Positions 1-64,000 of a stretch of 64,000 nt of DNA are shown one piece after another. A program made the translations under genes and the position numbers. Under the pieces are notes generated by a model. It made no database searches. It was not told the DNA's origin and was given only the letters and a program-made list of their open reading frames with translations. The stretch's first letter is position 1. Each line of letters begins with the position of its first letter. The stretch comes from Halobacterium wangiae (GTDB lineage Archaea > Halobacteriota > Halobacteria > Halobacteriales > Halobacteriaceae). The stretch spans positions 2,790,001-2,854,000 of the forward strand of contig NZ_CP089588.1 in assembly GCF_021249345.1 (NCBI RefSeq). Reading direction: 5' to 3'.

Positions 1-1383
1 TCGTACTTCTACCCGCTGGGCGTAGTGACCGCACCGTTCGCCCATGCCAGCCTCGGCCACGTCACCGGCAACCTGGTGGCGACGCTGGTGCTCGCACCGA
101 TCGTCGAGTACGCGATCTCGCACTTCCCGACCGAACGGGGGGCCAGTTCGTTCGGGTCGTGGCGGACGAACCCGTACGTCCGGGCGTTCGTCCTCGTCCC
201 GCTCGGTATCGCGTTCGTCTCGCTGCTCACCGGGCTGTTCTCGTGGGGGGCGACCATCGGTTTCTCGGGCGTCGTCTTCGCCTTCGCGGGGTTCGCACTC
301 GTCCGCTACCCGCTCGCGACGGTGGTCGCCGTCGTCGCCCAGGACGTGCTGGCGCTGCTGTGGTCAGTGCTCCGGGACCCCATCACGTTCGCGTCGGTGT
401 CGCCGTCGTTCTCCCCGCCGTGGTGGGCGGGTATCTCCGTCCAGGGACACCTGTTCGGGTTCCTCGTCGGTGCGGTGCTGGCGGCGCTCCTGCTGGCTCG
501 CCGCGACGAGCGACCGTCGGCGGCCCGCGTCTGGTTCGGGTCGGTCGTCATCGCGACGTCGCTGTCGCTGTGGGCGGTGTGGTGGTACGGACGGAGCGTG
601 GACTACGTGCTCTACCGCTCGCTCGGCGTGTTGCTCGTCGTGGCGCTCGCACTCGTGCTCACCGCCGCCGTGCGCGCCGACGAGACGACGATCGCTCGCG
701 ACCTCACCGGACGCAAGGCCGCGGTGGTGCTGTTGCTACTGCCCGTCGTGACGATGTCGATGGTGGCGGTGCCGATCAACCTCACGACCGTCGAGGACGC
801 AGAACTGGCCGGCGACCCGGTCGAGATCCGCGGCTACGAGGTGACGTACGCCGAGGACGTCCAGAACGAGCGGGTGGCCGCTGTCCAGTTGCCGCTGTTC
901 GCGCAAGCGACGAACGTCTCGGCGAGCGGCGTCATCGTCGCCAGCGACAGTCGCACCATCTGGACGGAGCGCGTGAGCGCCGGCGAACTCGCGTTCTTCG
1001 GCGACAGTGCAGTGACGGTCGGCGGCGTTGGCTGGGAGGAGACCGTCTGGGCGCACCGTCGCGGCTGGGTTCCTCGCGGTGGTAACCCCGTCTACAACGT
1101 CTACCTCCAACCGCCGGGGAGCGACTGGCGGCCCGTGTTCGCATCCAACAGTTCGACCGCCGACCCCGTCGTCACCGGTCGGCAGGTGCGGATCGACGCG
1201 ATGGACGGCCGGTTCGCCGTGGAGGTAGTGCGCAACGACTCAGTCCTCGGAACCGCGCGGATTCCGGCGGTCAACGAGTCGACGACCGCGGGCGGACTCA
1301 CGTTCGTCCGCCAGGAGCAGAAATTGCTCGCCGAGCGCGGGAACACGACGGTGACGGTCGCTACCCGGGAGACCTACGAGTAG
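1..1383 (+). CDS. Rhomboid family intramembrane serine protease (5' truncated)
   Basis: The frame is open from base 1, so the gene starts upstream; the GTG at 25 is probably internal. The visible part has the rhomboid signature: H-A-S-L-G-H-V-T-G-N near the window start, the catalytic serine in G-F-S-G (Ser codon 265-267) and the catalytic histidine in Q-G-H-L-F-G-F (His codon 448-450). About six hydrophobic segments are followed by a C-terminal part of roughly 200 residues with several N-x-S/T sites, probably extracytoplasmic. The family cleaves transmembrane segments of membrane proteins; the substrate is unknown. The 3' end overlaps the convergent methyltransferase gene by 23 nt. Confidence 0.85.
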   Translation, partial: SYFYPLGVVTAPFAHASLGHVTGNLVATLVLAPIVEYAISHFPTERGASSFGSWRTNPYVRAFVLVPLGIAFVSLLTGLFSWGATIGFSGVVFAFAGFALVRYPLATVVAVVAQDVLALLWSVLRDPITFASVSPSFSPPWWAGISVQGHLFGFLVGAVLAALLLARRDERPSAARVWFGSVVIATSLSLWAVWWYGRSVDYVLYRSLGVLLVVALALVLTAAVRADETTIARDLTGRKAAVVLLLLPVVTMSMVAVPINLTTVEDAELAGDPVEIRGYEVTYAEDVQNERVAAVQLPLFAQATNVSASGVIVASDSRTIWTERVSAGELAFFGDSAVTVGGVGWEETVWAHRRGWVPRGGNPVYNVYLQPPGSDWRPVFASNSSTADPVVTGRQVRIDAMDGRFAVEVVRNDSVLGTARIPAVNESTTAGGLTFVRQEQKLLAERGNTTVTVATRETYE

Positions 1384-1990
1384 CCCACTCGACCCTGAAC
1401 GCCTCGACGTCGAGGGTCTCCCGCTCGCTCGTGTGGAACTCGAACTGACGGTCGACGTCGAACTCGGCGGCGAACGCGTGGGTCAGTTCGCCACCCCGGT
1501 CGGCCGCGAACGACTCGACGAACGCCTTGCTGCCGGCGTTGTGTATCGAGTAGGAGACGTCGGCGAGTTCCGCTGCCGCCGCCAGGAACGCTCGGTCGGC
1601 GTGCCGCTGGCCTCGCTGAGCGCCGAACGGCGGGTTCATCACGACGGTGTCGACGCGCGACAGTGGCGGCCGCGTCGCGTCGCCGAGTAGCCAGTCAACG
1701 CGCACGCCTGGGTCGACGCGCGTCTCGTTCTCCCGGGCGACGGCCAGTGCATCCGGGTCCCGCTCGACAGCGAGGACGCGCTCTGGGTTCCGCGTGGCGG
1801 CGCCGAGCGCCAGCATCCCCGTGCCCGTACCGAGGTCCGCGACGGTGCGGCCGGCGACGTCACCGTGGAGGTCTGCGAGGTGGAGGAGGTGAGCGGCGAT
1901 GTCCGCCGGCGTCGGGTACTGTTCGAGCGCAGCGCTCGGGTCCCGGAACCCTTCGACCGCGGAGAGTCGCTGTTCGAGCGCGCGCTTCAC
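1361..1990 (-). CDS. METTL5-like S-adenosylmethionine-dependent RNA methyltransferase
   Basis: A 209-residue Rossmann-fold methyltransferase. The SAM-binding motif is D-L-G-T-G-T-G-M-L (about residues 52-60) and the amino-methyltransferase catalytic motif is N-P-P-F-G (about residue 119). Length and motif spacing match the archaeal METTL5 group, whose eukaryotic member makes m6A in small-subunit rRNA. An rRNA target is therefore likely but inferred. It overlaps the convergent rhomboid gene. The next gene upstream on this strand starts at 2428, only 51 nt from this start, so the two may be co-transcribed. Confidence 0.8.
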   Translation of the reverse strand: MKRALEQRLSAVEGFRDPSAALEQYPTPADIAAHLLHLADLHGDVAGRTVADLGTGTGMLALGAATRNPERVLAVERDPDALAVARENETRVDPGVRVDWLLGDATRPPLSRVDTVVMNPPFGAQRGQRHADRAFLAAAAELADVSYSIHNAGSKAFVESFAADRGGELTHAFAAEFDVDRQFEFHTSERETLDVEAFRVEWATRRSPG

Positions 1991-2041
1991 GGCGGAGGAG
2001 AGGAGACGGTGGGCGAAGAAACCTGCGTTAGCGCGGGACAG

Positions 2042-2428
2042 TCAGTGCAGCGCGAGGCCGTCGACGTCGAGGGTGATGCCGTCGCGGTGGGCGCGTTCGG
2101 CGACGGCGGAGAGCGCGGGTCGGGCCTTCTCGGGACACTCGACGGTTTCGACGTCGACGGTGAGCCGGTTCGCGCCGAGGAAAGCGGCGGCGTCTACGAG
2201 GTCGCGGAGGCGGTCTGCTTCGCGCTGGGTGGCCAGCGAGCAGTCCTCCTCGAAGCGTGCGTCCGCGGTGACTTCGGCGGGGACGTAGCCCTCGCGCGTG
2301 AGTTCGGCCACCAGCGTCCGGAGGTCGTCGCGAGCGGTGCCTGCAATGGTATCCGCATCGACGGCGACGGGGGTCTGTTCGGTCGGTCGACAGCCTGCGA
2401 CGGCGTCGGAACGGGACGTGGTGCTCAT
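2042..2428 (-). CDS. Conserved haloarchaeal protein of unknown function
   Basis: A 128-residue acidic protein that I do not recognise. I chose the ATG at 2428 over one at 2497 because the extra N-terminal 23 residues are basic, aromatic-rich and unlike haloarchaeal protein. A T-rich, TATA-like stretch also lies just upstream of 2428 on this strand. The protein has one cysteine near the N-terminus and two more further on (in E-E-D-C-S-L and V-E-C-P-E), and no signal peptide or membrane segment. It lies directly upstream of the METTL5-like gene on the same strand, so a shared transcript is plausible. Confidence 0.6.
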   Translation of the reverse strand: MSTTSRSDAVAGCRPTEQTPVAVDADTIAGTARDDLRTLVAELTREGYVPAEVTADARFEEDCSLATQREADRLRDLVDAAAFLGANRLTVDVETVECPEKARPALSAVAERAHRDGITLDVDGLALH

Positions 2429-2535
2429 GCTACCTGCACATACATAGCGGAAATACAAAAACCTTTGTAGATGTCTAGTAGTAATACCGCATTGCACAAC
2501 GTTATCTGTTCACACGTCTCTTTGCTGCTACAACG

Positions 2536-3702
2536 ATGCCACCTCCCGACCCAGGTGGGGCGGCAGACGAGTCAGTGCTCGTGTTGCACGTCGACGACGA
2601 ACCAGATTTCGCCGACCTCGCCGCGTCGTTCCTCGTTCGGGAGGACGACAGCTTCGAGGTAGTCACGGCGACGAACGCCCAGGAGGGTCTCGACGTGCTG
2701 GGGGCGCGTGCCATCGACTGCGTCGTCTCGGACTACGAGATGCCGAAGATGGACGGCATCGAGTTCCTCGAGGTCGTCCGCGAGGAGTACCCGGACCTCC
2801 CGTTCGTGCTGTTCACCGGGAAGGGTAGCGAGGAGGTCGCCAGTGACGCCATCCAGGCGGGCGTCACCGACTACCTCCAGAAGCGCGGCGGGACCGAGCA
2901 GTACGCGCTCCTCGCGAACCGCGTGCGCAACGCCGTCGAGAAGCGTCGCTCCCAGCACGCACTCGCCGAGCGCAACCGCCGACTCGGCACGCTCGTCAGC
3001 AACCTGCCGGGCGTCGTGTACCGGTGTGTGAACGAGCCCGAGTGGCCGATGGAGTTCGTCGGCGGCGAGTGCGAGGAACTCACCGGCTACTCGGCCGAGA
3101 CCATCGAGTCCGGCGAGGTCGTCTGGGGAGCAGACATCATCGTCCCCGACGACGTCGACACCACGTGGGAACAGGTACAGGTGGCCCTGGAGACCCGCGA
3201 CCCGTTCGAGCTCACGTACCGGATCCGCACCGCAGACGGGGAGCGACGGATCGTGTGGGAGCGGGGACGCGGCATCTACGAGGACAACGAACTCGTCGCG
3301 CTCGAGGGGTTCATCACCGACATCACCGAGCGGCAGCACCGCAAACACGAACTGGAGCGCAAGAACGCCCGCCTGGAGGTGCTCTTCGAGAACTCTCCGG
3401 ACCTGATCAACGTCCACGACGAGTCCGGCACTATCGTCGAGGCGAACCGGCGGTTCTGCGACGAACTCGGGTACACCGAGGAGGAGGTCGTCGGCATGGC
3501 AGTGTGGGACGTCGCCGTGCGCGCGACCGAGGCGGACGTCCAGGCGATGAAGCGGGAGACGGAGTCGGGGGACCTCAGACGGATCGAGTCCACCTACGAA
3601 CGCAGCGACGGGAGTCACTTCTCCGTCGTCAACCACCTGACCCAACTCGACCTCAATGGCCAGGAGCGCTACGTCGTCATCGGTCGCGTCGCGGACGACT
3701 GA
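2536..3702 (+). CDS. Receiver-PAS-PAS signalling protein without kinase domain
   Basis: A 388-residue protein. Residues about 12-125 are a CheY-like receiver with acidic D20/D21, phospho-acceptor D66 in V-S-D-Y-E-M-P and K96 in F-T-G-K-G. Two PAS domains follow (about 145-265 and 275-385), the first ending in the PAC-like I-T-D-I-T-E-R. The protein stops right after the second PAS. No HisKA, HATPase, HTH or HalX output is present, unlike most haloarchaeal receiver-PAS proteins, which continue into a histidine kinase. No stop or frameshift suggests a lost kinase; the next gene is convergent. It may relay signals by protein contact. Confidence 0.85.
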   Translation: MPPPDPGGAADESVLVLHVDDEPDFADLAASFLVREDDSFEVVTATNAQEGLDVLGARAIDCVVSDYEMPKMDGIEFLEVVREEYPDLPFVLFTGKGSEEVASDAIQAGVTDYLQKRGGTEQYALLANRVRNAVEKRRSQHALAERNRRLGTLVSNLPGVVYRCVNEPEWPMEFVGGECEELTGYSAETIESGEVVWGADIIVPDDVDTTWEQVQVALETRDPFELTYRIRTADGERRIVWERGRGIYEDNELVALEGFITDITERQHRKHELERKNARLEVLFENSPDLINVHDESGTIVEANRRFCDELGYTEEEVVGMAVWDVAVRATEADVQAMKRETESGDLRRIESTYERSDGSHFSVVNHLTQLDLNGQERYVVIGRVADD

Positions 3703-3748
3703 GGTGGTCGTCCGCCGTGCCGAACGATCCTGCGGGGGCCGCCCCGAC

Positions 3749-4786
3749 CTACCAGGTGCCGTGGAACGTGTCGAAGGAGAGTTCGTCGAGTGGTTTGTTG
3801 CCCACGGCAATCTCGTACTCGCCGGGCGTGAGCATCGGCTTCTTGAACTGCGGGCCGTCGTCGGTGGTGATGCGCGGACAGCCGGTGTTGACGTAGGCGT
3901 CCATCCCGAAGTTCGTGAGGCGGTCCGGCGTGACCTCGTCCATCGTGATGAGGTAGGCGTTCTCGTTGTTCTCGACGATCTCGTTGGCCTGGTCCCAGCG
4001 ACCCTGCCCGATCTTCGTGCAGAAGATGACGCCCCACGTCTCGGCGTCCATCGCCTTGTGGACGGAGGCGTAGCGCTGTTTCAGGAACTGCTCGGTGTCC
4101 GCGACGGAGATGGCGTTGTTCACGGGGTCCGCGATGACGACTTTCTTGTCGGGGTGTTCCATCGCCAGGCCGAGGGGGTGGAACTTCCCGCCGCCGACGT
4201 ACAGCACCTGGTCGGCGTCGATGTCGGCGCTCGCGTAGTTGCAGCCCAGGACCTGCCCCTCGTTGGTGAGGCGGTCGTCGCCGCGGCGCGTGTGGACGTC
4301 GAAGTCCCGTTCCTCGAGGTACTCCCGCATCTCCTCGAAGCGGTTCATGTGCTGGGCCGTCGTGACGAGGCCGACGTCCCCGACCTCGAGTTCGTCGAGG
4401 GCCTGCTCCATGATGGGTTCGACCTCGACGTTCGAGAACAGCGGCACGTAGATGATCTTCTCTGACTCCTTCATCGGGGAGTGCCCGAAGTGGACGAAGA
4501 CGTCCGTCCGCCGCATCATGTAGGTGTCGAGGTCGCAGGCGCCGTAACACGGCTGCCCCGAGATGAGGATGCGCACGTCGTCGGGGAGCAACTGCCTGAG
4601 GTCGTCCGCGACGGCCGGCCCGCGCCGCTTCAGCCCCTCGGGGAACTGGAGCCCCACCTTCTCCGCGCCGCGCTCCTCGACCTCCTCGACGATGCGGTCG
4701 AGTTCGTAGTCCCACGTCCGGTCGTGTTTCAGGGAGAGGCCCGTGTTCCGGAGGTCTCCCGCCGAACGCGTCTCTTCGTGGCTCAT
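3749..4786 (-). CDS. dph2: Diphthamide biosynthesis enzyme Dph2 (3-amino-3-carboxypropyl transferase)
   Basis: 345 residues, the usual length for archaeal Dph2, a non-classical radical-SAM enzyme. It moves the 3-amino-3-carboxypropyl group of SAM to the modified histidine of elongation factor 2, the first step of diphthamide synthesis. The [4Fe-4S]-ligating cysteines are visible in three separate places, as in the family: C80/C84 (G-Q-P-C-Y-G-A-C), C182 (L-G-C-N-Y) and C303 (N-T-G-C-P-R-I). The gene is single and convergent with the PAS protein at 2536. Confidence 0.93.
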   Translation of the reverse strand: MSHEETRSAGDLRNTGLSLKHDRTWDYELDRIVEEVEERGAEKVGLQFPEGLKRRGPAVADDLRQLLPDDVRILISGQPCYGACDLDTYMMRRTDVFVHFGHSPMKESEKIIYVPLFSNVEVEPIMEQALDELEVGDVGLVTTAQHMNRFEEMREYLEERDFDVHTRRGDDRLTNEGQVLGCNYASADIDADQVLYVGGGKFHPLGLAMEHPDKKVVIADPVNNAISVADTEQFLKQRYASVHKAMDAETWGVIFCTKIGQGRWDQANEIVENNENAYLITMDEVTPDRLTNFGMDAYVNTGCPRITTDDGPQFKKPMLTPGEYEIAVGNKPLDELSFDTFHGTW

Positions 4787-4905
4787 TGCTCACCGGTACA
4801 GGCTTCGCTCGTTTAACCCCGGCGGTTCCCCGAGGCGCCACGAGCGGGTGCGCGAACCGTTCGCAGGCACGTTCGGCGTTCGACACACCAGCGCTCTCCT
4901 CTGCC

Positions 4906-4912
4906 CTTATAC
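4906..4912 (+). promoter_or_regulatory. TATA-like promoter element
   Basis: The CTTATAC box is centred about 28 nt before the ATG at 4937. That spacing fits transcription starting at or next to the start codon, so this is probably a leaderless gene. Confidence 0.55.
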
Positions 4913-4936
4913 TCCACCAGCACGTAGGTTGTTAGC

Positions 4937-5479
4937 ATGCCACGAACTGCTCCGCCGTGGTGGCTGGTGTTGTCGCTGCGGTTCGCGGCCACACGAGTCG
5001 GCACGTGGGTGCTGTCGCAGACACTCCCACGTATCGACAGAGCGCTGCAGAGCGTCTCTGGCGGTCGACTCTCCATCTCCAGGGTGCTGTCGACCACAGG
5101 TGTCCCCATCGTCGAGCTGACGACCGTCGGCGCGAAGAGTGGGAAACGGCGTAGCGTCCCAGTGCTCGGGTACCGAGACGGCAGGGAGTGGGTCGTCGTC
5201 GCCTCCAACTGGGGCCGGGAGGCGCACCCCGCCTGGTACCACAACCTGAGAGCCAATCCGGAGGTCGAACTGGCCTTCCGGGGCGAGACGGACCAGTACG
5301 TCGCTCGGGAGGTGACCGGGGCGGAACGGGCCGCGTACTGGCGACGGCTGCGTGAGCTCAACCCGGAACTCGAACCATACCAGGAGCGGTCGGGCGACCG
5401 AGACCTGCCCGTCGTCGTCCTCACTCCCAAACCGATGGCGCAGGCGAGAACGGCCCCAGGGAGCCTACACAACGTCTAA
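4937..5479 (+). CDS. Nitroreductase/quinone reductase family protein (deazaflavin-dependent type)
   Basis: 180 residues resembling the split-beta-barrel DUF385/Ddn group, which uses F420 or another flavin to reduce quinones or nitro compounds. The family core is T-T-V-G-A-K-S-G-K-R-R (about residue 62) followed by V-A-S-N-W-G and H-P-A-W-Y-H-N-L, typical of this group. The N-terminus is hydrophobic and basic, so it may sit at the membrane. A promoter-like box lies 28 nt upstream. Haloarchaea make F420, which suits the assignment. The substrate cannot be told. Confidence 0.8.
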   Translation: MPRTAPPWWLVLSLRFAATRVGTWVLSQTLPRIDRALQSVSGGRLSISRVLSTTGVPIVELTTVGAKSGKRRSVPVLGYRDGREWVVVASNWGREAHPAWYHNLRANPEVELAFRGETDQYVAREVTGAERAAYWRRLRELNPELEPYQERSGDRDLPVVVLTPKPMAQARTAPGSLHNV

Positions 5480-5601
5480 CGGTCTTGCCCGTAGCGATGG
5501 TGCGAGGGCCGACTCCAAACTGAGCGGTGGCGACCGACGCGGTCCAGTCGGCCACCCCCGGTTCCGGCAGGTTGAAAGACCGGCAGTCCCAACGCAGAAC
5601 T

Positions 5602-6000
5602 ATGAGTGTCGATTCCGACGCCGCGGCCGCGACCGAGACCACAGACGCAGAGGCGCTCGCGCGCCAGCTCGGCGAAGCGATCACGGAACTCCCGGAGTAC
5701 CAGGCCTTCGAGGAGGCGAAACGGAACGTCGAGACGAGCGAGGAGGTCCAGGAACGGATCGGCGAGTTCGAGGAGATCCGCCAGGAGTTCATGCTCGCCC
5801 GCCAGACGGGTGACGCGACCCAGGAGGACGTCGAGCGCGTCCAGGAGGCACAGGCCCACCTCCACGATCACCCCGCGATGGCGGAGTACCTCGACGCCCA
5901 GGACGCCGTCCAGGAGACCTTCGAGTCGCTCAACGACGTCATCTCCGAGCCGCTCGAGGTCGACTTCGTCGGCGAGTCCGGCGCCTGCTGCCAGGACTGA
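5602..6000 (+). CDS. YlbF/YmcA family-like regulator
   Basis: 132 residues starting at the ATG at 5602; an in-frame ATG at 5527 would add 25 basic, poorly coding residues. The protein is almost entirely helical, with the pattern L-G-E-A-I-T-E-L-P-E-Y-Q-A-F-E-E-A-K typical of the YlbF (DUF964) family. It ends in a Cys-Cys pair (G-A-C-C-Q-D). Bacterial members form a complex affecting RNase Y and competence; the archaeal role is unknown. It ends 4 nt before the convergent regulator at 6005. Confidence 0.75.
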   Translation: MSVDSDAAAATETTDAEALARQLGEAITELPEYQAFEEAKRNVETSEEVQERIGEFEEIRQEFMLARQTGDATQEDVERVQEAQAHLHDHPAMAEYLDAQDAVQETFESLNDVISEPLEVDFVGESGACCQD

Positions 6001-6004
6001 GCTG

Positions 6005-6652
6005 TCAGGACTGACTGTCGACGGCGTCACGCGCGAGGTTCCGCGTCGCGCGGCGCAACCGTTCGGATACCGACTGTTCTGAGACGCCGAGTTCGTCCGC
6101 GACGTCCGACAGCGACGCCTCCCGCGGCACCTCGAGGTAGCCGGTCTCGAGGGCGAGTTCGAGGGCTTCCGCCTGAGCCTCTGTCAGGTAGGCCTCGTCC
6201 GGAGCAGCCGGCTCATCGTAGATGCTGTGCACCGTGAACTGGACGTCCTCCTCGCTGGCCCGCGCCTGGAACTCCCGGAGCGCGTCGCGGTCGGGGAACC
6301 GTACCCTGTTGTACCACTCGCCGTCGTTGGCGCCGATGTGGAGCTGTGCGGCACCTACCTCGATCCAGCTGCTGTACATCTGGACCTCCACCTCGTCGGC
6401 GACCCGGTACCGGTAGAGCCGTCGCCCTTCGAAGGCGTCGAGCAACGCGACGTCCGTGACCGTCGGGTCCGCACGGATGGCGTCGTCGAAGGCCTCCAGG
6501 TCGCCGCCGGTGGCCCACAGCATCGTCACGACGTCCTCCGGTGGGACGCCGTCGACGGACTCGACGCGAATGGAGACTTCCGGTGCGCTCGTCATCGCCT
6601 CCGTCAGCACGAGGCGCGGCGAACTGAGCGTGAACTCTACGATGATGCTCAT
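6005..6652 (-). CDS. Bat-type HTH-10 transcriptional regulator
   Basis: 215 residues from the ATG at 6652; the frame stays open far upstream, but that part is antisense to the gene at 6734. The N-terminal about 150 residues form a sensor-like domain of the bacterio-opsin activator type. The C-terminus carries the HTH-10 motif: L-T-E-A-Q-A-E-A-L-E-L-A, then L-S-D-V-A-D-E-L-G-V-S-E-Q-S-V-S-E-R-L-R-R. The family regulates metabolic genes in haloarchaea. It is divergent from the UlaG-like hydrolase 81 nt away, a possible target. Confidence 0.85.
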   Translation of the reverse strand: MSIIVEFTLSSPRLVLTEAMTSAPEVSIRVESVDGVPPEDVVTMLWATGGDLEAFDDAIRADPTVTDVALLDAFEGRRLYRYRVADEVEVQMYSSWIEVGAAQLHIGANDGEWYNRVRFPDRDALREFQARASEEDVQFTVHSIYDEPAAPDEAYLTEAQAEALELALETGYLEVPREASLSDVADELGVSEQSVSERLRRATRNLARDAVDSQS

Positions 6653-6733
6653 GGACTGACAGAACGGGTGCCCCCCTGATAACGGTCCGGCTTCCCCCGG
6701 AACGCTTAGGGACGCGCCGACTGACCGACCGGT

Positions 6734-7579
6734 ATGGTACACTCCGACTGGGGCGACTGGCTGCCCGAGGCCGTCGCCGACGCAGAACCCGAGGGCGTGG
6801 CGGTCTGGTATCTGGGCTGCAACGGATTCGTGCTCAAGGGCAGCGAGGGGACGACCCTGTTCGTCGACCCCTACTTCGGCACCGGCGACCCGCCACGTAC
6901 GATCCGGATGGTCCCCGTCCCGATGAACCCGCGCGACGTCACCGAGGCCGACGCCGTGTTCGCGACCCACGAGCACTCCGACCACGTCCACGGGCCGAGC
7001 CAGGCGCCGATTCTCGCGGAGACTGGCGCGGGGTTCTACGGACCGGACGACTCGGTGGCGATCGCTCGCGACGAGGAGGAGTGGCACGACCGCTACGCCG
7101 TGCAGGCAGACCAGTACAACGTCGTCGAGGAGGGCGACACCCTCGAGGTCGGCGAATTCACCGTCCACGTGGAGGTTGCCCACGACCCGGACGCGACCCA
7201 CCCCGTGTCCTACGTCTTCGAGCACGACGCCGGCACCGTCTTCCACGGTGGCGACACCAAGCCCAGCGAGGAACTCGAACGCGTCGGCGAGGACTACGAC
7301 GTCGACCTGGGCATCCTCGCGTTCGGCTCCGTCGGGCAGATTCCCGACAAGCAGACGCGCGAACCGAAGCGCACGCGCTGGTACAGCGACGAGAACCAGA
7401 TCGTCGAGGCGGCCAGCGCGCTCCAGTTCGACCGCCTGCTCCCCTCCCACTGGGACATGTGGAAGGGACTGACCGCGGACCCGGAGGCGCTGCACCACCA
7501 CGTCCGGAGTTTCGAGCACCCGCGACGCCTCGAGATCGCCGAGATCGGGGACCGGGTGGACGTCGGTGACAGCTCGTGA
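6734..7579 (+). CDS. MBL-fold metal-dependent hydrolase (UlaG-like)
   Basis: 281 residues. The metallo-beta-lactamase metal site is visible as T-H-E-H-S-D-H (about residue 77), with a later G-G-D-T metal ligand and the C-terminal L-P-S-H-W-D histidine. It resembles the UlaG branch (L-ascorbate-6-phosphate lactonase and YtkL-like hydrolases), and N-terminal W-Y-L-G-C-N-G-F fits that branch. The substrate is unknown. A possible TATA element (cgcttagg) lies near 6702-6709. It is divergently paired with the bat-type regulator. Confidence 0.8.
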   Translation: MVHSDWGDWLPEAVADAEPEGVAVWYLGCNGFVLKGSEGTTLFVDPYFGTGDPPRTIRMVPVPMNPRDVTEADAVFATHEHSDHVHGPSQAPILAETGAGFYGPDDSVAIARDEEEWHDRYAVQADQYNVVEEGDTLEVGEFTVHVEVAHDPDATHPVSYVFEHDAGTVFHGGDTKPSEELERVGEDYDVDLGILAFGSVGQIPDKQTREPKRTRWYSDENQIVEAASALQFDRLLPSHWDMWKGLTADPEALHHHVRSFEHPRRLEIAEIGDRVDVGDSS

Positions 7580-7608
7580 CAGAGAAACTTGCCTTCGAGT
7601 CGGCGGGC

Positions 7609-7616
7609 AATTTAAG
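7609..7616 (+). promoter_or_regulatory. TATA-like promoter of the coiled-coil gene
   Basis: The AATTTAAG box predicts transcription starting around 7638-7640. That is the position of a small upstream ATG (7640) and not of the main gene's GTG at 7668. Confidence 0.55.
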
Positions 7617-7639
7617 TCCTGCCTTGCGTAGGTGGGGGT

Positions 7640-7675
7640 ATGCACGACCAGCGAACGGGTGGTTGCAGTGAGTGA
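7640..7675 (+). CDS. Putative 11-codon upstream ORF overlapping the next start
   Basis: The ATG at the predicted transcription start opens a reading frame of 11 codons (MHDQRTGGCSE) that ends in TGA at 7673-7675. The GTG start of the following coiled-coil protein lies inside it, giving an 8-nt overlap (GTGAGTGA). This could couple translation of the main gene to the leader. It may also be a chance ORF; I cannot test translation from sequence. Confidence 0.3.
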   Translation: MHDQRTGGCSE

Positions 7676-8951
7676 CGAGACGGTCGTCGAGAGCGACGGC
7701 GTCACCGTGAGCAAGTTCTTCAACGCCGAGGACTTCCCGGTGCCCGCGGTCGCCTTCGACGTCTCCTCCTCGCGAGACAGCTCCGTCGAACTGCGCATCG
7801 TCGACGAAATCCCCGACGAGTTCGGCATCGACCAGATCGGCTTCCACCCCGAGTACGGGAGCGAACACTGGACCGCCAGCGGCGAGGGCGTCGTCCGCTT
7901 CGAGCGGGAGATCGAGGCCGGCGAGACGTTCACCACCGTCTACGGCGTCCGCATGGAGGACGGACAGGACGAGACGCCGTTCCTCTCCGCGCCGACCGTC
8001 GAGATCGACGGCGACGACATCGACGACGTCGTCCCACCGGAGTCCACCGACGTCGTCCGCGAACTCGCGGGCGGCGAGCGAGACACCGTACCGGGCCTCG
8101 AGGACGACGAAGAGCTGGAGGCCGAGGTCGGTGCCAGCGCCAGCGGGGGCGGCATCGACGCTCCCGAGGACGACGCCGAGATCCTGGAGGGCGACATCGA
8201 CCTCGGCTCCGACGACGGGACCGAAGCGGACGCGGACTCCGACGCTGGTGAGGACTTCCTCGACTCCGGCGACGAGGACTCCGCAGTCGAGACGGAGGCG
8301 GACGACGCCGGGATTCCCGAACCGGACGCGCCGAGCGAGACGGCCCTCGGCACCGACGCCGACTCGGTGACCGACACGCCGGACTTCGACGACGAACCCG
8401 CCGCCATCGGCTTCGACGCCGGTGACGTCGCCGGTGCGCTCGCCGAGGCCATCCGCCAGGGCGACGTGAGCGACGAGGACATGGAGACCCTCGACGAGGC
8501 GTTCGGCGGCATCTCCGGGAGCACGGAGGTCGAGATCGAGCACGTCCAGAGTCGCGTCTCCGAACTGGAGGCGTACACCGACGCCCTCGAGGCGTTTCTC
8601 GACGACAACGGTCCGGCACAGGACCTGCTCTCGGAACTCGAGGCCGACGTCGCGAGCCTCTCCGACGACCTCGGCGAGCTCGAAGCCAGCGTGGAGAACG
8701 CGGCCGACGAGCGGGAGACCCTCCGCGAGCGCGTCGCGGACGTCGAGGCGGACTTCGACGCCGTCGACGACCTCTCGGAAGACCTCGAACGCCTCCGTGG
8801 CGACGTCGAAGCGCTCGACGAGCGCGTCGCGGACACCGAGGACGCCGTCTTCGAGATCGAGGACGTAGAGGACGACCTCGAGGACCTCGAGGACCACGTC
8901 GACGAGATCGAGCAGTGGCGCAGTCAGCTGTCGGACGTCTTCGGGACGTAG
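7668..8951 (+). CDS. Acidic coiled-coil protein of unknown function
   Basis: 427 residues from the GTG at 7668; an in-frame GTG at 7632 adds 12 residues but lies before the predicted transcription start. Residues about 1-120 look like a beta-rich domain (V-S-K-F-F-N-A-E-D-F-P-V-P-A-V-A-F). Residues about 130-260 are very acidic, Asp/Glu/Ala-rich and probably disordered. Residues about 285-420 form a long heptad-rich coiled coil. No membrane segment is seen, so a cytoplasmic scaffold or filament-like role is possible but not shown. The HisG-like gene follows 60 nt downstream with its own promoter-like box. Confidence 0.7.
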   Translation: MSDETVVESDGVTVSKFFNAEDFPVPAVAFDVSSSRDSSVELRIVDEIPDEFGIDQIGFHPEYGSEHWTASGEGVVRFEREIEAGETFTTVYGVRMEDGQDETPFLSAPTVEIDGDDIDDVVPPESTDVVRELAGGERDTVPGLEDDEELEAEVGASASGGGIDAPEDDAEILEGDIDLGSDDGTEADADSDAGEDFLDSGDEDSAVETEADDAGIPEPDAPSETALGTDADSVTDTPDFDDEPAAIGFDAGDVAGALAEAIRQGDVSDEDMETLDEAFGGISGSTEVEIEHVQSRVSELEAYTDALEAFLDDNGPAQDLLSELEADVASLSDDLGELEASVENAADERETLRERVADVEADFDAVDDLSEDLERLRGDVEALDERVADTEDAVFEIEDVEDDLEDLEDHVDEIEQWRSQLSDVFGT

Positions 8952-8980
8952 TCGGCCCGGGATATCCCCGGAAGCGGAAC

Positions 8981-8989
8981 CGTTTTTGA
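8981..8989 (+). promoter_or_regulatory. TATA-like promoter element
   Basis: The T-rich box CGTTTTTGA is about 27 nt before the ATG at 9012. It suggests the HisG-like gene has its own leaderless transcript rather than relying on the upstream gene. Confidence 0.4.
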
Positions 8990-9011
8990 CGCGCGTGGGC
9001 TTCTCTCGACA

Positions 9012-9920
9012 ATGACTACGCCGGTTCGCGTCGCCGTCCCACGCAAGGGACGGCCGCTGGAAGCCGTTCTCGACCGCCTCGCGGGGTGCGCCGACGCGAC
9101 GAGCGTGGCGGACGACGTCGTCTCGACGCTGCGCTACGAGAAGGCCCTCGCGAAGGACGAGCAGACGGACGACCGCGGCGTCTACGAACGACTCGCCGCG
9201 TACAGCACCCCCGAGGACCCACAGCGGCCCGACTACACGCTGCTCCGCGACGCGCGCGCCGGCAAGCCCCGGCGCATCGTCTTCGACTCGCTGTCACTCG
9301 ACCTGGACGGGACGCCGGTCCAGTTGATCGGGCGCGAGGAGCCGTTCCGCGCGCTGCGTACCCACGAGTTCGCGCTCGGGTTCGACAGCGCCGACCTCGT
9401 TCTCGAGGAGGTCGTCCAGTTGCGGCCGGAGCCGCTGTCGACCATCGCGGACCTGAACGCTCGCATCGACCCTCACGACACGGACGTCCGGGTCGTCTCG
9501 GGGCTCGGCGACACGGTCTACCACACACTGCTGGCGACGCCCGCCGCCAGCCATTCGGTCGACGCCGATGGGCTCGACCGCGGGTTCCTCACCGAGTACG
9601 AGGGGGAGGTCTGCATCAGCCCGCGCTACGAACGCCTCGTCGAGGCCGTGCTCGGGACTGACGCCACCGAGGGCGTCTCGTTCGTCTACCCCGACGCGGG
9701 CCGCGAGGAGGAGGCAGCCATCGCGGACGCGGGCGTCGGCGTCTACCTCACCGTGACGGGGTCGACCGCCCGCGACAACGGCCTCGACGTGGGCGAACGC
9801 CTGTTCCCCAGCGAGACGGTGCTGATGGAGAATCGCTCGGAGGCCACGGGCGACGACGTCGAGGCGGTCCAACGTGCGCTCACCACCGAACAGTCCGAGA
9901 CCGCGATTCCGCCGCAGTAG
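9012..9920 (+). CDS. Divergent HisG-like (ATP phosphoribosyltransferase-like) protein
   Basis: 302 residues. The N-terminus (V-R-V-A-V-P-R-K-G-R-P-L) resembles the R-I-A-L-P-x-K-G-R-L start of HisG. The C-terminal half has V-T-G-S-T-A-R-D-N-G-L-D-V-G-E-R, like the HisG PRPP-loop region S-G-x-T-L-R-x-N-G-L. The middle is unlike HisG and no other his gene is nearby. It may be a paralogue with a different substrate or an inactive periplasmic-binding-like fold. Whether the ACT-like regulatory domain is present is unclear. Confidence 0.5.
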   Translation: MTTPVRVAVPRKGRPLEAVLDRLAGCADATSVADDVVSTLRYEKALAKDEQTDDRGVYERLAAYSTPEDPQRPDYTLLRDARAGKPRRIVFDSLSLDLDGTPVQLIGREEPFRALRTHEFALGFDSADLVLEEVVQLRPEPLSTIADLNARIDPHDTDVRVVSGLGDTVYHTLLATPAASHSVDADGLDRGFLTEYEGEVCISPRYERLVEAVLGTDATEGVSFVYPDAGREEEAAIADAGVGVYLTVTGSTARDNGLDVGERLFPSETVLMENRSEATGDDVEAVQRALTTEQSETAIPPQ

Positions 9921-9982
9921 CGACGACCAGGACTGGAGGAGCGGCACCGCCCCAGCGGTGGTATCCGGGTGGCCCCTGCCGG

Positions 9983-11149
9983 TCAGCCCTCCGATTCCTC
10001 CTCGCTGTCGACCCCGGGAGATTCGCCGTTCTCCGGCGTGCTGCCGGCTACGTCGCTGGCGTCCCGAAGTTCGTCCTCGGTTCCAGTCTCGGGGGGTTCG
10101 GGTCGCGCGAGTCGTGGGAGGATGTGGATCGTGAACTCTGCGACGACCACCATCACGAGCGGCCCGAGGAAGATACCGTACCACCCGAACAGCGCGGGGC
10201 CGAGGAGGTACGCGAACATGACCAGTCCCATGTGGTACCGTTCGCCCGAGAGGGACGGTCGGATGTACGTCCGGACGACGTTGTCGAACACCACGGCCAT
10301 GAAGAGGTAGAACGCGACGGGGATCCAGAGGAGCGAGGGGTCGGCGTCGTAGGACCGCAGCGCCAGGAACGCGACGATGAACGCGTACACGACAGAGCGA
10401 CCGACGAGCGGCACGAGGGTGAACAGACCGGTGACGACGGCCAGCAGCAACGCCGTCGGAATCTGGAGGGGGGCCGGTGCGACGAGATTGAAGACGGTGT
10501 AGATGACTGCCGCCAGGACGATGACGGCGAATATCGTGAGGGAGTACCCGAAGTAGACCGACGTCAGGCCCCGGTCGACGCCACGGAGGTAGCCGACGCT
10601 CGGCGATTCCGACCCGAAGACGTTGGTCTCGAACCACTCCGCCAGCCGCCGGTCTTCGGTGAGCAGGAAGAACGCCAGGATGAGCACGAGGGAGACGTTG
10701 AACAGCGTCGTCGCGACCACGCCGACCGCGACACCGAACTGGTCGAGCACCGGCGTGACAGCGGGGTCCTGGAGTATCACGACGACGGTCTCGACGGGGT
10801 CCGAGGGGAGATCCGCGACCGAGAACGGGAGGTCCCTGACGACGGCTTCGACGGTCTCCGAGGAGAGGAACCTGAGTATCTGTCCCAGCGCGATGGCGAG
10901 GAACGCCGTGACGAACACGAGGATGGGGACGACGATGAGGCCCAGTGTGAGCACGGCCGCCAGCGACCGGGAGGGGAGGTGGCGCTGGAGTCGGCGCGAG
11001 ATGGGGCGCGCGACGTAGTAGGTGAACAACCCGAACACGATCCAGCCGACGTTCTGGAGTCCGATCCAGACGAGCACCCCGAAGATCGCGAGGCCGAGAA
11101 TCCACCAGCCGATCCCCGGCTGCTGTGACCGGGTCCTCGCTTCGACCAT
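9983..11149 (-). CDS. AI-2E family transporter (PerM/TqsA-like permease)
   Basis: 388 residues with about eight hydrophobic segments in the AI-2E transporter layout: a pair near the N-terminus, a large loop, then segments including L-I-L-A-F-F-L-L-T-E-D-R-R and, nearer the C-terminus, L-L-G-P-A-L-F-G-W-Y-G-I-F-L-G-P. The C-terminal tail is acidic and cytoplasmic. Bacterial members export quorum signals or act as sodium/proton antiporters; the substrate here is unknown. A short palindrome-free gap separates it from the HTTM gene at 11233, also on the minus strand. Confidence 0.88.
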   Translation of the reverse strand: MVEARTRSQQPGIGWWILGLAIFGVLVWIGLQNVGWIVFGLFTYYVARPISRRLQRHLPSRSLAAVLTLGLIVVPILVFVTAFLAIALGQILRFLSSETVEAVVRDLPFSVADLPSDPVETVVVILQDPAVTPVLDQFGVAVGVVATTLFNVSLVLILAFFLLTEDRRLAEWFETNVFGSESPSVGYLRGVDRGLTSVYFGYSLTIFAVIVLAAVIYTVFNLVAPAPLQIPTALLLAVVTGLFTLVPLVGRSVVYAFIVAFLALRSYDADPSLLWIPVAFYLFMAVVFDNVVRTYIRPSLSGERYHMGLVMFAYLLGPALFGWYGIFLGPLVMVVVAEFTIHILPRLARPEPPETGTEDELRDASDVAGSTPENGESPGVDSEEESEG

Positions 11150-11232
11150 GTGACTACTACTCCGTCGCGGCAGTTAACGGTTCATTGCAGTGTCGGGACT
11201 ACCACACAGGCTGACAGGCGAGCGGCGCGCGG

Positions 11233-12687
11233 TCAGCCACTACAGTTCCGTTCGGCGAGTTCGACGCGTCGGGTCGGCTCCGGTCCGTCGAGGCGCGTCG
11301 GCTGGAGGACGGCGTAGACGCTGACGTTCCGGAGCGCGCTGTCGTGGCGGGCGTCCCAGCGCTCACAGAGGTACCCGGCGAACTGCGAGGACAGTTCCGG
11401 GGAGTTCGAGCGGTGCACGTTCGTGAGGTACTTCCGCCAGCGCGCGCTCGGGTAGGTGGCCGAGACGTCCGGCGGCTTCTCCCACTCGAACGTGCCACCC
11501 TGGAACGCGTCGACGCGCTCCCCGGAGTCCAGCGTCGCGGGTGCAGTGAACCACGCGTCGGTCCCGAGCGGCGCGGGCGCGAACATGTTCCACCGAGGCG
11601 ACGGGTCGCTGTTCACCGGCGCGTCCTGGGGGATCGCCACGAAGCCGACGGTAGCCGCGTTCCAGACGAGCACGACCACCAGGACGACTGCGAGTCCGCC
11701 AGAGAGCGAACGGCGCCACCACAGCCGAACTCGCTCCGGTGGCGTCGGGAGTGCGAACGGCGGGAGCGTCTCCCCTAACCGGTGCTCCCAGCGGGAGACC
11801 GGCACGTCGCGAAGCACCGGGACGGCCCCGCGAGCGGGAAGTCGGTCCCAGAATACGGACGGGAGGAACGGCAGCAGTGCCGCGACGGAGATGAGCGGGA
11901 ACAGGCCGAGCTGCATCGACGTGGCCATCCCGATGTGCATCGCCGCGAACAGTCCGACGAGCGCGGCACGCAGCCAGCCCGTCAGCACGAGCAGCAGGAA
12001 CGAACCAGCGACCAGCGATATCCACAGGCGGTCGAACGCCGCGAGGAGTTCGGGGTACTGGGCGAGTGTGTCGCCCATCCCGACGACGAACATGTCGAGG
12101 CTGAAGACGTACTCGATGGCCTCGCCGCTCTTCCACACGTCGCTCCGGAGCTTCAGCGCCGCGTTCACGGAGTAGACGACCACGACCTGCAGGAGGACGC
12201 CGGCGGTCGCGACAGACAACGCCCGACGTCGGTGGCCGTCGCTGCGGACGGCGTCGACGGACCAGCGTTCGCCGAGCGGGAGGAAGATGGCCCACAGGAA
12301 CAGCATCCGGAAGAGGATGTCGCCGCCGTTCAACACCATCGGGTTCCGGTAGTGGAGGGAGACGAGCAGTAGACCGGTGACCGCCGTCGCGAGCGTCGTC
12401 CGGTAGCCGACGAGCATGGCGAGCGCCACGACCGCGGCGAGCACGAACAGCGCTCCCTGCACCCACGCCGCGCCAGACAGCGCGTGGACGGAGAACTGAC
12501 TGACCTCCGGGTACCGCTCGAACAGCAACTGCCGCGGCATCACGCCGGCGTCCGTGTAGAACGCGACGAGGCTCCGCGAGCGGAGTGCGAGGTCGGCGAG
12601 GACGAGACCGGCGAGCGCGACGCGGAACGCAGCCAGCGCTCGCGTGTCCGCGCCGAATCGCCGCCCGACTACGTCCCGAAGCTTCAC
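11233..12687 (-). CDS. HTTM domain membrane protein (vitamin K-dependent carboxylase-like)
   Basis: 484 residues from the GTG at 12687, which sits about 28 nt after a TATA-like box. The frame is open further upstream, but that part is antisense to the methyltransferase gene. The N-terminal about 300 residues have several transmembrane helices and the HTTM pattern, including L-A-A-F-R-V-A-L-A, Y-T-D-A-G-V-M-P, H-Y-R-N-P-M-V-L-N-G-G-D and L-P-L-G-E-R-W-S-V-D-A. The C-terminal about 120 residues are soluble. Bacterial and archaeal HTTM proteins are mostly uncharacterised; carboxylase activity should not be assumed. Confidence 0.82.
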   Translation of the reverse strand: MKLRDVVGRRFGADTRALAAFRVALAGLVLADLALRSRSLVAFYTDAGVMPRQLLFERYPEVSQFSVHALSGAAWVQGALFVLAAVVALAMLVGYRTTLATAVTGLLLVSLHYRNPMVLNGGDILFRMLFLWAIFLPLGERWSVDAVRSDGHRRRALSVATAGVLLQVVVVYSVNAALKLRSDVWKSGEAIEYVFSLDMFVVGMGDTLAQYPELLAAFDRLWISLVAGSFLLLVLTGWLRAALVGLFAAMHIGMATSMQLGLFPLISVAALLPFLPSVFWDRLPARGAVPVLRDVPVSRWEHRLGETLPPFALPTPPERVRLWWRRSLSGGLAVVLVVVLVWNAATVGFVAIPQDAPVNSDPSPRWNMFAPAPLGTDAWFTAPATLDSGERVDAFQGGTFEWEKPPDVSATYPSARWRKYLTNVHRSNSPELSSQFAGYLCERWDARHDSALRNVSVYAVLQPTRLDGPEPTRRVELAERNCSG

Positions 12688-12710
12688 AGTTCGACCTTCC
12701 GGGCGCCTCG

Positions 12711-12720
12711 AATAAGCTTT
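12711..12720 (-). promoter_or_regulatory. TATA-like promoter of the HTTM gene
   Basis: On the minus strand AAAGCTTATT lies about 28 nt before the GTG at 12687. This supports that start and a leaderless transcript. Confidence 0.5.
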
Positions 12721-12757
12721 CTGTGCTCGCTGCCGGCACGGCCGACCCCGAGTCGGT

Positions 12758-12765
12758 AGTTTATG
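12758..12765 (+). promoter_or_regulatory. TATA-like promoter of the methyltransferase gene
   Basis: AGTTTATG lies about 28 nt before the ATG at 12791, back to back with the HTTM promoter. The two TATA boxes are about 45 nt apart. Confidence 0.5.
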
Positions 12766-12790
12766 CGCGTGGACGGCGTGGGTTCGACGG

Positions 12791-13615
12791 ATGACAGACG
12801 CCGACAGCGAGGGGCGAGAGCGGTCGACGTACACGTGGTCCGCGGGCCGGTACCCGTCGCTCGCGCCGAACTTCCTGCCCGCCATCGCCCGGGTCGTGAG
12901 CGCCGCGGGCATCGACCCCGGCAACAGGGTACTCGATGTCGGCTGTGGGACGGGCAACGCCGCGCTGACCGCGCGCCGTGCTGGCGCGGAGGTAGTCGGC
13001 GTCGACGTCACGCTGCCGATGCTCGACCTCGCTCGCGAGGGCGCCGCGCTCGCGGACTTCGAGGACATCGAGTGGGTCGCCGGGGACGCCGAGGCGCTCC
13101 CGTTCCCCGAGGACAGCTTCGACGCGGTGCTGTCGAACTTCGGGCACGTCTTCTCCCCGCAGGCGAGTGTCGCTGGCAGCGAGATGGTCCGGGTCGCGCG
13201 GGACGGCGGTCGGGTCGCGTTCACCGCGTGGTCGCCGAACGGCCTCGTCGGGGCACTCACCGACGTCCTCGACGACCACGTCGCCCACGAGAACCACGAC
13301 CCGTGGGCCCACCTCCGGTGGGGGGACCCAGAGTTCGTCCGGGAGCAACTGGGCGAACACTGCGAACTCTCCTTCCAGCGACGCATCGCGCGATTCCGGT
13401 ACGTCTCCCCGCAGCACTTCTGGCGGGAGTTCGCCGAGGAGTCCGGTCCACTCTCCCCGGCGCTCCGACAGCTCGACGAACCGGACGCCCGAGAAGCGCT
13501 CCGCTCGGACGCGCTCGCGACGCTCGACGAGTGGTTCGCCGACAACGCGGTCCGCGTCGAGTACCTGCAGGTCCGGGGTATCGTCGGGAGCGACGCGTCG
13601 GCAGCCGTCGAGTAG
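12791..13615 (+). CDS. Class I SAM-dependent methyltransferase
   Basis: 274 residues. The SAM motif L-D-V-G-C-G-T-G-N-A-A lies near residue 48, followed by the acidic motif II in V-V-G-V-D-V-T and G-D-A-E-A-L-P-F-P-E-D-S-F-D near residue 100. This is the UbiE/Methyltransf_11 type that acts on small molecules such as quinones or lipids. The substrate cannot be told. It is divergent from the HTTM gene, so the two may share control. Confidence 0.85.
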   Translation: MTDADSEGRERSTYTWSAGRYPSLAPNFLPAIARVVSAAGIDPGNRVLDVGCGTGNAALTARRAGAEVVGVDVTLPMLDLAREGAALADFEDIEWVAGDAEALPFPEDSFDAVLSNFGHVFSPQASVAGSEMVRVARDGGRVAFTAWSPNGLVGALTDVLDDHVAHENHDPWAHLRWGDPEFVREQLGEHCELSFQRRIARFRYVSPQHFWREFAEESGPLSPALRQLDEPDAREALRSDALATLDEWFADNAVRVEYLQVRGIVGSDASAAVE

Positions 13616-13731
13616 CACCGACTCGCTGGCGAGCGCGGAGTCCCGAACCCCGTACGAATCCCATATCGGACATAAGTCCTTGGAGTCGATTGGCGATAGA
13701 GTTTTCACCCCGGAACCCGACAGTCCGGGCG

Positions 13732-14157
13732 ATGAGCAAGCTCGAGGGGGTATCGGCGACGGACCTCCGGGACGCCCTCGCCGACGCCGACGACGCGAAA
13801 GCCGCGAAACGCCTGCTGGTCGCGCTCGCGTACCAGGACGGCGTTCCAGTCGCCACGCTGAGCGACAGGTACGGCGTCCCCGAGTCGACGATCTACTACT
13901 GGCTCGACCGGTTCGACACGAACTCGTTGGAGGACGCTGCCAGGGACGACCCGCGACCCGGACGGCCCCCGAGACTCTCGGACTCCCAGCGAGATTCCGT
14001 CGCGAAGTGGCTCGAAGACCCGCCGACGGCGTACGGCCTGGAGACAGACGAGTGGACTCCCGAACTGCTCAGGAATCGGATCTCGGACGCGTTCGGCGTC
14101 GACTACTCACTGGGCCACGTGCGGCGCCTCTGCCGGACGCTGGGACCCAGTGAGTAG
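13732..14157 (+). CDS. Stand-alone HTH protein resembling the IS630 transposase N-terminus
   Basis: 141 residues from the ATG at 13732; the frame is open upstream but overlaps the methyltransferase gene. Residues about 35-60 are a helix-turn-helix (V-A-T-L-S-D-R-Y-G-V-P-E-S-T-I-Y-Y-W-L), followed by a Pro/Arg-rich linker (R-P-G-R-P-P-R-L-S) and a second winged-helix-like part with T-P-E-L-L-R-N-R-I. This is the DNA-binding half of IS630/Tc1-type transposases. No DDE catalytic part follows in any frame, and no terminal inverted repeats are evident. It could be a domesticated regulator or a transposase remnant. Confidence 0.7.
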   Translation: MSKLEGVSATDLRDALADADDAKAAKRLLVALAYQDGVPVATLSDRYGVPESTIYYWLDRFDTNSLEDAARDDPRPGRPPRLSDSQRDSVAKWLEDPPTAYGLETDEWTPELLRNRISDAFGVDYSLGHVRRLCRTLGPSE

Positions 14158-14386
14158 TGGTCCAGTGAGCTAGTAACTGTCGCGTGCGGTCGCCTCTCTC
14201 AGTCGTGTTTGGTGTCTTTTAATTGAGTCGGGAACGCACCGATTGTCTCTAATTACTTCTGTTCGTTCTGTATTACGGCACGGCGTCGTACTGACTCGTG
14301 CTCTCCAGAGATGCGACGTATCCCAGTCGAACGTCGGGTCCGGACCCACGATTCCACGAACTCGGAGGGGTTGTGGTCGGGACCGC

Positions 14387-16324
14387 TCAGATCTCCGTGA
14401 TCCGACGGTGCTGCGAGTCGACGGCCGCGGCGTCCTCGGTGAGGAGGGCGACGACGAGGTAGTCCGCGTAGTCGCTGACGTAGTCGACGAGCGCCGCGAT
14501 GCGGTCGGAGTCGATGGCCTCCAGGGAGTCCAGCAGGATGAACGGGACGTCCTCGTACACCTCGTGGGCGAGGTAGCCGGCGAGCGCCAGGACGAGCCCG
14601 GTGATCTCGCGCTCGCTCTCCGAGAGGTGGTCGACGGTGTCTTCGTAGACGGTGCCGGACTCCGTCGTCCGAACGACGTGCAGGTCGAACGCCGTCTTCG
14701 TCACGGTCCGACGACCTTCGGTCACCTCGCGCTCGCGGCGCTCCAGCCAGATGCGGTCGAGGTTGTCGTAGTCGAGCATCTCGAGGACCGTCTCCATGTG
14801 GTCGTTGAACTCCTCGACGGCGTCCCGCTCGACGCGTTCGATCTTCGTCCGCAGGTCGGTGATCGCGGCCTCGACCTCCCCGTGCTGGGCGTTCAGATCG
14901 TCCTCCTCGCGGAGGCGGGCTTCGATGGCCGCGATCTCGTCCTCGACGGCCTCGAGGTCCTGTTCCAGTCGGCCGAGTTCGTACTCTAGCTGGTTGGCAT
15001 CACGGTGGTGTTCGAGCACCTCGCTGTACTCCGTGGCCTCGAGTTCCTCGACGTCGGCCTCCACGGACTCGACGTCCGCCACGAGCGAGTCGCGGCGGTC
15101 CGCCAGGCGGTCGATGGTCGACTCGCAGCGCTCGATTTCGTCGTCCAGTTCACCGAGACGCCGGTCGGCGCGCTTGCGCTCCTGCTCGGCCGCTCTCAGT
15201 TCGCGCTGGCGGGCCTGCTTCTCCTTGATCTCGGCCTCGACCTCGGTAACCTCGTCGAGCTTCTCCGAGCTGACAGACTGTAACTGGTCTATCGTGCCCT
15301 CGACCTGCGCGCGGTCGACGGTGCTGCCACACGTCCAGCAGGCGACGTCGTCTCCGTCGAGGAGCTGCTCCGTGACGTCGTCGCTGGACTCAGCGAGCGC
15401 CGACAGTGCCTCGGGCCCGGTGTCGGCGAGGACGTCCTCGTTGAAGTTGATGACGCTCCGGAGCTCCGACGCCTCGGACTCCAGTCGCTGTTTCCGCTCG
15501 CGCAGCGTCTTGATCTCCGACTCGATGGTCTCCAGTTCGCCGTCCGGCGTCTCCGGGAGTTCCTCGCGCTCTCGCCGTACCTCGGCGCGCTCGGTCTCCA
15601 GGCCGGACAGTCGCTCGCGCTCGGTCTCAAGTTCGTACCGGACGTCCTGTAACTCCGAGCGCAGGGAACTCAACTCGTCGAGTTTCGACTGCAGTTCCGC
15701 CTTCTGCTGCTGGCGCTGTTCGACGTCGTCGACGGCCGCCAGTTCGGCCTCCTTCGCCTCGAGTTCCGCGGTCGTCTCCGCGATCTCGTCCTCGAGTTCC
15801 TCGCGGCGCCGTTCCTTCTGCGGGAGTTCGGCCTTGCGCTGATCGATCTCCTCGAGTTCGTCCTCGATCCGGTCGCGCTCCGCGACGAGTCGGTCGATCT
15901 CCGCTTCGATCTCGTCGGTGTCCATCGGCCGGAGGATGATGTCGTGGAGTTCGTCCCCACGCTCGACGGCACGGCGAACCTCGTTCGACTCGAGCAGGAA
16001 CGCAAAGAGGTCCCCGAGCTCCGGGTCGTCGAGGTACGGTTCGCCGTCCGCGGCGACGGCCCCAGACCGGCGGTGCAGACGTCGCGTGTAGGTCTCGCCG
16101 TCGAACATGAGTTCGACGACGGCGTCGTCCGCGTCACCTTTGACGGTAACGTTGTCGCTGCCGATGGCCGCCATGAACGCTTGCAACAGTGACGTCCGGT
16201 TCGTCGCGTTCCGGCCGACGAGGAGGTTCACACCCGTCGTGAACTCGACGTCTGTCGCCTCGATTCCGCCGACGTTCTCGACCCGAATGCGCCCGTCAGA
16301 CAGTTTCGTCTCTCCGACACCCAT
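14387..16324 (-). CDS. sph3: Archaea-specific SMC-related protein (Sph3-like, cell-shape partner of RdfA)
   Basis: 645 residues from the ATG at 16324. The protein has SMC/Rad50 architecture: an N-terminal ATPase lobe, a long coiled coil (about 170-530) broken by a zinc-hook-like C-W-T-C, then the C-terminal lobe. The signature H-L-S-E-S-E-R-E and Walker B F-I-L-L-D-S-L-E are visible. The P-loop is unusual: G37-R-N-A-T-N-R43-T-S lacks the invariant lysine and second glycine. As I recall, this is a trait of the archaea-specific SMC-related group, one member of which (Sph3) is linked to cell shape in Haloferax beside rdfA. The divergent rdfA neighbour here is the main support for the symbol. Confidence 0.8.
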   Translation of the reverse strand: MGVGETKLSDGRIRVENVGGIEATDVEFTTGVNLLVGRNATNRTSLLQAFMAAIGSDNVTVKGDADDAVVELMFDGETYTRRLHRRSGAVAADGEPYLDDPELGDLFAFLLESNEVRRAVERGDELHDIILRPMDTDEIEAEIDRLVAERDRIEDELEEIDQRKAELPQKERRREELEDEIAETTAELEAKEAELAAVDDVEQRQQQKAELQSKLDELSSLRSELQDVRYELETERERLSGLETERAEVRREREELPETPDGELETIESEIKTLRERKQRLESEASELRSVINFNEDVLADTGPEALSALAESSDDVTEQLLDGDDVACWTCGSTVDRAQVEGTIDQLQSVSSEKLDEVTEVEAEIKEKQARQRELRAAEQERKRADRRLGELDDEIERCESTIDRLADRRDSLVADVESVEADVEELEATEYSEVLEHHRDANQLEYELGRLEQDLEAVEDEIAAIEARLREEDDLNAQHGEVEAAITDLRTKIERVERDAVEEFNDHMETVLEMLDYDNLDRIWLERREREVTEGRRTVTKTAFDLHVVRTTESGTVYEDTVDHLSESEREITGLVLALAGYLAHEVYEDVPFILLDSLEAIDSDRIAALVDYVSDYADYLVVALLTEDAAAVDSQHRRITEI

Positions 16325-16429
16325 GGATTGACGTGAACGCATCAGCGCCATAAATCTTGTCGCCTTCGATTGCGGCGCGCCAGTCTTCCCGTCGGGTCGG
16401 TCCCAGCCCTCCCCCGATAGAGGAGAACA

Positions 16430-16438
16430 ACTATAACT
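16430..16438 (+). promoter_or_regulatory. TATA-like promoter of rdfA
   Basis: ACTATAACT is centred about 28 nt before the ATG at 16462 and supports that start over an in-frame ATG at 16357. It lies in the 137-nt divergent region shared with the SMC-related gene. Confidence 0.6.
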
Positions 16439-16461
16439 CCCCGCGACCAGTTGGCGGGGGT

Positions 16462-17085
16462 ATGGCCGATGGAAATCGCGACGGGCGGGGGCGACGGTCG
16501 AAGGTGGCACGGGTCATTGACGAGTACGGTCTCGACGACCTCGGCGACGAACTGGAGGGGCGGTGGACGGCGACCGGCGACGACCACTGGAGCCTGCGGG
16601 ACCTCGCGACACACCTCAACGAGGAACTGGTGAGAGAACGGCTGCACGACGCCGGAACGAATCCGTCCACCGCCGACGTCGAGAGCGCGTTACGGGCACT
16701 GACGGACGACGAGACCGGGGCCGCCGAACAGACCCAGCTCCGCCGTCGCCTCCAGCGAGCGGGCGTCGACGTCGAATCACTCGCCGGCGACCTGGTCACC
16801 TACCAGGCGGTTCGGAGCTACCTGCAGGACTACCGGGACGCGTCGTACGAACCAGACGCGACCGACCCCGTAGACGCCGCCACGGCCACCATCCAGAAAC
16901 TCCGCGGGCGCCTCGTCTCAGTCACCGAGTCGAAACTGGAGGGACTCCGGAAGACGTCCCGCCTCACGCTCGGCGAGTTCCGCGTCATCGTCGACCTCCA
17001 CGTCCTCTGCACGGAGTGCAACAGCCAGCAGAACGTCACCTCGCTGCTCGCGGCAGGAGGCTGTGAGTGCGAGGAGACGGACTGA
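16462..17085 (+). CDS. rdfA: Rod-determining factor RdfA
   Basis: 207 residues. It begins with a basic stretch and V-A-R-V-I-D-E-Y-G-L-D-D-L-G-D-E-L, continues with T-H-L-N-E-E-L-V-R-E-R-L, and ends with cysteine pairs C-T-E-C and C-E-C, probably metal-binding. This pattern is that of the haloarchaeal RdfA family, shown in Haloferax to be needed for rod shape. It is divergent from the SMC-related gene, the arrangement I recall for rdfA and sph3. There is no membrane segment. Control probably runs through the shared promoter region. Confidence 0.82.
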   Translation: MADGNRDGRGRRSKVARVIDEYGLDDLGDELEGRWTATGDDHWSLRDLATHLNEELVRERLHDAGTNPSTADVESALRALTDDETGAAEQTQLRRRLQRAGVDVESLAGDLVTYQAVRSYLQDYRDASYEPDATDPVDAATATIQKLRGRLVSVTESKLEGLRKTSRLTLGEFRVIVDLHVLCTECNSQQNVTSLLAAGGCECEETD

Positions 17086-17093
17086 ACTCCCTT

Positions 17094-17141
17094 CTTCTCG
17101 GATCACCCGCCGGTGGCCTTCCCTCTTTTCGGATCACCCGC
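17094..17141 (+). repeat. Two-copy short direct repeat downstream of rdfA
   Basis: The 17-nt unit CTTYTCGGATCACCCGC occurs at 17094-17110 and 17125-17141, a 31-nt period. Each copy starts in a pyrimidine-rich run. It could be a paired T-rich terminator after rdfA or a small duplication. No matching third copy was seen nearby. Confidence 0.6.
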
Positions 17142-17294
17142 GTCTCGTGTCCGTACTCTGGTTCGTGGGGTCAGCAGGAGAAGCGGGACGAACCCCCCGG
17201 AATAACACTGGTACTGCTGTTATCTATGGGATGGTCTCCCCCGACTTTCTATTCCCTTCGAGCCCCCAACATCGGACGCCACCTCGGGGTGTGC

Positions 17295-17324
17295 TGTTTC
17301 CCGGAAACACTTGTTAATTGACAA
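17295..17324. promoter_or_regulatory. Two tandem palindromes ahead of the SDR promoter (candidate operator)
   Basis: TGTTTCCCGGAAACA (17295-17309) is a palindrome with 7-nt arms around one C. It is followed at once by TTGTTAATTGACAA (17311-17324), symmetric except for one base pair. They end where the TATA-like ACGTTATTAG (17324-17333) begins, 29 nt before the ATG at 17358. This is the place where archaeal activators or repressors often bind. Confidence 0.5.
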
Positions 17325-17357
17325 CGTTATTAGTGGTAGCCTAGCGACGGCACCGAC

Positions 17358-18149
17358 ATGGACCTGGAAATCGACGGCAACGCGGCGCTGGTCGCTGCAT
17401 CGAGTAGCGGACTGGGGAAGGCGGCGGCGACGACACTCGCCCGCGAAGGGGCGAACGTCGTCGTGAACGGCCGCGACGAGCAACGACTGGAGGCGACCGT
17501 CGAGGAGATCCGCTCGGTGGCCGATGGTGACGTGGTCGGTCAACCGGCCGATCTGACGGACCCGGACGACGTATCGAAACTCGTCCAGCGCGCCGTCGAC
17601 GAGTTCGGTGGCCTCGACCACCTCGTGACGAACGCGGGTGGACCGCCGAGCAAACCGTTCCGCGAGACGACCGACGAGGAGTGGTACGACGCCTACGACC
17701 TGCTCGTCATGAGCGTGGTTCGACTCGTCCGGGAGGCCGTCGACCACCTCGAAGCCGGCGACGGCGGGAGCATCGTCCACTCCACGTCCCACACGGTCAA
17801 GGAGGGAATCGACGGACTCGTGCTCTCGAACTCCGTGCGGATGAGCGTCATCGGCCTCGAGAAGACGCTCTCGAGGGAACTCGCGCCCGACGTCCGCGTC
17901 AACTCGGTGATGCCCGGCGCCCACCAGACCGACCGCATGGAGTACCTCATCGAGAACGCGGTCGAACGCGGCGAGTTCGACAGCTACGACGCGAGCTACG
18001 AGTCCTGGACCGAGGACATCCCGATGGGTGACCTCGGCTCTCCGGAGGAGTTCGGCAACGTCGTCGCGTTCCTCCTGTCCGACCGCGCGAGTTTCATCAA
18101 CGGGGAGGCGGTGATGATCGACGGCGGCGACGCGCGCTCGAATCTGTAA
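17358..18149 (+). CDS. SDR family oxidoreductase with altered catalytic motif
   Basis: 263 residues of short-chain dehydrogenase fold. The cofactor loop is A-S-S-S-G-L-G-K (about residue 15), with N-G-R-D-E for NADP preference and N-A-G-G after strand 4. The C-terminal D-G-G-D is usual. The catalytic Tyr-x-x-x-Lys is not found: in alignment with the following V-x-G-L-x-K-x-L helix it reads S-N-S-V-R. Some 3-oxoacyl-ACP-reductase-like members share this change. Its substrate is unknown. It opens the catabolic region and carries its own promoter with two palindromes. Confidence 0.82.
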   Translation: MDLEIDGNAALVAASSSGLGKAAATTLAREGANVVVNGRDEQRLEATVEEIRSVADGDVVGQPADLTDPDDVSKLVQRAVDEFGGLDHLVTNAGGPPSKPFRETTDEEWYDAYDLLVMSVVRLVREAVDHLEAGDGGSIVHSTSHTVKEGIDGLVLSNSVRMSVIGLEKTLSRELAPDVRVNSVMPGAHQTDRMEYLIENAVERGEFDSYDASYESWTEDIPMGDLGSPEEFGNVVAFLLSDRASFINGEAVMIDGGDARSNL

Positions 18150-18948
18150 CTCCAGCGGGTTACATCCCCCCTGTTTTCGCCGACAATAGCGGTAACTGTG
18201 CGATAGATGCGCCCGCACGAGTTACAGTTCACTCCGTTCGCTGTGGGGGAACAGTATATTATCCGTCCGGTCGATACGTTCCGTCCCGTTGTGGTAGAAA
18301 GAATATCTCATTCCCGGGCGGGCGACGGTTCGACCGAAGGGAGTGGTTTCTGTTGCGCGGCGGCCGACTCCCGAGAGCCGACTTCGACCGGGGCAATTGG
18401 GCGTTTCTGGCAGAAGGCCCCGGGTGAGCACTGATGATCCGGGCGGAGCGCAGCGTCCTTGCCCTGCCAGATCGTTCGAGACACATTCGACTCCACGACA
18501 CCACCTCAATCGACCAAAATGTACTGCAGTCTTGCGATTAGCTCGGTTCGTTCTGTGCTGTCGAACGAGTTCGCGGCACCGTATAAACGAGAGGGCGGCA
18601 CGGTCGATCCCGCTGACGACGCTCCGCACCACGATTCGCTATCCCGGGATGTGAGGCGCTAACGACCAGAATCGCGGAGAACGCGGTGCTCTCCCCATCG
18701 AGCAACGCGTAGTTGATAAGGACGTGTTCGGTGACGGCGAATACCGGCTTTCAGGGCCTCTTTATCCACTTTGCGTCGAGTAGAGGGGTTCGGTTCCTGA
18801 GAGAGATTCACCGCGAGGTCGGGTTTGGGTAGACCGGGAGGTCCAGGGCGCCAGAACCAACTGTCGCGTGGTGAGGTGACGCCAGAACGTGGACGGTCTG
18901 TAGTTCTCGAACGAACGGAGAAGACGGGGTCGCGCCGCGGTCGGTCGC
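18150..18948. other. 800-nt gene-poor region, possible decayed coding sequence
   Basis: No ORF here has convincing haloarchaeal codon use, and the composition is less GC-rich than its surroundings. Short fragments look protein-like: a plus-strand frame at 18519-18662 ending in Asp-rich sequence, and a minus-strand frame near 18640-18750 reading V-L-I-N-Y-A-L-L-D-G-E-S. Neither has a clear start with full length. This could be a worn-out gene or insertion remnant, or long regulatory DNA behind the FAD monooxygenase. Confidence 0.4.
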
Positions 18949-20181
18949 TCAGTACTGGCCGATGGTCACCGGCGGCCCACCGTGCGGGCCGTACGGCGCG
19001 TCGTCGAGCCACTCGCCCGCGGGTTCGTAGTAGGGCGCGACTTTCGACGCGAGGAGTTTCTTCGTCTTCGTGACGGGGCTGTCGCCCTGCAGGTACTCCA
19101 GGGCCTGTCCGGCGGCGCGCCTGTTGTACTGTGCGGCCTTCAGGCGCTGGACGCCGTAGTACTTGATCTCGGCGTCCGCTGTCTTCTCGAACCTGGCGTT
19201 CAGCGCGGCCGTGATGCGGGTCGCGGCCTCGTCGGCGTCGGCGACGCCGGAGTTCATGCCGCGTGCACCGAACGGCGCGAAGAGGTGGCCCGCCTCGCCG
19301 GCGAGGAGGACGCGGTTGTGCTCGTCGATCATGCGGTCTGCGATGACCTGTTTGAACTTGTACTGGGAGACCCAGTCGACGCGGTCACGGTAGCGTTCGC
19401 CGAGCGTGTTCGCGACGAGCTCGCCGATCTGGTCGTCCTGACAGAGGTACTCGGGATCGTCGGACTCCTTGCACTGGATGTCCACCCGCCAGCCACCCTG
19501 GAACGGCACCAGCAGGACGTTCCGGCCGTCGGCGTTCGGGTGGTCGTAGTGGAAGATGCGCTCCTGTTTCAGCGGGTCCTCCTCGAACTCCGCGATGTCC
19601 GCGATGATGAACGAGTTCGCGGACTCGGTGCCGTCGAACTGCGCGCCGATCTCCTTGCGGACGGTCGACCCGGCGCCGTCCGCGCCGACGACGTACTCCG
19701 CCTGCCAGCCCTCGCCGCTCTCGGTCTCCACGTAGACGCCGTCCTCGCTGGACTCGACGATCTCGACCCCGTCGTCCCAGTGGACGTCGATACCGGCGTC
19801 CTCCACGGCGTCGAGCATGTACTCCTCGGTCCACACCTGTGGGAGACTCGTGAAGTGCGGGAGGTCGCCGTCGCCGCCCGCGTCCGGGTACGTGCGTTCG
19901 AACACCTCTGTGCCCCGGAACAGCGTCCGGCGCGTCGACCAGATGATGCCGTTGTCGACGAGTCGGTGGCCGAGCCCCGGTGAGGAGTCCTCCAGTGTCC
20001 GGAGCGTGTCCTTGTGGACGTAGATCGCCCGACTGCCGGGACGCTCCCGGTCCTCGGGTTCGGCTTCGATGATCGTCACGTCGACCCCCCGGGCGTGCAA
20101 CGCGAGTGCTGCCGTCATCCCGACGGGACCCGCCCCGGCGACGACGACTGGTACGTCAGCTTGAACGTCTGAGCCGCTCAT
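18949..20181 (-). CDS. FAD-dependent aromatic-ring monooxygenase
   Basis: 410 residues from the ATG at 20181; an ATA-rich TATA-like box about 28 nt upstream argues against the in-frame ATGs further up. It is a PHBH/MhpA-type flavoprotein hydroxylase: G-A-G-P-V-G-M-T (about residue 15), Y-V-V-G-A-D-G-A-G-S-T (DG motif), and L-A-G-E-A-G-H-L-F-A-P-F-G-A-R-G, where the usual GD motif aspartate is glutamate. Such enzymes hydroxylate phenolic rings using NAD(P)H and O2. Gentisate dioxygenase, CoA ligases and a thioesterase nearby suggest a product leading to gentisate, for example from hydroxybenzoate or its CoA ester. The substrate is inferred. Confidence 0.8.
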   Translation of the reverse strand: MSGSDVQADVPVVVAGAGPVGMTAALALHARGVDVTIIEAEPEDRERPGSRAIYVHKDTLRTLEDSSPGLGHRLVDNGIIWSTRRTLFRGTEVFERTYPDAGGDGDLPHFTSLPQVWTEEYMLDAVEDAGIDVHWDDGVEIVESSEDGVYVETESGEGWQAEYVVGADGAGSTVRKEIGAQFDGTESANSFIIADIAEFEEDPLKQERIFHYDHPNADGRNVLLVPFQGGWRVDIQCKESDDPEYLCQDDQIGELVANTLGERYRDRVDWVSQYKFKQVIADRMIDEHNRVLLAGEAGHLFAPFGARGMNSGVADADEAATRITAALNARFEKTADAEIKYYGVQRLKAAQYNRRAAGQALEYLQGDSPVTKTKKLLASKVAPYYEPAGEWLDDAPYGPHGGPPVTIGQY

Positions 20182-20323
20182 CGTATTACGCAGTAACGTA
20201 GATTCCGGTATAGATGTTTCCATGCTCGACAACTGGGGGCTATAGTGACCAAAGCACGACGCCACCCGGTATTCGAACATGTTCGCGAGTGGAGCCATCG
20301 GGCGCCTCGTCGAACGTGCTCAC

Positions 20324-20788
20324 ATGGAGCGACCCGACGAGGCCGACCGAACCCTCCGTGGCGTCCCGATGACCGAACACGAACGCGAGGCGTTCCTCCG
20401 CGAGCGTGGCCAGGGTGTGCTCTCGCTCGCGAGGGACGGTGACGCGTACGGCGTCCCCGTCTCCTTCGGCTACGACGACGGCACGCTCTACTTCGTCCTC
20501 CTCCAGTTCGGCGAGGACAGCGAGAAACTGGACTTCGCGGAGGCGACCGGGACGGCGACGTTCTCGACGTTCGAATTCGAGGACGAACACCACTGGCAGA
20601 GCCTCGTCGCGCGCGGCCCACTCGAACTGGTGCCCGAGGCCGACAGGGAAGCCGTCGACGACGTCATGTTCGACAACGCCCGGTTCGCCAGTCTGTTCCC
20701 GCACGGCGAACCGATAACCGACCACCCCCGCTACCGACTGGTCCCCGAGGAGACGACCGGACAGAAGGGCCAGGGCCACGACTACTGA
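20324..20788 (+). CDS. Pyridoxamine 5'-phosphate oxidase family protein
   Basis: 154 residues from the ATG at 20324 (M-E-R-P-D-E-A). The split-barrel flavin-binding pattern is present: G-Q-G-V-L-S-L-A-R-D-G-D-A-Y-G-V-P-V-S-F, then L-Y-F-V and A-T-F-S-T-F. Related haloarchaeal proteins bind FMN, F420 or heme, and the true PNPOx reaction is not assured. The upstream in-frame ATG at 20279 is possible. It diverges from the FAD monooxygenase across about 140 nt. Confidence 0.8.
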   Translation: MERPDEADRTLRGVPMTEHEREAFLRERGQGVLSLARDGDAYGVPVSFGYDDGTLYFVLLQFGEDSEKLDFAEATGTATFSTFEFEDEHHWQSLVARGPLELVPEADREAVDDVMFDNARFASLFPHGEPITDHPRYRLVPEETTGQKGQGHDY

Positions 20789-20829
20789 ACGCTGGCCCCC
20801 GAGAACTGACGTCCCCGTCCTGCCGTCGT

Positions 20830-22191
20830 TTACGCGTCGAGCGAGTCTTCGAGGTCGGCCTCTACTGCGTGGATGCGTTCGCGGACGTCCCGCGCGGCCG
20901 TCGCCTGCTCGTCGTTCTCCGCGGCGAGGTCGCCTATCTCCGCGACGACCTCCTCGAGGCTGTCCAGGGCGTCGTTGAGCATAGTCGTCACCTCCTCGGC
21001 GCTGACCGCCTGCTCGTCGGTGGCCTCCGCGATCTCCGTCATCCCGACGGCGGTCTCCTCGGCGGCCTCTCGGATGGCCTCCTGGCGGTCGCCAATGGTG
21101 TCGATGCGGTCGGCGACTGCCGCGATGCCGCTCGTCGTCCGGTCGACGCTGTCGGTGGTCTCCTCGACGATGTCGGTGACGCGGCCGATGGTCTCCTCGA
21201 TGGCGTCGACCTCCTGCTGGGACTGGTTCGCGAGCGCCTTGATCTCGTCCGCGACGACCGCGAACCCGTCGTTGTTGCCGTCCGTTCGCGCGGCCTCGAT
21301 GTTCGCGTTCAGCGCGAGGATGTTGATCTGGGAGACGATGTCGCCGATGACGTCCACGACGTCGTCGATCTCCGCGACCTCGTCGTCGAGTTCCGCGGCG
21401 GTCCGGTCGAGCTCACGCCCGGCGTCTTCGACGTCCGCCAGCAACGTCTTCGCCTCCTCGGTCGCCCCCACGGACGCGGCGGCGTCGTCGGCCACGTCGC
21501 TCGCGCGGTCGTCCACCTCGTCGGTCTGTGACGCGATCTCCTCGACGGTCGCGCTCAGCGACTCCACCTCGTTCCGGACCGACGCGAGCGACTCGACCTG
21601 GGTGCTGGCCGTCTCCTCGATGAACTGGCTGTTCTCTGCGACCCGCTCGGAGGACGCCAGGAGGTCGCCGACGGTCTCGTCGACCTCGGTGGTGATCTGC
21701 TCCTGGGCGTCCTTCACGGCGCTGCGCTGCTCGACGAGGTCGGTCACCCGGGACACCATCTCGAAGGAGCCGACGACGTCGCCCTCGGGGTCGTACAGCG
21801 GGAGCGCGGCGGCGCTCACGTGCCACTGTTCGCCGTTCTCGTTGACGCCGGAGCGGACCCGGTCCTCGTTGACGGTCTCCTCGGTCCGGACGACCTCCTC
21901 GGCGAGCGTCTCGGTCACGTCGTCCGTGCCGACGACGTCGTGGGCCACCTCGCCGACGACTGCCTCGGCGGGCGTGTTCTGGATGTCCGCCTGCTCGTTG
22001 TTCCAGTGCGTGACGTGGCCCTCGTCGTCCACCACCAGGACGGGTTCCGGGAACCGCTCGGTGAGGTCCTCGAAGAGGTGTTTCCAGAAGTCGCGTTCGT
22101 CGCGGAGCCGTTCGGTCTCGGTGGCACCGTCTGGCGGATCGTACAGCGCGACACCGCCACCGGAGTCCCTGGACTGGCGCTGCGATGACAT
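20830..22191 (-). CDS. Soluble PAS-containing methyl-accepting chemotaxis transducer
   Basis: 453 residues from the ATG at 22191. A PAS domain lies at about 45-155 (E-P-V-L-V-V-D-D-E-G-H-V), followed by a coiled-coil MA signalling domain with the conserved hairpin I-L-A-L-N-A-N-I-E-A-A-R and F-A-V-V-A-D-E-I-K-A-L-A. No transmembrane segment or HAMP is visible, so it is a cytoplasmic Htr-type transducer that would act through CheW/CheA. Glu-rich helices provide methylation sites. Next to catabolic genes it may sense aromatic substrate or redox state; that link is inferred. Minus-strand TATA-like CTTATTAG lies upstream. Confidence 0.9.
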   Translation of the reverse strand: MSSQRQSRDSGGGVALYDPPDGATETERLRDERDFWKHLFEDLTERFPEPVLVVDDEGHVTHWNNEQADIQNTPAEAVVGEVAHDVVGTDDVTETLAEEVVRTEETVNEDRVRSGVNENGEQWHVSAAALPLYDPEGDVVGSFEMVSRVTDLVEQRSAVKDAQEQITTEVDETVGDLLASSERVAENSQFIEETASTQVESLASVRNEVESLSATVEEIASQTDEVDDRASDVADDAAASVGATEEAKTLLADVEDAGRELDRTAAELDDEVAEIDDVVDVIGDIVSQINILALNANIEAARTDGNNDGFAVVADEIKALANQSQQEVDAIEETIGRVTDIVEETTDSVDRTTSGIAAVADRIDTIGDRQEAIREAAEETAVGMTEIAEATDEQAVSAEEVTTMLNDALDSLEEVVAEIGDLAAENDEQATAARDVRERIHAVEADLEDSLDA

Positions 22192-22306
22192 GACTACCCC
22201 CACCGTGTGAGATACTGTCTAATAAGCGTTCACCGCGATTATCGGGCGTGAAACCGCCGGCGGTGAGGACCGGCCCGTTCGTGGCGAACTGTGGCGGGAA
22301 CGATGC

Positions 22307-22315
22307 CTTTTATGG
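22307..22315 (+). promoter_or_regulatory. TATA-like promoter of the FAH-family gene
   Basis: CTTTTATGG is about 28 nt ahead of the ATG at 22339. It supports that start over the in-frame ATG at 22291. Confidence 0.5.
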
Positions 22316-22338
22316 GGATGCTAGCCGCAGACTCTGTC

Positions 22339-23214
22339 ATGCGATTCGTACGCTTCAACGAGGACCACCTTGGGCTGCTGACCGAGGACGACGCCATCGT
22401 CGACCTCACCGACCGACTCGGCATCGACGCCGCCGACCCGCTCGTCGAGTACATCGAGGGCGACTACGACGCTAGCGAGTACGCCGACGCCGACCCCGAC
22501 TACGACCGCAGCGAGGTCGAACTCGGCTCCCCCGTCGAGCGTCCTGGGAAGGTCATCGCCGCGCCGCTGAACTACGAGAACCACATCGAGGAGGCCATCG
22601 CCGACATGGACATCACCACCGACGAGTGGTTCTCCATCGAGGACAAGGGCTACTTCCTGAAGGCGCCCTCGAGTGTCGTCGGCCCCGACCACGGCGTCGA
22701 ACTGCCGTTCTCGGACCGCCGCGTCGACCACGAGATCGAACTCGCGTTCGTGATGGGCGAGGACGTTAAGGACGTCGACGCCGAGGACGCCTGGGACGCC
22801 ATCTTCGGCTACACCATCCTGCTGGACATCTCCGTTCGCGGCGACCAGGACCGCTCGAACCGGAAGTCCTACGACACGTTCACTGTCATCGGCCCGGCCG
22901 TCGTCACCGCCGACGAGATCGAGGACCCCCAGGACCTCGACATGGAGCTCCAGCTCAACGGCGAGACCCAGCAGGACGACAACACCAGCGACATGGTCTA
23001 CACCTGCGCCGACGTCGTCGAGTACGCCTCCCTCGGCGCCACCATCGAGGCTGGCGACGTCATCACCACTGGGACGCCCGAGGGCGTCAGCGCGCTCTCG
23101 GACGGCGACACCATCGACGCCCAAATCGAGGACGTCGGGCAGATGAGCGTCGACGTCACCGAGCGCGACGTCTCCTTCGAGGACGTCCACGTCCAGAAGG
23201 GCGGCCAGAACTGA
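22339..23214 (+). CDS. Fumarylacetoacetate hydrolase family protein (candidate maleyl/fumarylpyruvate hydrolase)
   Basis: 291 residues. The FAH fold is shown by G-K-V-I-A-A-P-L-N-Y-E-N-H (about residue 68), metal-binding H-E-I-E-L-A-F-V-M-G and the C-terminal G-D-V-I-T-T-G-T-P-E-G-V. The family cleaves C-C bonds in acylpyruvates and decarboxylates oxo-acids. With gentisate dioxygenase 6 kb away it can be the last step of gentisate breakdown to pyruvate plus fumarate or maleate. No maleylpyruvate isomerase is visible in the window, so hydrolysis of maleylpyruvate itself is possible. Confidence 0.88.
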   Translation: MRFVRFNEDHLGLLTEDDAIVDLTDRLGIDAADPLVEYIEGDYDASEYADADPDYDRSEVELGSPVERPGKVIAAPLNYENHIEEAIADMDITTDEWFSIEDKGYFLKAPSSVVGPDHGVELPFSDRRVDHEIELAFVMGEDVKDVDAEDAWDAIFGYTILLDISVRGDQDRSNRKSYDTFTVIGPAVVTADEIEDPQDLDMELQLNGETQQDDNTSDMVYTCADVVEYASLGATIEAGDVITTGTPEGVSALSDGDTIDAQIEDVGQMSVDVTERDVSFEDVHVQKGGQN

Positions 23215-23292
23215 GGTCTCAGCAGTTCGTCACGGCCGAACTGTCTCCGAGCCCACACGCACACTTTTACTCGTCGCACGCAGAGTGAGACC

Positions 23293-24690
23293 ATGGCGAC
23301 TGAGACAGCCCAGAACCTCCACGAACACGTCGAGCAGTTGCTCGTGCGGGACGCCGACGCTCACGCCGACGCCGTCGAAGCGCTCGCAGAACACGGCGAC
23401 GAACGCGTCGTCCCTCACCTGCTGGAAGTGCTCGTCGTCGACGCCATCGGCAACGACTGGGCGAAGTTCGGCTTCCCGGAGGTGCTCCGTGACCGCGACC
23501 CACCGCGCTACCTCGACCTCCCGGAGGTCCGGTGGCCCGGCGTCCGCGACGCCCTCGCCGAACTCGCGGAGCCGAACTTCGACTCCGCGCACGCCTGGGT
23601 GGAGTGGGAGTCGTGGTACTCCCAGCAGGACATCGAGCCACTGAGTGGGTTCGACGAGTGGAAGCTACGGCTCTACAAGTCGTACCTGCCACCCGTCGGC
23701 GGCCTGCTGGACGCCGAACCGCGGACGTTCGACCTCCAGGACGTCCGCTGGGGGAACTGCGACCGGTCGTTCCTCGCGGCGCTCAACGCCCCCGACTTCC
23801 TCCCCGGCGACGACGCCAGCTACGTGGACGACGGGGACACCGTCTTCGGCTTCGAGATCGAGGGCACCCAGTACGCCGTCCCGCGCTGGGTGCTGTTCCC
23901 GCACGAACTGCTGAACGTCACACTCGACGGCGTCCCGGTCAGCCTCACGTACTGCACGCTCTGCAACGCGCCCATCCTCTACGACAGGCGCGTCGGCGAA
24001 CAGACCGACGGCCCCCACGACGTGCTCACGTTCGGGAGTTCCGGGATGCTCGCGTCCGGGAACAAGGTGATGTACGACGAGGAGACGGAGACCCTGTGGG
24101 ACCAGCACGCCGGCGTCCCGACCGCCGGCCATTACCTCGAAACCAGTCCCGACCTCCTGCTCGACCAGTTCGCGGTCACGCAGACTACGTGGGGCGAGTG
24201 GCGGGCCGAGTACCCGGATACCCTCGCACTGGACATCGACACGGGCTACGACTACGACTACGAACACTACGAGGACCACATCGGCTTCTTCCGCCACTAC
24301 TGGAACGACGAGGAAGCCATCCAGCCGGGCGTCCACAGAGAGGAGGGCGAACTCCCCGAGAAGGCCGACGTCTACGGCATCGTCGGCGAGGACGGCAGCG
24401 AGGTCTGGGTGGTGCCCGAGGACGCAGTCGACGAACCACTCGTCGGTACCGTGGACGGCCGCGAGGTACTCGCGGTGCGAGACGCGACCGGCGACGTCGC
24501 CGTCTACGAGGCACCGCCCGCTCCCGTCGAGTGGGACGGCGACGCGCTCGTCGACGCCGAGGGGACCAGGTGGACGGTCGCGCGCAACGAACTCCGAGCG
24601 GACGGCGCGACGCGCGAACGGATCCCCGGTCGCCACGGCCTCTGGTTCGCCTTCCGCACGCACTACGACGACGCGCACGTCCTGCAGTAG
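23293..24690 (+). CDS. DUF3179 domain-containing protein
   Basis: 465 residues. The DUF3179 core runs from about residue 145 to the end, with V-P-R-W-V-L-F-P-H-E-L-L-N, Y-C-T-L-C-N-A-P-I-L-Y-D-R and T-F-G-S-S-G-M-L. The N-terminal about 110 residues are HEAT-like (V-E-A-L-A-E-H-G-D-E-R-V-V-P-H-L). The C-x-x-C pair could bind metal or form a disulfide. No signal peptide is seen although many family members have one. Function is unknown. A TATA-like CTTTTACTC near 23264-23272 suggests its own promoter. Confidence 0.85.
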   Translation: MATETAQNLHEHVEQLLVRDADAHADAVEALAEHGDERVVPHLLEVLVVDAIGNDWAKFGFPEVLRDRDPPRYLDLPEVRWPGVRDALAELAEPNFDSAHAWVEWESWYSQQDIEPLSGFDEWKLRLYKSYLPPVGGLLDAEPRTFDLQDVRWGNCDRSFLAALNAPDFLPGDDASYVDDGDTVFGFEIEGTQYAVPRWVLFPHELLNVTLDGVPVSLTYCTLCNAPILYDRRVGEQTDGPHDVLTFGSSGMLASGNKVMYDEETETLWDQHAGVPTAGHYLETSPDLLLDQFAVTQTTWGEWRAEYPDTLALDIDTGYDYDYEHYEDHIGFFRHYWNDEEAIQPGVHREEGELPEKADVYGIVGEDGSEVWVVPEDAVDEPLVGTVDGREVLAVRDATGDVAVYEAPPAPVEWDGDALVDAEGTRWTVARNELRADGATRERIPGRHGLWFAFRTHYDDAHVLQ

Positions 24691-24738
24691 TTTCTGTCGT
24701 CTCCGGGCCGACACGCGGCCCCTGTCGGCGGAGGTAGT

Positions 24739-24746
24739 CTTTTATC
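24739..24746 (+). promoter_or_regulatory. TATA-like promoter of livF
   Basis: TCTTTTAT lies about 27 nt before the ATG at 24770, so livF has its own leaderless promoter. Confidence 0.55.
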
Positions 24747-24769
24747 CCAGTCTCGTGTAGGGTGGCGCA

Positions 24770-25474
24770 ATGAGTCTGCTCGAAGTGGACGGCATCGACG
24801 TCGCCTACGGCGACGTGCAGGTCATCTGGGACGTGAGCTTCTCGGTCACCGAGGGCGAGACGGTCGCCCTGCTGGGCGCGAACGGCGCCGGCAAGACCAC
24901 GGTGTTGAAGACGATCTGTGGCCCGCTCGTCCCCCAGACTGGCGACATCAGCTTCCAGGGCGAGTCCATCGGTCACCTCGAACAGGACCGCGTCGTCCCG
25001 AAGGGGATCACGCACATCCCCGAGGGCCGCGAGATATTCGTCGACAGTACCGTCAAGGAGAACCTCCGCCTCGGCGCGTACACGAACCGTGGCGGGATGG
25101 ACGAACAGCTCGAACGCGTCTACGACGTGTTTCCGCGCCTCGAGGAGCGCAAGGGCCAGACGGCCGGCACGCTGTCGGGCGGCGAACAGCAGATGCTCGC
25201 CATCGGTCGCGGCCTGATGAGCGACCCCGAACTCATCCTCCTCGACGAAGCCAGCCTCGGCCTCGCCCCGGTGCTCGTCGAGGACGTCTTCGAGGCCATC
25301 GAACGCATCAACGAGGAGGGGACGACCGTCCTCCTCGTCGAACAGGACGTGAACAACGCGCTCCGCATCGCCGACCGCGGCTACGTCCTCGAGTCCGGGC
25401 GCATCACGCTGTCGGGTGACGCCGCGGACCTCGCGGAGGACGAGCGCGTCGCGGCCTCGTACCTCGGCGGCTGA
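24770..25474 (+). CDS. livF: Branched-chain/aromatic acid ABC transporter ATP-binding protein LivF
   Basis: 234 residues, the usual LivF length. Walker A is G-A-N-G-A-G-K-T-T (about residue 36), the signature is L-S-G-G-E-Q-Q, and Walker B is L-I-L-L-D-E-A-S-L-G-L-A-P. The last motif marks LivF rather than LivG. The protein powers import with LivG, LivH, LivM and the binding protein. It is convergent with livM, and livG lies 8 kb away, an unusual split. With catabolic neighbours the cargo may be an aromatic acid rather than leucine. Confidence 0.92.
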   Translation: MSLLEVDGIDVAYGDVQVIWDVSFSVTEGETVALLGANGAGKTTVLKTICGPLVPQTGDISFQGESIGHLEQDRVVPKGITHIPEGREIFVDSTVKENLRLGAYTNRGGMDEQLERVYDVFPRLEERKGQTAGTLSGGEQQMLAIGRGLMSDPELILLDEASLGLAPVLVEDVFEAIERINEEGTTVLLVEQDVNNALRIADRGYVLESGRITLSGDAADLAEDERVAASYLGG

Positions 25475-25536
25475 GGGCCAGGAGCGACGTTTGGAAGGGA
25501 ACGCTCGAAAAAACTACCGAAGCCGACTGTTCTCGA

Positions 25537-26571
25537 CTACTGTTCGTTCGGCGGTGGCGACTCCGCGGTGCCGTCGACGTCCGCGTCGGCGGACTGCTCG
25601 TCGCGCCCGTACCGGTCCGAGAGGAGTGTGTAGAGGCCGCCGGGGATGAAGACGATGAACGCGATAATCAGGCCGCCCTCGATGACGGTGGCGAACTCGC
25701 CCGCGAACGAGCGGAGCCCGTTGTCGAGCAGGAGGAACAGGCCCGCGCCGATGAGCGGGCCGCCCATCGTCCCCATGCCCCCGAGGATGACGACGACCAG
25801 CGTGTCGACCATCCACACGACGCTGAGCGTCGACTCTGGGTTGACGTACAGGGTGAACTGCGCGTAGAGACCGCCGGCGAGCCCCGCCATCACCGAGGAG
25901 ACGACGAACGCGTACATCTTGTACTTCAGCGGGTTGACGCCGAGGCTGCTGGCAGCGGACTCGTCGTCGTGGATCGCGCGCATCCCGAGGCCGGCGCGGC
26001 TGTTCACGATGGCGTACGTGACGAGCACGACGAGCACCGTGGCCGCGAGCATCAGGAGGAACATCGTGTCCTCGGTCATGTTGTTGTTGATGTAGTAGCC
26101 CGTCGACCCCCCGGAGAACCGGCGCTGGTCGAGCAACACGAGCTGGACGATAGACGCCATCGCGAGCGTACCGATGGCGAAGTAGTGGCCCGTCAGCCGG
26201 AACAACACCGGGCCGAGCACGGCAGCGAGCAGACCCGCCCCGAGCGCGCCGCCGATGGCCGCGACGATGACCGGTGACTGGATGGCCTCCGGCAGGCCCG
26301 CGCGTGCCGGCGTCGTCAGCCACGCCGAGACGAACGCACCGGTGCCGAAGAACGCGGCGTGACCGAGCGAGATCTGTCCCGCGTACCCCGCGATGAGGTT
26401 CCAGGAGACACCCAGCACGACGAAGACGAGCCCCGTGAACACGATGTCCGTGATGTACGACGTCGTCGAGAACGGGACGGCGGCGAGTGCGAGGACGACG
26501 GCGACGAACGCCGCGATGCGTCGTCGCGTGTCGAAGAGGCCGGCGAAGGAGTCGGTCATCGACGCCATCAC
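25537..26571 (-). CDS. livM: Branched-chain/aromatic acid ABC transporter permease LivM
   Basis: 344 residues with about ten hydrophobic segments. LivM motifs are visible: N-L-I-A-G-Y-A-G-Q-I-S-L-G-H-A-A-F-F-G and the late E-A/G-rich G-G-M-G-T-M-G-G-P-L-I-G-A coupling region. The start overlaps the livH stop by 4 nt, so the two are translationally coupled; ATGs at 26571 and a few codons later are both possible. The C-terminal tail is acidic and cytoplasmic. Confidence 0.93.
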   Translation of the reverse strand: MMASMTDSFAGLFDTRRRIAAFVAVVLALAAVPFSTTSYITDIVFTGLVFVVLGVSWNLIAGYAGQISLGHAAFFGTGAFVSAWLTTPARAGLPEAIQSPVIVAAIGGALGAGLLAAVLGPVLFRLTGHYFAIGTLAMASIVQLVLLDQRRFSGGSTGYYINNNMTEDTMFLLMLAATVLVVLVTYAIVNSRAGLGMRAIHDDESAASSLGVNPLKYKMYAFVVSSVMAGLAGGLYAQFTLYVNPESTLSVVWMVDTLVVVILGGMGTMGGPLIGAGLFLLLDNGLRSFAGEFATVIEGGLIIAFIVFIPGGLYTLLSDRYGRDEQSADADVDGTAESPPPNEQ

Positions 26572-27449
26572 TCACCACCTCCGGAGCTCCCGAACAGGCC
26601 GTGCGGCCGGACGAGCAACACCAGCAGGAAGATAGTGAAGCTGATGATGTCCCGGAAGCCGCCGCCGAGGTAGAGCACACCGACGTTCTCGGAGACGCCG
26701 AGGATGAGGCCGCCGACGAGCGTGCCCGCGACGCTCCCGACGCCGCCGAGCACGACGACCGCGAACGCCTTCAGCAGGTACGACCAGCCGACGAACGGGT
26801 CGATAGGGAACAGCATCGACAGGAGCGCGCCGGCTGCGCCGGCCAGTCCCGTCCCGAGACCGAGCGTGATGACGTAGATGTTGTCCGTGTCGATGCCCAT
26901 GTACTGCGCGGCGGAGCTGTTCTGTGCGGTCGCCCGGATGGCCAGGCCCGTGGTCGTGTACTTCAGGAACGCCCACGTGCCGAGGATGAGCACGACGGAG
27001 ATGACGAACGTCACGACGCGCGGGAACGAGAGGGTCGCCGTTCCGACGGCGATCGCCTCGCCGGGGATGCCGATCTCCGTGGCCTGGGACTCGCTGCCGA
27101 CGAGGATGCGACCGATGCTCTGGAGCATGAGTGCGAGGCCGAAGAGGACGATGATCGGCTGTTCGAGTCCCTCGCCGACGACGCGTTCGAGGAGGAAGCG
27201 CTGGAGCGCCATCCCGAGGACGAACAACACGAGGAACGCGACCACCATCCCGATGATGGGTGTCACGCCGAGCACCCCGAAGAGGAGGATGGCGACGTAG
27301 GCACCGACCATGAGCATGTGGCCGTGGGCGAGATTCACGATGTCCATGATGCCGAACACGAGCGACAGCCCGAGCGCGGCGACGGCGTAGATCCCCCCGA
27401 GGAGGATTCCGTTGAGCAGCGACTGGAACACGAGGTCAGATGCTACCAT
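26568..27449 (-). CDS. livH: Branched-chain/aromatic acid ABC transporter permease LivH
   Basis: 293 residues with eight or so hydrophobic segments. LivH motifs include G-G-I-Y-A-V-A-A-L-G-L-S-L-V-F-G near the N-terminus, N-L-A-H-G-H-M-L-M-V-G-A-Y-V and V-V-L-G-G-V-G-S-V-A-G-T-L-V-G-G. It follows livK by 42 nt and overlaps livM, forming livKHM. The short livK-livH gap contains a near-palindrome CTGTGTATACAG. Confidence 0.93.
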   Translation of the reverse strand: MVASDLVFQSLLNGILLGGIYAVAALGLSLVFGIMDIVNLAHGHMLMVGAYVAILLFGVLGVTPIIGMVVAFLVLFVLGMALQRFLLERVVGEGLEQPIIVLFGLALMLQSIGRILVGSESQATEIGIPGEAIAVGTATLSFPRVVTFVISVVLILGTWAFLKYTTTGLAIRATAQNSSAAQYMGIDTDNIYVITLGLGTGLAGAAGALLSMLFPIDPFVGWSYLLKAFAVVVLGGVGSVAGTLVGGLILGVSENVGVLYLGGGFRDIISFTIFLLVLLVRPHGLFGSSGGGE

Positions 27450-27491
27450 GTGTGAGGCTGTGTATACAGGTAAAACCCGGCGGATAAGAAG

Positions 27492-28745
27492 TTACCGCTC
27501 GCTCCAGTCCGGGATGGGGTACTGGAAGTCGATGGCACCGGGGCCGTCGACGTCGGGGTAGACGGTGTGCTGGTTACCCTCCCACCACTGGCCGGTCGGG
27601 GCGGTCAGTTCGCCCTCCGCGGGCAGACCGTTGTCCTCGAAGCTGAACGTCCCGATGACCGTCTCGAACTCCTCCGAGCGGAGTGCGCTCTGGACGTCTC
27701 CGGGGTCCGTCGAGTCCGCGCCCTGCAGCGCCTGCATCGCGGTCTGCGCGACGTTGTACGCGCCGCCGACCGGCGAACGGATGAGCTGCCCCTCCTCGAG
27801 GCCGTACTCCTCTTCGTACATCGTCCGGAGCGTATCGTTGCCGCCGCCCGTGAGGCCAGGCACCCAGCCGGGGCACATGCACGCGTACGCGCCCTTCTCG
27901 CCGAGCGCCGACCACCAGGCGGTCGGGTCCGCCGCGCGCACGAACTTCACGATGTCCGGCGACCAGTTGTTCGACTGCATCTGGTTGATGGCCGTGATGC
28001 CGCCGGGTGGCGTCGGCGTCGACAGCAGCACCTCGACGTTCGCGCTCTCGGACTGCGAGATGAGCGACGAGAAGTCCTGGGAGCCCAGGGAGAACGTCTC
28101 GCGCATGACCACGTCGTAGCCCGCACTCGACAGCGTGTCCTCCCAGTACTGCGCCTGCTCGTTGCCCCAGCCGCTGTTCGGCTCCCAGAGACCGACGTTG
28201 GTCGGGCGTTCCTCCTCGGGGATGAGTTCGAGGAGGCCGCGGGTCGACCGCGCGACGTCCCGGGACTTCGGGAACGGGGAGTACGTCCACTCGTACCCCT
28301 CGTTCCGGTGGGGGCCCTCGAACGCGAAGAACGCCCCGATGAACGGCAGCCCCTGGTTCTCCGCGAACGCACTGCCCGCGGTGACCAGCAGACTGGAGAA
28401 GCTCCCCCAGATCATGTCGACCTGGTTGTCGCTGGTGATCTGGTTGAGGTTCTGCCGGACGACCTCCGCGTCGCTCTCGTCGTCCTGCATGATGAGTTCG
28501 ACGTCCTGGTCGAGTTCCTCGTTCATCGTCTGGACGCCGAGTTCGTACCCCTGTTTGACGGCGTTCCCGAGCGAAGAGAACTGGCCGGTCTCCGGCACCG
28601 TCGCGGCGATCGTCACGGTCCCCTCGCCACCGCCGCTTCCGCCGATCAGCGTACAGCCAGCGAGTCCGGAGGTGCCGACGGCACCGACTGCGCCAAGTGT
28701 TTTGAGATACCTACGCCTGCTCTGTGGCACGTCACTGTCCACCAT
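27492..28745 (-). CDS. livK: ABC transporter substrate-binding lipoprotein LivK type
   Basis: 417 residues. The N-terminus is a Tat signal (S-R-R-R-Y-L-K) followed by a lipobox L-A-G-C, so the protein should be folded before export and anchored by lipid. The mature part has the Peripla_BP_6 pattern: A-T-V-P-E-T-G-Q-F-S-S-L-G-N-A-V-K-Q-G and later G-A-Y-N-V-A-Q-T-A-M-Q-A-L. It binds the cargo for LivHMGF. Aromatic-acid binding is inferred from the neighbours only. A 14-nt palindrome directly abuts the start codon. Confidence 0.93.
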   Translation of the reverse strand: MVDSDVPQSRRRYLKTLGAVGAVGTSGLAGCTLIGGSGGGEGTVTIAATVPETGQFSSLGNAVKQGYELGVQTMNEELDQDVELIMQDDESDAEVVRQNLNQITSDNQVDMIWGSFSSLLVTAGSAFAENQGLPFIGAFFAFEGPHRNEGYEWTYSPFPKSRDVARSTRGLLELIPEEERPTNVGLWEPNSGWGNEQAQYWEDTLSSAGYDVVMRETFSLGSQDFSSLISQSESANVEVLLSTPTPPGGITAINQMQSNNWSPDIVKFVRAADPTAWWSALGEKGAYACMCPGWVPGLTGGGNDTLRTMYEEEYGLEEGQLIRSPVGGAYNVAQTAMQALQGADSTDPGDVQSALRSEEFETVIGTFSFEDNGLPAEGELTAPTGQWWEGNQHTVYPDVDGPGAIDFQYPIPDWSER

Positions 28746-28759
28746 GGTGTGTCCACACC
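28746..28759. promoter_or_regulatory. Palindrome at the livK start (candidate operator)
   Basis: GGTGTGTCCACACC has perfect 6-nt arms and touches the livK ATG (28743-28745). A minus-strand TATA-like box (GTTTTATAC, around 28773-28781) lies upstream. The palindrome therefore covers the likely transcription start, where a repressor would block initiation. Confidence 0.5.
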
Positions 28760-28927
28760 TTTATCACGTACAGTATAAAACATGTGGTTTTAGTCAGGTA
28801 GCTAACAATTCCAGCGGGCGTATCGTGCTACTCGCCCAGTGTTCTCGCCGACGTCGGAGCGACACGGTCCGACAGTTGCGGTCCAGAGCGAGTAGAGTGC
28901 CCAGGGAACAGGTGATCGAAGGCGTCT

Positions 28928-30013
28928 CTAGGTGGAGTTCGACGGTTCGGCCTCCGCGTAGAAGTTGAACGCCTCGAGCACCGGCCGGTCGGTCATGCCG
29001 AACAGGATCGCCTCCTCACCGTCGGGTTCGTGGTGGTGGATCTCGTCCGGCGGCACCACGAAGATGTCCCGTTCGCCCCACTCGAGGGCCTCGTCGCCGA
29101 CGTGGGTCGCGCCTTCGCCCTCGACGACGAAGTAGACCTCCGTGGAGTTGTGGAAGTGCGGGTCCGTCGACCCCTGGAGCAGCTGCGCGCGGAAGGACAT
29201 CGTCGGCGTCACCGGCGGTTCGCCGTTGGCCGGGTTGACGTACGCGAGACTGTGTCCGTCGTGTGGGTCCGGGTCGTCGTTGTCCGCGTGCTGGCGCAGA
29301 GCCTCCAGCATCTCCGCCCAGCCGAAGCGGTACGGCGGCGTCGGCTCCTGGTTCCCCTCGAACGGACCGGGGATGGAGTCGTCGTCGTCCTCGTTCGTCG
29401 GCCGACCGCGGCCGTACTGGGAGTCCCAGTAGCCCTGCGTCTTCGTCACCGGCTGGCGCTCCAGCTCGTGGTTCTCGAAGACGTGGGTGTTGTTGAGGGT
29501 GTCCAGGAACAGCGGCAGGTCGAGGATGTCGAGCCACGCCGCGGTCTCGTCGGAGTCGTTGACGTGGTCGTGCCACTCCCACTGGGGGGTGGTGATGAGG
29601 TCGTTGTCCAGCATCGGGAACTCCTCGCCGGCGACGACGGTCTTCATCTCCTCGTGGCCGTCGATGGTGAACCGGAGCGCGCTGGAGGCGTGGCGGTGGG
29701 CGGGCGCGGTCTCACCGGGGGAGACGGTCTGGACCCCGACGTAGATGGTGTTCGAGATGGCGTGCGGTGCGTTGATCGGGACGGCGACACGTCGCTGGAA
29801 GCCCGGTGGCAGGTCCGCAATCGGGACGTCGGCCTCGATGCCGTCGATGGCGGCCTGGATGTCCTCCCACTTCCAGATGTTCGCACCGATGTCGTCGATG
29901 AGGTCTCCCATGTCGTCCTCCACTTCCCACAGTGGCCGGAGGTTGTTCTGTTCGAGGATGCTCCTCGTCTCCGCACTCATCTCTAGGAGATCCTCTGGGT
30001 CTTGCTGGGCCAT
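28928..30013 (-). CDS. Gentisate 1,2-dioxygenase (bicupin)
   Basis: 361 residues with two cupin domains. The N-terminal one has P-A-H-R-H-A-S-S-A-L-R-F, the Fe(II)-binding pattern of gentisate 1,2-dioxygenase, then P-M-L-D-N-D-L-I-T-T-P-Q-W-E-W-H-D-H. The C-terminal cupin has D-P-H-F-H-N-S-T-E-V-Y-F and an H-H-H-E cluster. The enzyme opens the ring of 2,5-dihydroxybenzoate to maleylpyruvate. A TATA-like box (minus-strand ACTTATGAG, 30037-30045) about 27 nt upstream points to its own leaderless promoter. It is followed by livKHM. Confidence 0.87.
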   Translation of the reverse strand: MAQQDPEDLLEMSAETRSILEQNNLRPLWEVEDDMGDLIDDIGANIWKWEDIQAAIDGIEADVPIADLPPGFQRRVAVPINAPHAISNTIYVGVQTVSPGETAPAHRHASSALRFTIDGHEEMKTVVAGEEFPMLDNDLITTPQWEWHDHVNDSDETAAWLDILDLPLFLDTLNNTHVFENHELERQPVTKTQGYWDSQYGRGRPTNEDDDDSIPGPFEGNQEPTPPYRFGWAEMLEALRQHADNDDPDPHDGHSLAYVNPANGEPPVTPTMSFRAQLLQGSTDPHFHNSTEVYFVVEGEGATHVGDEALEWGERDIFVVPPDEIHHHEPDGEEAILFGMTDRPVLEAFNFYAEAEPSNST

Positions 30014-30078
30014 AGTGACTCATTGGCACAGAATTCTCATAAGTGTACTGGACACGGCCAGCGGGGCCACCGACGGGT

Positions 30079-30249
30079 TCAGACCTGGTCCGCGTAGACG
30101 TCCGCCGAGCGGAAGACCGAGCGACAGTCCTCGCAGACCATCCGCCGCTGGATGGCGTACTCCCACAGTTTCCCGCCACAGTTCAGACAGTCGAAGTGTG
30201 CTTCCACGAACGGGTCAGCCTCCGCGTACGGGTTCGCGAACTCGGCCAT
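30079..30249 (-). CDS. Small zinc-ribbon protein
   Basis: 56 residues from the ATG at 30249 to TGA at 30079. Two cysteine pairs, C-L-N-C-G-G and C-E-D-C-R-S, spaced 18 residues apart, form a zinc-ribbon pattern. Codon use is strongly haloarchaeal and the protein is acidic with an aromatic-rich middle, so it is probably real despite its size. It sits in line between the thioesterase gene (77 nt upstream) and gentisate dioxygenase (65 nt downstream) on the same strand. Function is unknown; a partner or regulator of the neighbouring enzymes is possible. Confidence 0.75.
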   Translation of the reverse strand: MAEFANPYAEADPFVEAHFDCLNCGGKLWEYAIQRRMVCEDCRSVFRSADVYADQV

Positions 30250-30326
30250 GTGCGTACATCGCCCGGGGAAGCCAAAAGGATACCGTCCACGGGACTCCCG
30301 CGGGCGTCCACCCTTCGAGGACGCGG

Positions 30327-30734
30327 TCAGTCCGCCGTGTACGCCCGCATCGCGTCGCGAAGGTCGTCGGGGAGTTCCATCGACCCGCCGCCACCGATTG
30401 TGGCGCAGACGCGCTGTTCGTAGCCGGAGAACGCCACCTCGCCGTCACTGTGGGCCTCGTACTCGAAGCGCACGCTCCGCGTCCCGAGGTCCGGCGTCAA
30501 CTGGATGGTGACGTCGTCGCCGGCCTCCACGGGGTTCTCGAACTCGAAGTTCATCTCCACGAGCGGGAGCCCGAAGCCGTGTTCCTGGGAGAGCTCCCAG
30601 AACGGGAACCCGATCTCCTGCATGAACATGTCCGAGGTCTCGTGGAGAGCGTCCACGATGCGGGGGTAGTGGGCGATGCCGAACGGGTCCGTGTCCGAGA
30701 ACCGCACCGTCCAGACGCGGTCGTACACGCTCAC
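30327..30734 (-). CDS. 4HBT-family acyl-CoA thioesterase
   Basis: 135 residues of hot-dog fold. The active-site region F-S-D-T-D-P-F-G-I-A-H-Y-P-R matches the 4-hydroxybenzoyl-CoA thioesterase family, in which the acid after the T/S-D is catalytic. It follows the ADP-forming CoA synthetase genes with a 4-nt ATGA overlap, so it is translationally coupled to a CoA-ester maker. Hydrolysis of gentisyl-CoA to gentisate would fit the dioxygenase next door, but other aryl or acyl CoA esters are possible. Confidence 0.83.
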   Translation of the reverse strand: MSVYDRVWTVRFSDTDPFGIAHYPRIVDALHETSDMFMQEIGFPFWELSQEHGFGLPLVEMNFEFENPVEAGDDVTIQLTPDLGTRSVRFEYEAHSDGEVAFSGYEQRVCATIGGGGSMELPDDLRDAMRAYTAD

Positions 30735-31432
30735 TCACCCCCGAGAACCACGAGTGCGTCCAGGGCGACCGCGCCGTCGCCGGTCGCCAGCACCGGGTTC
30801 ACGTCGACCTCCGAGATCTCCTCGTGGGCCGCCACCAGGTCGCCGACGGCCGCCACGACCTCGGCGAGCGCGTCCACGTCCGCCGGTTCACGACCGCGGT
30901 AGCCGGCCAGCAGCTCCGCCGCGGTCAGCTCCTCGATGGCCTCGCGGGCCTCCGCCTCGTCGATGGGCGCGATGCGGTGGCTCGTGTCCTCGTACACCTC
31001 CGTGAAGATGCCGCCGAGCCCCGTGAGCACGACCGGACCGAACGACGGGTCGCGAAGGCCGCCGACGATGACCTCGGTTCCGGCGTCCACGTCGGCGGCC
31101 TCCTCGACGAGCACGTCCGCGTCGATGTCGAGGTCGTCGGCCGCCGCGAAGATGGCGTCTGTGGCCTCCCGGACCGCCTCCGCGGAGTCGAGGCCCACCG
31201 CGACGCCAGCGCCGTCGGCCCACTCGCTCTTGTGGGTGACCGCCGGCGAGGAGACCTTCACAACCACCGGGAAGCCGATGTCGCTGGCGGCCTCGACTGC
31301 GGCGTCGGTGTCCGACGCGACGGCGAACGCCGGCGTCTCGATGCCCGCGGCCGCGAGCAGCGACTTCGATTCGGCCTCCGTGAGCGTCGTCCGTCCCTCG
31401 GCCTGCGCGGCCGCGATCGGGTTCTCAGACAT
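30731..31432 (-). CDS. ADP-forming acyl-CoA synthetase, beta (ATP-grasp) subunit
   Basis: 233 residues, the ATP-grasp half of acetate-CoA ligase (ADP-forming): F-P-V-V-V-K-V-S-S-P-A-V-T-H-K-S-E near residue 53, then E-V-I-V-G-G-L-R-D-P-S-F-G-P-V and E-V-D-V-N-P. It transfers phosphate with its alpha partner between ADP/ATP and acyl-phosphohistidine. The start overlaps the alpha gene by 8 nt and the stop overlaps the thioesterase gene by 4 nt. Confidence 0.9.
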   Translation of the reverse strand: MSENPIAAAQAEGRTTLTEAESKSLLAAAGIETPAFAVASDTDAAVEAASDIGFPVVVKVSSPAVTHKSEWADGAGVAVGLDSAEAVREATDAIFAAADDLDIDADVLVEEAADVDAGTEVIVGGLRDPSFGPVVLTGLGGIFTEVYEDTSHRIAPIDEAEAREAIEELTAAELLAGYRGREPADVDALAEVVAAVGDLVAAHEEISEVDVNPVLATGDGAVALDALVVLGGE

Positions 31433-32801
31433 CGGCGCTCACCTCCTCGTCCGCTCCCGTCTCGTCCAACTCGGCGTAGCGAGCGAGCAGCGCCGCGGCC
31501 TCGGCGCCGCGCTCGGGCGACGTGAACACCGGCACCCCCGCGTCCCTGAGCGCCGCGAGGTCGTCGGCCATCGACTCCGCGGGCCCCTCCGTCGCGAACA
31601 GCACGGGTTTCTCGACGCGCTCGGCGAGTCCGTCCAGCGTCTCCTGGGGGAAGCCGAGGGCCTCCTCGTACAGTTCGTATACGAGGACGACGTCGACGTT
31701 CTCGTCCTCGGCGACGGCCTCGACGACGTCGCCGAACGCGGGCATCGGCCGTCCCGTGTCCACCGGGTTCTCCGCGTACGTGATGCCCGGGAGGATCTCG
31801 CCGACGCGGTCCTGGGTCTCCGCCTCGAGGTCCGGTAGCCTCGCGCCGGCGCGCTGGAGGCGGTCCGCGACGATGATGCCGGGTCCGGCCTGCGCGGTGA
31901 CGACGCCGACGTTCGCCCCGTCCGGTTCCGGGGACGCGGCGAGCGCCTGGCCGCCGTCGAACAGTGCCGTCGTCGACTCTACCGTCGGGACGCCGTACTG
32001 CTGGAAGCCCGCGGTGTACAGCGCGTGGTCGCCAGTGAGCGCGCCGGTGTGGGACTCCGCGAAGTCGCCGACGTCGGACTGCCCGACCTTGTACGCGACC
32101 ACCGGGGTGTCTGACTCGCGGCACGCCTCGAGGAGTGCCCGGCCGTCGTCCGTCCCCTCGACGTGGAGCACGATGGCGTCCGTCTCCGGGTCCGAGTCGA
32201 AGTACGGGATGGCCTCCTCGAAGCCGACGTTCGCGCGGTTCCCCAGCCCGACCATCGTCGCGATACCCCGGCCCTCCCGGTGGGCGTGGAACGCTAGCTG
32301 GTGGGCGACGCCGCCGCTCTGTGCGAGGATCGTCACGCCCCCGGGCTGGAGTCGTTCTACGCCGCCCGCGAACGACGCGAGCAGGTTCGAGGCGGGTGCG
32401 ACGAAGCCGCTCGTGTTCGGGCCGAGCAGGGCGACGTCGTGTTCCTCGGCGGCCGCGACGACGTCCGCCTGTAGCTGTTCGCCGTCGTCGCCGGCCTCGG
32501 CGAAGCCGCCGGCGTAGATGACGGCGCCGCCGACCCCGGCCTCGCCGCACTCCGCGACGACGTCAGGGACGACGTGGGCCGGCACCGCGAGCAACGCGAG
32601 GTCCACGCGCTCGTCGATGTCCGTGACGGAGTCCACGAACGGTTCGTCGAAGACGGAGCCCTCGCCGGAGGGATTCACCGGGTAGACGCGACCGTCGAAC
32701 TCGACGGCGTTCGCCATCGCCTCGTAACCGAGTTTTCCTTCGGTCGCGGAGGCGCCGACGACTGCGATACGGTCGGGCCGGAACAGGCGCTGCAGGTTCA
32801 C
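31425..32801 (-). CDS. ADP-forming acyl-CoA synthetase, alpha (CoA-binding) subunit
   Basis: 458 residues from a GTG at 32801. The N-terminal CoA-binding domain begins F-R-P-D-R-I-A-V-V-G-A-S (about residue 7), and the succinyl-CoA ligase-like part includes L-G-P-N-T-S-G-F and A-Q-S-G-G-V-A-H-Q. A Ser/Thr-rich position where many family members have the phosphohistidine (around S-H-T-G-A-L-T-G-D-H) is visible, with His in place. In most archaea alpha and beta are fused or in this order. The acyl substrate is unknown; an aryl acid or a product such as acetate or succinate are both possible. Confidence 0.9.
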   Translation of the reverse strand: MNLQRLFRPDRIAVVGASATEGKLGYEAMANAVEFDGRVYPVNPSGEGSVFDEPFVDSVTDIDERVDLALLAVPAHVVPDVVAECGEAGVGGAVIYAGGFAEAGDDGEQLQADVVAAAEEHDVALLGPNTSGFVAPASNLLASFAGGVERLQPGGVTILAQSGGVAHQLAFHAHREGRGIATMVGLGNRANVGFEEAIPYFDSDPETDAIVLHVEGTDDGRALLEACRESDTPVVAYKVGQSDVGDFAESHTGALTGDHALYTAGFQQYGVPTVESTTALFDGGQALAASPEPDGANVGVVTAQAGPGIIVADRLQRAGARLPDLEAETQDRVGEILPGITYAENPVDTGRPMPAFGDVVEAVAEDENVDVVLVYELYEEALGFPQETLDGLAERVEKPVLFATEGPAESMADDLAALRDAGVPVFTSPERGAEAAALLARYAELDETGADEEVSADV

Positions 32802-32907
32802 GACTCACTGTACACTGAATGCCACCAAAACGGTTTTCCCCGCGTCAATCGGTCCCCCGGGCGGTGGACGCGTTGCTCCTCCCCGGTCAGTGAGCGCGCT
32901 GGAGGGG

Positions 32908-33429
32908 CTACTCGGGCAGCACTGGCCCGTCCTCGACGACGTGGGAGGTGGCCGCGTGCTCCCTGGCGAGTTCCGCGTACCGGTCACCGGTGCTCGCCCA
33001 GCGGGAGTCCTCCAGTTCCCTGACGACCTCCGCCGGAGTGCCGACCGCGAGCACGCTATCCGGGATCTCCGTTCCTTCCGTGACCGTGCTGTTCGCGGCG
33101 ACGACGCTCTCCGCCCCGACCTCGACGCCGTCGAGGACCACGGCACCGATGCCGACGACGCTGCGCTCGCCGACGGTGGCGTCGTGGACGACGGCGTTGT
33201 GGCCGACGGTGGCACCGGCTTCGAGCACCGCTGCCTCGTGGAGCGTCGCGTTGTCCTGGACGTTCGCGCGTTCGCCGACGACGATTCGTCCGTGGTCGCC
33301 GCGCAACACCGCTCCCGGCCAGACGCTCGCTTCCGGACCGATGCGGACGTCGCCCACGACCGTCGCGGCTTCGTCGACGTACGCCGTGTCGTCGATGTCG
33401 GGAACCGTCCCGTCGAAACTTCTGATCAT
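32908..33429 (-). CDS. Gamma-carbonic-anhydrase-like hexapeptide protein (PaaY type)
   Basis: 173 residues from the ATG at 33429; the extra 33 residues of the longer frame reach into the livG promoter. Left-handed beta-helix repeats are visible (V-G-D-V-R-I-G, A-S-V-W-P-G-A-V-L-R-G-D), with the metal histidines in G-H-N-A-V-V-H-D and N-A-T-L-H-E. PaaY-type proteins can act as CoA-ester hydrolases or carbonic anhydrases. It is the first gene of a minus-strand run of CoA genes and divergent from livG. Confidence 0.83.
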   Translation of the reverse strand: MIRSFDGTVPDIDDTAYVDEAATVVGDVRIGPEASVWPGAVLRGDHGRIVVGERANVQDNATLHEAAVLEAGATVGHNAVVHDATVGERSVVGIGAVVLDGVEVGAESVVAANSTVTEGTEIPDSVLAVGTPAEVVRELEDSRWASTGDRYAELAREHAATSHVVEDGPVLPE

Positions 33430-33497
33430 CCCACCCGCCTCGACGGGGCCGGCGGACACAACCTTTGGGGAGCCGACGGCCGCCGCGTGGAGGGCTA

Positions 33498-33506
33498 CAT
33501 TTAATT
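33498..33506 (+). promoter_or_regulatory. TATA-like promoter of livG
   Basis: CATTTAATT is about 29 nt ahead of the ATG at 33532. The gap to the start includes GGGAGGG, which may serve as a ribosome-binding site if there is a leader. Confidence 0.55.
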
Positions 33507-33531
33507 GGGAGGGTAGGTAACTCCTCACACG

Positions 33532-34284
33532 ATGGCGTTACTCGAAGGCGAGCACCTCACGAAGAAGTTCGGCGGCATCGTCGCCGTCGACGACGTCTCC
33601 TTCTCCATCGACAGCGGGGAGACCGTCGGCCTCATCGGACCGAACGGCGCGGGCAAGTCGACGCTGTTCCGCCTCATCTCCGGCGTCCAGCAGCCCAACG
33701 AGGGTCGCGTCGTCCTCGACGGCGAGGAGATAACGGGGCAGAGCCCGCACGAGATCTGCCAGCGCGGCCTCGTCCGCACCCACCAGATCGTCCACCCGTT
33801 CGAGAACCTCACGCTCCTGGAGAACGCCGCCGTCGGCGCCCAGTTCGGGAGCCGCGGCTCGAAGGCCAGCGAGGAGCGCGCCCACGAGGTCCTCGAGTTC
33901 GTGGGTCTCGAGGATATGGCCTACACGACGCCGGACGAACTCAGCGTCGGCGCACTGAAACGCCTCGAGATCGCTCGCGCGCTCGCGACCGACCCAGAGG
34001 TGCTGCTGTTCGACGAAGTCGCGGGTGGTCTCGACACCGACGAGACGGAGGCCATCGTCGACCTCATCGGCGACATCGCGGACCGCGGGAAGACCGTCTT
34101 CCTCATCGACCACGTGATGCGCGCGCTGATGTCCGTCAGCGACCGCGTGCTCGTCCTCGACAACGCCAGCCTCATCGCCACCGGGACGCCCGAGGAGATC
34201 CAGAACAACCAGCGCGTCATCGAGGCGTACCTCGGCGAGAACGCCGGGGACGCCGCGGGGGCCGCGGGCGCCGCCGGCGACTGA
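33532..34284 (+). CDS. livG: Branched-chain/aromatic acid ABC transporter ATP-binding protein LivG
   Basis: 250 residues. Walker A is G-P-N-G-A-G-K-S-T (about residue 37), the signature L-S-V-G-A-L-K-R lacks the usual L-S-G-G, and Walker B is L-L-F-D-E-V-A-G-G-L. The E-V-A-G-G-L form and the H-Q-I-V-H-P-F-E-N-L-T segment are LivG-like. The tail is an Ala/Gly-rich run. It is the only liv gene here on this side, split from livKHM and livF by over 4 kb. Confidence 0.9.
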   Translation: MALLEGEHLTKKFGGIVAVDDVSFSIDSGETVGLIGPNGAGKSTLFRLISGVQQPNEGRVVLDGEEITGQSPHEICQRGLVRTHQIVHPFENLTLLENAAVGAQFGSRGSKASEERAHEVLEFVGLEDMAYTTPDELSVGALKRLEIARALATDPEVLLFDEVAGGLDTDETEAIVDLIGDIADRGKTVFLIDHVMRALMSVSDRVLVLDNASLIATGTPEEIQNNQRVIEAYLGENAGDAAGAAGAAGD

Positions 34285-34292
34285 GTTCCGCT

Positions 34293-34919
34293 CTACGCCG
34301 GCTTCCCGCTGAAGTTCACGAAGCGGTCGAGTTTCTCGCTGGCGTCGCTGGTGACGCTCTCGCCGTGGAACACCAGGCCGACGTCGAAGTCGTACGCGAG
34401 CAGGTTGGCCAGCGACGCGTCCGCCTGCCCGAGGTCCTCCGAGAAGTACGCGGGCGGGAGCACGAAGTAGCCCTCCGGGAGCCCCCGCGCGTCGGCGCCG
34501 AAGACGGCGTCACCCATCACCGCGACGCCGCGGTTCCCGTCGACCAGCGAGTGGTGGTGTGGCGTGTGTCCGGGCGTGTGGACGGCAGTGAACTGTCCCA
34601 CCGCGTCGCCGTCGCCGAACCGGTTGTCCGGGTCGTGGCCGTCGACCGGGACGCCGTCGGGGACCCACGTCTCAAGGTCGTAGTGGTCCGCGAGCGTGGC
34701 GACGCCGCCGGCGTGGTCGGGGTCGCCGTGGGTCACCACCAGCCGTTCGGGTTCGACGCCGAGTTCGTCTAGGTGTTCGACTACAGCGTCCGTCGTGTCT
34801 TCCAGGCCGGCGTCCACGAGCGTCGGCGTCTCGTCGTCGAAGAGGAATACCCGGTAGCGGCCACCGTTCACCTCCGCGAGCGTCAGGTCGTAGACGTCCG
34901 TCGTGATCTCTGTGCGCAT
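34293..34919 (-). CDS. MBL-fold metallo-hydrolase (glyoxalase-II-like)
   Basis: 208 residues from the ATG at 34919. The metal motif is T-H-G-D-P-D-H-A-G-G (H-x-D-x-D-H, as in some glyoxalase-II-like branches) with H-T-P-G-H-T-P-H-H-H and G-D-A-V-F downstream. It probably hydrolyses a thioester or similar bond, but the substrate is unknown. It is convergent with livG, with only an 8-nt gap, and divergent from the SLC13 gene. Confidence 0.85.
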   Translation of the reverse strand: MRTEITTDVYDLTLAEVNGGRYRVFLFDDETPTLVDAGLEDTTDAVVEHLDELGVEPERLVVTHGDPDHAGGVATLADHYDLETWVPDGVPVDGHDPDNRFGDGDAVGQFTAVHTPGHTPHHHSLVDGNRGVAVMGDAVFGADARGLPEGYFVLPPAYFSEDLGQADASLANLLAYDFDVGLVFHGESVTSDASEKLDRFVNFSGKPA

Positions 34920-35025
34920 CGTCCACACGTGGACACCGGAGCACCAAATTCGTTGCCGGGACTACCCGGGTTCCGGAAGACACATGTGAGCCGTTTGCGT
35001 GGAATCAGCCGAACGGTGACCACAC

Positions 35026-36438
35026 GTGTCGGCTGACTCGACGCTCTCTGGCGTGTTCGACGGGGACATCGACGCCGCGTGGCTCTCGGTACCGGTCGGC
35101 GTCGCCGCCGCTGGCGCCGTCCTCGTGTACGCCCCCGTCGCCGCAGAGATGGCGACCATGCTGGCCATCACCGTGTTCTGCATCAGCCTCTGGGTCGGGT
35201 CGCCGGTCGCGCCGTGGTTCACGGGCCTCCTGGGTGTCGGCCTCATCGGCGTCGCGTTCTCCTCGGACCTCGCGCTCACGGGGTTCCAGTCGGCCGCCAC
35301 GTGGCTGGTCGTGCTGGGCATCTTCCTCGGGGAGGCCACCCGCCAGAGCGGCCTGGCGGCGGCCGTCGAACGCGTCTCGCTGCGCGTCCTGCCCGAAGAC
35401 GCGACGGCGGACGCTGGCGTCGCGTACCGCCACCTCCTCGTCGTGCTGTCCGCGGCGGCGCTCGGGTTCGTCGTGCTGGTCCCCTCGTCGCTCGTGCGCG
35501 TGCTCATCCTCGGTCCCATCCTCGTCTCGGTCGGAGGGCTGTTCACCGACCGTCGACCCCGCGTCGGCCTGTTCCTCGGCCCGCTGTTCGTCACCTACTA
35601 CGCCGGGACGGGCATCCTCACGGGGTCGCTGGCGAACATCATCATCACCGGCCTCGTGGAGGCGAACTCCGGGCTCGCCATCGGCTGGGTGGAGTGGGCG
35701 GTGTGGCTCGGTCCCGTGATGTGGGTGGGGCGCGCGGCCGTCATCACCGCCATCGCCTACTACCTCTACCGGCCGCGAACGGCGGACGCCATCGACGCCG
35801 CCAGCGCCACCGACCTCGACGTGGCGTCCACGGCGGAGGCCCGGCGCATGATGGCGTTCCTGCTCGTCGGGGTCGCCATCTGGGCGACGGACACCCTCCA
35901 CGGCCTCCACCCGCTGTACGGCGCGCTGGTCGTCACGCTCCTGGCGTTCGCGCCACGCGTCGGCGTCGTTGGGGCCGACGCTATCGCGGAGACCGACGTC
36001 TCGATCGTGTTCTTCCTCGGCGCCATCTTCGCCATCGCCGCCGGACTCCAGCAGACCGGGTTCACGGACGTCGCCGCCGACGCCATCCTCTCTGGGTTCC
36101 CCGAGGGCGGGTCGCTGTCGGTCGCGCTCGCGTTCTCCGTCGTCGCGTCGATCGCGCTCACGTTCGTCATGGAGGGCCTCGCCGTCGCGAGCGTGCTGAC
36201 GCCCGTCCTCGTGGCGTTCAGCGAGAGCGCCGGCCTGCCGCTCGCGCCCGTGGCGATGATCGAGGCCGTCGCGCTCAACACGTACTTCTTCCCCTACCAG
36301 TCGGCCGTCCTCGTCGCCATCCTTGGCCTGGACGTCGTCGACTCCCGGGAACTGATCCGGATGGCCGCGCTCTGCTCGGTGGCGACGCTCGTGGTCCTGT
36401 TACCGATCCAGATCGCCATCTTCGCGCTCGCGTTCTGA
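35026..36438 (+). CDS. SLC13-family permease (dicarboxylate/anion transporter type)
   Basis: 470 residues from the GTG at 35026, with about eleven hydrophobic segments. SLC13/DASS-like features are G-F-Q-S-A-A-T-W-L-V-V-L-G (first half), the S-S-L-V-R-V-L-I-L-G-P-I-L loop, and a matching N-T-Y-F-F-P-Y-Q-S-A region late in the second half. This family moves citrate, succinate, sulfate or similar anions with sodium. It could take up an organic acid used by the neighbouring enzymes. Confidence 0.8.
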   Translation: MSADSTLSGVFDGDIDAAWLSVPVGVAAAGAVLVYAPVAAEMATMLAITVFCISLWVGSPVAPWFTGLLGVGLIGVAFSSDLALTGFQSAATWLVVLGIFLGEATRQSGLAAAVERVSLRVLPEDATADAGVAYRHLLVVLSAAALGFVVLVPSSLVRVLILGPILVSVGGLFTDRRPRVGLFLGPLFVTYYAGTGILTGSLANIIITGLVEANSGLAIGWVEWAVWLGPVMWVGRAAVITAIAYYLYRPRTADAIDAASATDLDVASTAEARRMMAFLLVGVAIWATDTLHGLHPLYGALVVTLLAFAPRVGVVGADAIAETDVSIVFFLGAIFAIAAGLQQTGFTDVAADAILSGFPEGGSLSVALAFSVVASIALTFVMEGLAVASVLTPVLVAFSESAGLPLAPVAMIEAVALNTYFFPYQSAVLVAILGLDVVDSRELIRMAALCSVATLVVLLPIQIAIFALAF

Positions 36439-36483
36439 GCGACCGACCTGAGAACCCGGACAGCCGGAGAATCGGACCGCGAG

Positions 36484-38031
36484 TCAGTCGAAGTGGCGGT
36501 CGACGACGTTCTCGCGCTCGACGGTGCCGGTGTCGGTGCGGGGGAGTGACTCCTCGCGGACGACGTACTCGCGGGGCCGCTTGTAGTTCGCCAGCGAGTC
36601 GTGTTCGCGACAGAACGCGTCGAGTTCCTCGGCGGTCACCTCGGCCTCCGCGACGACGACGGCGGTGACCTTGTTCCCCCACTCGGGGTCGTCCTGGCCG
36701 AACACCATCGTCTCCGCGACGTGGGGGTGGCCGTCGATGGCGCGCTCGACTTCCGCGGGGTAGATGTTCTCGCCGCCGCTGATGAACATGTTGTCGACGC
36801 GGTCGGTGACGTAGAGGAAGCCGTCCTCGTCGACCTCTGCGACGTCGCGGGTGCGGAGCCACTCGCCGAAGAAGGTCTTCTCCTCGGCGTCCGGGTTGTC
36901 GATGTAGCCGTCGGGGACGCCGGGCCCGCGGGCGATGATCTCGCCCTGGCCGCCCGGTTCGACGACGGCCTCGGGGTCCGGGTGTTCGTCGATAGGCACC
37001 GTCTCGACGACGCGGAGTTCCCACGAGAACGACTCCTTCCCGACGGTTCCCGGGTGTTCGTCCTGGACCGAGGGGTGGGCGAACGTCAGGTTCGGTCCGC
37101 CCTCCGTCATCCCGTACGTGTTGTAGAGGTGTTCGGAGAGGTACTCGCTCGTGCGCTCGACGAGTTCCTCGGTGACGACGGAGCCACCGGTCCGGATGTA
37201 CGACAGGGAGGACGTGTCGTAGCGCTCCGCGGCGTTCTCCTGGGTCTCGTTCAGGATGGACAGCTGCGTTGGGACGGCGAGCAGGCCGGTCGCCGCCTGC
37301 TCTTCGACGAACTCCAGCACCTCCACCGGGTCGAACTGGCTGTGCAGGAACGTCGTCGCGCCGGCGAGCCAGTGCGGGTAGAGCCAGGCGTCCGAGGTAA
37401 CCATGTGGTACCACGGCGACGTCACGATGGCGATGTCGGTCTGGTCGATACCGTGCTCCATGACGCCCTGGTAGGCGCCGATCCACATCTGCTCGCCGTC
37501 GAATGCGACGGCTTTCGGCACCGACGTGGTGCCGCTCGTGTAGAAGACGTGGGTCTTCCCGTCCGCCGGCAGGTGTTCGGGGAGCACCGAACCCGCGTCG
37601 TCGCGAGCGGCGTCGTAGGCGACGACGTCGGGGTGGTCGATCTCGCGGTCGCCCGCGTGGAACCCGACCGAGAGGTCACTGGCGTCGAGGAGTTCGAGGG
37701 CAGTGTCGGCGTTGGCGTCGTCGAACAGGAGTGCCCGTGCGCTCGCGGTCGACGCCATCTCCGAGAGCTCTCCCGGCTTCCCGCGGAACGGTAGCTGGAC
37801 GGTGGGCGTGCCTCGCTTGTGGCCGGCGATCATCGCCTCGGCGGCGGCGGGGCTGTTCAGCGCGAGGACGGCGAGCGGCGCGTCGCCGACGTGGTCGACG
37901 ACAGCGTTCGACAGTTCTGTGCTCCGACGGTCGAACTCGCGGTACGTGAACGACCTGCCGTCGTCGGTGACGATGGCCGTGTCGTCGCCGTGGACGCGGA
38001 CGGTCCGCTCGAAGGCTTCCAAGTAGTGCAT
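36484..38031 (-). CDS. AMP-forming acyl/aryl-CoA ligase
   Basis: 515 residues of the ANL superfamily. The P-loop is Y-T-S-G-T-T-S-V-P-K (about residue 166), followed by N-T-Y-G-M-T-E-G (A5), Y-V-T-D-R-V-D-N-M-F-I-S-G-G-E-N-I-Y-P (A8/hinge) and the catalytic lysine in L-A-N-Y-K-R-P-R. It activates an acid to acyl-AMP and then to the CoA ester. Candidates are hydroxybenzoate, benzoate or another aromatic acid given the gentisate enzymes, but specificity cannot be read. An inverted repeat sits between its TATA box and start. Confidence 0.88.
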   Translation of the reverse strand: MHYLEAFERTVRVHGDDTAIVTDDGRSFTYREFDRRSTELSNAVVDHVGDAPLAVLALNSPAAAEAMIAGHKRGTPTVQLPFRGKPGELSEMASTASARALLFDDANADTALELLDASDLSVGFHAGDREIDHPDVVAYDAARDDAGSVLPEHLPADGKTHVFYTSGTTSVPKAVAFDGEQMWIGAYQGVMEHGIDQTDIAIVTSPWYHMVTSDAWLYPHWLAGATTFLHSQFDPVEVLEFVEEQAATGLLAVPTQLSILNETQENAAERYDTSSLSYIRTGGSVVTEELVERTSEYLSEHLYNTYGMTEGGPNLTFAHPSVQDEHPGTVGKESFSWELRVVETVPIDEHPDPEAVVEPGGQGEIIARGPGVPDGYIDNPDAEEKTFFGEWLRTRDVAEVDEDGFLYVTDRVDNMFISGGENIYPAEVERAIDGHPHVAETMVFGQDDPEWGNKVTAVVVAEAEVTAEELDAFCREHDSLANYKRPREYVVREESLPRTDTGTVERENVVDRHFD

Positions 38032-38046
38032 GCGTTACTGTGCTGT

Positions 38047-38063
38047 GTGAGATACACTCTCAC
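38047..38063. promoter_or_regulatory. Inverted repeat ahead of the acyl-CoA ligase gene (candidate operator)
   Basis: GTGAGATACACTCTCAC has perfect 6-nt arms around TACAC. It lies 16 nt before the ligase ATG and just downstream of a minus-strand TATA-like CGTTAATAC (38067-38075). That is the place where a repressor, such as the IclR regulator nearby, would act. Confidence 0.5.
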
Positions 38064-38178
38064 CCAGTATTAACGATGTCGGTCAGCACTGACGAACTGC
38101 GCCGCCCGCCTCCGGTCGAGCGGTTCGCGAGCACCCGAGACTGGGTACCCTTTTGGGGGACGAGGCGAACTGGACCGC

Positions 38179-39054
38179 ATGCACACGGGCGTCGGTCGCC
38201 GGGAACTCGTCGGCCTCCTGTCGGCGGTGAAGCCCACGTTCATGCTGCCTGCAGTCGCCCTCGCAATGGCCGGGGGCGCGCTCGCGCCCGTGGTCGACCT
38301 CACAGTACTGTTCGTCCACGCGGGCGCCGTCGCCGCCGCGCTCTACACCGCGCACGTCGTCGACGAGTACGTCGACGCCCACGTTCGCGGGGAGGACGAC
38401 GCCGTCCTCTCGGCGAGTTACTGTGCTTACGCGGCGGCCGGGTCGTCGGTCGCGTTCTTCGCACTGCTCGCCGTTCTCTGGGTGGTCGGCGCTCGCGCCG
38501 CCGCCGTCGCCTCGCTCCCGCTGTGGTTGCTCGCCGTCCTCCACGCACCCGCACTCGACAGACACCCACTGACGGTCACCGTCGACTATCCGGTCGGTGT
38601 CGCGCTCGCGTTCGTGGCGGGTTCGCTGGCCCAGACCGGCGTCCTCACAACCGGCGTCCTCGCAGTCGCCGTCTCGCTCGTCGTCTCGCTGTCCGGGCTG
38701 AAGGTCGCCATCGACCGCCTCGACCGAACCTTCGACGCCACGATCGGGAAGCGGACGCTCCCGGTGTTGCTCGGCGACCGCCGTGGCGCTCGCGTCGCGG
38801 CGGCCGTCCACGTTCTGGCAGCCGTCCTCGTCGGTGGGCTGGTCGTGGCGTCGACGCTGGCCCCGGTCGCGCTGCTCGCCGCACTCGTCTCGCTCGTCGC
38901 CGCGGCGGTCGCCCGCAGTCTCCCCCCGCTGCGGTCGGTGCGCGTGCAGATGGCCCTCGCGTACCCCTTCACGGCGGCACTGCTCGCGGCGCAGTGTGTG
39001 GCGACCGACTGTGCCGCTCGGCAGCTGGTGACGGCGGCTAGTCTCGGCGTCTGA
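38179..39054 (+). CDS. UbiA-like prenyltransferase family membrane protein
   Basis: 291 residues with about seven hydrophobic segments. UbiA-like acidic motifs appear twice: D-E-Y-V-D-A-H-V-R-G-E-D-D (about residue 58) and D-R-L-D-R-T-F-D-A-T-I-G-K-R (about residue 182), which would bind the Mg-diphosphate of the prenyl donor. The acceptor is unknown. A TATA-like ACCCTTTTGG about 27 nt upstream suggests a leaderless transcript. It is divergent from the ligase gene. Confidence 0.75.
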   Translation: MHTGVGRRELVGLLSAVKPTFMLPAVALAMAGGALAPVVDLTVLFVHAGAVAAALYTAHVVDEYVDAHVRGEDDAVLSASYCAYAAAGSSVAFFALLAVLWVVGARAAAVASLPLWLLAVLHAPALDRHPLTVTVDYPVGVALAFVAGSLAQTGVLTTGVLAVAVSLVVSLSGLKVAIDRLDRTFDATIGKRTLPVLLGDRRGARVAAAVHVLAAVLVGGLVVASTLAPVALLAALVSLVAAAVARSLPPLRSVRVQMALAYPFTAALLAAQCVATDCAARQLVTAASLGV

Positions 39055-39102
39055 GGCCCGGAGGATTCGGAACGCAGCGGAGACCGCGGGAGCGGTACGC
39101 CC

Positions 39103-39870
39103 TCAGGCGTACGCGAGGTTCAGTTCCACGTCGTTCGTGGACGCGAACAGCTGGTCGATGATCTCGGTCTCGCAGCGCTCGCGGCTGACGCGGTGTGCCG
39201 GGCCGGCGACGGCGATCGACCCCCGGATCTCGTCCTCGTACAGCAGCGGCACCGAGATGGCGTGGATACCCTCGAGGTCCTCGCCGAGGTTCAGCGCGTA
39301 CCCCTGCTCGCGGACGGTCTCCAGTTCCGCGGCGAGGTCCGCGCGGTCCGTGATGGTGTTCGCGGTGCGAGCCGGCAGGCCGTGGCGTTCCACGACGGCG
39401 TCGACCTCGGCGTCGTCGTAGTACGCGAGGATCGCCTTCCCGCCGGACGTGCAGTGCATGTACTCCCAGGTGCCGAGCAGCGCGTCGACGTTCACGTCGG
39501 TGCGGCCCGCGTGCCCGTAGAGGTACATCACGCGACCCTGCTCGGGCGCCAGCAACCACACCATCTCGCCGGTGATCTCCACCAGGTCGTCGACGACGGG
39601 GCGGGCCGCGCGGTAGACGTCGGCGCCGTTGCGGACCTCCTGGCCGTAGCTGAAGAACTCTAGCCCGAGGTGGTAGGTCCCGTCTCGTTTCACGACGAAC
39701 CCGTGGTCGCGCATCGACGCGAGGTGGTTGTGGACGGTGCTCTTCGCCAGGTCGAGCTCCTCGGCGAGTTCCGTCACGCCCGCCCCGTCGGCGGCGCGCA
39801 CGGCTCCGAGCACCGCGAACAGCGTCTCGTCCGACTTCACCCCCGTTCGCTTCCCGGGTCCGTTCGGCAT
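39103..39870 (-). CDS. IclR family transcriptional regulator
   Basis: 255 residues. An N-terminal winged HTH (V-T-E-L-A-E-E-L-D-L-A-K-S-T-V-H-N-H-L-A) is followed by the IclR effector-binding domain, with C-T-S-G-G-K-A-I-L-A-Y (about residue 138) and G-S-I-A-V-A-G-P-A-H-R near the end. IclR proteins often control aromatic-acid catabolism and bind palindromes. It precedes the extradiol dioxygenase gene on the same strand by 70 nt, so it is a good candidate regulator of this region. Confidence 0.92.
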   Translation of the reverse strand: MPNGPGKRTGVKSDETLFAVLGAVRAADGAGVTELAEELDLAKSTVHNHLASMRDHGFVVKRDGTYHLGLEFFSYGQEVRNGADVYRAARPVVDDLVEITGEMVWLLAPEQGRVMYLYGHAGRTDVNVDALLGTWEYMHCTSGGKAILAYYDDAEVDAVVERHGLPARTANTITDRADLAAELETVREQGYALNLGEDLEGIHAISVPLLYEDEIRGSIAVAGPAHRVSRERCETEIIDQLFASTNDVELNLAYA

Positions 39871-39940
39871 ACGTCGGTGTTCGGGCGGAACTACAAAACG
39901 TTTGACTACCGGAGCCGACAGCGGGGGTGCCCGTGGGTTC

Positions 39941-40900
39941 TCACTCCCAGCCAGTGTAAGGGGTGCCGGTCCACTCCGGCCCGCGACCGATCCACTGGTG
40001 GTCGGTCGCGCCGCCGATCTCGTCGGCGGTCCACTCGATGGTCTCCCAGTCCGGTTCGAAGTTGAGGTAGCCGGGACCGGCGAAGAACTCCACGCGGACG
40101 CCGCTGGCCGGGTCGGAGACGTAGAGGAAGTCGGCCTGCGTGATGGCGTGTCGGCCCGGACCGCCGTCGGGTGCGATGCCGTGTTCGGCGAGGATGTCGG
40201 CGGCCACCCAGAGATCCTGGAAGCTGTCGAGGTGGTAGGAGACGTGGTGGAACTCGGGGTCCGAGCCCGCCGGCTCCCGGTGGATGGCGATGTCGTGGGG
40301 GAGCGCGGTGACCGACAGCCACCACCCCCAGAGTTCGTCGTCCTCGCCGCGGAACTGCTCGTTCACCTGGAAGCCGAGGACGTCTCCGAGCCACGCGGCG
40401 TGCTCGGGCGAGACGTCGTCCTGGACGTGGCAGTGGTCGATGCGCCGGGGCGCGATGCGGTTGCACTCCCCCTCGCTATAGTTCCGGTTGTGGAGCTTCG
40501 AACGCTTCTCTGGCGGTGCCTGGGGTTTCTCGACGTCGTAGTAGAACTCGTACTGGTGGCCGAACTGTTCGACCCGGACAGCCTCGCCCTGACCGCGTTC
40601 CTCCCCGGCCGCGACCCTCGTGACGTCCAGGCCGTCGGCCTCGAAGCGCTCGCCGAGTTCGTCTACTGCCTCGGGACTCCTGGTGCGGAACGCGACGTGG
40701 TCGATGCCGGTTTCGCCCTCGGTCAGACTGAGGGTGTGGTGCTCCCAGTCCTGTGACCCCCGGAGGTAGGCGGTGTCGCCGACGCGCTCGGTCAGCTTGA
40801 AGCCCAGCACCTCCTCGAAGAACCACCGCGACTCGGCCAGGTCGGGCGTGTAGGCGGCGACGTGACCGAGTTTCGCGATCGGCGACTCCGGGGCGGTCAT
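39941..40900 (-). CDS. Extradiol ring-cleavage dioxygenase (VOC, catechol 2,3-dioxygenase type)
   Basis: 319 residues from the ATG at 40900; the frame stays open upstream but overlaps the amidohydrolase gene antisense. Two VOC halves are seen: L-G-H-V-A-A-Y-T-P-D (about residue 11) and R-R-I-D-H-C-H-V. The Fe(II) triad of type-I extradiol enzymes is met by the His of D-H-C-H, H-H-V-S-Y-H and the Glu of V-E-F-F-A-G. It would cleave a catechol next to its hydroxyls. A 25-codon upstream ORF overlaps its start as ATGA, and GGGAG lies a few nt before it. Confidence 0.87.
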   Translation of the reverse strand: MTAPESPIAKLGHVAAYTPDLAESRWFFEEVLGFKLTERVGDTAYLRGSQDWEHHTLSLTEGETGIDHVAFRTRSPEAVDELGERFEADGLDVTRVAAGEERGQGEAVRVEQFGHQYEFYYDVEKPQAPPEKRSKLHNRNYSEGECNRIAPRRIDHCHVQDDVSPEHAAWLGDVLGFQVNEQFRGEDDELWGWWLSVTALPHDIAIHREPAGSDPEFHHVSYHLDSFQDLWVAADILAEHGIAPDGGPGRHAITQADFLYVSDPASGVRVEFFAGPGYLNFEPDWETIEWTADEIGGATDHQWIGRGPEWTGTPYTGWE

Positions 40901-40974
40901 CGTCTCCCGCCCGCCGATACCGGTGGTGGCGTGCTCGCGATTCGCCCGCTCGTGGCGTGGACAGTGACGACCAT
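40897..40974 (-). CDS. Putative 25-codon upstream ORF overlapping the dioxygenase start
   Basis: An ATG at 40974 opens 25 codons (starting MVVTVHATSG) that end in TGA at 40897-40899. The TGA overlaps the dioxygenase ATG as ATGA, the classic coupling arrangement. A minus-strand TATA-like CAGTTTAAG lies about 38 nt before it. The peptide has no recognisable domain. It may be a leader peptide or a chance ORF. Confidence 0.35.
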   Translation of the reverse strand: MVVTVHATSGRIASTPPPVSAGGRR

Positions 40975-40979
40975 GAGTA

Positions 40980-40996
40980 CTGTGTACACCCCACAG
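40980..40996. promoter_or_regulatory. Inverted repeat with GTGTACAC core upstream of the dioxygenase
   Basis: CTGTG and CACAG (40980-40984, 40992-40996) flank a 7-nt spacer, and an 8-nt perfect palindrome GTGTACAC lies at 40982-40989. It falls between a minus-strand TATA-like box and the upstream ORF, so it could be an operator. Confidence 0.45.
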
Positions 40997-41037
40997 AGTG
41001 TCCTGTCGGAACTTAAACTGTACCCCGAACCTGCGGC

Positions 41038-42003
41038 TTAGTCGAGGAGCCGCTGGAGGTTCCCGCCGAGGATGTCCTCGCGAGTAGCGTCGTCGACGCG
41101 CATCTCGTCGACGGCGTCGAGGCCAGACTCGATCCAGGCCTTCCCGCGGCCTGGACCGAACGGGTAGTCCGTCCCGAACACGACGTGGTCGCCGCCGAAG
41201 AAACTGTGCGCGCACTCGTGTGCGGGGACCGACCCGCTCACCGCGGTGTCGACGTGGAACTGACGGAAGTAGTCGCTCACCGGCTGGTCGAGCTCGGGCA
41301 GGTCGGTGTCCGCGTAGTTCTCCGGGTAGTCGAGTCGCGTCTGGTAGAACGAGTCGATGCGTCCGCCGTAGAACGGCACCATACCGCCGCCGTGGTGGGC
41401 GAGCAACTCGAAGTCGTACTCCGCGACGACGCCGCCGAACACCAGCCGCGAGAGCGCGAGCGTGGTGTCGAACGGCCACCCGAACAGACGGTGTTCCATG
41501 TACTCGCTCGCCCAATCGTACCACTCGAACAGCTGGGGGTGCATCCACAGCGGGACGTCGTGGGACTCCGCGCGCTCGAACAGCCCGTGGAACTGCGGCC
41601 GGTCGAGTGGCTCGCCCTCGACGTTCGAGAATATCTGGACGCCGGCCATGTCGAGGTCCTCGACACAGCGGTCGAACTCTTCGAGGAACGACTCGGAGGC
41701 CTTCGGGACTGTCCCGACGGGGACGAACCGGTCGGGGTGTCGGTCGGCCACGCGCCGGAGTTCGTCGTTTGCCAGCCGCGTCAACTCGAGGGCGGTGTCG
41801 TCGTCCATGCCGCGCCACAGCGGCGGGAGCGCGAGCGTCAACACCTGCTTGTCGACGCCGAACTCGTCCATGTGGTCGAGGCGGCGCTCGACGTTCCAGA
41901 GGAACGACGGGTCGCCGCTCAGCCCCTGGAAGTCGTACTCCGCGAGCAGCGTCTCGTAGAAGTCCTCCGTGAGGACGTGGGTGTACGCGTCGACGACGGT
42001 CAT
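41038..42003 (-). CDS. Amidohydrolase-2 family protein (ACMSD-like decarboxylase)
   Basis: 321 residues from the ATG at 42003; the longer frame upstream is antisense to nothing useful and starts in a T-rich promoter. TIM-barrel amidohydrolase traits are seen: D-A-Y-T-H-V at the N-terminus, W-M-H-P-Q, A-H-H-G-G-G and F-G-T-D-Y-P-F-G. The group includes 2-amino-3-carboxymuconate semialdehyde decarboxylase and hydroxybenzoate decarboxylases. The first metal His of the H-x-H motif is Tyr here. It lies 137 nt upstream of the extradiol dioxygenase gene on the same strand. Confidence 0.82.
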   Translation of the reverse strand: MTVVDAYTHVLTEDFYETLLAEYDFQGLSGDPSFLWNVERRLDHMDEFGVDKQVLTLALPPLWRGMDDDTALELTRLANDELRRVADRHPDRFVPVGTVPKASESFLEEFDRCVEDLDMAGVQIFSNVEGEPLDRPQFHGLFERAESHDVPLWMHPQLFEWYDWASEYMEHRLFGWPFDTTLALSRLVFGGVVAEYDFELLAHHGGGMVPFYGGRIDSFYQTRLDYPENYADTDLPELDQPVSDYFRQFHVDTAVSGSVPAHECAHSFFGGDHVVFGTDYPFGPGRGKAWIESGLDAVDEMRVDDATREDILGGNLQRLLD

Positions 42004-42159
42004 CGGTACGCAGGTCGCGGAGACGGCGTAAAAAAGTTGACCCGTACACTCCTCAGTCCCGCCGTTCGTCGGTGTGAGCGCTCGAAGGCTGGACACCGGC
42101 GAACGTTCGGCGCATCCGAAAGGCCAAGGAGCCTCCCCCACCTACCCCGGAACAAGCAG

Positions 42160-45100
42160 ATGGCTTCTAACGAGTACGGTGGGCCCCGGGACGCAGACCG
42201 CCCGGCGGCGGACGACCGGTCGGACTACGACTACGTCGGCGAAGACGTCGAGCGACCGGAACTGGTCGCCGACCTGAGCGAGCGCGTGGACGGCGACGTC
42301 CGCTTCGACACGTACACGCGCGAGATGTACGCGACGGACGCGTCGGCCTACGAGGTGACACCCATCGGGGTGGTCTTCCCGACGGGCACCGACGACGTGG
42401 CGTCGGTCGTCTCCTACTGCGCCGAGCGAGAGATTCCCGTCCTGCCGCGCGGCGGCGGGACGAGTCTCGCCGGGCAGGCCGTCAACGAGGCCGTCGTCCT
42501 CGACTTCATGCGGTACATGAACGACGTCCTGGACGTCCGCCCCGACGACCAGCGGGCTCACGCGGAGGCGGGCGCCGTCCTCGAGGAACTCAACCAGTTG
42601 CTCGCGCCCCACGACCTGAAGTTCGCGCCGGACCCGGCCGCCGGCAACCGGAGCGCCGTCGGCGGCGCCATCGGGAACAACTCCACGGGCGCCCACTCCC
42701 TGAAGTACGGGAAGACCGACGCCTACGTCGAGGAGTGCGAGGTCGTGCTCGCGGACGGCACCGTGACGACGTTCGGGGAAATCGAGATCGAGACCCTCCG
42801 CGAGGAAGCGAACGCGGACGCCGAGGACCTCCTCCCGCGGATCTACGCGGGCGTCCTCGACATACTCGACGAGCACGCCGACGAGGTCGACGCCCGGTTC
42901 CCCGACCTGAAGCGCAACGTCTCCGGCTACAACCTGGACCGACTCGTCGAGGAGGCCGAGAGTGGCACCGTCAACCTCGCGCGGCTGCTCGCGGGCAGCG
43001 AGGGGACCCTCGCCATCGTCACGGAGGCCACCGTCTCGCTGGAACCCGTCCCGGAGACGAAGTCGGTGACGCTGCTGACCTACGAGAGCGTCGTCGACGC
43101 GGTCACGGACGTCCAGCACGTCCTCGAACACGAGCCCGCCGCGGTCGAACTCATCGACGACACGCTCATCGACCTCGCCAGCCAGACTGCCGAGTTCTCC
43201 AACGTCGTCGCCCTCCTCCCAGAGGAGACGCGGGCCGCGCTGCTCGTGGAGTTCTACGCCGCGGACGACGACGAGGGCCGCGAGAAGACCACCGACCTCG
43301 TCGCCGACCGCGTCCGCGACGACAGTGCCCAGGAGGACCGCTACGCGTTCGACGCACTGGAGGCCCACGACGACGCGGAGCGCGCGACCTACTGGAAACT
43401 CCGGAAGTCCGGACTCCCTATCCTGCTCGGCCGGACGAGCGACGCGAAGCACTTCTCGTTCATCGAGGACTGCGCCATCCCGCCGGAGCACCTCCCCGAG
43501 TTCGTCACACGATTCCACGAGATCCTTGACGACAACGACACGTTCGCGTCGTTCTACGCGCACGCCGGCCCCGGCGTCCTCCACGTGCGCCCGCTCGTGA
43601 ACACGAAGACCGAACCCGGGCTCGCGGCGATGGAGGACATCGCCGACCGCGTCACCGACCTGGTCGTGGAGTTCGGCGGGAGCGTCTCCGGCGAGCACGG
43701 CGACGGCCGCGCGCGCACCCAGTGGAACCGAAAGCTGTACGGCGACGACCTCTGGCAGGCGTTCCGCGACCTCAAGACAGCCTTCGACCCGGAATGGCTG
43801 CTGAACCCGGGCCAGGTCTGTGGTGACGTCTCGATGACGGAGAACCTCCGCTTCGACCCCGAGTACGAGTTCGACCCGCACCTCGACCCGGACCTCAACT
43901 GGCAGAACGAGAACGGCTTCCAGGGGATGGTCGAACTCTGCCACGGCTGTGGCGGCTGTCGCACCAGCCAGGACACCGGCGGCGGCGTCATGTGCCCGAC
44001 GTACCGGGCCTCCGAGGAGGAGATTACGTCCACGCGGGGGCGCGCGAACATGCTCCGCCAGTCGATGAGCGGCGACCTGCCCGACGACCCGACGGACGAC
44101 GAGTTCGTCGACGAGGTGCTCGACCTCTGCATCGGCTGCAAGGGCTGTGCGCGAGACTGCCCGAGCGAGGTGGACATGGCGAAGCTGAAGGCCGAGGTCG
44201 TCCACGAGCACCACCAGCGCGAGGGCGCGAGCCTCCGCGACCGGCTGTTCGCAAACGTCGACACGCTCGCGAAACTCGGGAGCGCAACGGCACCGGTCGC
44301 GAACCGCCTCCCCGACCTCCCGGGCGCGCGTGCGGTCATGGAGAAGACGGTCGGCATCGCCCGCGAACGGTCGCTGCCGTCGTTCGAGCGCGAGACGCTC
44401 CAGGACTGGTTCGACGCACGTGGCGGCGCTCGCGTCCCAGCCAGCGAAGCGGAGCGCCGGGCGGTCCTCTTCCCGGACACGTACACGAACTACAGCCACC
44501 CCGAAATCGGAAAAGCAGCCGTCCAGGTGCTCGAGGCAGCCGGCGTCCACGTCGCGCTCGCGGACCGGACGGACAGCGGTCGTCCCGCCCACTCGAAGGG
44601 ATTCCTCGACAAGGCGCGTAACACTGCCGCGGCGAACGTCGCTGACCTCGCCCCGGAGGTGCGCGAGGGCTGGGACGTGGTGCTCGTCGAGCCGTCCGAC
44701 GCCGTGATGTTCCAGTCCGACTACCTCGACCTCCTCTCGGGCGACGCCACCGAGACGGTCGCAGCGAACACGTACGGCGTCTGCGAGTACCTCGATGCGT
44801 TCGCCCTGGACGGAGCCGTGACGTGGGACGCCCAGGAGGTGGCGCTGTCGTACCACGGTCACTGCCACCAGAAGGCGACGAAGAAGGACCACCACGCGGT
44901 CGGCGTGCTGCGCCGGGCGGGGTACGCCGTCGACCCCGTAGACTCGACGTGCTGCGGGATGGCCGGGAGCTTCGGCTACGAGGCCGAACACCACGCGATG
45001 AGCACGGCCATCGGCGACATCCTCGTCGACCAGCTCGACGACAGTCCCGGCGAACTCGCGGTCGCGCCGGGCGCGTCCTGTCGCACGCAACTAGAGGACA

Positions 45101-45201
45101 TGCTCGACGAGGAGGCGCGGGACGCCAGCGGGCTCGTTCCGAGCGACAGAGAAAGTCCGCCGACGCCCGTCGAACTGCTCGCGGCCGCGCTCGCCGACTG
45201 A
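42160..45201 (+). CDS. FAD- and Fe-S-containing oxidoreductase (D-lactate/glycolate dehydrogenase type)
   Basis: 1013 residues from the ATG at 42160; the frame upstream to 41185 is antisense to the amidohydrolase gene. The order is FAD-binding_4 (P-R-G-G-G-T-S-L-A-G-Q-A near residue 100), FAD-oxidase C domain, then 4Fe-4S clusters (C-H-G-C-G-G-C and C-I-G-C-K-G-C-A-R-D-C-P) and a CCG-type C-terminal region (H-G-H-C-H-Q-K-A and C-C-G-M-A-G-S-F-G). It fuses the GlcD and GlcF-like parts in one chain. It likely oxidises a 2-hydroxy acid and passes electrons to the chain. Confidence 0.9.
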   Translation: MASNEYGGPRDADRPAADDRSDYDYVGEDVERPELVADLSERVDGDVRFDTYTREMYATDASAYEVTPIGVVFPTGTDDVASVVSYCAEREIPVLPRGGGTSLAGQAVNEAVVLDFMRYMNDVLDVRPDDQRAHAEAGAVLEELNQLLAPHDLKFAPDPAAGNRSAVGGAIGNNSTGAHSLKYGKTDAYVEECEVVLADGTVTTFGEIEIETLREEANADAEDLLPRIYAGVLDILDEHADEVDARFPDLKRNVSGYNLDRLVEEAESGTVNLARLLAGSEGTLAIVTEATVSLEPVPETKSVTLLTYESVVDAVTDVQHVLEHEPAAVELIDDTLIDLASQTAEFSNVVALLPEETRAALLVEFYAADDDEGREKTTDLVADRVRDDSAQEDRYAFDALEAHDDAERATYWKLRKSGLPILLGRTSDAKHFSFIEDCAIPPEHLPEFVTRFHEILDDNDTFASFYAHAGPGVLHVRPLVNTKTEPGLAAMEDIADRVTDLVVEFGGSVSGEHGDGRARTQWNRKLYGDDLWQAFRDLKTAFDPEWLLNPGQVCGDVSMTENLRFDPEYEFDPHLDPDLNWQNENGFQGMVELCHGCGGCRTSQDTGGGVMCPTYRASEEEITSTRGRANMLRQSMSGDLPDDPTDDEFVDEVLDLCIGCKGCARDCPSEVDMAKLKAEVVHEHHQREGASLRDRLFANVDTLAKLGSATAPVANRLPDLPGARAVMEKTVGIARERSLPSFERETLQDWFDARGGARVPASEAERRAVLFPDTYTNYSHPEIGKAAVQVLEAAGVHVALADRTDSGRPAHSKGFLDKARNTAAANVADLAPEVREGWDVVLVEPSDAVMFQSDYLDLLSGDATETVAANTYGVCEYLDAFALDGAVTWDAQEVALSYHGHCHQKATKKDHHAVGVLRRAGYAVDPVDSTCCGMAGSFGYEAEHHAMSTAIGDILVDQLDDSPGELAVAPGASCRTQLEDMLDEEARDASGLVPSDRESPPTPVELLAAALAD

Positions 45202-45215
45202 CCGAGGAACTCGCG

Positions 45216-45770
45216 TCAGGCCGCGTCGCTCGCTTCGAGGTACGCCCGCCCCTCCGGCGTCTCGCGGAGCATCTCGTCGAACACCTCGGCGTCCGTCTGG
45301 AACTTGTGGACCTGGTGGAGGACGGTGTTGTGGAACCCGGAGATGAACTCGCCGAACTCCTTGAAGAACTCGTGGATCCAGCGCTGCATCCGGTCGTTGG
45401 TGCGGAACTGGGTGATGAACTGCCAGTGGTACTCCGAGTCGGCGTTGAAGAACATCAACACGTGGGGGTCGTCCCGGAGCGCCCAGTAGCAGTCCTCCCA
45501 CTGGTCGGCGAAGTTCGGGTAATAGAATGAGACCCGGAAGAGGAAGTGGTTGAAGATGCTTTGGTCGGGGATGACGGTCTCGCGGTAGAGGCCGTCCTCG
45601 GCCATCTCGCGGAGGATCTCGCTGATGCGGTTGTGGGAGAGTTCGATGCCGTACTCGGCGTCGAGTACCTCGCTCAGTTCCCGCGTGGACGCGGTCGGGT
45701 TCGCGACGCGAGCCTTCAGGATGACGATGTTCCTGGGGGAGACGACGTCGTCGGGCCCGTACGATGACAT
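45216..45770 (-). CDS. Winged-HTH transcriptional regulator
   Basis: 184 residues from the ATG at 45770. An N-terminal winged HTH (A-S-T-R-E-L-S-E-V-L-D-A-E-Y-G-I-E-L, about 20-60) is followed by a sensor-like domain rich in aromatic residues (F-N-H-F-L-F-R-V-S-F-Y-Y-P-N-F). It resembles Lrp-like haloarchaeal regulators but the C-terminal part is not recognised. It is convergent with the FAD oxidase gene and divergent from the enolase-superfamily gene, and may regulate either. Confidence 0.72.
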   Translation of the reverse strand: MSSYGPDDVVSPRNIVILKARVANPTASTRELSEVLDAEYGIELSHNRISEILREMAEDGLYRETVIPDQSIFNHFLFRVSFYYPNFADQWEDCYWALRDDPHVLMFFNADSEYHWQFITQFRTNDRMQRWIHEFFKEFGEFISGFHNTVLHQVHKFQTDAEVFDEMLRETPEGRAYLEASDAA

Positions 45771-45922
45771 GGCTGAGAGTCCGTGGAGAACCGCTAAATT
45801 CCTACTGGTTGTGACAGCGAGCTCCGTGCGGGCCAGCGCTCGACAAGTCCGGGGACGCCACAATCCACCCCCGCCGTCTCTCTGGGAGCAATCTTCATCA
45901 CGCCATCTCCCGGACGTACACC

Positions 45923-47056
45923 ATGGAGATATCGAACGTAGAGACGTTCGCGCTACGCCGGGAGCTCGACGACCGGTTCGCCAACGCCCAGAAGTGGCGC
46001 GACAGCCGGGAGTACTGTCTCGTCCGACTCACGACCGCCGACGGCACGGAGGGGTGGGGCGAGTGCTGGGGGCCAGTCGCCGGCAACCGCGAGATCGTCG
46101 AGGAGTTCGTCGCACCGTGGCTCGAGGGCCGGGACGCCCGGAACGTCGAGCAGATCCACGACAACCTCCGGTGGAAGCTCCGTACCAGCTTCCACACGTT
46201 CGCGCCGGTTGGCGTCGTCAGCGCCGTCGACATGGCGCTGTGGGACATCCGCGGGAAGGCTCGGGGCGAGTCCATTGCTCAGCTCCTCGGCGGCCGCCGC
46301 CGCGAGGACGTCCGGGCGTACGCGACGGGGCACTTCTTCCGGGACGTCGACGACTTCGACCGACAGTGCGACCTGCTCGCGGCGGAGGCTCGCGGCCACG
46401 TGGAGGCCGGCTTCGACGCGCTCAAGATGAAAGTCGGCCTGGCCCACCAGTTCCCGTGGGGGCCGGACGAGGACGTCGAACTCGTTCGTACGGTGCGGGA
46501 GGCCGTCGGGGACGAGGTGACGGTGATGGTCGACGCCAACTGGGCGTACGACGTCGCGACCGCCCGTCGAGTGGGGAGAGCGCTCGAGGAACTGGACGTC
46601 TACTTCTTCGAGGAGCCAGTCCAGCCACAGCAACTCGACGCCTACTCGCGTCTCAACGACGCGCTCGACCTGGCGGTCGCGGGTGGAGAGTGCTGGGCGT
46701 TCGCCGACGAGTTCGAACGCGTACTCGACGCTGGCGCGGTGGACTACGTGCAACCCGACGTGACGAGTGCCGGCGGTGTCACCTCGATGCGCCGAATCGC
46801 CAGCTCCGCCTGGGATGCTGGCCTCCAGTGTCACCCACACGTGTTCGGGACTGGTGTCGCAATCGCCGCGAGCCTGCAGGTTCTCGCGACGATTCCCGGC
46901 CGACCGCTCCTCGAGTTCGACCGGACGCCGAACCCGATTCGCGACGAGCTAATCACCGAACAGATCACGAACGACGAGGACACGGTACCGATCCCGGACC
47001 GGCCGGGCCTGGGCATCACGATCGACGAGGCCGTCCTCGACAGGTTCAGCGCCTGA
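45923..47056 (+). CDS. Mandelate racemase/muconate lactonizing enzyme family protein
   Basis: 377 residues of the enolase superfamily. The K-x-K catalytic motif is L-K-M-K-V-G (about residue 170), and the metal ligands are the Asp of V-M-V-D-A-N-W-A-Y, the Glu of F-F-E-E-P-V and the Glu of G-G-E-C-W-A-F. A C-terminal His (C-H-P-H-V-F-G-T-G) completes a mandelate-racemase-like site. The reaction is racemization, dehydration or lactonization of a carboxylate; the substrate is unknown. It fits an acid-degradation neighbourhood. Confidence 0.88.
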   Translation: MEISNVETFALRRELDDRFANAQKWRDSREYCLVRLTTADGTEGWGECWGPVAGNREIVEEFVAPWLEGRDARNVEQIHDNLRWKLRTSFHTFAPVGVVSAVDMALWDIRGKARGESIAQLLGGRRREDVRAYATGHFFRDVDDFDRQCDLLAAEARGHVEAGFDALKMKVGLAHQFPWGPDEDVELVRTVREAVGDEVTVMVDANWAYDVATARRVGRALEELDVYFFEEPVQPQQLDAYSRLNDALDLAVAGGECWAFADEFERVLDAGAVDYVQPDVTSAGGVTSMRRIASSAWDAGLQCHPHVFGTGVAIAASLQVLATIPGRPLLEFDRTPNPIRDELITEQITNDEDTVPIPDRPGLGITIDEAVLDRFSA

Positions 47057-47082
47057 ACCACGGGTTATCAAGATTGATTCTC

Positions 47083-47107
47083 GGCCAATCAGCAATGGCC
47101 AGATTGG
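47083..47107. terminator. Overlapping inverted repeats between convergent genes
   Basis: GGCCA (47083-47087) pairs with TGGCC (47096-47100), and CCAATC (47085-47090) can instead pair with GATTGG (47102-47107). The two stems exclude each other. The site lies between the enolase-family and integrase genes, so a bidirectional terminator is possible, but no clear T-run follows. Confidence 0.3.
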
Positions 47108-47144
47108 TATAGCAGGATATGGTTTACGAGTTCGTCAGGCGACG

Positions 47145-48197
47145 CTACGACAGGGAGTAAATATTGGCGAGATATACTTTCCGGACTCTGTCGCCCCAGT
47201 TGTGAGTGTACGTGTCGATGATGTCGTCGGCGACGTCCCCCCGGAGGTACTTCACGACCCCACGGTCGCCGGTTCTGTCCCGGAGGTGCGTGGTGAAGAA
47301 GTGCCGAAAGTAGTGGGGCGTGACGTTCTCCGCGGCGTCGCCACCCGTACGGTACCAGCCCGCTGCCTCGGCGTGTCGACGTACCATCGAGCGCACCATC
47401 TCGGGCGTCAGGCGCTCTCCCCAGGCGTCTCGCGTGCTCACGAACAGCGGCTCAGCCTCGGACGGGGAATCGGGTCGGATCGCCAGCCAACGGACGAGAA
47501 CGGTCTTCAGCTCCCCGTCGACGGGCACGAGCGTCGCTCGCTTGCGCTTGTTCGACGCCGTCCGTTCTTCGCCGTTGACCGTCTCTCCGCGGCTCATCCT
47601 CGGATCGACGAACAGCGTGTCGGGCCGGCCGTCGAGTTGGCCCCGGGTTCCGAGGTCGTAGGCGTCCTCGACCGCTGGCGCGGCGAGCGAGACGTCCCGA
47701 ACGTCGAGATTGCAGAGTTCGCCCACCCGGAGCCCGGTCTTCAGCAGCGCCACCACGACGGCGCGCTCCAGCGGGTGGGTGACGTCGCCGACGAACTCCC
47801 GCATTCGCTCGACGGAGACCTCGCGACGGGTCGGGTCGGTGTCGATGGCTTCGTCCATCTCCTGCATCACGAGCGCCATCGGATTGGCGTCGAAGGTCCC
47901 GACCTGGGTCATGTAGCTGTAGAAGCGGTTGAGGTACGAGGCGTACGTCGCGACGGTGCTCTCGGCGTGCTGGCCGCGGAGTTCGTGCACCCAGGCGAGG
48001 CAGTCCCGGCGGTCCGCGTCCGCGGCTGTCGTCTCGAACTCCGCGAGGAACGTCTCGAACGCCCGGAGGACGCGTCCGTAGGCTTCACGCGTCCGTTCGG
48101 ACTTCCCGTGGTAGGCCATGTCCTCGAGGAAATACTCGATCGGGTCGTCGGTGTCGGGTTCGCCACGGTCGGCGACTGCAGTCGCGTCGCCGCTCAT
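47145..48197 (-). CDS. Tyrosine recombinase/integrase (XerC/D-like)
   Basis: 350 residues. An N-terminal SAM-like core-binding domain (R-T-R-E-A-Y-G-R-V-L-R-A-F) is followed by the catalytic domain with T-G-L-R-V-G-E-L-C-N-L (Arg I), H-Y-F-R-H-F-F-T-T-H-L (His-x-x-Arg) and the Tyr in I-D-T-Y-T-H-N-W near the C-terminus. These are all expected catalytic residues, so it should be active. The gene follows a DUF5805 gene with a 4-nt overlap. A chromosomal Xer role or a past integration event are both possible. Confidence 0.9.
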   Translation of the reverse strand: MSGDATAVADRGEPDTDDPIEYFLEDMAYHGKSERTREAYGRVLRAFETFLAEFETTAADADRRDCLAWVHELRGQHAESTVATYASYLNRFYSYMTQVGTFDANPMALVMQEMDEAIDTDPTRREVSVERMREFVGDVTHPLERAVVVALLKTGLRVGELCNLDVRDVSLAAPAVEDAYDLGTRGQLDGRPDTLFVDPRMSRGETVNGEERTASNKRKRATLVPVDGELKTVLVRWLAIRPDSPSEAEPLFVSTRDAWGERLTPEMVRSMVRRHAEAAGWYRTGGDAAENVTPHYFRHFFTTHLRDRTGDRGVVKYLRGDVADDIIDTYTHNWGDRVRKVYLANIYSLS

Positions 48198-48571
48198 CTG
48201 TCACCCTGGAGGACGAAGCCGTCGCGGCGCGGGTCGAAGCGGATCTCGCCCGCGTCCGACAGCGACTGCACCGCCTCGTCCAGTCGATCCTCGAAATCTC
48301 CGGAGAGCTCCTCGACGAGTTGGCCCCACGACACGACACCCTCCGCCGAGAGTGTCGAGAGGACCCTGTCTTCGAGGCCCTGGCCCCCAGGGGTAGCGTC
48401 CTCAGAACCACCTTCCTCGCGGTCGGCCAGGAACCCTCTTCTCCCGGCCTGCACCATCGACCGCAGGAACTCGCTCTGGGACATGTCTAGCTGTTCTGCG
48501 TGCTCGGCCCACGCCTCCTTCTGGTCGGGCGGCACGTAGGTCTTCACTACTGCTCGGTCGTCACCGGCCAT
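48194..48571 (-). CDS. DUF5805-like small DNA-binding protein
   Basis: 125 residues from the ATG at 48571. The N-terminus (V-K-T-Y-V-P-P-D-Q-K-E-A-W-A-E-H-A) and S-Q-S-E-F-L-R-S-M-V-Q look like a ribbon-helix-helix-like domain, followed by a winged-helix-like C-terminal half. Genes of this type sit directly before a haloarchaeal tyrosine recombinase, as here. It could be a recombination accessory or a regulator of the pair. A 6-nt-arm inverted repeat lies upstream. Confidence 0.75.
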   Translation of the reverse strand: MAGDDRAVVKTYVPPDQKEAWAEHAEQLDMSQSEFLRSMVQAGRRGFLADREEGGSEDATPGGQGLEDRVLSTLSAEGVVSWGQLVEELSGDFEDRLDEAVQSLSDAGEIRFDPRRDGFVLQGDR

Positions 48572-48616
48572 GCACCACCGATTCGAGGCCGACTCCTTCA
48601 ATGTTCCCCTCAGCGT

Positions 48617-48634
48617 GGATAAAGACCCTTATCC
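48617..48634. promoter_or_regulatory. Inverted repeat upstream of the DUF5805-integrase pair
   Basis: GGATAA (48617-48622) and TTATCC (48629-48634) are perfect arms 46-63 nt ahead of the ATG at 48571. A T-rich TATA-like stretch overlaps the right arm on the minus strand. This may be an autoregulatory operator. Confidence 0.45.
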
Positions 48635-49160
48635 AGAAACGAAGCACGAGTATGTCGGGAAACCAGGAGCTAGATTCAATGATAATAAGGCTTCGAGGGG
48701 CTCCCAAGGATGATAAAATACCACCCACGGCAGTACTGCAGCCATTGATAACTATCCTCGGCAAGTTCCTCAGTTCGAGAGGGTGCACCTCGGTCGATTT
48801 GGAAACACCAGTAGAACGCCCCCTCACTCTGCGCCCCGAGAAGACCGCTGCCATTTCCGCGACCTGGGGAGAACACCGCCTCTGATTCATCGGCGGTAAT
48901 CGGCCAGGGAATCGTGAGGGCTGAACTCACGCTCACGTGGTACGAGTGACTGGCGTTGCTCTCCCGGCCCGAGTTGTGTTCCTCGGCCCTCTCCTTGTTC
49001 AGCAGAACGAGGAGCTGCTCGAACACCGATCAGTCTGAGTGTCGTTTCACCAGGAGTGATCTCCGGAATTTCCTCGAGAACACCGACGTATCTCCCCAAG
49101 CCGGAGTCCAGTCGCCGTTCGAGGGCTCGTAGTGGGCTGGCCGACATTCAACCAGCGGAA

Positions 49161-49185
49161 GGGGGCGGCCCTCCTCGCCGCCCCC
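49161..49185. repeat. Perfect 9-bp GC hairpin
   Basis: GGGGGCGGC (49161-49169) pairs fully with GCCGCCCCC (49177-49185) across a 7-nt loop. It is not followed by a T-run on either strand, so it is not a typical intrinsic terminator. It lies in the gene-poor stretch between the DUF5805 and ABC genes. Confidence 0.7.
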
Positions 49186-49526
49186 CCAGGGTGAGCGACT
49201 TCAGCGGCGGTGGATCGAGGCCATGTACTGCGCCGGGTGATACCGAATGGATGCTGTCCATCGACTGGCTCGTTCCACTCACCTCGCTGTGGCTGTCGGG
49301 GCTGTCGAATTGCTCTCGTCGACCGACTCGAAATACGGGATTTCCGTGATTCTCGAAATCTGAAATCGCGACTTCGAGGAGACTCCCTGTTCGAACACCG
49401 ACTCGTAAACCATATACTGCAATACAAAGCGACGGGGGTGGATTCCCCCTCGTTCGAGTGGGAACCCAGCACTCGACTCGCTCCGAGAACCGAATCCTCG
49501 AAACCCAGCGTGCGGGTAGCCAGCCG

Positions 49527-50567
49527 TTACTCGTTCAGCACGTGAATCGCGTCCGGGGGAATCGAGACGTGTACTGGCGAACCAGGGTCGACGGGCAACT
49601 GTTCGACAGTCGCGGGCTGGACCTTCGCGACGACCGAGAGATCCGTCCCGTCGACGTCCACGAGGACTCGGTGTTCGTCTCCCTCGTTCAGGTGACGGCG
49701 AACTGTTCCCGTAAGTGCGGATTCATCCGCAGCGTCGATGGAGCTGCCGCTGAGTTGGACACGTGACGGGCGGACGCAGACTGTGACGGAGTTCCCGACG
49801 GAACGGTCGGCGCGCGCCCGGAGGATCTGGTCGCCGACGCCGAGGGTGATCGAATCGCCGTCCTGCTCGACGACGGTGGCGTCGAAGACGTTCTCGCTCC
49901 CCGTGAACCGGGCGACGAACTCGGTGTCCGGTCGGTCGAGGACGGTCTGCGGTGGGCCGACCTGCTCGACGGTCCCGTCCCGGAGCACTGCGATTCGGTC
50001 GCCGAGCACCGTGGCCGCGCGCTGATCGTGGGTCACGTAGATCGTCGGGATCTCCAGCGACCCGAAGAGGTCGTGCAGTTCGTCGCGGAGGCGACGTCGG
50101 ATCGGCGTGTCGAGGCTGGACAGCGGTTCGTCGAGTAACAGCAGGTCGGGGTCCGCTGCGAGCGTCCGGGCCAGTGCGACGCGCCGGCGTTCGCCACCCG
50201 AGAGAGCGGACGGACGCCGGTCGAGCACGTTGTCGATCTCGAGAGTCGCGGCGAGGTCGGCCACGCGGTCAGGGCTCGTCGCCGCGTACGCGACGTTCTC
50301 CCGGGCGGTCATGTGCGGGAACAGCGCGCCGTCCTGGAACACCAGTCCGACCCGGCGTGCCTCCAGCGGCCGCCCGACGAGCGACCGGCCGTCCAGCGAG
50401 ATGTCGCCCGCGTCCGGGGCGACGATGCCGGCAATCGTCGAGAGCAGCGTCGTCTTCCCACTCCCCGATGGACCCAGCACCGAGAGTACCTCCGCGCCGA
50501 CCGAGAGGTCGACGGGGCCGAAGTCGAAGTCGCCGTAGGTTTTCGTGAGTCCAGTCAGGTCGAGCAT
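49527..50567 (-). CDS. Molybdate/tungstate-type ABC transporter ATP-binding protein
   Basis: 346 residues. Walker A is G-P-S-G-S-G-K-T-T (about residue 33), the signature L-S-G-G-E-R-R and Walker B L-L-L-L-D-E-P-L-S-S-L-D. The C-terminal about 110 residues form a TOBE-like regulatory domain (V-C-V-R-P-S-R-V-Q-L). With a permease and binding protein just upstream this is the ATPase of a ModABC/WtpABC importer. It starts 4 nt after the permease stop. Confidence 0.88.
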   Translation of the reverse strand: MLDLTGLTKTYGDFDFGPVDLSVGAEVLSVLGPSGSGKTTLLSTIAGIVAPDAGDISLDGRSLVGRPLEARRVGLVFQDGALFPHMTARENVAYAATSPDRVADLAATLEIDNVLDRRPSALSGGERRRVALARTLAADPDLLLLDEPLSSLDTPIRRRLRDELHDLFGSLEIPTIYVTHDQRAATVLGDRIAVLRDGTVEQVGPPQTVLDRPDTEFVARFTGSENVFDATVVEQDGDSITLGVGDQILRARADRSVGNSVTVCVRPSRVQLSGSSIDAADESALTGTVRRHLNEGDEHRVLVDVDGTDLSVVAKVQPATVEQLPVDPGSPVHVSIPPDAIHVLNE

Positions 50568-50571
50568 CGGG

Positions 50572-51381
50572 TCACTCCAGGGGGTTGGTTCCGAGGCGGT
50601 CGAGGACGACGAGCGTTCCGACGGCGATGCCGACGAGAATCACCGCGACGGGGAACGCGTTCTCCAGGCCGAGCGTCGTGAACGACACCCAGATCTGGAC
50701 CGGCATCGTCCGCGGGTAGTACGCGAGCATGATGGTCGCGCCGAACTCGCCCAACGCCCGGGCGAACGCCAGGGTGACGCCGGCGAGAATCCCCGGCCAC
50801 GCGAGCGGGAGCGTGACGCGACGGAACGTGGTGAGCCTGTGCTTGCCGAGCGAGCGCGAGGCGTGTTCGAGGCTGCGGTCGACGCTCTCGATAGCTGCCT
50901 TCGCGGTGACGACGACGAACGGTGACGCGACGAACGTCTGGGCGAGGACGACGCCGGCTAGTGAGCGAGTCAGCGGGAACCCGCTGGCGGAGACTGCGCC
51001 ACCGAGCAGCGTGTTCGGTCCGACGACGGTCAACAGCACCATGCCGCTGACGACCGGTGGTAACACCAGCGGGAGGACGACGACGGCGGTGACGACCGTC
51101 GGTAACCGACCGTCCGTGCGGGCGAGCCAGTAGGCCAGCGGCAGTCCGAACACCGTCGAGAGCACCGTACTCACGGTGGCGCCGAGCAGCGACGTCCGGG
51201 CTGCGGAGAGCACCTCGGGGCTGCCCACACGAGCGAGCACTGTGCCGGGTGGTTGACTCGCGACCAGCGCCAGCAGCGGGAGGAGGTAGAAGCAGAGCAA
51301 CACCGCTCCCAGGAGGAACGCGACCGACAGCCAGTCGAGTCGCCCGGCGACGGACTCAGTGCGTGACTCGCTCGGGAACAT
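50572..51381 (-). CDS. Molybdate/tungstate-type ABC transporter permease
   Basis: 269 residues with about six hydrophobic segments. The BPD-transporter coupling region is visible around E-H-A-S-R-S-L-G-K-H-R-L-T-T-F-R-R-V-T-L-P-L-A, as in ModB/WtpB. Its start overlaps the binding-protein gene by 26 nt, and the ATPase gene follows at once, so the three form an operon. Confidence 0.88.
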   Translation of the reverse strand: MFPSESRTESVAGRLDWLSVAFLLGAVLLCFYLLPLLALVASQPPGTVLARVGSPEVLSAARTSLLGATVSTVLSTVFGLPLAYWLARTDGRLPTVVTAVVVLPLVLPPVVSGMVLLTVVGPNTLLGGAVSASGFPLTRSLAGVVLAQTFVASPFVVVTAKAAIESVDRSLEHASRSLGKHRLTTFRRVTLPLAWPGILAGVTLAFARALGEFGATIMLAYYPRTMPVQIWVSFTTLGLENAFPVAVILVGIAVGTLVVLDRLGTNPLE

Positions 51382-52258
51382 TGCCTGTGTAGCGTGGGTA
51401 GTCCGTGGGCACCACGAAGCCGTACTCTCTGAGGTACTGTCCTGTCGTCTGCTCTGCGAAGACGTCGAGTACCGCGGGCGACTCGTCGCGAACGGTCGAC
51501 GCGTAACTGATGGGTGCGCCGGAGACGACGTTCCCGCCCGGCAGTTCGTACGACACAGACGCGTACCGGTCGGCGAACTCGGGCGTGCTCAGGTCGATCT
51601 CCGGGGGCAACTCGACGTAGTCGTAGCCCCGGTCGACGGCCATGCTCCGGTAGGTGACGGCCGCGTCGACGGACCCCGTCTCGAACTGGCTGACGAGTTG
51701 CGTCTCCGGGTACACCTGCTCGCGTCGGGGGATCTCCGCGCGGAGCTCCGCCGTCGTCCCGTAGTACTCCGCGGCGAGTTCGAGCACGAACAGTGTGCGG
51801 TAGCCGAGCGGGTCGAGGTCCGGGTCGGTCCGACCGAGCGAGACGTCGCCGTCGAGCAGCGGCCGGTACCAGCCGTCGACGCCCGCGTCGGCGATGTGCT
51901 GCCCGCCGTCGGTGTCCTGGTTGTACGCGACGACGACGGAGTTCGTCGCGAACTCGGCGTACCACTCAGGGTCCATCGGTGAGTCGAACAGCGCGACGTC
52001 GGCCACCGACACGACGTCGGGGTCCTTCTGCGCCTCGGCGACGAGGCGAGCGACCTCCGCGGAGCCCCGCGCCTCGACCTGCAGGGTCGCGTCGACGGCC
52101 GGCCGGAGCCCGTTCTCGAGGGCGTTGTTGAGGCTCCCGGCAGCGAGCAGCGACACTGTCGGACTGCGGTCACCGGCGAGCGCCGAACAGCCACCGAGCG
52201 AACCGACTCCGGCAGCGAGTCCAGCGAGGAACGTTCGCCGGCCGGGGGTTCGCGTCAT
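51356..52258 (-). CDS. Molybdate/tungstate-type ABC substrate-binding lipoprotein
   Basis: 300 residues from the ATG at 52258. A Tat-type signal (R-T-P-G-R-R-T-F-L-A-G-L-A-A) is followed by a lipobox G-G-C. The mature part starts S-L-L-A-A-G-S-L-N-N-A-L, the ModA/WtpA oxyanion-binding motif. The cargo is probably molybdate or tungstate, which would feed molybdopterin or tungstopterin enzymes. A TATA-like stretch with TATACG lies just upstream. Confidence 0.85.
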   Translation of the reverse strand: MTRTPGRRTFLAGLAAGVGSLGGCSALAGDRSPTVSLLAAGSLNNALENGLRPAVDATLQVEARGSAEVARLVAEAQKDPDVVSVADVALFDSPMDPEWYAEFATNSVVVAYNQDTDGGQHIADAGVDGWYRPLLDGDVSLGRTDPDLDPLGYRTLFVLELAAEYYGTTAELRAEIPRREQVYPETQLVSQFETGSVDAAVTYRSMAVDRGYDYVELPPEIDLSTPEFADRYASVSYELPGGNVVSGAPISYASTVRDESPAVLDVFAEQTTGQYLREYGFVVPTDYPRYTGNVPERVTH

Positions 52259-52341
52259 GGTAGTAGACACAGACGGTTTACGTATAGGCGTAACGCAAGC
52301 AGATCTGGTTACACGGAACGCCCGGGCGCGAGCGCAAACCG

Positions 52342-53220
52342 TCAGCGGACGTCGGAACTCGACGCCCGCGACAACAACACGACGGCGATCGCCCCCAGAA
52401 CGAGGTCGAGTGCCACCAGTACGGCTACGCCTGGAATCACACCGTCGAGCGTACCACCGAAGGCCGTGACCTCGACGACCGTCATCACGTCCTGGTCGAG
52501 CATCAGCGACCGCGCGGCGTCGACGCCGTAGGTGACGGGGTTGACGCTGGCGAACGTCTGAACCCACCCCGGGAGCGAGTCCAGGGGGAGGAACGCACTC
52601 GAGAGGAACAGGAGCGGGAACTGCAGGAGGTTCGCCCCGATGATCGTCGACTCCTGGTCGCGGGTGAGGACGGCCAGGGAGTTCGACAGCGCGAGGAACC
52701 ACAGGGAGAAGAGGATGCCGACGGCGACGATGGCGACGGCGCCGACCGCTCCGGTGACGATCTCCGCGCCGAGGAGGACGCCGAGGCCGAGGATGATCGC
52801 GATCTGGACGGCGATGCGGAACACCTCCGCGGCCGTCTTCCCGACGAAGACGGCGGTGCGGTTCATCGGCGAGACGAGCACCTTCTCGAACATCCCGTTC
52901 TCGATGTCGTTGACGAGACCGATGCCCGAGGTGATGGCTGCCGCGAGCGCGACCTGGATCGTGATCGCGGGGACGAGGTACGTCTCGTAGTTGATGCCGG
53001 GGATGCCGCGGTTGACGGCCGCGCCCGCGACGTTGCCGAACACCTCGGTGAACAGCACGAGGAAGATGATGGGCTGGACGAGCGACACCACGAGGACGAA
53101 CGGGTTGCGGACGGCCTTGAGGTTCCAGCGCTTGAAGTTCACCCAGACGTCCCCGAAGAAGGAGTTCCCGGAGCGGACGACGTCGTGGTCGGCGCCCTCC
53201 TCGCGGGTCGGCGTGTTCAT
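52342..53220 (-). CDS. ABC-2 type transporter permease (DrrB-like)
   Basis: 292 residues with six hydrophobic segments. The ABC-2 pattern is clear in the N-terminal P-F-V-L-V-V-S-L-V-Q-P-I-I-F-L-V-L and the later F-L-S-S-A-F-L-P-L-D-S-L-P-G-W. It overlaps the ATPase gene by 4 nt and makes an exporter with it. The substrate (drug, lipid or polysaccharide) is unknown. Confidence 0.9.
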   Translation of the reverse strand: MNTPTREEGADHDVVRSGNSFFGDVWVNFKRWNLKAVRNPFVLVVSLVQPIIFLVLFTEVFGNVAGAAVNRGIPGINYETYLVPAITIQVALAAAITSGIGLVNDIENGMFEKVLVSPMNRTAVFVGKTAAEVFRIAVQIAIILGLGVLLGAEIVTGAVGAVAIVAVGILFSLWFLALSNSLAVLTRDQESTIIGANLLQFPLLFLSSAFLPLDSLPGWVQTFASVNPVTYGVDAARSLMLDQDVMTVVEVTAFGGTLDGVIPGVAVLVALDLVLGAIAVVLLSRASSSDVR

Positions 53221-54254
53221 CGGCTCTCCTCCTCCGTCTCGACGTCCAGTTCCTCGCCCGTGATGGCCAGGAAGACGTCGTCGAGGGTTGGCGCGCGGAT
53301 GTTGAACCCGGTCACGGTCAGCCCCGCGTCGCGGAGCGCGACGAGCAGGTCAGTCCCGTGTTGCCGTGCGGTCTCGGCGGTGACGCTGATGCCGTCCTCG
53401 CTCTCCGAGACGGACGCGTCGTCGAACGCGTCGAACTCGCGGGCGATGGCCGCGGCACGGTGGCGGGCGTCGCCGTCACCCTCCAGTTCGACGTCCAGCA
53501 CCTCGCCGCCCACCTCGCGCTTGAGGTCGGCGGGACTCCCCTCCGCGACGATGTTGCCGTCGAGGATGACCGAGAGACGGTCACAGAGCTGGTCGGCCTC
53601 CTCGAGGTACTGGGTGGTGAGGAAGATGGTGGTGCCGCGGTCGTTGATGCGGCGGAAGTACTCCCAGAGACGGTTCCGGGCCTTCGGGTCGAGGCCGGTG
53701 GTCGGTTCGTCGAGGAACACGAGCGGTGGCCGGTGGACGAGCGCGGTGGCCGCGTCGAGGCGTTTCTTCATCCCGCCGGAGAACTCCTCGGCGCGCTTGT
53801 CGGCGACGTCCGCGAGACCGACCAGTTCGAGGAGTTCGTCGATGCGCGTCTGGCGGTCGCCCCGGGGGACCCCGTAGGCCTCGCACGCGAACCGGATGTT
53901 CTCCTCGGCCGTGAGTTCGGGGTCGATGCTCGTCTCCTGGGCCATGTAGCCGATGGACTGCCGGACCTTCCGCGGGTCGGTGCGGACGTCGAAGCCGTTG
54001 ACGCGGACGTCGCCGGCAGTCGGAGAGAGCAGCGTCGCGAGCACCTTGATGGTCGTCGTCTTGCCCGCGCCGTTCGGCCCCAGGAAGCCGAAGAACTCCC
54101 CCTCCGGGACGGTCATGTCGACGTTGCGGACGGCTTCCGTGCCGTCGGCGTACGTCAGCTGCAACCCCTCGACGTCGACGGCGGAGACTCTCGGGCGGGT
54201 GTCGGTGTTCGCCGATCCGTGTTCGGCCACCGACTCGGACTCTGACGTGGGCAT
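53217..54254 (-). CDS. ABC-2 exporter ATP-binding protein (DrrA-like)
   Basis: 345 residues from the ATG at 54254. Walker A is G-P-N-G-A-G-K-T-T (about residue 62), the signature F-S-G-G-M-K-K-R and Walker B L-V-F-L-D-E-P-T-T-G-L-D. A C-terminal DrrA-type domain (L-T-V-T-G-F-N-I-R-A-P-T-L-D-D-V-F) ends the chain. An N-terminal acidic extension of about 25 residues is unlike bacterial DrrA. It drives the permease encoded next. Confidence 0.9.
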   Translation of the reverse strand: MPTSESESVAEHGSANTDTRPRVSAVDVEGLQLTYADGTEAVRNVDMTVPEGEFFGFLGPNGAGKTTTIKVLATLLSPTAGDVRVNGFDVRTDPRKVRQSIGYMAQETSIDPELTAEENIRFACEAYGVPRGDRQTRIDELLELVGLADVADKRAEEFSGGMKKRLDAATALVHRPPLVFLDEPTTGLDPKARNRLWEYFRRINDRGTTIFLTTQYLEEADQLCDRLSVILDGNIVAEGSPADLKREVGGEVLDVELEGDGDARHRAAAIAREFDAFDDASVSESEDGISVTAETARQHGTDLLVALRDAGLTVTGFNIRAPTLDDVFLAITGEELDVETEEESR

Positions 54255-54387
54255 ACTGCTACTACAGGAGCGGGCTGTAAAGACGTTCAGCTCCGAACGG
54301 TCGAGCAGCCGCTGGACGCTGGAGACCCAGTCCGCCCTCGGTGGACCTGTCAACGAACACCGGAGATTGGGGGTTCGAGCTTCCCTA

Positions 54388-54396
54388 GGCTTATTC
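54388..54396 (+). promoter_or_regulatory. TATA-like promoter of the DUF502 gene
   Basis: GGCTTATTC is about 28 nt ahead of the ATG at 54420. A GTG at 54411 is in frame three codons earlier, but the spacing favours the ATG and a leaderless transcript. Confidence 0.5.
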
Positions 54397-54419
54397 GCCT
54401 TCCCCTCCCCGTGAACCGT

Positions 54420-55094
54420 ATGCGAATCAAGACATCGCTGAAGAGCAACTTCACCGCGGGCCTCGTGCTGGTGGGGCCACTCGTGGTGACGCTCGTCATC
54501 CTGCGAACTCTAATGGGGTGGCTCGGCGGCCTACTCGACCCCATCGTCGACGGGACACGGCTCGCCACACAGACCGGTGACAGCACGATACTCGCCCAGT
54601 TGCTCGCGCTCGCCATCATCGCCGCGCTGGTGACGGTGCTCGGCTTCCTCGCCCAGCAGTCTGTCGGCAAACACATCTTCGGGCGGACCGGCCGCCTCGT
54701 CGCCTTCCTCCCGGTTTTCCGGACCATCTACGGGAGCGTCCGCGGGATGGCCTCTTCGGTCGTGAACAGGAGTTCGGACTTCGAGTCCGTGGTGTACGTC
54801 GAGTACCCCCGTGACGGCGTCTACCGGCTCGGGCTGAAGACCGGCGACAGCCCCGACGACCTGGCGGAACTCGCGGGCGAGGACGCGCACAACGTCTTCT
54901 TCCCGGGGAGCCCGAACCCGACGCAGGGCTCGCTGATACTGGTGCCGGACAGCCGCGTCCACGACTCCGAGTTGAGCGTCAGGGCCGCCATCCGCCTGCT
55001 GATGACCACGGGGATGGACCAGTCCGACTCCGTCATCGAACTCGACGACGACGAAGTGGTGCTGCCGGGCGACCGCCCGGAGTCCGCGGACTGA
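54420..55094 (+). CDS. DUF502 family membrane protein
   Basis: 224 residues. Two transmembrane helices (about 15-38 and 60-85) begin with N-F-T-A-G-L-V-L-V-G-P-L-V-V-T, followed by a soluble domain with the family motif F-E-S-V-V-Y-V-E-Y-P-R-D-G-V-Y-R-L-G. The C-terminal acidic tail fits the halophile. The function of DUF502 proteins is unknown. It is a single gene with its own promoter. Confidence 0.9.
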   Translation: MRIKTSLKSNFTAGLVLVGPLVVTLVILRTLMGWLGGLLDPIVDGTRLATQTGDSTILAQLLALAIIAALVTVLGFLAQQSVGKHIFGRTGRLVAFLPVFRTIYGSVRGMASSVVNRSSDFESVVYVEYPRDGVYRLGLKTGDSPDDLAELAGEDAHNVFFPGSPNPTQGSLILVPDSRVHDSELSVRAAIRLLMTTGMDQSDSVIELDDDEVVLPGDRPESAD

Positions 55095-55118
55095 GACGGC
55101 CCTCTACGTTCTCTGCTG

Positions 55119-56048
55119 TCACTGCAGTTCGTTCCGGAGTCGCGCCGCGAGCCGGTCCAGCGCGTCGTCCGCAGTCGCGACGTCGTCGGTGAGGCTGAGG
55201 AACCCGTGGGCCATGGACGGGTAGTGCCAGTGCTCGACGGGCGTGCCGTCGGCGTCGAGGGCGTCAGCGTACGCGCGGCCTTCGTCGCGGAGCGGGTCGT
55301 GGCCCGCCGTGACGACGGTGACGGGCGGGAGATCGCCGTGGTCGGCCGCGCGCAGGACGCTGGCGTACGGGTTCGCGGCGGTGACCGGACTCCGACAGTA
55401 CTGCCCCCAGAACCACTCGACGTCCGCCCGGGTGAGCAGCGGCCCGTCGCCGTGCTCGCGGTACGACACGCGGTTCGTGGTCCGGTCGGTCATGGGGTAG
55501 AGCAGCGCCTGGTGGGCGAGACCGGGGCCGCCGAACTCGCGGGCGCGCAGGGTGACAGCGGCCGCGAGGTTCCCGCCCGCGCTCGTCCCGGCGACTGCGA
55601 CGCGGTCGGGGTCGGCGCCGAACGCGCTCGCGTTCTCGACGGTCCACTCGAGTGCGGCGTAGGCGTCGTCGAGGCCCGCGGGGAACGGGTGTTCCGGCGC
55701 GAGGCGGTAGTCGACGCTCACGACGACGCAGTCCGCGCGGGCCGCGACTTCCCGACAGACGCCACCGATGGAGTCCAGCGTCCCGAGCGTCCACCCGCCG
55801 CCGTGGTAGAAGACGACGACGGGCGCGGGTCGTTCGGGGTCGTCGTGGTAGACGCGGACGGGCACCGCTCCTGCGGGACCGTCGAACGCCAGGTCGCGGA
55901 CGAACGCGACCTCTCGCGGGTCGTCGGCCGTGAACACCTCGTCCTCTACGCGCCGGGCTGCCGGGACGGAGAGTTCGGACCACTCCGGGACGCCGGCGGC
56001 CCGGACGCGGTCGACGACGGCGGCGAGTTCCGGGTCGAGTTCGGTCAC
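55119..56048 (-). CDS. Alpha/beta hydrolase, HSL/acetyl-esterase type
   Basis: 309 residues from the GTG at 56048. The oxyanion H-G-G-G-W motif (about residue 83), the nucleophile elbow G-T-S-A-G-G, the Asp of G-H-D-P-L-R-D and the His of M-A-H-G-F complete the Ser-Asp-His triad. The N-terminus E-L-D-P-E-L-A-A-V-V fits the family. It is divergent from kynureninase by 69 nt. Kynurenine formamidase activity would fit that neighbour, but the family is broad. Confidence 0.85.
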   Translation of the reverse strand: MTELDPELAAVVDRVRAAGVPEWSELSVPAARRVEDEVFTADDPREVAFVRDLAFDGPAGAVPVRVYHDDPERPAPVVVFYHGGGWTLGTLDSIGGVCREVAARADCVVVSVDYRLAPEHPFPAGLDDAYAALEWTVENASAFGADPDRVAVAGTSAGGNLAAAVTLRAREFGGPGLAHQALLYPMTDRTTNRVSYREHGDGPLLTRADVEWFWGQYCRSPVTAANPYASVLRAADHGDLPPVTVVTAGHDPLRDEGRAYADALDADGTPVEHWHYPSMAHGFLSLTDDVATADDALDRLAARLRNELQ

Positions 56049-56117
56049 GGACGTCCATCTCGCTCCGGGGACGTGAACGTTCGGAACGTTCTCGGCGCTG
56101 GCGTCACACGTGGGGGT

Positions 56118-57389
56118 ATGGACGAGTTCGACGCGTCGCAGTCCGCCGCCCGGATGCGGGACGCCGAATCCTCGCTGACGGGACTCCGCGAGCGGTTCTC
56201 CACGCCAGCAGACGCAGTGTACATGGACGGGAACAGTCTCGGCGTCCACGGCGAGGACGCCGCGGCGGCCCTCGAACGCGCCGTCGAGCAGTGGCGCGAA
56301 CTCGGCATCGAGGCGTGGACGGCGGCCGACCCGCCGTGGTTCGACTACGGCGAGCGACTCGGCGACCGACTCGCGGACGTCGTCGGTGCAAAACCCGCCG
56401 AGTGCGTCGCGGCGAACTCCACGACCGTGAACATCCACACACTCGTCGGGACGTTCCTTGACGCCGCCGACGGCGAACGCGTCGTCGTCAACGAACTCGA
56501 CTTCCCAACCGACCACTACGCCATCCGCGCCCAGTTGCGCGCACGCGGCATTGACCCCGCGGAGGGCCTCGTGGTCGTCGAGAGCGAGGACGGGCATACG
56601 ATCGAGACGGACGCGATCGCGGCGGCCGTCGACGACGACACCGCCGTCGTGTTCATGCCCTCCGTGCTCTACCGGAGCGGACAGCTGTTCGACCTCGAAG
56701 CCATCACCGAAATCGCCCACGAGCACGACGCGTTCGCGGGGTTCGACCTCGCGCACTCCGTCGGCGTCGTCCCCCACGACCTCCACTTCGACGAAGTGGA
56801 CTTCGCGGTGTGGTGTAGCTACAAGTACCTCAACGCCGGCCCGGGAGCAATCGGCGGCCTCTACGTCCACGAGAACCACTTCGACCTCGACCCCGCGCTC
56901 CCCGGCTGGTGGGGTCACGACTCGGCGACGCAGTTCGAGTTGCGCCCCGAGTTCACGCCAGCGGCGGACGCCAGCGCCTACCAGATCGGCACCGTCCCGG
57001 TGTTCTCGGCGGCGCCGCTGTTCGGCACGCTCGACGTCGTCGAGGCCGCGGGCATCGACGAACTCCGCCGGCACTCGGTGGCGCTCACGCGGTACCTGAT
57101 CAGCCTCGTCGACGAACGCCTCCCCGAGTGCACCGTGGGCACGCCCCGGGAGGCCGAGCGACGCGGCGGCCACGTCGCGATCGAACACCCCGAGGCGGGG
57201 GCGCTCAGCCGCGCGCTCCGGGACCGCGGTGTGGTCGTCGACTACCGCCCGCCGGACGTCGTCCGGGTCGCGCCGTCGCCGTACTACGTCGGGTACGAGG
57301 ACGTCTGGCGAGCGGTCGAGGGACTCCGAGTGGTGCTCGACGAGGACGCCCACCTCGACTACGCAGACGAGTCCGAGTCGGTCACGTGA
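56118..57389 (+). CDS. kynU: Kynureninase
   Basis: 423 residues of PLP-dependent fold-type I. The N-terminal Y-M-D-G-N-S-L-G (about residue 35) and the PLP-lysine in W-C-S-Y-K-Y-L-N-A-G-P-G (about residue 236) match kynureninase. It cleaves kynurenine to anthranilate plus alanine. The neighbour across the start is an HSL esterase, possibly a formamidase; no tryptophan 2,3-dioxygenase is in the window. Confidence 0.9.
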   Translation: MDEFDASQSAARMRDAESSLTGLRERFSTPADAVYMDGNSLGVHGEDAAAALERAVEQWRELGIEAWTAADPPWFDYGERLGDRLADVVGAKPAECVAANSTTVNIHTLVGTFLDAADGERVVVNELDFPTDHYAIRAQLRARGIDPAEGLVVVESEDGHTIETDAIAAAVDDDTAVVFMPSVLYRSGQLFDLEAITEIAHEHDAFAGFDLAHSVGVVPHDLHFDEVDFAVWCSYKYLNAGPGAIGGLYVHENHFDLDPALPGWWGHDSATQFELRPEFTPAADASAYQIGTVPVFSAAPLFGTLDVVEAAGIDELRRHSVALTRYLISLVDERLPECTVGTPREAERRGGHVAIEHPEAGALSRALRDRGVVVDYRPPDVVRVAPSPYYVGYEDVWRAVEGLRVVLDEDAHLDYADESESVT

Positions 57390-57395
57390 CCCCGG

Positions 57396-59708
57396 TCAGG
57401 TCGACGTCGAATCGGTGCCCGCGAACTCGAAGCGCGCACCGCCATCGGCGCCCTCGGTGACCGACACCGACCAGCCGTGGGCCTCGGCGATGCCCTTCAC
57501 GATTGCGAGTCCGAAGCCGGTGCCGTCCTCGCTGTGTGTCTCCCCGGACCTGAAGACCGCGTCGCGGTGTTCCGGCGGGATGCCGGGACCGTCGTCCTCG
57601 ACGAAGAACTCGTCCCCGTTCGAGCCGACCGTCACCGTGACCCCCGGACCGCCGTGCTCAACTGCGTTCCCGAAGAGGTTCTCCAGCAGCGACCCGAACC
57701 GCGAGGGGTCCGCGAGGAGCGTCGCGTCGTCGCTCACCGCCAGCGTGGCACCGTCGGTCTCCACGTTCCGCCACGCCTGCTCGGCAGCGTCTGACAGCGA
57801 CACCTCGACCGTCTCGTCGAGGCTACGGCCCTGTCTGGCGAGCGTGAGGACGCTCTCGATGATGTCGTGCATCCGTTCGAGCGCCGTGTCCGCGCGCTCG
57901 AAGTGTTCATCGTCGCCGGTCTCCTCGGCGAGTTCGACGTAGCCGCGCGCGACGTTCAGCGGGTTCCGGAGGTCGTGGCTCACGATGCCTGCGAACTCCT
58001 CCAGGCGGTCGTTCTGGCGTTTCAGTTCGCGCTCCCGTTCCTTGCGGTCGGTGATGTCGGTGTACATCGCGTAGCCGTGGACGTTCGGCTTGTCCAGACG
58101 GAACGGCACCACGTCGAGGAGGAAGTCCCGCAGGCCGTCCGCGGCGATGCGACGGACCTCGGCGTTCACGTTCTGTCCCTCCTTGAGCTTCTGGTTGTAC
58201 ACCTCGGCCTCGGTGCGAGACTCCGGCGGGACGATGTAGTCGTCGATCTTCTCGTCGGCGAGTTCGGCCTCGCCGTAGCCGAACACGCGCTCGAAGGCGG
58301 GGTTGATCGACTGGATGATCGGTTCCCCGTCCTCGACGACGAAGCTCGCGGTCGGACTCGGGATGTTCTCGAACAGCGCCGCGAGTCGGTTGCGCTCGCG
58401 GCGGAGTTCCGCCTCGCGGTCGTGGAGCATCTGCACGCGGTCCGCGCGGTCGAGTGCGGCCTCGCCGTTCGCCGCCAGCACGCGCAGCAGGTCGCAGTCG
58501 GTGCGGTTCAGCGTCTCTCGCTCGCTCGCGCCTACGAGCACCACGCCGTACTCACCGAGCGGGTGGATTATCTCCTCCTCAATGAGCGTCGACGGGTTGT
58601 GGACGTCCGGGTGGTCGGGGACGTTGTCGAACTTCTCGGGCTCGCCGTCCTCGTACACCCGCCACGCGAGGCTCTTCCCGGCCTCGAGCACCGGCGGTTC
58701 GTCGGCGCCGACAGTCCCCGAGACCGCTGCTGGCTGCAGTGCGTCGCGGTCCGCCGAGCGGAAGAACACGCCGACGTACGGCAGTCCGAGCAGTTCCTTC
58801 GCGGCCTCGACGATTACCGACGCGATCTCCTCGGGCGTCTCCCCCACGAGCATCCGCCTGGTGGCGTCGTGGAGGCCCGTCAGCGTCTGTTCCCGGTGAT
58901 GCTGGTCGGTCACGTCGCTGACCACCGCGAACGCGTCGGCGCCCGTCCGCTGGTCGAAGGGTTTGACTCTGACCTCGAGAATCCGGTCGTCGTCGGCGTC
59001 GGCGAGCGTCGTCTCGACGGTCACGTCCTCCTCCGAGGGGACGAGTCGGGCGTCGTCCGCGGCGAGCAGGTCGGCCAGGGACCGTTCGCGGAGCTCCGCC
59101 TCGCTCGCGCCGAAGATAGTCTCTGCGGACTCGTTGGCGTGCTCGATGGTGGCCGGTTCGTCGTGGTGGGTGTCGTAGAGGACGAGTGCGTCGTCGGCCT
59201 GCTCGAACAGCGTCCGGAAGCGTTCCTCGCTGTCGCGGACGTCCCGCTGGGAGCGGATCCGCTGGACCGCCTGGAACGCGTGGGACGCCAGTAACTCGGC
59301 GAGTTCGAGGTCGTCCTCGTCCAGGCTGTCGGGTTCGTCCATGCCCGCCTGGAAGATGCCGACGTCGCCGATCGGAACGGTGACGACCGACCGTGGGGAG
59401 TCCTCGGGGGCGTCCTCGACGCGCGGGTCGTCCTCGACGTCCGGGACGACTTCGGCCTCCCCGGTCTGGAAGGTCTGGCCCGCGAGCCCCTCGTCGGCGG
59501 CGATTCCGGTCACGCTCGGCCGGCGACCGCTCCACGTGCGGACAGAGAGCACGCCGTCCCGCTCGGTCTCCACGACGGCCGACGAGAAGTCGAAGATGGC
59601 CGCTGCGGCGTCCGCCATCGCCTCGTACACCGTCTCGACGCTGTCTGCGCCGGCGACCTCGGTGGCGTACGCGAGGAGTTCGCTGCGGTGGTCGCTGGGC
59701 TCAGTCAT
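57396..59708 (-). CDS. GAF/PAS sensor histidine kinase
   Basis: 770 residues from the ATG at 59708; the longer frame upstream overlaps the response-regulator gene antisense-free but out of its product. Order: GAF (about 1-155), PAS (160-280), GAF (285-430), PAS (440-560), HisKA with phospho-His in I-V-S-H-D-L-R-N-P-L, then HATPase with N-A-V-E-H-G, D-D-G-P-G-I-P and G-T-G-F-G-L. No membrane segment is present, so it senses in the cytoplasm. It overlaps the HalX regulator gene by 8 nt and is its probable partner. Confidence 0.92.
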   Translation of the reverse strand: MTEPSDHRSELLAYATEVAGADSVETVYEAMADAAAAIFDFSSAVVETERDGVLSVRTWSGRRPSVTGIAADEGLAGQTFQTGEAEVVPDVEDDPRVEDAPEDSPRSVVTVPIGDVGIFQAGMDEPDSLDEDDLELAELLASHAFQAVQRIRSQRDVRDSEERFRTLFEQADDALVLYDTHHDEPATIEHANESAETIFGASEAELRERSLADLLAADDARLVPSEEDVTVETTLADADDDRILEVRVKPFDQRTGADAFAVVSDVTDQHHREQTLTGLHDATRRMLVGETPEEIASVIVEAAKELLGLPYVGVFFRSADRDALQPAAVSGTVGADEPPVLEAGKSLAWRVYEDGEPEKFDNVPDHPDVHNPSTLIEEEIIHPLGEYGVVLVGASERETLNRTDCDLLRVLAANGEAALDRADRVQMLHDREAELRRERNRLAALFENIPSPTASFVVEDGEPIIQSINPAFERVFGYGEAELADEKIDDYIVPPESRTEAEVYNQKLKEGQNVNAEVRRIAADGLRDFLLDVVPFRLDKPNVHGYAMYTDITDRKERERELKRQNDRLEEFAGIVSHDLRNPLNVARGYVELAEETGDDEHFERADTALERMHDIIESVLTLARQGRSLDETVEVSLSDAAEQAWRNVETDGATLAVSDDATLLADPSRFGSLLENLFGNAVEHGGPGVTVTVGSNGDEFFVEDDGPGIPPEHRDAVFRSGETHSEDGTGFGLAIVKGIAEAHGWSVSVTEGADGGARFEFAGTDSTST

Positions 59709-60303
59709 CGTCAGTCTCGTCCGAGAGGCGCCTGAACAGGACCTCGTAGTCCTCGCTGTCGAAGTCCGCGACCACGTCGTCGAGTTCGTCGCGCAGCGCG
59801 TCGAGCCTGGACCGTAGCTCCCGGAACTCCTCGGACTCCGTGACGCTGGGGTCCTCGGAGTCCACCAGTAGCGCGTGCTTGCGGGCGGTCGAGAAGTAGC
59901 GCTGGACGGTGCCGTTGTACGTCGAGCGGCGGAGCAGACGGACCACCGTCGCGCGGAGGGTTTCGCGGTCGACGGGCTTGCGGAGGTAGTCGTCGAACCC
60001 GAGGTCGATGATGTCGAGTTCGGGTTCGACGGCGGTGACCATCGCGACCCGGCAGTCGAGGTCGCGCTCGCGGATGGTCTCGAGGACGTGGTCACCCGAG
60101 AAGTCGGGCATCTGCCGGTCGAGCAACACGGCGTCGACGCCTTCGTCGAGGGCCTCGACGGCTTCCTCGCCGTTGTACGCCGTTCTGACGGTGTAACTGT
60201 CGCGGAGCCAGATCGCATAGAGGTCGGCGAGCCCCTCCTCGTCGTCGACGACGAGAACGGTGGCGTCCTCGTCGTCCGTGTTCCGCGTGTCAGCGTCGCT
60301 CAT
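59701..60303 (-). CDS. HalX-domain response regulator
   Basis: 200 residues from the ATG at 60303. The receiver has D-D in V-L-V-V-D-D-E-E-G, the phospho-Asp in V-L-L-D-R-Q-M-P (about residue 62) and a Lys in Y-L-R-K-P-V. The C-terminal about 60 residues are the helical HalX domain (L-R-S-R-L-D-A-L-R-D-E-L-D-D). Its role is output or dimerization, not DNA binding. It is co-transcribed with the kinase through an 8-nt overlap. Confidence 0.92.
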   Translation of the reverse strand: MSDADTRNTDDEDATVLVVDDEEGLADLYAIWLRDSYTVRTAYNGEEAVEALDEGVDAVLLDRQMPDFSGDHVLETIRERDLDCRVAMVTAVEPELDIIDLGFDDYLRKPVDRETLRATVVRLLRRSTYNGTVQRYFSTARKHALLVDSEDPSVTESEEFRELRSRLDALRDELDDVVADFDSEDYEVLFRRLSDETDDD

Positions 60304-60385
60304 ATTTGCGGTGTCCCGCGGTCTGACCAACAATTGGTGCCGACGTATTTATCACTTGTTGCGCACGCAGGGTCGTTTTGGCAAG

Positions 60386-60396
60386 CCTAAAATAAC
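60386..60396 (+). promoter_or_regulatory. TATA-like promoter of the glycosyltransferase gene
   Basis: CCTAAAATAAC is centred about 27 nt before the ATG at 60418. It fits leaderless transcription, divergent from the response-regulator gene. Confidence 0.55.
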
Positions 60397-60417
60397 CGCG
60401 TGGCGTAGCCTCCGACG

Positions 60418-61113
60418 ATGAGCGACACGGACGCCCCCTACACGCTCGACGACGTCACCGTCGTGATGGGGACGTACAACGAGGAGGCAGCCATCGACGC
60501 CGTCCTCTCGGACATCGAGACGGTCACGGACGGCCGGGCGAGCGTCGTCTGCGTGGACGGGTCGAGCGACCGGACGCCGGCAATCGCCAGGGAACACGGC
60601 GCCCACGTCGTCGAACAGGAACCCCGGGGGTACGGTGTCGCCGTCCGCGCCGCACTGCTCGCGGCGGACACCCCCGTCGTCGTCACCACCGACTGCGACG
60701 ACACCTACCCGATGGAGCGCATCCCGGCGTTCCTCGACTACGTCAACGAGGGGTACGACGTGGTCAGCGGCGACCGACTCTACTGGGGTGCCGAGGAGAT
60801 GCCGCCGTTCAACCGCCTCGGGAACGCCGCGTTCGCCGCACTCGCGTCGCTGCTCGTCGGCGAGCGCGTCCACGACACGACGACGGGAATGCGCGCGTAC
60901 CGCCGCGAGGTGATCGAGACCATCGAGTGGACGCAGAACACGGGGCTCTCGGCGGAACTGCTGCTCCGCCCCCTCTGTCGCGGCTACGACGTACTGGAGG
61001 TCCCCATCGAGTACGACGAGCGGCTCGGCGAGACGAAACTCGACCCGCTGGAGGGCGGCGCGGAGATCCTCGGCTCCATCCTGAAAGTCTGCGCCGAAGA
61101 ACGTCTGTTCTGA
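60418..61113 (+). CDS. Family 2 glycosyltransferase (dolichol-phosphate mannosyltransferase-like)
   Basis: 231 residues. The GT-A nucleotide-sugar motif starts V-V-M-G-T-Y-N-E-E (about residue 15), followed by V-D-G-S-S-D-R-T-P and T-T-D-C-D-D-T-Y-P-M (D-x-D-like metal site). It ends without the membrane anchor of some dolichol-phosphate synthases. It probably transfers a sugar to a lipid or protein in surface glycosylation. The membrane protein at the right edge may be a partner. Confidence 0.87.
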   Translation: MSDTDAPYTLDDVTVVMGTYNEEAAIDAVLSDIETVTDGRASVVCVDGSSDRTPAIAREHGAHVVEQEPRGYGVAVRAALLAADTPVVVTTDCDDTYPMERIPAFLDYVNEGYDVVSGDRLYWGAEEMPPFNRLGNAAFAALASLLVGERVHDTTTGMRAYRREVIETIEWTQNTGLSAELLLRPLCRGYDVLEVPIEYDERLGETKLDPLEGGAEILGSILKVCAEERLF

Positions 61114-61165
61114 GTGGCTGCCTGGACGTGCGCGCCGGCCGAGCGTCGGTGTCGTGGAGGACTCG

Positions 61166-61378
61166 CTACTCGTCGGGCGCTCCCAGAGCGATTCCGCACC
61201 TGAGGGCGGGTTCGCACTCCCGGTGGACCGTCTCCCTGCCGGTCACCCCGTTGAGTGGCTCCCCACACACCACGCAGGTGGCGTCTGGCTCCGTCTCCCC
61301 CTCGGAGTTCGTCTGTTCGTCGCTGTGTACGGTACCACCCGCTCGTTCCCCGTCGACAGGGTCAGTCTGTGATGACAT
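61166..61378 (-). CDS. Small C-x-x-C protein of unknown function
   Basis: 70 residues. A Ser/Asp/Glu-rich N-terminal half is followed by C-V-V-C-G-E-P-L and later H-R-E-C-E-P-A-L-R-C-G, four cysteines that could bind zinc. Codon use is haloarchaeal. No other recognisable features. It is convergent with the glycosyltransferase gene. Confidence 0.6.
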   Translation of the reverse strand: MSSQTDPVDGERAGGTVHSDEQTNSEGETEPDATCVVCGEPLNGVTGRETVHRECEPALRCGIALGAPDE

Positions 61379-61531
61379 CGGAGCTCTCCCGCCCTGTTAA
61401 CCACTACTTACCAGACGTCCCTTCGTTATATCCCGGATAACACCCCGAGTCGAAAGTGCGGCTGCTCCGCCCCATCCGTCGATTCCGGGCGACTGGCCTC
61501 GATGTCGACTACGCGTGGAGCGTCCGGACGC

Positions 61532-61810
61532 TCACTGCTCTCCGGCGTCGACCGCACGGCGAGAACGAGACTGTTCGTCGGCTACGGTCACGTTGCCGTC
61601 GCTGTCGACGGTCACGTGGTAGTCACAGTACGCGAACTTCACGGTGAGGCTGTCGCCGGGAGCGTCGAGGAGTGCGGTCAGTGCGTCCGGGTCCAGTACG
61701 TCGTACAGCGGCGGGAGTCTGGTCGGTTCGACGTGTTCGCGTTTCGCGACTTCTAGGACGATTTCGTGGACAGGGTGGGAAGTAGTCTGCTCGATGCTAC
61801 TGCGTTCCAT
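61532..61810 (-). CDS. HalOD1 output-domain protein
   Basis: 92 residues from the ATG at 61810. The HalOD1 pattern is visible (L-P-P-L-Y-D-V-L-D-P-D-A-L-T-A-L, then T-V-K-F-A-Y-C-D-Y-H-V-T-V). Such domains occur alone or at the end of haloarchaeal signalling proteins and their role is unknown. The stand-alone form may be a regulator for the kinases in the region. Upstream T-rich DNA may hold a promoter. Confidence 0.82.
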   Translation of the reverse strand: MERSSIEQTTSHPVHEIVLEVAKREHVEPTRLPPLYDVLDPDALTALLDAPGDSLTVKFAYCDYHVTVDSDGNVTVADEQSRSRRAVDAGEQ

Positions 61811-61964
61811 TACTAGAGAGAGGGGTTGCGTCGTAGATAAGCTTGACAGAAAGTTGCTTGCCGACTGTTCAGGATTCAAAGTGGAACTGCGGAATCCCGC
61901 AACCCCCGGGTTGCGCGAACCCGCAAACGACCCGGTCGTCTTGAGGTCCGGCCGTCGCTCACGG

Positions 61965-62441
61965 TCACTCCTCGGACACGTCGCTCCCGAAGTGGTCGAA
62001 CGGCTGGACGTGCACGTTCTTGACGAACCGCTGGGTCTGGACGGCGAGGCCGAGCGCCTCGAGGTTGGCGGCGATCCGCGTGATGTCGTCGCCGTCGCCG
62101 GCCACGGCCTCGACGACCAGGTTTTCCGTCCCGGCGTGGATCTCCTCGACCTCCACGACGCCGTCGATTCCGAGGGCCTCCTCGACGAGTCCCGCTCGAT
62201 CGCCGATTGACACGGTGCAGACCAACTGGACCCGGAGCTGGAAACCCGCCGCGTCGTAGTCGATGTCGGGCTGGTAGCCGTTGATGACGCCGTCGTCCTC
62301 CAGTCGCTCGATCCGGTTGCGGACGGTGTTCGGCGCGACGCCGACCGCCTCCGCGATGACGGAGGCAGTGTTGTTCCTGGCGTCGGCCTGGAGCATGTGG
62401 AGGATCCCCCTGTCGACGTCGTCGAGTTCGGGCGGCTCCAT
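61965..62441 (-). CDS. Lrp/AsnC family transcriptional regulator
   Basis: 158 residues from the ATG at 62441; an in-frame ATG at 62513 would add 24 basic, unlikely residues. An N-terminal HTH (A-S-V-I-A-E-A-V-G-V-A-P-N-T-V-R-N-R-I) is followed by a RAM-like sensor part (V-V-E-V-E-E-I-H-A-G-T-E-N-L-V-V). It probably binds an amino acid or related acid. Its target genes are not obvious from context. Confidence 0.85.
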   Translation of the reverse strand: MEPPELDDVDRGILHMLQADARNNTASVIAEAVGVAPNTVRNRIERLEDDGVINGYQPDIDYDAAGFQLRVQLVCTVSIGDRAGLVEEALGIDGVVEVEEIHAGTENLVVEAVAGDGDDITRIAANLEALGLAVQTQRFVKNVHVQPFDHFGSDVSEE

Positions 62442-62664
62442 ACGCCGACTACCGGGACGCGACGGAAGGTCGTTGTTACCAGTCTGCTCGGTCTGGTCGT
62501 CGGTAAATCGCACCTATCGCGGCTGTGTCCGGAGCACCCACGTCGTCTTCCAGTCGACGCCCCGCCCAGGCGACGCTCCAGAAGTCGGGCGCCATTGGAG
62601 GAGCCGACGAGATACAGCGGTTAGACCCACGATTCGGGGTGTGACGTCACCGATTTCACCAGAT

Positions 62665-62678
62665 AGTACTTGGGTACT
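62665..62678. promoter_or_regulatory. Inverted repeat ahead of the small membrane gene
   Basis: AGTAC (62665-62669) and GTACT (62674-62678) are perfect arms around a 4-nt loop, about 25 nt before the ATG at 62696, where a promoter box is expected. It may be an operator or part of the promoter. Confidence 0.35.
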
Positions 62679-62695
62679 GACCGCGTAGCGTATCC

Positions 62696-63013
62696 ATGAT
62701 AAAGACTACCGAAGAGCACGACGCGCAGGAGGGCCGCGAACTCGGCGTGGAGCAGGCCCTCGTCGTGGTCGACAGAGTCCTCGGCGACGCGACGCCCCTC
62801 GTGTGGAAGGCAGCGATCTTCTACACGCTGTGGATCGGGCTGGCGTACACGGCGATGACGAACGCGGCGGGCACCGCAGCTGTCCAGCTCTCGGCGATCG
62901 CGTACTGGTTCGGCTGGCTGTTCCTCGCGATGACCATCGTCGTCGGGGTGTTCGTCGCGGTCACCAGCTGGCTCGACCGGCGGCGGATCGTCGGTCACCA
63001 AAACACGTACTGA
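62696..63013 (+). CDS. Small two-helix membrane protein
   Basis: 105 residues. After an acidic N-terminal half two hydrophobic helices (about 37-58 and 65-90) end with a basic D-R-R-R tail. No family is recognised. It is convergent with the edge gene at 63033 and may be a haloarchaea-specific protein of unknown role. Confidence 0.65.
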   Translation: MIKTTEEHDAQEGRELGVEQALVVVDRVLGDATPLVWKAAIFYTLWIGLAYTAMTNAAGTAAVQLSAIAYWFGWLFLAMTIVVGVFVAVTSWLDRRRIVGHQNTY

Positions 63014-63032
63014 CTCGCCTGAAGCCCTCCGG

Positions 63033-64000
63033 TCAGTCGACCGTTCGCACAGAGGCGTTCAGGACGGTTCCGTCGGGACCGGCGCCCGGAACGTACGCTG
63101 CTTCTCCACCGCAGTTGCGGAGGTCGGTGCAGAGCTCCCGGTACGGCGTGAGCGCCCGGTAGCCCTCGGGTGTCGCCTCGACTGGGAGTCGGACGCGGTA
63201 CGTGAGTCCGGCGCCGTAGCCGCCGTCCACGAGTGCGTCGACTGTCACGCTCCCGTTCAGCGGCACGCTCGCGTTTCCGGCACCTGGACCCGCTCCGTCG
63301 AGGCGAACGCGGCCGTCTCTGACGACCACGTCGAAGTCGGTGTGTCCACCTGCTGGCGCCTCGTCGATGGCGTAGTAGACGCGCTCGTCGCCTGAGGAGA
63401 GCGTCACCGTCACGCTCTCTGTCCACTCCGGGAGGCCGAGTCGCACGTCGACGGCGAGCGCGTCCCCGGAGACCATCTGGACGGGTCTGAGTTCGGGCGT
63501 GACCGGGCGCGTGGAGTACGGCGACCACGACCCCCGGTAGACGTAGCGGTAGTGGTCGCGGTCCGGGTAGGCGTCGACGACGGCGAACGGGCGCTCCTCG
63601 AGCGCGTAGACGGTCTGGCCGTCGAACCCCGGGTCGTTGCGGAGGGGCTGGAATGGGTGGTTGAGCCAGTCCCCGTACGGGCCGGGGAGGAACACCACCG
63701 CGTCAGCCGGGGGCGAGGGCTCGAACGGCTCGTAGGCGGCCTCGTAGTGGTCGGTTAGCTCGGCGTTCTCCCGGACTGGTGGTGCCGCCGCGGACGCCGT
63801 CGCGACCCCGAGGACCGCTGCGGTCACCACGAGCACGGAGAGTGCGACGGGACGGGCGCGGCCGTCGGACACCCAATCACGCAGTGAGCGACGGGCCGCG
63901 TCGACGACGGCGAGCGTGCCGACGGCCGTGAACACGCTCGCCGGGACGAGCAGGTCGAAGTGGTAGTACGGGCCGAGTGTCGCGACCAGGCCGTCGGTCG
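63033..64000 (-). CDS. Membrane-associated protein C-terminal part (5' truncated at the window edge)
   Basis: At least 322 codons; the frame remains open to the window end, with G-P-Y-Y-H-F-D-L-L-V-P near the cut, so the start lies beyond 64000. One or two hydrophobic segments precede a soluble region of about 250 residues with beta-rich sequence and several N-x-S/T sites, probably outside the cell. The layout resembles the C-terminal end of haloarchaeal membrane glycosyltransferases, but this is uncertain. No catalytic motif is visible. Confidence 0.6.
   Translation of the reverse strand, partial: TDGLVATLGPYYHFDLLVPASVFTAVGTLAVVDAARRSLRDWVSDGRARPVALSVLVVTAAVLGVATASAAAPPVRENAELTDHYEAAYEPFEPSPPADAVVFLPGPYGDWLNHPFQPLRNDPGFDGQTVYALEERPFAVVDAYPDRDHYRYVYRGSWSPYSTRPVTPELRPVQMVSGDALAVDVRLGLPEWTESVTVTLSSGDERVYYAIDEAPAGGHTDFDVVVRDGRVRLDGAGPGAGNASVPLNGSVTVDALVDGGYGAGLTYRVRLPVEATPEGYRALTPYRELCTDLRNCGGEAAYVPGAGPDGTVLNASVRTVD

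Follow-up and report, generated by a model that had tools for sequence, protein, structure and literature searches.

A 56-residue putative zinc-ribbon protein (ZR) is encoded, in the haloarchaeal genomes sampled here, one to one with gentisate 1,2-dioxygenase (GDO) and directly beside it. The gene lies at positions 30079–30249 on the minus strand (ATG start, stop codon included) of the window, by which we mean the whole 64-kb stretch of Halobacterium wangiae DNA analysed. It is situated between a thioesterase gene and the gene for GDO (28928–30013, minus strand), its stop 65 nt ahead of the GDO start codon. The constant partner of ZR is GDO and not the CoA genes on its other side. We think it about an even chance (roughly 0.5) that ZR is a dedicated accessory protein of the haloarchaeal-type GDO, concerned with metal loading, protection or assembly.

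Occurrence and arrangement of the two genes

Among 98 relatives, 11 carry GDO and the same 11 carry a strong match to ZR, which is found in none of the other 87. Weak ZR matches alone occur in two further relatives (G017 and G034; E 4e-4 and 1e-3), and one relative (G006) has a weak match besides its strong one. The window's own genome, a single contig of 3.1 Mb, has one match. Sampling of the class (391 genomes) gave 62 with both genes, none with ZR alone, one (G335) with GDO alone and 328 with neither; the strong ZR copies number 63 in 62 genomes and the GDO copies 64 in 63 genomes (Fisher p 6e-72 for co-occurrence, ancestry common to the genomes being ignored). The threshold in this sample was E <1e-30 for strong ZR, the next match being at 1.2e-5, and E up to 1e-8 for GDO. 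As these searches scored only candidates from a loose first look (at most five per genome for GDO and, in the class sample, at most 16 for ZR), divergent copies of either gene may be missed. A sample of the phylum gave ZR in 11 of 392 genomes, all from the window's own order, and the genus Haloferax gave it in two of 15; in Haloferax volcanii, from the control set, there is a match to TIGR02272 under the cut-off.

All 63 ZR copies in the 391 genomes adjoin GDO on the same strand, and in G196, which has two of each gene, each ZR is paired with a GDO. ZR comes first in 46 of these pairs (gap 65–274 nt) and GDO in 17 (gap 101–193 nt). On plasmids, 24 records carry a GDO of 74–85% identity, and exactly these 24 carry ZR, in every case next to GDO and in the same orientation, with ZR first in 19 and GDO first in five; the plasmid and genome collections overlap in part and are not fully independent. 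ZR had no match in the other 146 plasmid records, whose GDOs are <60% identical; the 36 of them that were listed are all from bacteria, with GDOs of 31–36% identity.

A maximum-likelihood tree of 53 GDOs (43 from ZR-first and ten from GDO-first pairs) needs three changes of gene order, against a mean of 9.4 on shuffling. Well-supported branches force all three changes, and adjacency is kept throughout. Families are intermingled in the tree, as if the pair had been transferred between lineages. Distances among ZR and among GDO sequences are correlated in a mirror-tree comparison (r 0.47, with 0 of 2000 permutations as high), a weak result that still contains the effect of shared descent.

The sequence-only reading of the window had proposed a search for homologues next to GDO genes in other haloarchaea, and GDO does adjoin ZR in each of the 26 loci fetched as well as in the 63 copies just described. 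That reading had also set the gene in line with the CoA genes and supposed from its position a role with these enzymes, be it regulation, the handling of iron or zinc, or contact between proteins, all of which are still hypothetical. Position does matter and the genes are in line, but the link to the CoA genes is not constant. In the window these are a hot-dog thioesterase (30327–30734, minus strand; Pfam 4HBT_2, E 6.6e-13) and a split ADP-forming-type acyl-CoA synthetase (30731–32801, minus strand; Pfam ATP-grasp_5, Succ_CoA_lig and CoA_binding_2, with synteny), the latter comprising an ATP-grasp subunit (30731–31432) and a CoA-binding/ligase subunit (31425–32801). The thioesterase was found in 14 of the 26 loci and not found in 12; in L010 it lies on the opposite strand about 3 kb off. 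CoA-synthetase genes are absent from some loci. Flanks of at most 6 kb in either direction were covered, and contig ends truncate some of them (to 1.9 kb on one side in L004), which means that a small number of these absences may be false. With the neighbourhood so fluid while GDO is adjacent in 26/26, the thioesterase and CoA genes are rejected as the constant partner. Fumarylacetoacetate-hydrolase-type genes are present in 18/26 loci, CoA-ligase genes in many and an IclR-type regulator gene in 7/26. The remaining genes of the pathway differ from locus to locus, so ZR is tied to the enzyme and not to one layout of the pathway.

Two other genes of the window have relatives in this neighbourhood. 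A DUF3179 protein gene (23293–24690) has relatives near the pair in L002 and L003, and its relative in L052 is annotated ‘(seleno)protein’. The product of 34293–34928 is by eye an MBL-fold hydrolase, possibly a second CoA-ester hydrolase, with relatives in 13/26 fetched loci, with or without the thioesterase.

The neighbouring enzyme is a bicupin that owes its name to homology, because two NCBIfam models match it almost equally, both below their cut-offs (5-aminosalicylate 1,2-dioxygenase, E 5.5e-62; gentisate_1_2, E 7.5e-61). Its relatives of solved structure are gentisate 1,2-dioxygenases. Histidine motifs lie at residues 106–108 (HRH) and 148–150 (HDH) in cupin 1, and at 286–288 (HFH) and 326–328 (HHH) in cupin 2; those of cupin 1 agree with His104, His106 and His145 in the Escherichia coli enzyme (PMC4585797). 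GDO activity in haloarchaea has been reported for Haloferax D1227, with a closely related gene in Haloarcula D1 (PMC4005966).

The one genome of the class sample with GDO and no ZR, G335, has a divergent enzyme of about 45–46% identity. At this locus (L085; G335:C7:30000-48000) there is no ZR-like gene beside the GDO-like gene at 8449–9480, which perhaps catalyses another ring-cleaving reaction. The sole two-CxxC frame found there, about 6 kb from the GDO-like gene, looks by eye to be unrelated to ZR. The cluster also holds ACD subunits, an IclR-type regulator and two proteins that by eye resemble PaaA and PaaC. A ZR copy away from GDO is seen on a plasmid of Halocatena marina (NZ_CP109980.1), where a second copy (L052:16082-16261, a 59-codon ORF beginning MAAFETPNAQTNPFVRAHFDRLNSSEKLCKYPNQDKMVCKDD with the annotation ‘hypothetical protein’) has decayed and retains one of the four cysteines, three being lost. 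Directly downstream of it is a gene for an FAD/Fe-S oxidoreductase, and the intact pair is about 5 kb away. Such decay would fit a loss of function once ZR is unpaired, as far as a single case goes.

The ZR protein and its relatives in kind

The product of 30079–30249 (minus strand) is MAEFANPYAEADPFVEAHFDCLNCGGKLWEYAIQRRMVCEDCRSVFRSADVYADQV (MAEF...ADQV), an acidic protein with 10 D/E to 5 K/R and with cysteines at positions 21, 24, 39 and 42. The first pair, C21-L-N-C24, is followed by G25 to give CxxCG (30178–30189, minus strand), and the second is C39-E-D-C42 (30124–30135, minus strand). The sequence-only reading had picked out these two pairs, and all four cysteines prove to be invariant in 34 of 34 aligned sequences and in 53 of 53 distinct loci. 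Also invariant in the 34 are M1, F4, N6, Y8, P13, A17–D20, G26, L28–Y31, M37–V38 and E40. The N-terminal tail, residues 1–19 (30193–30249, minus strand; MAEFxNPYxxxxPFVxAHF), has a mean conservation of 0.88 as against 0.89 for the ribbon (residues 20–46).

ZR is a genuine conserved gene under purifying selection. One protein scan of the GTDB contig collection gave orthologues at 26 loci, 69–87% identical and every one haloarchaeal by title. Against six relatives, dN/dS is 0.10–0.25, close to the 0.13–0.23 of GDO, with pN of 0.05–0.10 and pS of 0.25–0.40 in the six comparisons. A chance ORF is ruled out by these orthologues, by the invariant cysteines, by pN being below pS and by ZR being the sole ORF of 35–100 residues in the window with two CxxC pairs 7–40 residues apart. 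Lack of conservation of the frame in related genomes had been named beforehand as the finding that would sink the claim; the frame is kept. The gene is therefore real, but ‘overlooked’ does not hold generally, for 22 of the 24 plasmid records carry it as ‘hypothetical protein’, one having no feature at the place and one being an unannotated record. Annotation pipelines thus know ZR, without a function.

No Pfam model matched ZR over its cut-off (best zf_Rg, E 0.0051) and no NCBIfam model matched at all, so membership of a known family in either collection is rejected. The AlphaFold model, from a 34-row alignment, is a zinc-ribbon hairpin with a C-terminal helix at a mean pLDDT of 73.4, falling to about 55 for residues 1–20. 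A Foldseek comparison of this model with the PDB gave nothing significant, the best match being NudC (E 0.21), with PriA and the N-terminal domain of TFIIB lower. According to a study of H. volcanii, AlphaFold2 cannot tell whether four such cysteines have metal geometry (PMC11241148), and the zinc ribbon is accordingly a motif-level claim. At that level, and by a model of moderate confidence, the zinc ribbon of the sequence-only reading is supported. A profile search of PDB sequences with E up to 10 returned seven, none of them named as a rubredoxin and 3-hydroxyanthranilate dioxygenase not among them, and on this search a relationship of ZR to either by sequence is rejected.

Archaeal CPxCG-related small zinc-finger proteins have been defined by CPxCG, CxxCG or CPxC together with a second Cys/His pair (PMC2253796). 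Judged by its residues, ZR falls within this definition: it is shorter than 100 residues, C21-L-N-C24-G25 is a CxxCG pattern and C39-E-D-C42 supplies the second pair, the 14 residues between C24 and C39 lying within the 7–40 allowed. It resembles Brz, HVO_2753 and HVO_0758 in being haloarchaeal, of fewer than 100 residues and equipped with CxxCG and a second cysteine pair, and differs from such proteins generally in that it belongs to a family of orthologues whose N-terminal tail is conserved and which is tied to one enzyme gene. H. volcanii has 43 or 49 tiny four-cysteine proteins, depending on the count (PMC6562870, PMC11241148); of 14 such proteins purified, nine bound zinc and five were zinc-free (PMC11241148).

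Sixteen of these H. volcanii genes have been deleted, HVO_A0089 included (PMC6562870). HVO_A0089 is a zinc-finger micro-protein whose locus tag adjoins that of HVO_A0090, listed as gentisate 1,2-dioxygenase (PMC11349517); from the neighbouring tags it is probably the ZR orthologue. Among the conditions tabulated, the sole phenotype recorded for its deletion is loss of growth on glycerol, and gentisate is not among the media in as much of the study as is covered here (PMC6562870). The HVO_A0090 protein itself rises 13.4-fold under iron starvation (PMC11349517), which is odd for an iron enzyme.

Probable promoters of ZR and GDO

Each of the two genes looks to have its own leaderless-type promoter. 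A TATA-like CTTTT lies 29 nt upstream of the ZR start codon (30274–30278, minus strand) and is conserved in position. The promoter element of GDO, TCCAGTACACTTAT (30039–30052, minus strand), has a TATA-like CTTAT at −30 and is conserved across the 53 pairs. Of 53 distinct loci, 47 have a TATA-like element at −36 to −26 before ZR and 48 have one there before GDO, as against 1/53 for either gene in a control window at −58 to −48. With such elements before both, ZR and GDO look to be separately promoted, and a fixed ratio of the two proteins need not be enforced by one transcript.

Of 20 chosen genomes with GDO, 15 contain the exact sequence TCCARYACACTTAT, each of them once and immediately ahead of GDO, and none of ten chosen genomes without GDO contains it; an exact 14-mer is rare by chance anyway. 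Among 11 upstream sets compared within the loci, the element of GDO (22.0 bits) stood above eight of the others and below those of LivH (23.6 bits) and ACDa (22.6 bits), both with fewer loci. Because two elements exceed it, that of GDO is not exceptional and we do not call it an operator, for ZR or otherwise. From the TATA-like box to the GDO start codon, conservation across clades is mostly poor. In the window the stretch from this box towards the GDO start (30021–30043; CTTATGAGAATTCTGTGCYAATG) is conserved mainly in the Halobacterium relatives and partly in L025; it is possibly a clade-specific operator.

Possible functions of ZR

As an accessory protein, ZR would hold one metal ion in a knuckle of zinc-ribbon or rubredoxin-like form, bound by cysteines 21, 24, 39 and 42. 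Docking on the GDO oligomer would be by the conserved N-terminal tail, and the docked protein would help the enzyme either to acquire or retain its ferrous iron or to form a stable assembly. The metal on ZR, the contact with GDO and the effect on iron or stability are what we infer. We rank this accessory role first on the grounds that what ZR is tied to is the gene of the enzyme, that the tie holds in both gene orders and through at least three rearrangements, and that a conserved tail exists outside the ribbon. That tail is conserved yet modelled with low confidence, as a docking segment might be.

Some results count against an accessory role. Catalysis as such seems to be independent of ZR, since the 146 plasmid records with GDOs of <60% identity gave no match to it and solved GDOs are known. 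The separate promoter-like elements of the two genes and the naming of GDO by homology weigh on the same side. For an AlphaFold pseudo-fusion, locus L020 was read through ZR, the spacer and GDO, and aligned with ten other loci and with GDOs alone (34 related rows). The best model (mean pLDDT 65.6) has no signal of ZR docking; the alignment is shallow and the GDO part mediocre, so we take it as weak evidence either way. The tail blocks 1–10 and 11–20 have a pLDDT of 30 and 44 in this model, below the 55 and 56 that they have in the window's ZR modelled by itself. The glycerol defect, the only one tabulated for deletion of HVO_A0089, also sits awkwardly with an accessory of GDO if that gene is indeed the orthologue, and the characterised precedent in the protein class, Brz, is a regulator.

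The main rival, ranked next and to be taken as a tentative but serious possibility, is that ZR controls transcription of GDO as Brz does that of bop, through the promoter, the basal factors or a partner regulator. In Halobacterium salinarum the small zinc-finger protein Brz, whose gene immediately precedes bop and points the same way, is needed for high bop mRNA; deletion established it as a regulator (PMC2253796). ZR likewise adjoins its partner gene in line (63/63 adjacent on the same strand), but Brz is encoded upstream of its target, whereas ZR lies upstream of GDO in 46 pairs and downstream in 17 of the 63, which speaks against control of this kind. The conserved GDO promoter element with its 15/20 versus 0/10 distribution favours a regulator, tempered by the higher scores of LivH and ACDa and by the poor conservation between box and start codon. 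The weak ribbon matches, among those listed, are mostly in open frames of about 320–390 residues, and one such frame, when examined, consists of a helix-turn-helix and DUF7351, which would suit a regulatory ribbon. The acidity of ZR would not, and the IclR-type gene present in 7/26 loci could do the regulating instead.

The remaining explanations are less probable. ZR might act elsewhere, in general stress or carbon metabolism, and merely travel with GDO on an exchanged segment. The glycerol phenotype of the probable orthologue (PMC6562870) and the mixing of families in the GDO tree, as though the segment were mobile between lineages, would agree with this, but a strong ZR is missing from all 328 sampled genomes that lack GDO, and adjacency survives at least three changes of order while neighbours such as the thioesterase travel less faithfully; we regard it as unlikely. 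A role in another gentisate step, be it handling of substrate or product or the next enzyme, seems if anything a shade more unlikely. The fumarylacetoacetate-hydrolase-type and CoA-ligase genes around the pair invite it, yet none of them was found in all loci and GDO is adjacent in every one.

Small metalloproteins beside ring-cleaving dioxygenases have a precedent in the XylT-type ferredoxin, whose gene is next to that of catechol 2,3-dioxygenase and which reactivates the iron of that enzyme; it shares with ZR the position of its gene but is a [2Fe-2S] ferredoxin and not a zinc ribbon. Bacterial 3-hydroxyanthranilate 3,4-dioxygenase, a cupin ring-cleaving dioxygenase, we take to have a rubredoxin-type four-cysteine iron site built into the enzyme chain, where ZR would be a separate protein. 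A bolder and rather doubtful reading has ZR as a rubredoxin-like protein acting in trans on the catalytic iron of GDO, which it would load, guard or re-reduce. ZR would then be to haloarchaeal GDO, as a detached protein, what the built-in rubredoxin iron is to 3-hydroxyanthranilate dioxygenase. The literature searched yielded no link between a small zinc-finger protein and GDO, subscription papers such as those on the Haloferax D1227 GDO lying outside the scope of the search.

Haloarchaea have dozens of tiny four-cysteine proteins, nearly all without a known job, and ZR is one that genome evidence ties to a single, easily assayed enzyme, so that its function is directly testable. The pairing may also matter for the behaviour of haloarchaeal GDO produced without its neighbour.
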